The translations under genes were made by a program, and so were the position numbers. Positions 1 through 8,083 of a DNA stretch of 8,083 bases are shown in pieces (position 1 is the stretch's first letter; each line of letters opens with the position of its first letter). Below the pieces are notes generated by a model that saw nothing but the letters and a program-made list of their open reading frames with translations, was not told the DNA's origin and did no database searches. Source of the DNA: Pseudomonadota bacterium (lineage in GTDB: Bacteria > Pseudomonadota > Alphaproteobacteria > Acetobacterales > Acetobacteraceae); NCBI GenBank assembly GCA_021779655.1, contig JAJYAF010000080.1:1-8083 (forward strand), in the 5' to 3' direction.

Positions 1-77
1 GGGAGGATTTCAACCGTGACGGGATCGGCGAAGCTTTTGAAACCGGCGATCCGGAGCCGCGCGAGGCGGGCGCGCAA
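1..77 (-). CDS. smc: Chromosome segregation protein SMC, N-terminal fragment
   Basis: Only the first 25 codons lie in the window; the gene runs off the left edge. The reading begins with a TTG codon at 77-75 and contains RLRIAGFKSFADPVTVEIL, the classic start of the SMC ATPase head just before the Walker A loop, which lies outside the window. No ATG or GTG is available in this frame nearby. The purine-rich AGGGA at 90-86 lies 8 nt upstream and overlaps the end of the DsbA-like gene, so a TTG start coupled to that gene is likely. SMC proteins form the condensin-like complex that compacts and segregates the chromosome. Gene order DUF721, dsbA-like, smc is typical of alphaproteobacteria. Identity is secure from the motif; nothing can be said about the rest of the gene. 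Confidence 0.88.
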   Translation of the reverse strand, partial: MRARLARLRIAGFKSFADPVTVEIL

Positions 78-82
78 TTCGC

Positions 83-715
83 TTATCCCTGTCCCTGCGC
101 GAGGCGGCCGATCAGCGCGGCGAAATCGGGATATTCCATCGCACCGACATAAAGTTTGCCGTTGATGACGAAGCTCGGCGTCGAATTGATATTATACATT
201 TTCTCGGCCTCCTGCTGGCCATCGAGAATGAATTTCTGCACGGCGGTATTACGCAGCGCGGCGTCGTAATCGGCACGCGACATGCCGGCCAGGGCGGCGT
301 ATTTATAAATCGCCTCCACATAGTTCACGCCGGGCTTGAACGCCCAGTCGTTCTGGCTGGCAAACAGCGCCTCGACGAAAGGATAATACTGCGCCGGCGG
401 CAGGGAGCGCGCGACCTGCGCGGCCATCAGCGCCACCTGGTCCAGCGGAAAATCCTTGAAGATGATCTGTAGCTTGCCGGTATCGATAAGCGCGGGTTTG
501 ACCTTGGCCATCGTGACGGTGGCAAAATAGGCGCAATGGGTACAGGTCAGGGAGAAATACTCGATCGCCTTCACCTTGGCGTCCGGCGAGCCGAGGGCGC
601 GTTCGCCGAAAGGCGAATTCGCGGCGGCGGTATCCGCGGCCGCCAGGCGGGCGAAGCTCGGGGTGACGAGCGATGTGCCCGCGAGCAGCAGTATGGAACG
701 ACGGGTGGATGGCAT
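83..715 (-). CDS. DsbA-family thioredoxin-fold protein (periplasmic)
   Basis: A 210-residue thiol-disulfide oxidoreductase of the DsbA/thioredoxin_4 type, expected to form or shuffle disulfides in the periplasm. The N-terminus (MPSTRRSILLLAGTSL) is a signal peptide with a twin arginine, so Tat or Sec export is possible. The active site is CTHC at residues 58-61, within EYFSLTCTHC, and the cis-proline is in the NINSTPSFVINGK segment at about 176-188; a helical insert lies between them as in DsbA. I chose the ATG at 715 because GAGGT (725-721) sits 5 nt upstream and the signal peptide then starts at once. A longer form from ATG 775 overlaps the DUF721 stop as ATGA and would add 20 residues, so it cannot be excluded. 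It lies 56 nt after the DUF721 gene and 5 nt before the smc start, suggesting one operon. Exact substrate is unknown. Confidence 0.9.
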   Translation of the reverse strand: MPSTRRSILLLAGTSLVTPSFARLAAADTAAANSPFGERALGSPDAKVKAIEYFSLTCTHCAYFATVTMAKVKPALIDTGKLQIIFKDFPLDQVALMAAQVARSLPPAQYYPFVEALFASQNDWAFKPGVNYVEAIYKYAALAGMSRADYDAALRNTAVQKFILDGQQEAEKMYNINSTPSFVINGKLYVGAMEYPDFAALIGRLAQGQG

Positions 716-771
716 ATTCAACCTCGAATCACGGCTATGTTGTTCCTTCGGCGCGGAGTCGATCAACCTCT

Positions 772-1290
772 TCATCCTTTGGCTTGAATTCCTTGATAAA
801 GCTTTGCCAGCACTACCCCGAGTTCGCCTTCGGGCAAATCATCCGGCGGCGGGCACGGGCTGGCGCGGCTCAAGACCCGCGCCCCCCCCGGTGGCGCCTG
901 CTGCACGAAGCGCAGCCGCTCAACCACCGGCCTGCCCAGGCCGAGATTGAGCCGCTGGATAAGAGCGGGCGCGCAAAGCTGTAATTCCATGGCGGCCGGG
1001 CCGGCACAAGCCAGCGTGAGCGTGCCGGCGGCAAACTTTAACGGTACGGCGCGGGCCGCGAGTTCCGGCCCGGCCAGTTCCGGCCAATCCGCCAGCAAAT
1101 GCGCGGCGGCCGGCGCCCGCCTGCGAAAGGCCGGCCGCAGCACGGGCACCAGCAACGCGCCGATCCCGCGCATGGCGAAATTGCGCGGCGGCGGCTGGTC
1201 CGGCCTTGCCGTTTTGCCGTGGGCGGGATTGCGCGCGATATCGCCGGCATGCACAGAATGCTTCGGTGCCTGAACACGCTTCGCCGCCAT
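772..1290 (-). CDS. DUF721 / DciA-like protein
   Basis: A 172-residue basic protein of the DUF721 family. The domain covers about residues 41-130: a helical part containing LLADWPELAGPELAARAVPL, then the strand LKFAAGTLTLACAGPAAMEL and the helix IQRLNLGLGRPVVERLRF, the usual order in this family. DUF721 proteins include DciA, a loader or partner of the replicative helicase DnaB in bacteria without DnaC. That role here is inferred from family and not shown. The ATG at 1290 has GAGAGGAG upstream (spacing 11 nt) and is chosen for that reason. It lies inside the first codons of divergent mutY. Alternatives are GTG at 1254 and the ATG at residue 40, which would still keep the domain. Followed by the DsbA-like gene and smc in the same direction. 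Confidence 0.85.
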   Translation of the reverse strand: MAAKRVQAPKHSVHAGDIARNPAHGKTARPDQPPPRNFAMRGIGALLVPVLRPAFRRRAPAAAHLLADWPELAGPELAARAVPLKFAAGTLTLACAGPAAMELQLCAPALIQRLNLGLGRPVVERLRFVQQAPPGGARVLSRASPCPPPDDLPEGELGVVLAKLYQGIQAKG

Positions 1291-2306
1291 CCGCCGACAA
1301 ACTCCTCTCGTGGTATGCCGGAGGCCGCAGGCACTTGCCCTGGCGCTCGCCTCCCGGCCAGCATCCGGAGCCTTACCACGTCTGGCTCAGCGAGGTCATG
1401 CTTCAGCAAACGCAGGTTGCCACCGTTATTCCTTATTATCGCAAGTTCCTGGCGGCATATCCCACGCTTTTCGATCTCGCCAAAGCCCCCGTCGAGGACG
1501 TGCTGGGGCTATGGGCCGGTCTTGGGTATTATGCCCGGGGCCGCAACCTGCATGCCTGCGCGCGGGCCGTGGCGGAGCGGGGCGCGTTCCCGCGAACCGA
1601 GGCGGGCCTGCTGGCATTGCCGGGCATAGGCCGGTACACTGCGGCGGCTATCGGCGCCATCGCCTTCGGTCTGCCGCTGCTGCCGGTGGACGGCAATGTC
1701 GAGCGTGTGACAGCGCGGCTTTTCGCAATCCAACGCCCCCTGCCGGCCGCCCGGCCTGAAATCGCCACCACCGCGGCGGCGCTACTCAACGATGAGGCGG
1801 CACGGCGAGCCCCTGGAGATTTCGCGCAGGCCCTGTTCGATCTCGGCGCAACGATCTGCCTGCCGCGCCGCCCGGCCTGCGCGATCTGTCCGTGGCAGGA
1901 TGATTGCCGGGCATATGCCCTGGGCATTGCCAGCCGCTTGCCGGCGCGCTCCGGCAAGCCTGTACGGCCCGCGCGCGAGGGGGATGTTTATGTCCTGCTG
2001 GACGAATCCGGGCAGGTCTTTCTCGTTCGCCGTCCGGACAAGGGTCTTTTAGGCGGGATGCCGGTATTGCCGGAAACCCCGCCCGTGGCGGCGGGCTGGC
2101 GTCCGGCCGGGCGCATTCGTCATGCCTTCACGCATTTTTCCCTAACCCTCAACGTCTATGCGGGGCGAATCGCGGTTTTGCCGGAAGGTCTTCACCTACC
2201 CGCCACCACGGCGCAGCTTCCCTCCGTGATGCGCAAGGCGCTCAACGCGGCCCTGGCCGCGCTTGACGGCAATATCATCGGCGGGGAATGCTCCAGCCAT
2301 GCTTGA
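1266..2306 (+). CDS. mutY: A/G-specific adenine glycosylase MutY
   Basis: MutY removes adenine mispaired with 8-oxoguanine, preventing G:C to T:A changes. From the GTG start the protein has 346 residues, normal for the family. It shows the catalytic Glu43 in WLSEVMLQQTQV, the helix-hairpin-helix LPGIGRYTAAAI (118-129) followed by the catalytic Asp142 in VDGNVERV, and the four iron-sulfur cysteines C198, C205, C208 and C214 with C-x6-C-x2-C-x5-C spacing. The C-terminal Nudix-like 8-oxoG recognition domain is recognisable from VRRPDKGLLGGM (254-265) and FTHFSL (288-293). The usual W-x-F-P after GLLGG is replaced by PVLP. The only in-frame start codons near the N-terminus are GTG 1266 and TTG 1206; GTG fits E. 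coli MutY better but has no clear ribosome binding site. The stop overlaps the next gene by 8 nt. Confidence 0.95.
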   Translation: MPEHASPPSADKLLSWYAGGRRHLPWRSPPGQHPEPYHVWLSEVMLQQTQVATVIPYYRKFLAAYPTLFDLAKAPVEDVLGLWAGLGYYARGRNLHACARAVAERGAFPRTEAGLLALPGIGRYTAAAIGAIAFGLPLLPVDGNVERVTARLFAIQRPLPAARPEIATTAAALLNDEAARRAPGDFAQALFDLGATICLPRRPACAICPWQDDCRAYALGIASRLPARSGKPVRPAREGDVYVLLDESGQVFLVRRPDKGLLGGMPVLPETPPVAAGWRPAGRIRHAFTHFSLTLNVYAGRIAVLPEGLHLPATTAQLPSVMRKALNAALAALDGNIIGGECSSHA

Positions 2307-3360
2307 TCATAACGATCCCCATGCCGGAATCCTTGCCATCGACACCCACGTGGATATTCCCTGGCCGGCCGGGGCCAGCCCGTTTCTGGATGGCCCGCGC
2401 TGCGTCGATCTGCCGAAGCTGAAAAAGGGACGAATCGCCGCCGTGTGCTTTGCCGCCTATGTCCCGCAGGGCGCCCGTGACGAGCCGGGCCATCAGGCCG
2501 CCAGCATTCGCGCGCGCCGGATGCTGGAGGCCATTGCCGCCATGGCCCCGGCGGATGGCTCCGGCGGCATTCTTGCCCCAACGGCGGACGCGATCGAAGC
2601 CGCCTATGCGGCCGGCCGTCCCGCCATCATCCCCGCCGTTGAGAACGGCTATGCCATCGGGCGGGATATCGGGAATTTGGACGAATTCGCGGAGCGCGGG
2701 GTACGCTACATCACGCTTACCCATAACGGCCACAATGCAATCGCCGATGCGGCCATTCCCCGGAGGGACCTGGGCGATTCCGAAACCGAGCACGGCGGCC
2801 TTTCCGAATTCGGCAGATCCGTTATCGGGCGCATGAACGCGCTCGGCATCCTGGTCGATGTTTCGCACAGCTCCAAACAGTCGATGATGCAGGCGATAGG
2901 CCTCTCCCGCGTGCCGGTCGTTGCCACCCATTCATGCATCCGGGCGATTTGCGATCACCCGCGCAATCTGGATGACGAACAGCTGGAAGCCCTGCGGGAT
3001 ACCGGCGGGCTCGTGCAGATCACCCTCGTGGCCAATTTCCTGCGCCCACACGCGCGCGCGCAGGACCTCACCACGGCCGATATCGCGGATCATATCGATT
3101 ACGCCGTGCGCGGGATCGGGATCGATCATGTTGGTATCGGCACGGATTTCGATGGCGGCGGCGGGGTTTCGGATTTCAGCAACGCGGCCCAGGCCGCGCG
3201 GCTGACCGTGGAACTCGCCGAGCGCGGATACGGGCATGCCGAGCTGCGAAAGATCTGGGGCGGAAATTTCCTGCGGCTGCTTCGGCAGGCCGAAGCGAGC
3301 AAGGCCCGCGAGGCCCCTCCCCTGCGGGAGCCGGCGGGCCTTAACCCAGGCCCGCCGTGA
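2299..3360 (+). CDS. Peptidase M19, membrane dipeptidase family
   Basis: A 353-residue zinc dipeptidase of the renal (membrane) dipeptidase family M19, which hydrolyses dipeptides using a two-zinc site in a TIM barrel. The expected ligands are visible: H17 and D19 in AIDTHVDIP, bridging E115 in IPAVENGYAIG, H190 in LVDVSHSS and H211 in VVATHS, plus the conserved Asp in HVGIGTDFDGG (277-287) and the C-terminal WGGNFLRLLRQ. There is no signal peptide or lipobox, so it is probably cytoplasmic. Start is ATG 2299, with GGGGA at 2283-2287; upstream in-frame TTG 2263 is less attractive. The 8-nt overlap with mutY suggests translational coupling, although no functional link to repair is evident. The physiological substrate cannot be told. 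The last residues (PAGLNPGPP) are encoded by a hairpin that overlaps the stop codon. Confidence 0.9.
   Translation: MLDHNDPHAGILAIDTHVDIPWPAGASPFLDGPRCVDLPKLKKGRIAAVCFAAYVPQGARDEPGHQAASIRARRMLEAIAAMAPADGSGGILAPTADAIEAAYAAGRPAIIPAVENGYAIGRDIGNLDEFAERGVRYITLTHNGHNAIADAAIPRRDLGDSETEHGGLSEFGRSVIGRMNALGILVDVSHSSKQSMMQAIGLSRVPVVATHSCIRAICDHPRNLDDEQLEALRDTGGLVQITLVANFLRPHARAQDLTTADIADHIDYAVRGIGIDHVGIGTDFDGGGGVSDFSNAAQAARLTVELAERGYGHAELRKIWGGNFLRLLRQAEASKAREAPPLREPAGLNPGPP
3332..3357. terminator. Putative bidirectional hairpin terminator
   Basis: A perfect 10-bp inverted repeat, CGGCGGGCCT / AGGCCCGCCG, with a 6-nt loop (TAACCC), ends directly before the TGA of the dipeptidase gene at 3358-3360. It lies between convergent transcription units: the dipeptidase ends at 3360 and petC, on the other strand, ends at 3395. 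No T-run follows on either strand, so it is not a textbook intrinsic terminator, but a GC-rich stem at a convergent junction fits a shared stop signal or an mRNA 3' end stabiliser. The left arm can alternatively pair with 3301-3309 (see findings). Confidence 0.45.
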
Positions 3361-3394
3361 TACCCGCGCCAAGATAGTGATTCAGAGCATGATT

Positions 3395-4114
3395 CTAAGG
3401 CGTCTGCCGCCAGACCCGCCGCTTGGTCGCCACCGCCAGGAAGGTGAGGAAAATCAGAAACAGCACCATCCGCAGGCCGATCTGCTTGCGCGCGTCCAGG
3501 TTCGGATCGGCGGCCCAGCTTAGGAACGCCGCCACGTCGGAAGCCTCCTGCGCGGCCGTGGGCTTCACCCCGTCCGCGTAAGCGACCTGACCATCCTTCA
3601 GCGGCGGCGGCATGGCGATCTGCCCGCCGGGGAAGGCCGCGTTATAGAAATGGTCCGGCAAGAGGGTGACATCCGCCGGCGGATTGGCATAACCGGTCAG
3701 CAGGTCGAAAATATGGCGCGCGCCATGCCGGTGCGTGGCGGCGAAGCTGGAAAGATCCGGCGGCAGCGCCCCGCCGAAAGCCGCCGCGGCGGCGGCGGGA
3801 TCGGGGTATGGGTTCCTGAACACGCTGTCCATCGTGGCCGGCCCGTCCGCCAGCTTCACGTCGGAGGCCAGCGCCGCCACCTGCGCGGTGTCGAACCCAA
3901 GCGCCGTCAGATCCCGGTAGTGGAGCGCGTTCATGCTATGGCAGCTTGCGCAAACCGTCTGATACACCAGATAGCCGCGTTGCAACGCCGCCTTGTCATA
4001 ACCGCCGAACGTGGCGTCGGACGACCAGCGCGGCGGCGAGAGGCTGTCCTCCGCCCGCGCGTGGTGGCTCAAAATCCCGAAGGCCGCGACGGCGGCGAGC
4101 AGCAGCCGGCGCAT
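3395..4114 (-). CDS. petC: Cytochrome c1 of the bc1 complex
   Basis: A 239-residue cytochrome c1 of ubiquinol-cytochrome c reductase. Residues 1-21 form a Sec signal peptide ending in ARA. The haem is attached at CASCH (55-59) within VYQTVCASCHSMNALHYRDL. The axial methionine is M168 in FPGGQIAMPPPLKDGQ; the ALPPDLS segment (116-122) is also conserved. A single C-terminal membrane helix (about 213-229) anchors it, with KRRVWR on the cytoplasmic side. The gene follows petB with a TAATG overlap (petB stop 4116-4114, ATG 4114-4112) and a good GGGAGG site 6 nt upstream. It normally takes electrons from the Rieske protein and gives them to soluble cytochrome c. Unlike its two partners it has every expected cofactor residue, so it is the conserved end of this unusual complex. 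It is the last gene of the operon. Confidence 0.95.
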   Translation of the reverse strand: MRRLLLAAVAAFGILSHHARAEDSLSPPRWSSDATFGGYDKAALQRGYLVYQTVCASCHSMNALHYRDLTALGFDTAQVAALASDVKLADGPATMDSVFRNPYPDPAAAAAAFGGALPPDLSSFAATHRHGARHIFDLLTGYANPPADVTLLPDHFYNAAFPGGQIAMPPPLKDGQVAYADGVKPTAAQEASDVAAFLSWAADPNLDARKQIGLRMVLFLIFLTFLAVATKRRVWRQTP

Positions 4115-5229
4115 TATACGCCTCCCGTTGTAAGCGGCGTTATGATCAGGAAATGCACGAAATACCAGGCCACGAACAGGCAGGCAGGAATGGCGGTCCC
4201 AACCGCCGGCGAGGCGGCGAGGGCCAGGGCGATCACATCCGCAGCCAGCACCCAGACAAAGAATTTATAAAGCGCGCGAGAGGGCCGGCCCGGCGGCGTC
4301 CGGTCCAGCCAGGGCAGGGCGTATAGCACGGCCAGCGCGGCTATCACGGCGAAAATGCCGCCATAGCCCGGCAGCGCGCCGCCCAGCGCCGAGAACGGCA
4401 GCAGATACCAGGGCGGGGTGAGCGCCGTGGGGACCAGCAGCGGGTTCGCGGGCGCCAAATTCAACAAATTCTCGCCCAGATGGGGCATGAAGAACAGAAC
4501 CACCGCGAAGATCAGCGCGAAGATTACGAATGCCGCGAAATGCTGCGCCGTGTAATAGGGATGAAACGCCACCATCCGGCGCCCCGGCGCGGCCGCGGCC
4601 AACCGGTTCGCGCCGATCACGGCCATGGCGGCCAGCAGAATCAGCAACCCGAACACGCCATGAAACATCGCCATGCGGCCAAGCGTGCCCGCCCCCGCCG
4701 GCCCGCCGAATATCCAGCCGGCGATCTCGCCGCCCGGGCCTCCCAAGCGCAAGCCGGCAAGCGCCGTGTCGCGCAGGCTCCAGGCGCTCACCGCGCCATC
4801 CGTCAGCACATAGCCGAACCAGCCGGTAAGCAGCAGCAGAATGAACAGGTTGAGCTTGAAGAACCAGGCGAGATCATAGGCCCCCCGGTATTCGCCGGTG
4901 AGGATGGCGCGGAACAGCAGCAGATAGGCGGCGGCGAAAATCATCGTCGCGCCGCTGGTATGCAGGGATTGCAGAAGCCAGCCGAAATTCACGCTGCGGC
5001 TGATATATTGGATGGAATGGTAGGCATCCCCCCCGCGCGCGACGTAGTAAACGCCCAGCACCAGGCCGCTCAGCGCCAGCAAAACCGCCATGCCGAGGAT
5101 CAGCGCGGGCAGCGCGGCGAAATAAGGCTGCTCACGCGGGCTTTGGTAGCCGGCAAACATGGCCCGCCAGGCGGCGCATAAAGGCAGCCGGTTTTCCAGC
5201 CAGGAACGGGAGGCTTGCTCGGTGGCCAT
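4114..5229 (-). CDS. petB: Degenerate cytochrome b of the bc1 complex (heme bH ligands missing)
   Basis: A 371-residue polytopic cytochrome b with about eight membrane helices, recognisable from SWLENRLPL at the N-terminus, SLHTSGAT, FGYVL, NPLLVPTALTPPWYLLPF and VPWLD-like ALPWLD. It would normally carry two b haems and form the quinol (Qo) and quinone (Qi) sites. The heme bL pair is present: H90 and H190. The two heme bH histidines should lie 14 residues after each; those positions are L104 (YLLLFR instead of YLHIFR) and V204. The Qo motif PEWY is PPWY (272-275), and GYVLPWGQMSFW has become GYVLTDGAVSAW. The arginine before the first histidine (RYLH) is also replaced (QSLH). Start ATG 5229 is chosen because it aligns with family N-termini and has GGAG at 5244-5241; an upstream extension to 5367 only reads through petA. 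The gap after petA is 17 nt. The frame is open throughout. Function cannot be a normal Q cycle. Confidence 0.88.
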   Translation of the reverse strand: MATEQASRSWLENRLPLCAAWRAMFAGYQSPREQPYFAALPALILGMAVLLALSGLVLGVYYVARGGDAYHSIQYISRSVNFGWLLQSLHTSGATMIFAAAYLLLFRAILTGEYRGAYDLAWFFKLNLFILLLLTGWFGYVLTDGAVSAWSLRDTALAGLRLGGPGGEIAGWIFGGPAGAGTLGRMAMFHGVFGLLILLAAMAVIGANRLAAAAPGRRMVAFHPYYTAQHFAAFVIFALIFAVVLFFMPHLGENLLNLAPANPLLVPTALTPPWYLLPFSALGGALPGYGGIFAVIAALAVLYALPWLDRTPPGRPSRALYKFFVWVLAADVIALALAASPAVGTAIPACLFVAWYFVHFLIITPLTTGGV

Positions 5230-5246
5230 GATTTGAAAAACTCCGC

Positions 5247-5828
5247 TTAACCGAACTGGATTTGGGTATCGTTGAGGAATGTAAAGCGCGGTATCGCCAG
5301 GTTCTTCTTCGCTGGCCCGCCGCGCACCCGCCCCAGCGGGTCGTAAATGCTGCCATCGCATGGGCACAGCCAGCCATCGAACGGCCCGCGCGGATCGGCG
5401 GGATCGTTGCCCGTCAACTCGCAGACGATGCCGGTATTCAGGCCCACGACCACCACGAAATTTTCATATCCGGGCTTCACCCGCTGGTCGAGGCTGGCCG
5501 GGTCCGGCAGCGTTGCCGGCACCACGAATTCATTATCCGCGACCTGCTGCGCTGTCAGCTTGCGGATATAGATGGGCTGACCCAGCCAGACGAAGCGCAG
5601 GGCGGTATTTTCCGCGATGCCGCCGACATTCACGATCGGCCGGGCCAGCGCGAGCGAGCGGCCGGCGGGGTTGAGCGCGTCGATGAACGGCCAGGCCAGC
5701 GCCCCGAGACCGACCATGGCGGTGGAAACGGTGAGAATCTTAAGGAAATCGCGCTTTGCGCCGTCATGCGGTCCCGCATGGGAGGCACCGCCTTGATTTC
5801 CCGCCACCGATGCCTCGCTCCCAGCCAT
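5247..5828 (-). CDS. petA: Degenerate Rieske subunit of the bc1 complex (both His ligands missing)
   Basis: A 193-residue protein with the full layout of the Rieske subunit: a short N-terminal tail, AKRDFLKIL followed by a membrane segment (about 30-47), WPFIDALNP at the hinge, and a periplasmic domain ending in GPAKKNLAIPRFTF. In the family, box I CTHLGC and box II CPCHGS hold a 2Fe-2S cluster with two Cys and two His. Here box I is CELTGN (136-141) and box II is CPCDGS (155-160). C136 and C155 remain, but the ligands His become L138 and D158, and the disulfide partner of C157 is N141. The export signal has KR where most Rieske proteins have RR. Start ATG 5828 has AGGAG 5 nt upstream; an ATG at 5873 would add 15 residues without a better site. 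First gene of the operon, divergent from hemF. Homology is certain; a canonical cluster is not expected. Confidence 0.9.
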   Translation of the reverse strand: MAGSEASVAGNQGGASHAGPHDGAKRDFLKILTVSTAMVGLGALAWPFIDALNPAGRSLALARPIVNVGGIAENTALRFVWLGQPIYIRKLTAQQVADNEFVVPATLPDPASLDQRVKPGYENFVVVVGLNTGIVCELTGNDPADPRGPFDGWLCPCDGSIYDPLGRVRGGPAKKNLAIPRFTFLNDTQIQFG

Positions 5829-5840
5829 CTCCGCTCCTGC
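5829..5840 (-). promoter_or_regulatory. petA: Ribosome binding site deciding the petA start
   Basis: Read on the minus strand the sequence is GCAGGAGCGGAG directly before ATG 5828. AGGAG (5838-5834) is spaced 5 nt from the start codon. This is why the shorter petA product is preferred over the one starting at 5873. Confidence 0.7.
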
Positions 5841-5925
5841 CTGTTCTTGATCCGCCCGGCAAGGCATGGCCAATTAAGCGAAAAATTTCAAGAGGCCGCG
5901 CTTTCAGGAAATTCCTATTCGGCGA

Positions 5926-5939
5926 TTGTGGTAAATCAA
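5926..5939. promoter_or_regulatory. FNR/CRP-type dyad candidate between petA and hemF
   Basis: TTGTG-GTAA-ATCAA matches 8 of the 10 defined positions of the FNR consensus TTGAT-N4-ATCAA. It lies 98 nt from the petA start and 107 nt from the hemF start in the shared 217-bp upstream region. Both genes serve oxygen-linked processes, so control by an FNR-family regulator is plausible. A single imperfect match in AT-rich intergenic DNA may also be chance. Confidence 0.25.
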
Positions 5940-5987
5940 GACATTGCCGGATGCCACGCGCTAGCCTCCCGCCTGGATACCCAGCAT

Positions 5988-6029
5988 TGGCCGCCTATCC
6001 CTGGCCGCCTATTCCTGGCCGCCCACCCC
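5988..6029 (+). repeat. Three 14-bp tandem repeats upstream of hemF
   Basis: Three direct copies in phase: TGGCCGCCTATCCC (5988-6001), TGGCCGCCTATTCC (6002-6015) and TGGCCGCCCACCCC (6016-6029). The block ends 4 nt before the hemF Shine-Dalgarno (GGAG, 6034-6037), so it lies in the leader or promoter-proximal DNA. It could be a regulator array, an mRNA leader element, or a slippage-generated repeat. Confidence 0.85.
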
Positions 6030-6045
6030 TTCCGGAGAGACGAGG

Positions 6046-6915
6046 ATGACAAACATACCAAGCCCGCCGCCGCATGAGGCGCTGAAACCGGCGGCCAGCG
6101 CCTGGTTCGCGGCATTGCGGGACCGCATCTGCGCCGCGTTCGAGGCACTCGAGGACGCATACGATCCCGCGACCCCGGGCGGCCGGTTCGCACGCACGGC
6201 CTGGGACCGGCCGGGCGGCGGCGGGGGGGTGATGAGCGTGATGCGCGGCCGGGTGTTCGAGAAGGTAGGCGTGAACATCTCCACCGTCTCCGGCAGCTTT
6301 ACGCCGGAATTCGCCCGGCAGATCCCCGGTGCCGAGGAAAACGCCGCCTTCTTCGCGTCCGGCATCAGCCTGGTTGCGCACATGCAAAGCCCGCGCGTGC
6401 CGGCGGTGCACATGAACACGCGGCTGATCGTGACCACGAAAGGCTGGTTCGGCGGCGGCGGCGATCTCACGCCGTTGCAGCCGGGAACGCCGCAGGCGGC
6501 CGAGGACGCGGCGTTCTTTCATGCCGCCTACAAGGCGGCATGCGACCGCCACGACCCGGAATATTATGCACGCTTCAAGGCGTGGTGCGATACGTATTTT
6601 TATCTGCCGCACCGAAACGAGCCACGCGGCGCCGGTGGCATTTTCTACGATTATCTCGATTCCGGAAACGCCGAGCGGGACTTCGCCTTCACCCGCGACG
6701 TGGGCGAGGCGTTTCTTGCCGCCTACCCGCCGATTGTCCGGCGCCGGATGCTCGAACCCTTCACGCCCGAGGAACGGGAGGCCCAGCTCATCCGCCGCGG
6801 GCGCTATGTGGAGTTCAATCTGCTATACGACCGGGGAACGATGTTCGGCCTGAAAACCGGCGGCAATACCGAAGCGATTCTGATGAGCCTGCCACCAGAA
6901 GTGAAATGGCCATAG
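6046..6915 (+). CDS. hemF: Oxygen-dependent coproporphyrinogen III oxidase
   Basis: HemF converts coproporphyrinogen III to protoporphyrinogen IX with oxygen in haem synthesis, as a cytoplasmic dimer. The 289-residue product shows the family blocks in order: [14 protein letters not shown] (70-83), [12 protein letters not shown] (120-131), [10 protein letters not shown] (134-143), [19 protein letters not shown] (180-198) and [16 protein letters not shown] (250-265), then [19 protein letters not shown] at the end. E. coli HemF continues about 25 residues further, but alphaproteobacterial proteins, as I recall them, often stop at this W-P, so I treat it as complete. Start ATG 6046 has GGAG at 6034-6037, 8 nt upstream. 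The gene is divergent from the bc1 operon. Haem made here would feed cytochromes such as petC. Codon use is like its neighbours; the DNA after its stop is much poorer in G+C. Confidence 0.95.
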
Positions 6916-7085
6916 CCTTGCTATATCGTAACTATCTCGTGCGCCTTGGCAAACAAGCCGTCACTTTCCTATTCAGTCTGCGCCTCATCAATAACGATCC
7001 AGCCGTCCAAAAACGACCAACCGGCGACGATTCGTAACGACACTTGGCAAGAAGTTATTTTATAAGCACGCGGGAGAAATTCTCG

Positions 7086-7232
7086 ATGGATATATATTCT
7101 CAAAACCGTACCATATCGGCACCTATACAAACGCGCAGTTGGGGCAGAATGACGGATTTATGCAAGGTTTCGGCAGATATTCTGACACAAGACCGGGCCG
7201 GAAAATCCGTCACCACGAAATTCCGTTCCTAG
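7086..7232 (+). CDS. Possible small ORF, 48 residues, unknown
   Basis: ATG 7086 is preceded by GGGAG at 7072-7076 (spacing 9 nt) and opens a frame of 48 codons ending in TAG 7230-7232. The product (MDIYSQNRTISAPIQTRSWG...) is basic and hydrophilic, without signal peptide, membrane helix or motif that I recognise. An extension to TTG 7044 would add 14 residues. The surrounding DNA is G+C-poor, so open frames are less expected than in the GC-rich genes, which gives it slight support. It could equally be a remnant of a lost gene or noise. Confidence 0.2.
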   Translation: MDIYSQNRTISAPIQTRSWGRMTDLCKVSADILTQDRAGKSVTTKFRS

Positions 7233-7245
7233 CCCGCACCGGTTG

Positions 7246-7260
7246 TTCAGGCCGGCTGAA
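7246..7260. promoter_or_regulatory. Short palindrome abutting the promoter of the regulator gene
   Basis: TTCAG-GCCGG-CTGAA, with 5-bp perfect arms, lies directly before the -35 candidate at 7262. The position suits an operator or activator site, including autoregulation, but the arms are short and chance is possible. Confidence 0.25.
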
Positions 7261-7261
7261 T

Positions 7262-7290
7262 TTGCCATCCTGTTTCGAATGGTACATAAT
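7262..7290 (+). promoter_or_regulatory. Sigma70-type promoter candidate for the LuxR-type gene
   Basis: TTGCCA (7262-7267) and CATAAT (7285-7290) are each one base from the consensus hexamers and are separated by 17 bp. A start near 7297 would give a leader of about 65 nt before TTG 7363. It is the best promoter-like pair I found in the window, helped by the AT-rich surroundings. Confidence 0.45.
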
Positions 7291-7362
7291 ATCACGATTT
7301 TTTTACACCGGCGGATTTTGCAGTGATGTTGCTCGCCCGAACGTGAACCACAGGACTGGAGC

Positions 7363-8083
7363 TTGGCAAGAAAACTTCAAACACCCTCGGGCGCGGAGGT
7401 GGTTGCCCTAGCTTACGAAGCCGCGTTGGAGCCGGCCCGGCTGCCCGAACTGGCCGAGGCGATGGCGCGTGTGGCCGGGGCGGAGGCTTCGATCTGGCTC
7501 GAAAGCACAGGACGCTCGCGGCAGGCAGCGGGCATGATGCAAACCGGACTCAGCCAGGCCATAATGGAGCAATACGCCTGCACGGCTTGGTCCAGCCCGC
7601 TGGTCCCGGCATTGTTAAAGGTCGCGCCAGAGGTAGCGAAAACCGATAGGATGCTGCTGGACCGCCGGATTTTCGAGCGCAGCACCTTCTATCAGAACTG
7701 GGTACGCCCGCTCGGATTGGGGGAGGGGTTGATCGTCAGTTTCGCCCCTCTGCAGCAGGAGAGTATCGCCGTAACCCTTCTCCGCGATTCCCGCACCAGA
7801 CTGAACTGGACGGCGGGTTCACCGGATTTCAAACGATTCTGCCAGGTTGTTCCTTATATCGGCCGCGCGGCGGTGTTACGCACCCAGCTGAACATGCACG
7901 CCGGGGCTACTCCCGCCGGGGCGGCCAACGCTTTTCGATGCGCTGCGCATCGCTGTGCTGGCGGTGGATCGTCAGGTCCGGCCGCTTTGGGCGAATAGCC
8001 AAGGCCAGGCGCTGCTGCGCCAGGCGGATGGACTGAGCAGTACGCGCGAGGGCTTGCGGGCGAATAACGCGGCTTCAACCCAG
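7363..8083 (+). pseudogene. LuxR-type transcriptional regulator, N-terminal part, frameshifted
   Basis: The first frame runs 7363-7998 (211 codons) from a TTG start with AGGA at 7352-7355, 7 nt upstream. Its N-terminal sensor part resembles a common proteobacterial group of LuxR-family regulators: VVALAYEAALEPARLPELAEAM (residues 13-34) and RRIFERSTFYQNWVRPLGLG (101-120) are typical. After N189 the reading degrades into low-complexity Ala/Gly/Cys. One base over, from GAT 7937 to the window end, an open 49-codon frame continues the family pattern (DALRIAVLAVDRQVRPLWAN, then GQALLRQADGLSSTREGLRA). Removing one T of TTTT at 7932-7935 joins the two as NAFDALRIAVL. The DNA-binding helix-turn-helix would be beyond the right edge and is not seen. 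Pseudogene, sequencing error or frameshifted expression are all possible. Confidence 0.7.

Follow-up and report, generated by a model that had tools for sequence, protein, structure and literature searches.

Can a cytochrome bc1 complex be retained once the ligands of its redox centers are gone, and what could it still do? This question is raised by the petABC operon in an 8,083-nucleotide stretch of DNA from an acidophile-type member of the Acetobacteraceae (contig JAJYAF010000080.1, assembly GCA_021779655.1), hereafter called the window. The initial annotation of this locus had described an iron-sulfur subunit without its two histidine ligands. In the present analysis, we examined all three subunits and their relatives (Table 1).

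Table 1. Features of the petABC locus in the window
Feature	Position	Strand	Remarks
petA, Rieske (iron-sulfur) subunit of bc1 type, three of four cluster ligands lost	5247..5828	-	193 aa from ATG at 5828
petA, true box I, NTGIVC	5421..5438	-	ungapped alignment to canonical CTHLGC; codons
petA, box II, CPCDGS	5349..5366	-	alignment, codons
petB, cytochrome b, 371 aa	4114..5229	-	
petC, cytochrome c1, 239 aa	3395..4114	-	PF02167, 230.8 bits
hemF, divergent neighbor of petABC	6046..6915	+	PF01218

Cofactor sites in the three subunits

By sequence family, fold, anchor, and place in the operon, PetA is a bc1 complex Rieske subunit by descent. With TIGR01416, the NCBI model for bc1 Rieske proteins, its score of 120.1 bits exceeds the cut-off of 97.4 bits, and a Pfam search returned only the signal/anchor family PF10399, with no match to the Rieske domain PF00355 at an E value of 0.001. 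An Rfam search of the window and a PADLOC search with PetA yielded nothing. The mechanical open reading frame (ORF) extends to a TTG at position 5873 (208 aa), and residue numbers follow this ORF; the ATG at 5828 is the likely start. The twin-arginine motif within the ORF (5247-5873, minus strand) reads Lys-Arg in the window, and among the 153 family rows with a residue at position 40, Arg is found in 122 and Lys in 31, followed by Arg41 in all 153. The Tat-type signal is retained although the protein lacks a cluster around which to fold.

The register of the two cluster-binding boxes was taken from a local alignment of 155 family and 46 canonical rows. The family rows comprise the window, 120 listed proteins of the 258 found, and 34 of 80 loci (L001 to L034, here called shell loci); 152 of the 155 are distinct over the aligned part, and they sample a single family, as the window or relatives of it served as search seeds. 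The canonical rows are the loci L035 to L080. The window segment VGLNTGIVCELTGN aligns with IGICTHLGCVPLGN of canonical locus L037 without a gap, placing VGLNTGIVC opposite IGICTHLGC, and a phmmer alignment of PetA to 2yiu_C gave the same register. Box I is N146-T147-G148-I149-V150-C151, located five residues earlier than the CELTGN segment that had been assigned to it. Its ligand Cys is replaced by Asn146 (AAT, 5436-5438) and its ligand His by Gly148 (GGC, 5430-5432), and the first disulfide cysteine, C151 (TGC, 5421-5423), is kept (all on the minus strand). Box II had been read correctly as CPCDGS; here, the ligand Cys C170 and the disulfide Cys C172 are kept, and the ligand His is replaced by Asp173 (GAT, 5355-5357, minus strand), which is the previously reported Asp158 when counted from the ATG at 5828. 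Mapped onto the bovine scheme, with the ligands Cys139, His141, Cys158, and His161 and the disulfide Cys144-Cys160, the window equivalents are Asn146, Gly148, Cys170, and Asp173 and the pair Cys151-Cys172.

Three of the four cluster ligands are thus lost, with C170 remaining, and neither box holds the Cys/His pair expected of a functional bc1 Rieske protein. Both disulfide cysteines are present in the window and in all 155 family rows, so that the bond itself may still form. The box I ligand Cys is Asn and the box II ligand His is Asp in 155/155 family rows, the box I ligand His is Gly in 133 and Ala in 22, and the box II ligand Cys is conserved in 133, being replaced by Ser in 21 rows and by Ala in one; all 46 canonical rows, in contrast, have the ligand set C, H, C, H together with the two disulfide cysteines. 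Judging from these ligand sites, the window PetA is unable to hold a normal [2Fe-2S] cluster.

The initial annotation was therefore right that cluster ligands are missing, with the amendment that three rather than two are lost and that the disulfide pair is kept. Leu138 and Asn141, which had been taken for the lost box I histidine and a lost disulfide cysteine, both lie after box I; the true histidine site is Gly148, and Asn occupies the position of Asn141 in 17 of the 46 canonical rows. The span formerly marked as affected, 5355-5423, includes the Asp173 codon and misses both lost ligands of box I. An alignment of relatives, proposed as a check, bore out the argument that an intact frame speaks against a single read error: N, G/A, and D stand at the three sites in every family row. 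A read error or frameshift in petA is ruled out by this agreement and by the relative P0001, whose PetA is 94% identical and carries the same ligand replacements.

The losses extend to PetB. A functional cytochrome b has four His for two hemes b and the glutamate of PEWY, and PetB lacks two of the former and the latter. The heme bL ligands His90 (4960-4962) and His190 (4660-4662) are kept, both heme bH positions have lost their His (Leu104, 4918-4920; Val204, 4618-4620), and PEWY is changed to PPWY (Pro273, 4411-4413; all on the minus strand). Among 89 related proteins (P0121 to P0209), none keeps both bH His, His90 is present in all 87 with a residue at this position, and His190 is present in 86, the three exceptions including one fragment and one frame-disturbed row. 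In the 35 loci formed by the window and L001 to L034, a bH His remains in helix B only in 8, in helix D only in 10, and in neither in 17, where L026 has a gap at the second bH site in one alignment; His90 is found in 35/35 and His190 in 34/35 (Leu in L001). The Glu-to-Pro change of PEWY occurs in all 35 loci. PPWY is also found in one row with all four His, and therefore proves nothing by itself, the glutamate being usual and not universal. As far as its ligand positions tell, PetB has no bis-His pair with which to hold heme bH in the usual way.

PetC has kept its heme motif, C55-A-S-C58-H59 (3938-3952), and its axial Met168 (3611-3613, both on the minus strand), and both features occur in all 34 rows available, L008 ending before petC. 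From these motifs, cytochrome c1 looks intact. In locus L174 of genome G185, which has petB-petC without petA, the CxxCH of c1 is kept and the axial Met region is lost.

Elsewhere in the window, a DsbA-like thioredoxin-fold protein (PF13462; 83-775, minus strand) is encoded beyond mutY, dciA, and a dipeptidase gene. No match to this protein was found in L001 to L080 at an E value of 1e-6, and hence no link to PetA is suggested. At the other end (7363-8083, plus strand), an ORF lacking Pfam matches stops at 7998, and what looks like its continuation runs in a different frame from about 7925 to the end of the window; the two may belong to a regulator gene whose frame is changed.

Ancestry, selection, and order of losses

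The pairing of hemF with petA, with orientation preserved, recurs in 32 of the 34 shell loci and in 26 of the 46 canonical loci, the rest being partly cut by contig ends. Since this gene order is common to canonical alphaproteobacteria, it points to orthology of the operon, i.e., to an ancestral operon and not a spare copy. Cytochrome c1 was matched in 33 of the 34 host genomes; G008 gave no match, as its contig ends there, in G016 a further fragment sits on a separate contig, and six genes appear as two pieces. TIGR01416 was exceeded in 35 of 41 genomes, in one place each: 33 host genomes, G367, and G227. In the 33 hosts, this sole place is the genome's own petA; in the remaining host, G033, the locus is cut at a contig end. 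No second bc1-type Rieske protein above the TIGR01416 cut-off was found in the 34 host genomes. Based on the c1 and TIGR01416 counts, a spare paralog beside a working bc1 complex is ruled out for these hosts. PF00355 gave many matches in 17 genomes, which look like oxygenase-type proteins judging by frame lengths.

Pairwise dN/dS values (NG86, pairs with dS of 0.2 to 1.5, all of them divergent and non-independent) had medians of 0.30 for petA (491 pairs), 0.45 for petB (477 pairs), and 0.26 for petC (356 pairs) in the shell set and of 0.34 (236 pairs), 0.33 (228 pairs), and 0.50 (132 pairs), respectively, in the canonical set. Given this dependence between pairs and a canonical set that is unmatched, we take from these numbers only that they are well below 1 and, less surely, that petB is somewhat relaxed. 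Values of this size suggest purifying selection on petABC among the relatives. At the cluster site, the single residue Asn146 is encoded by both synonymous codons across the 35 loci (AAC in 22, AAT in 13), as is Asp173 (GAT in 20, GAC in 15), while PetB positions 104 and 204 show 12 and 11 residue types, His included. This indicates that the cluster replacements are fixed and the bH sites drift; by their codon usage, the Asn146 and Asp173 replacements look selected.

To place these losses in time, we used a survey of 397 genomes from the family of genome G020, in which a cytochrome b profile matched in 358 and found no match in 39. Cytochrome b scores set 18 genomes apart (378 bits or more above the gap, 328 or less below it); the shell genomes G018 and G019 score among the canonical ones, where others may hide, and shell-like genomes number at least 20. 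These 20 are made up of 14 Rieske-bearing shells (13 of the 34 hosts plus G367), five genomes without petA, in which petB-petC stands beside hemF, and G227. At locus L172, the latter encodes a Rieske protein whose boxes, CPHRGC and CPCHGA, retain the complete set of four ligands, together with a cytochrome b that has PPWY and no bH ligands. In box II of this Rieske protein, the usual Ser and Tyr, residues with an influence on the cluster potential, are replaced by Ala and Phe.

A quick tree of 58 concatenated rows grouped the 36 shell rows in one clade that is sister to six other rows, both forks having an SH-aLRT value of 100; a long-branch warning applies to this tree, and the rows used as outgroup do not separate from the rest along a single branch. 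On the assumption that His was never regained, the sequences suggest that the shell clade lost its Rieske ligands first and the bH ligands later and repeatedly, whereas the sister clade would have lost the bH ligands first and petA afterwards. The two sister clades thus probably followed opposite orders of loss. The fewest changes on unordered states were six for helix B and four for helix D, a count that is blind to loss versus gain.

Possible roles of the complex

We consider it likely that the window petABC is the ancestral operon of an Acidocella-type acetobacterium that has turned into a non-catalytic complex III "shell" and is kept mainly as a structural platform; that it assembles and has a function is predicted from sequence. 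Without a normal cluster and without a bis-His heme bH, the complex should be unable to oxidize quinol in the bifurcated manner that the Q cycle requires, given the known behavior of bc1 complexes. The Rieske head would retain its fold and its disulfide cysteines and leave the normal [2Fe-2S] cluster unbound, serving as a folded, disulfide-locked part. Cytochrome b would form the membrane platform, in which heme bL plays a structural part, and cytochrome c1 would be the one center likely still carrying electrons. From the purifying selection on the operon of the relatives, we infer that the assembled shell does something independent of the Q cycle. Such a platform might hold a respiratory supercomplex together, and electrons might pass from periplasmic donors via heme c1 to cytochrome c oxidase (COX), a possible relay. 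The loss of one bL ligand in L001 and of the c1 Met region in L174 implies that neither feature is indispensable.

What the platform does may depend on its partners. Stabilization of Complex I in a supercomplex, proposed with reference to Paracoccus work in PMC10715153, is one form of a structural role, and as the specific function we regard it as rather doubtful. It agrees with NuoD matches at E values below 1e-100 in 28 of the 34 hosts and in 7/7 other genomes with shell-like cytochrome b. However, of the 39 family genomes lacking a cytochrome b match, 20 were examined, and 14 of these have such a NuoD match as well, so that Complex I persists there without bc1; their placement in the family is uncertain, and they are not a matched control. 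Similarly tentative is the proposal that the shell acts as a membrane dock passing electrons from periplasmic c-type cytochromes, for example, of an iron oxidation chain, through heme c1 to COX. The c1 ligands conserved in 34/34 shell rows and the dN/dS of petC, the lowest of the three shell genes, speak for such a relay, as does the distribution of COX2. A full COX2 match was obtained in 31 of the 34 hosts, with G016 and G029 giving weak matches and G025 giving none, and in all seven further genomes with shell-like cytochrome b, versus 6 of the 20 examined genomes without a cytochrome b match, an association confounded by kinship. The CuA motif was read in all 20 host loci fetched. However, COX can run on soluble cytochrome c alone, and a c1 without the Met region exists in L174. 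Moreover, G057, which lacks both a cytochrome b match and a petABC operon next to hemF, carries a COX2 fragment 81% identical to that of a shell genome; COX therefore has no strict need of the shell. In the shell genome G367 (L197), COX2 has Ile at the expected CuA Met.

Alternatively, the operon could be a slowly decaying relic, still present because little time has passed or because losing a single part is harmful. The drifting bH sites, the absence of petA from the operon in five sister-clade genomes, and the missing operon at hemF of G057 would fit this scenario. Yet the frames have stayed open over large synonymous divergence (dS up to 1.5 was used), dN/dS is well below 1, and none of Asn146, Asp173, C151, and C172 varies among the 155 rows, which makes decay distinctly unlikely. 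The initial annotation had suggested that the subunit is kept for structure or binds something other than a normal cluster. The first part of this interpretation is in line with the non-catalytic shell favored here, while binding of another metal or cluster through C170, Asp173, and Asn146 is most improbable: the latter two are invariant, but both His positions are lost, and C170 is Ser or Ala in 22 of the 155 rows. A more far-reaching version, which we consider rather unlikely in its entirety, is a repurposed complex in which a selected Asn/Asp pair rebuilds the empty cluster site, bL is structural, and c1 is a quinol-independent dock feeding COX, reached in two sister clades by opposite orders of loss.

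Relation to known bc1 complexes and implications

Compared with canonical alphaproteobacterial bc1 complexes (Paracoccus, 2yiu; Rhodobacter, 2fyn), the window shares the fold, operon order, anchor, disulfide cysteines, and the bL and c1 ligands and differs in the loss of the cluster ligands, the bH ligands, and the PEWY glutamate. A "deranged bc1 complex" has been described for Acidocella and Acidiphilium (Degli Esposti et al. 2023, PMC10715153). In its accessible passages, the Acidocella form is characterized by a Rieske protein lacking three or four ligands, the disulfide pair, a cytochrome b without bH, an intact c1, and petABC, and the window shows all of these sequence features; as a difference, the nearest proteins of the window are at 94% (PetA) and 87% (PetB) identity. 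The Acidiphilium form, given there as petBC without a Rieske gene, corresponds by description and not by name to L168, L170, L173, L174, and L176. These loci resemble the window in the bH-less cytochrome b, the kept bL His, the adjoining c1, and the neighboring hemF and differ in having no petA at the operon, with no TIGR01416 match above the cut-off in the five genomes. L172 of G227 is intermediate: like the window, it has a bH-less cytochrome b with PPWY, but its Rieske protein keeps all four ligands; it is possibly the Acidisoma taxon mentioned in the same paper, which also discusses the box II Tyr.

The deranged state as such is already published. New are the lineage of the window, the corrected register of box I, the fixed Asn/Asp beside drifting bH sites, and the probable opposite orders of loss. 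The accessible part of PMC10715153 holds no statement on selection on the replacements or on opposite loss orders, and the word "purifying" has no occurrence in that paper. By title and beginning of the abstract, no other report of these losses was found in the open-licence literature; in the passages from PMC12654162, the 2023 paper appears only in the reference list, and those parts of PMC4013037 that deal with these genera are silent on the losses.

The NCBI equivalog model TIGR01416 lets a clusterless Rieske protein pass its curated cut-off, and annotation thereby conceals the loss. Many of the related proteins are named "ubiquinol-cytochrome c reductase iron-sulfur subunit"; with such standard names and a model that accepts clusterless PetA, genomes can seem to have a working Q cycle. 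A complex III without its chemistry, kept in at least 34 species-level genomes, would set the structural roles of bc1 apart from its catalytic ones, a separation that is difficult to achieve in ordinary organisms.
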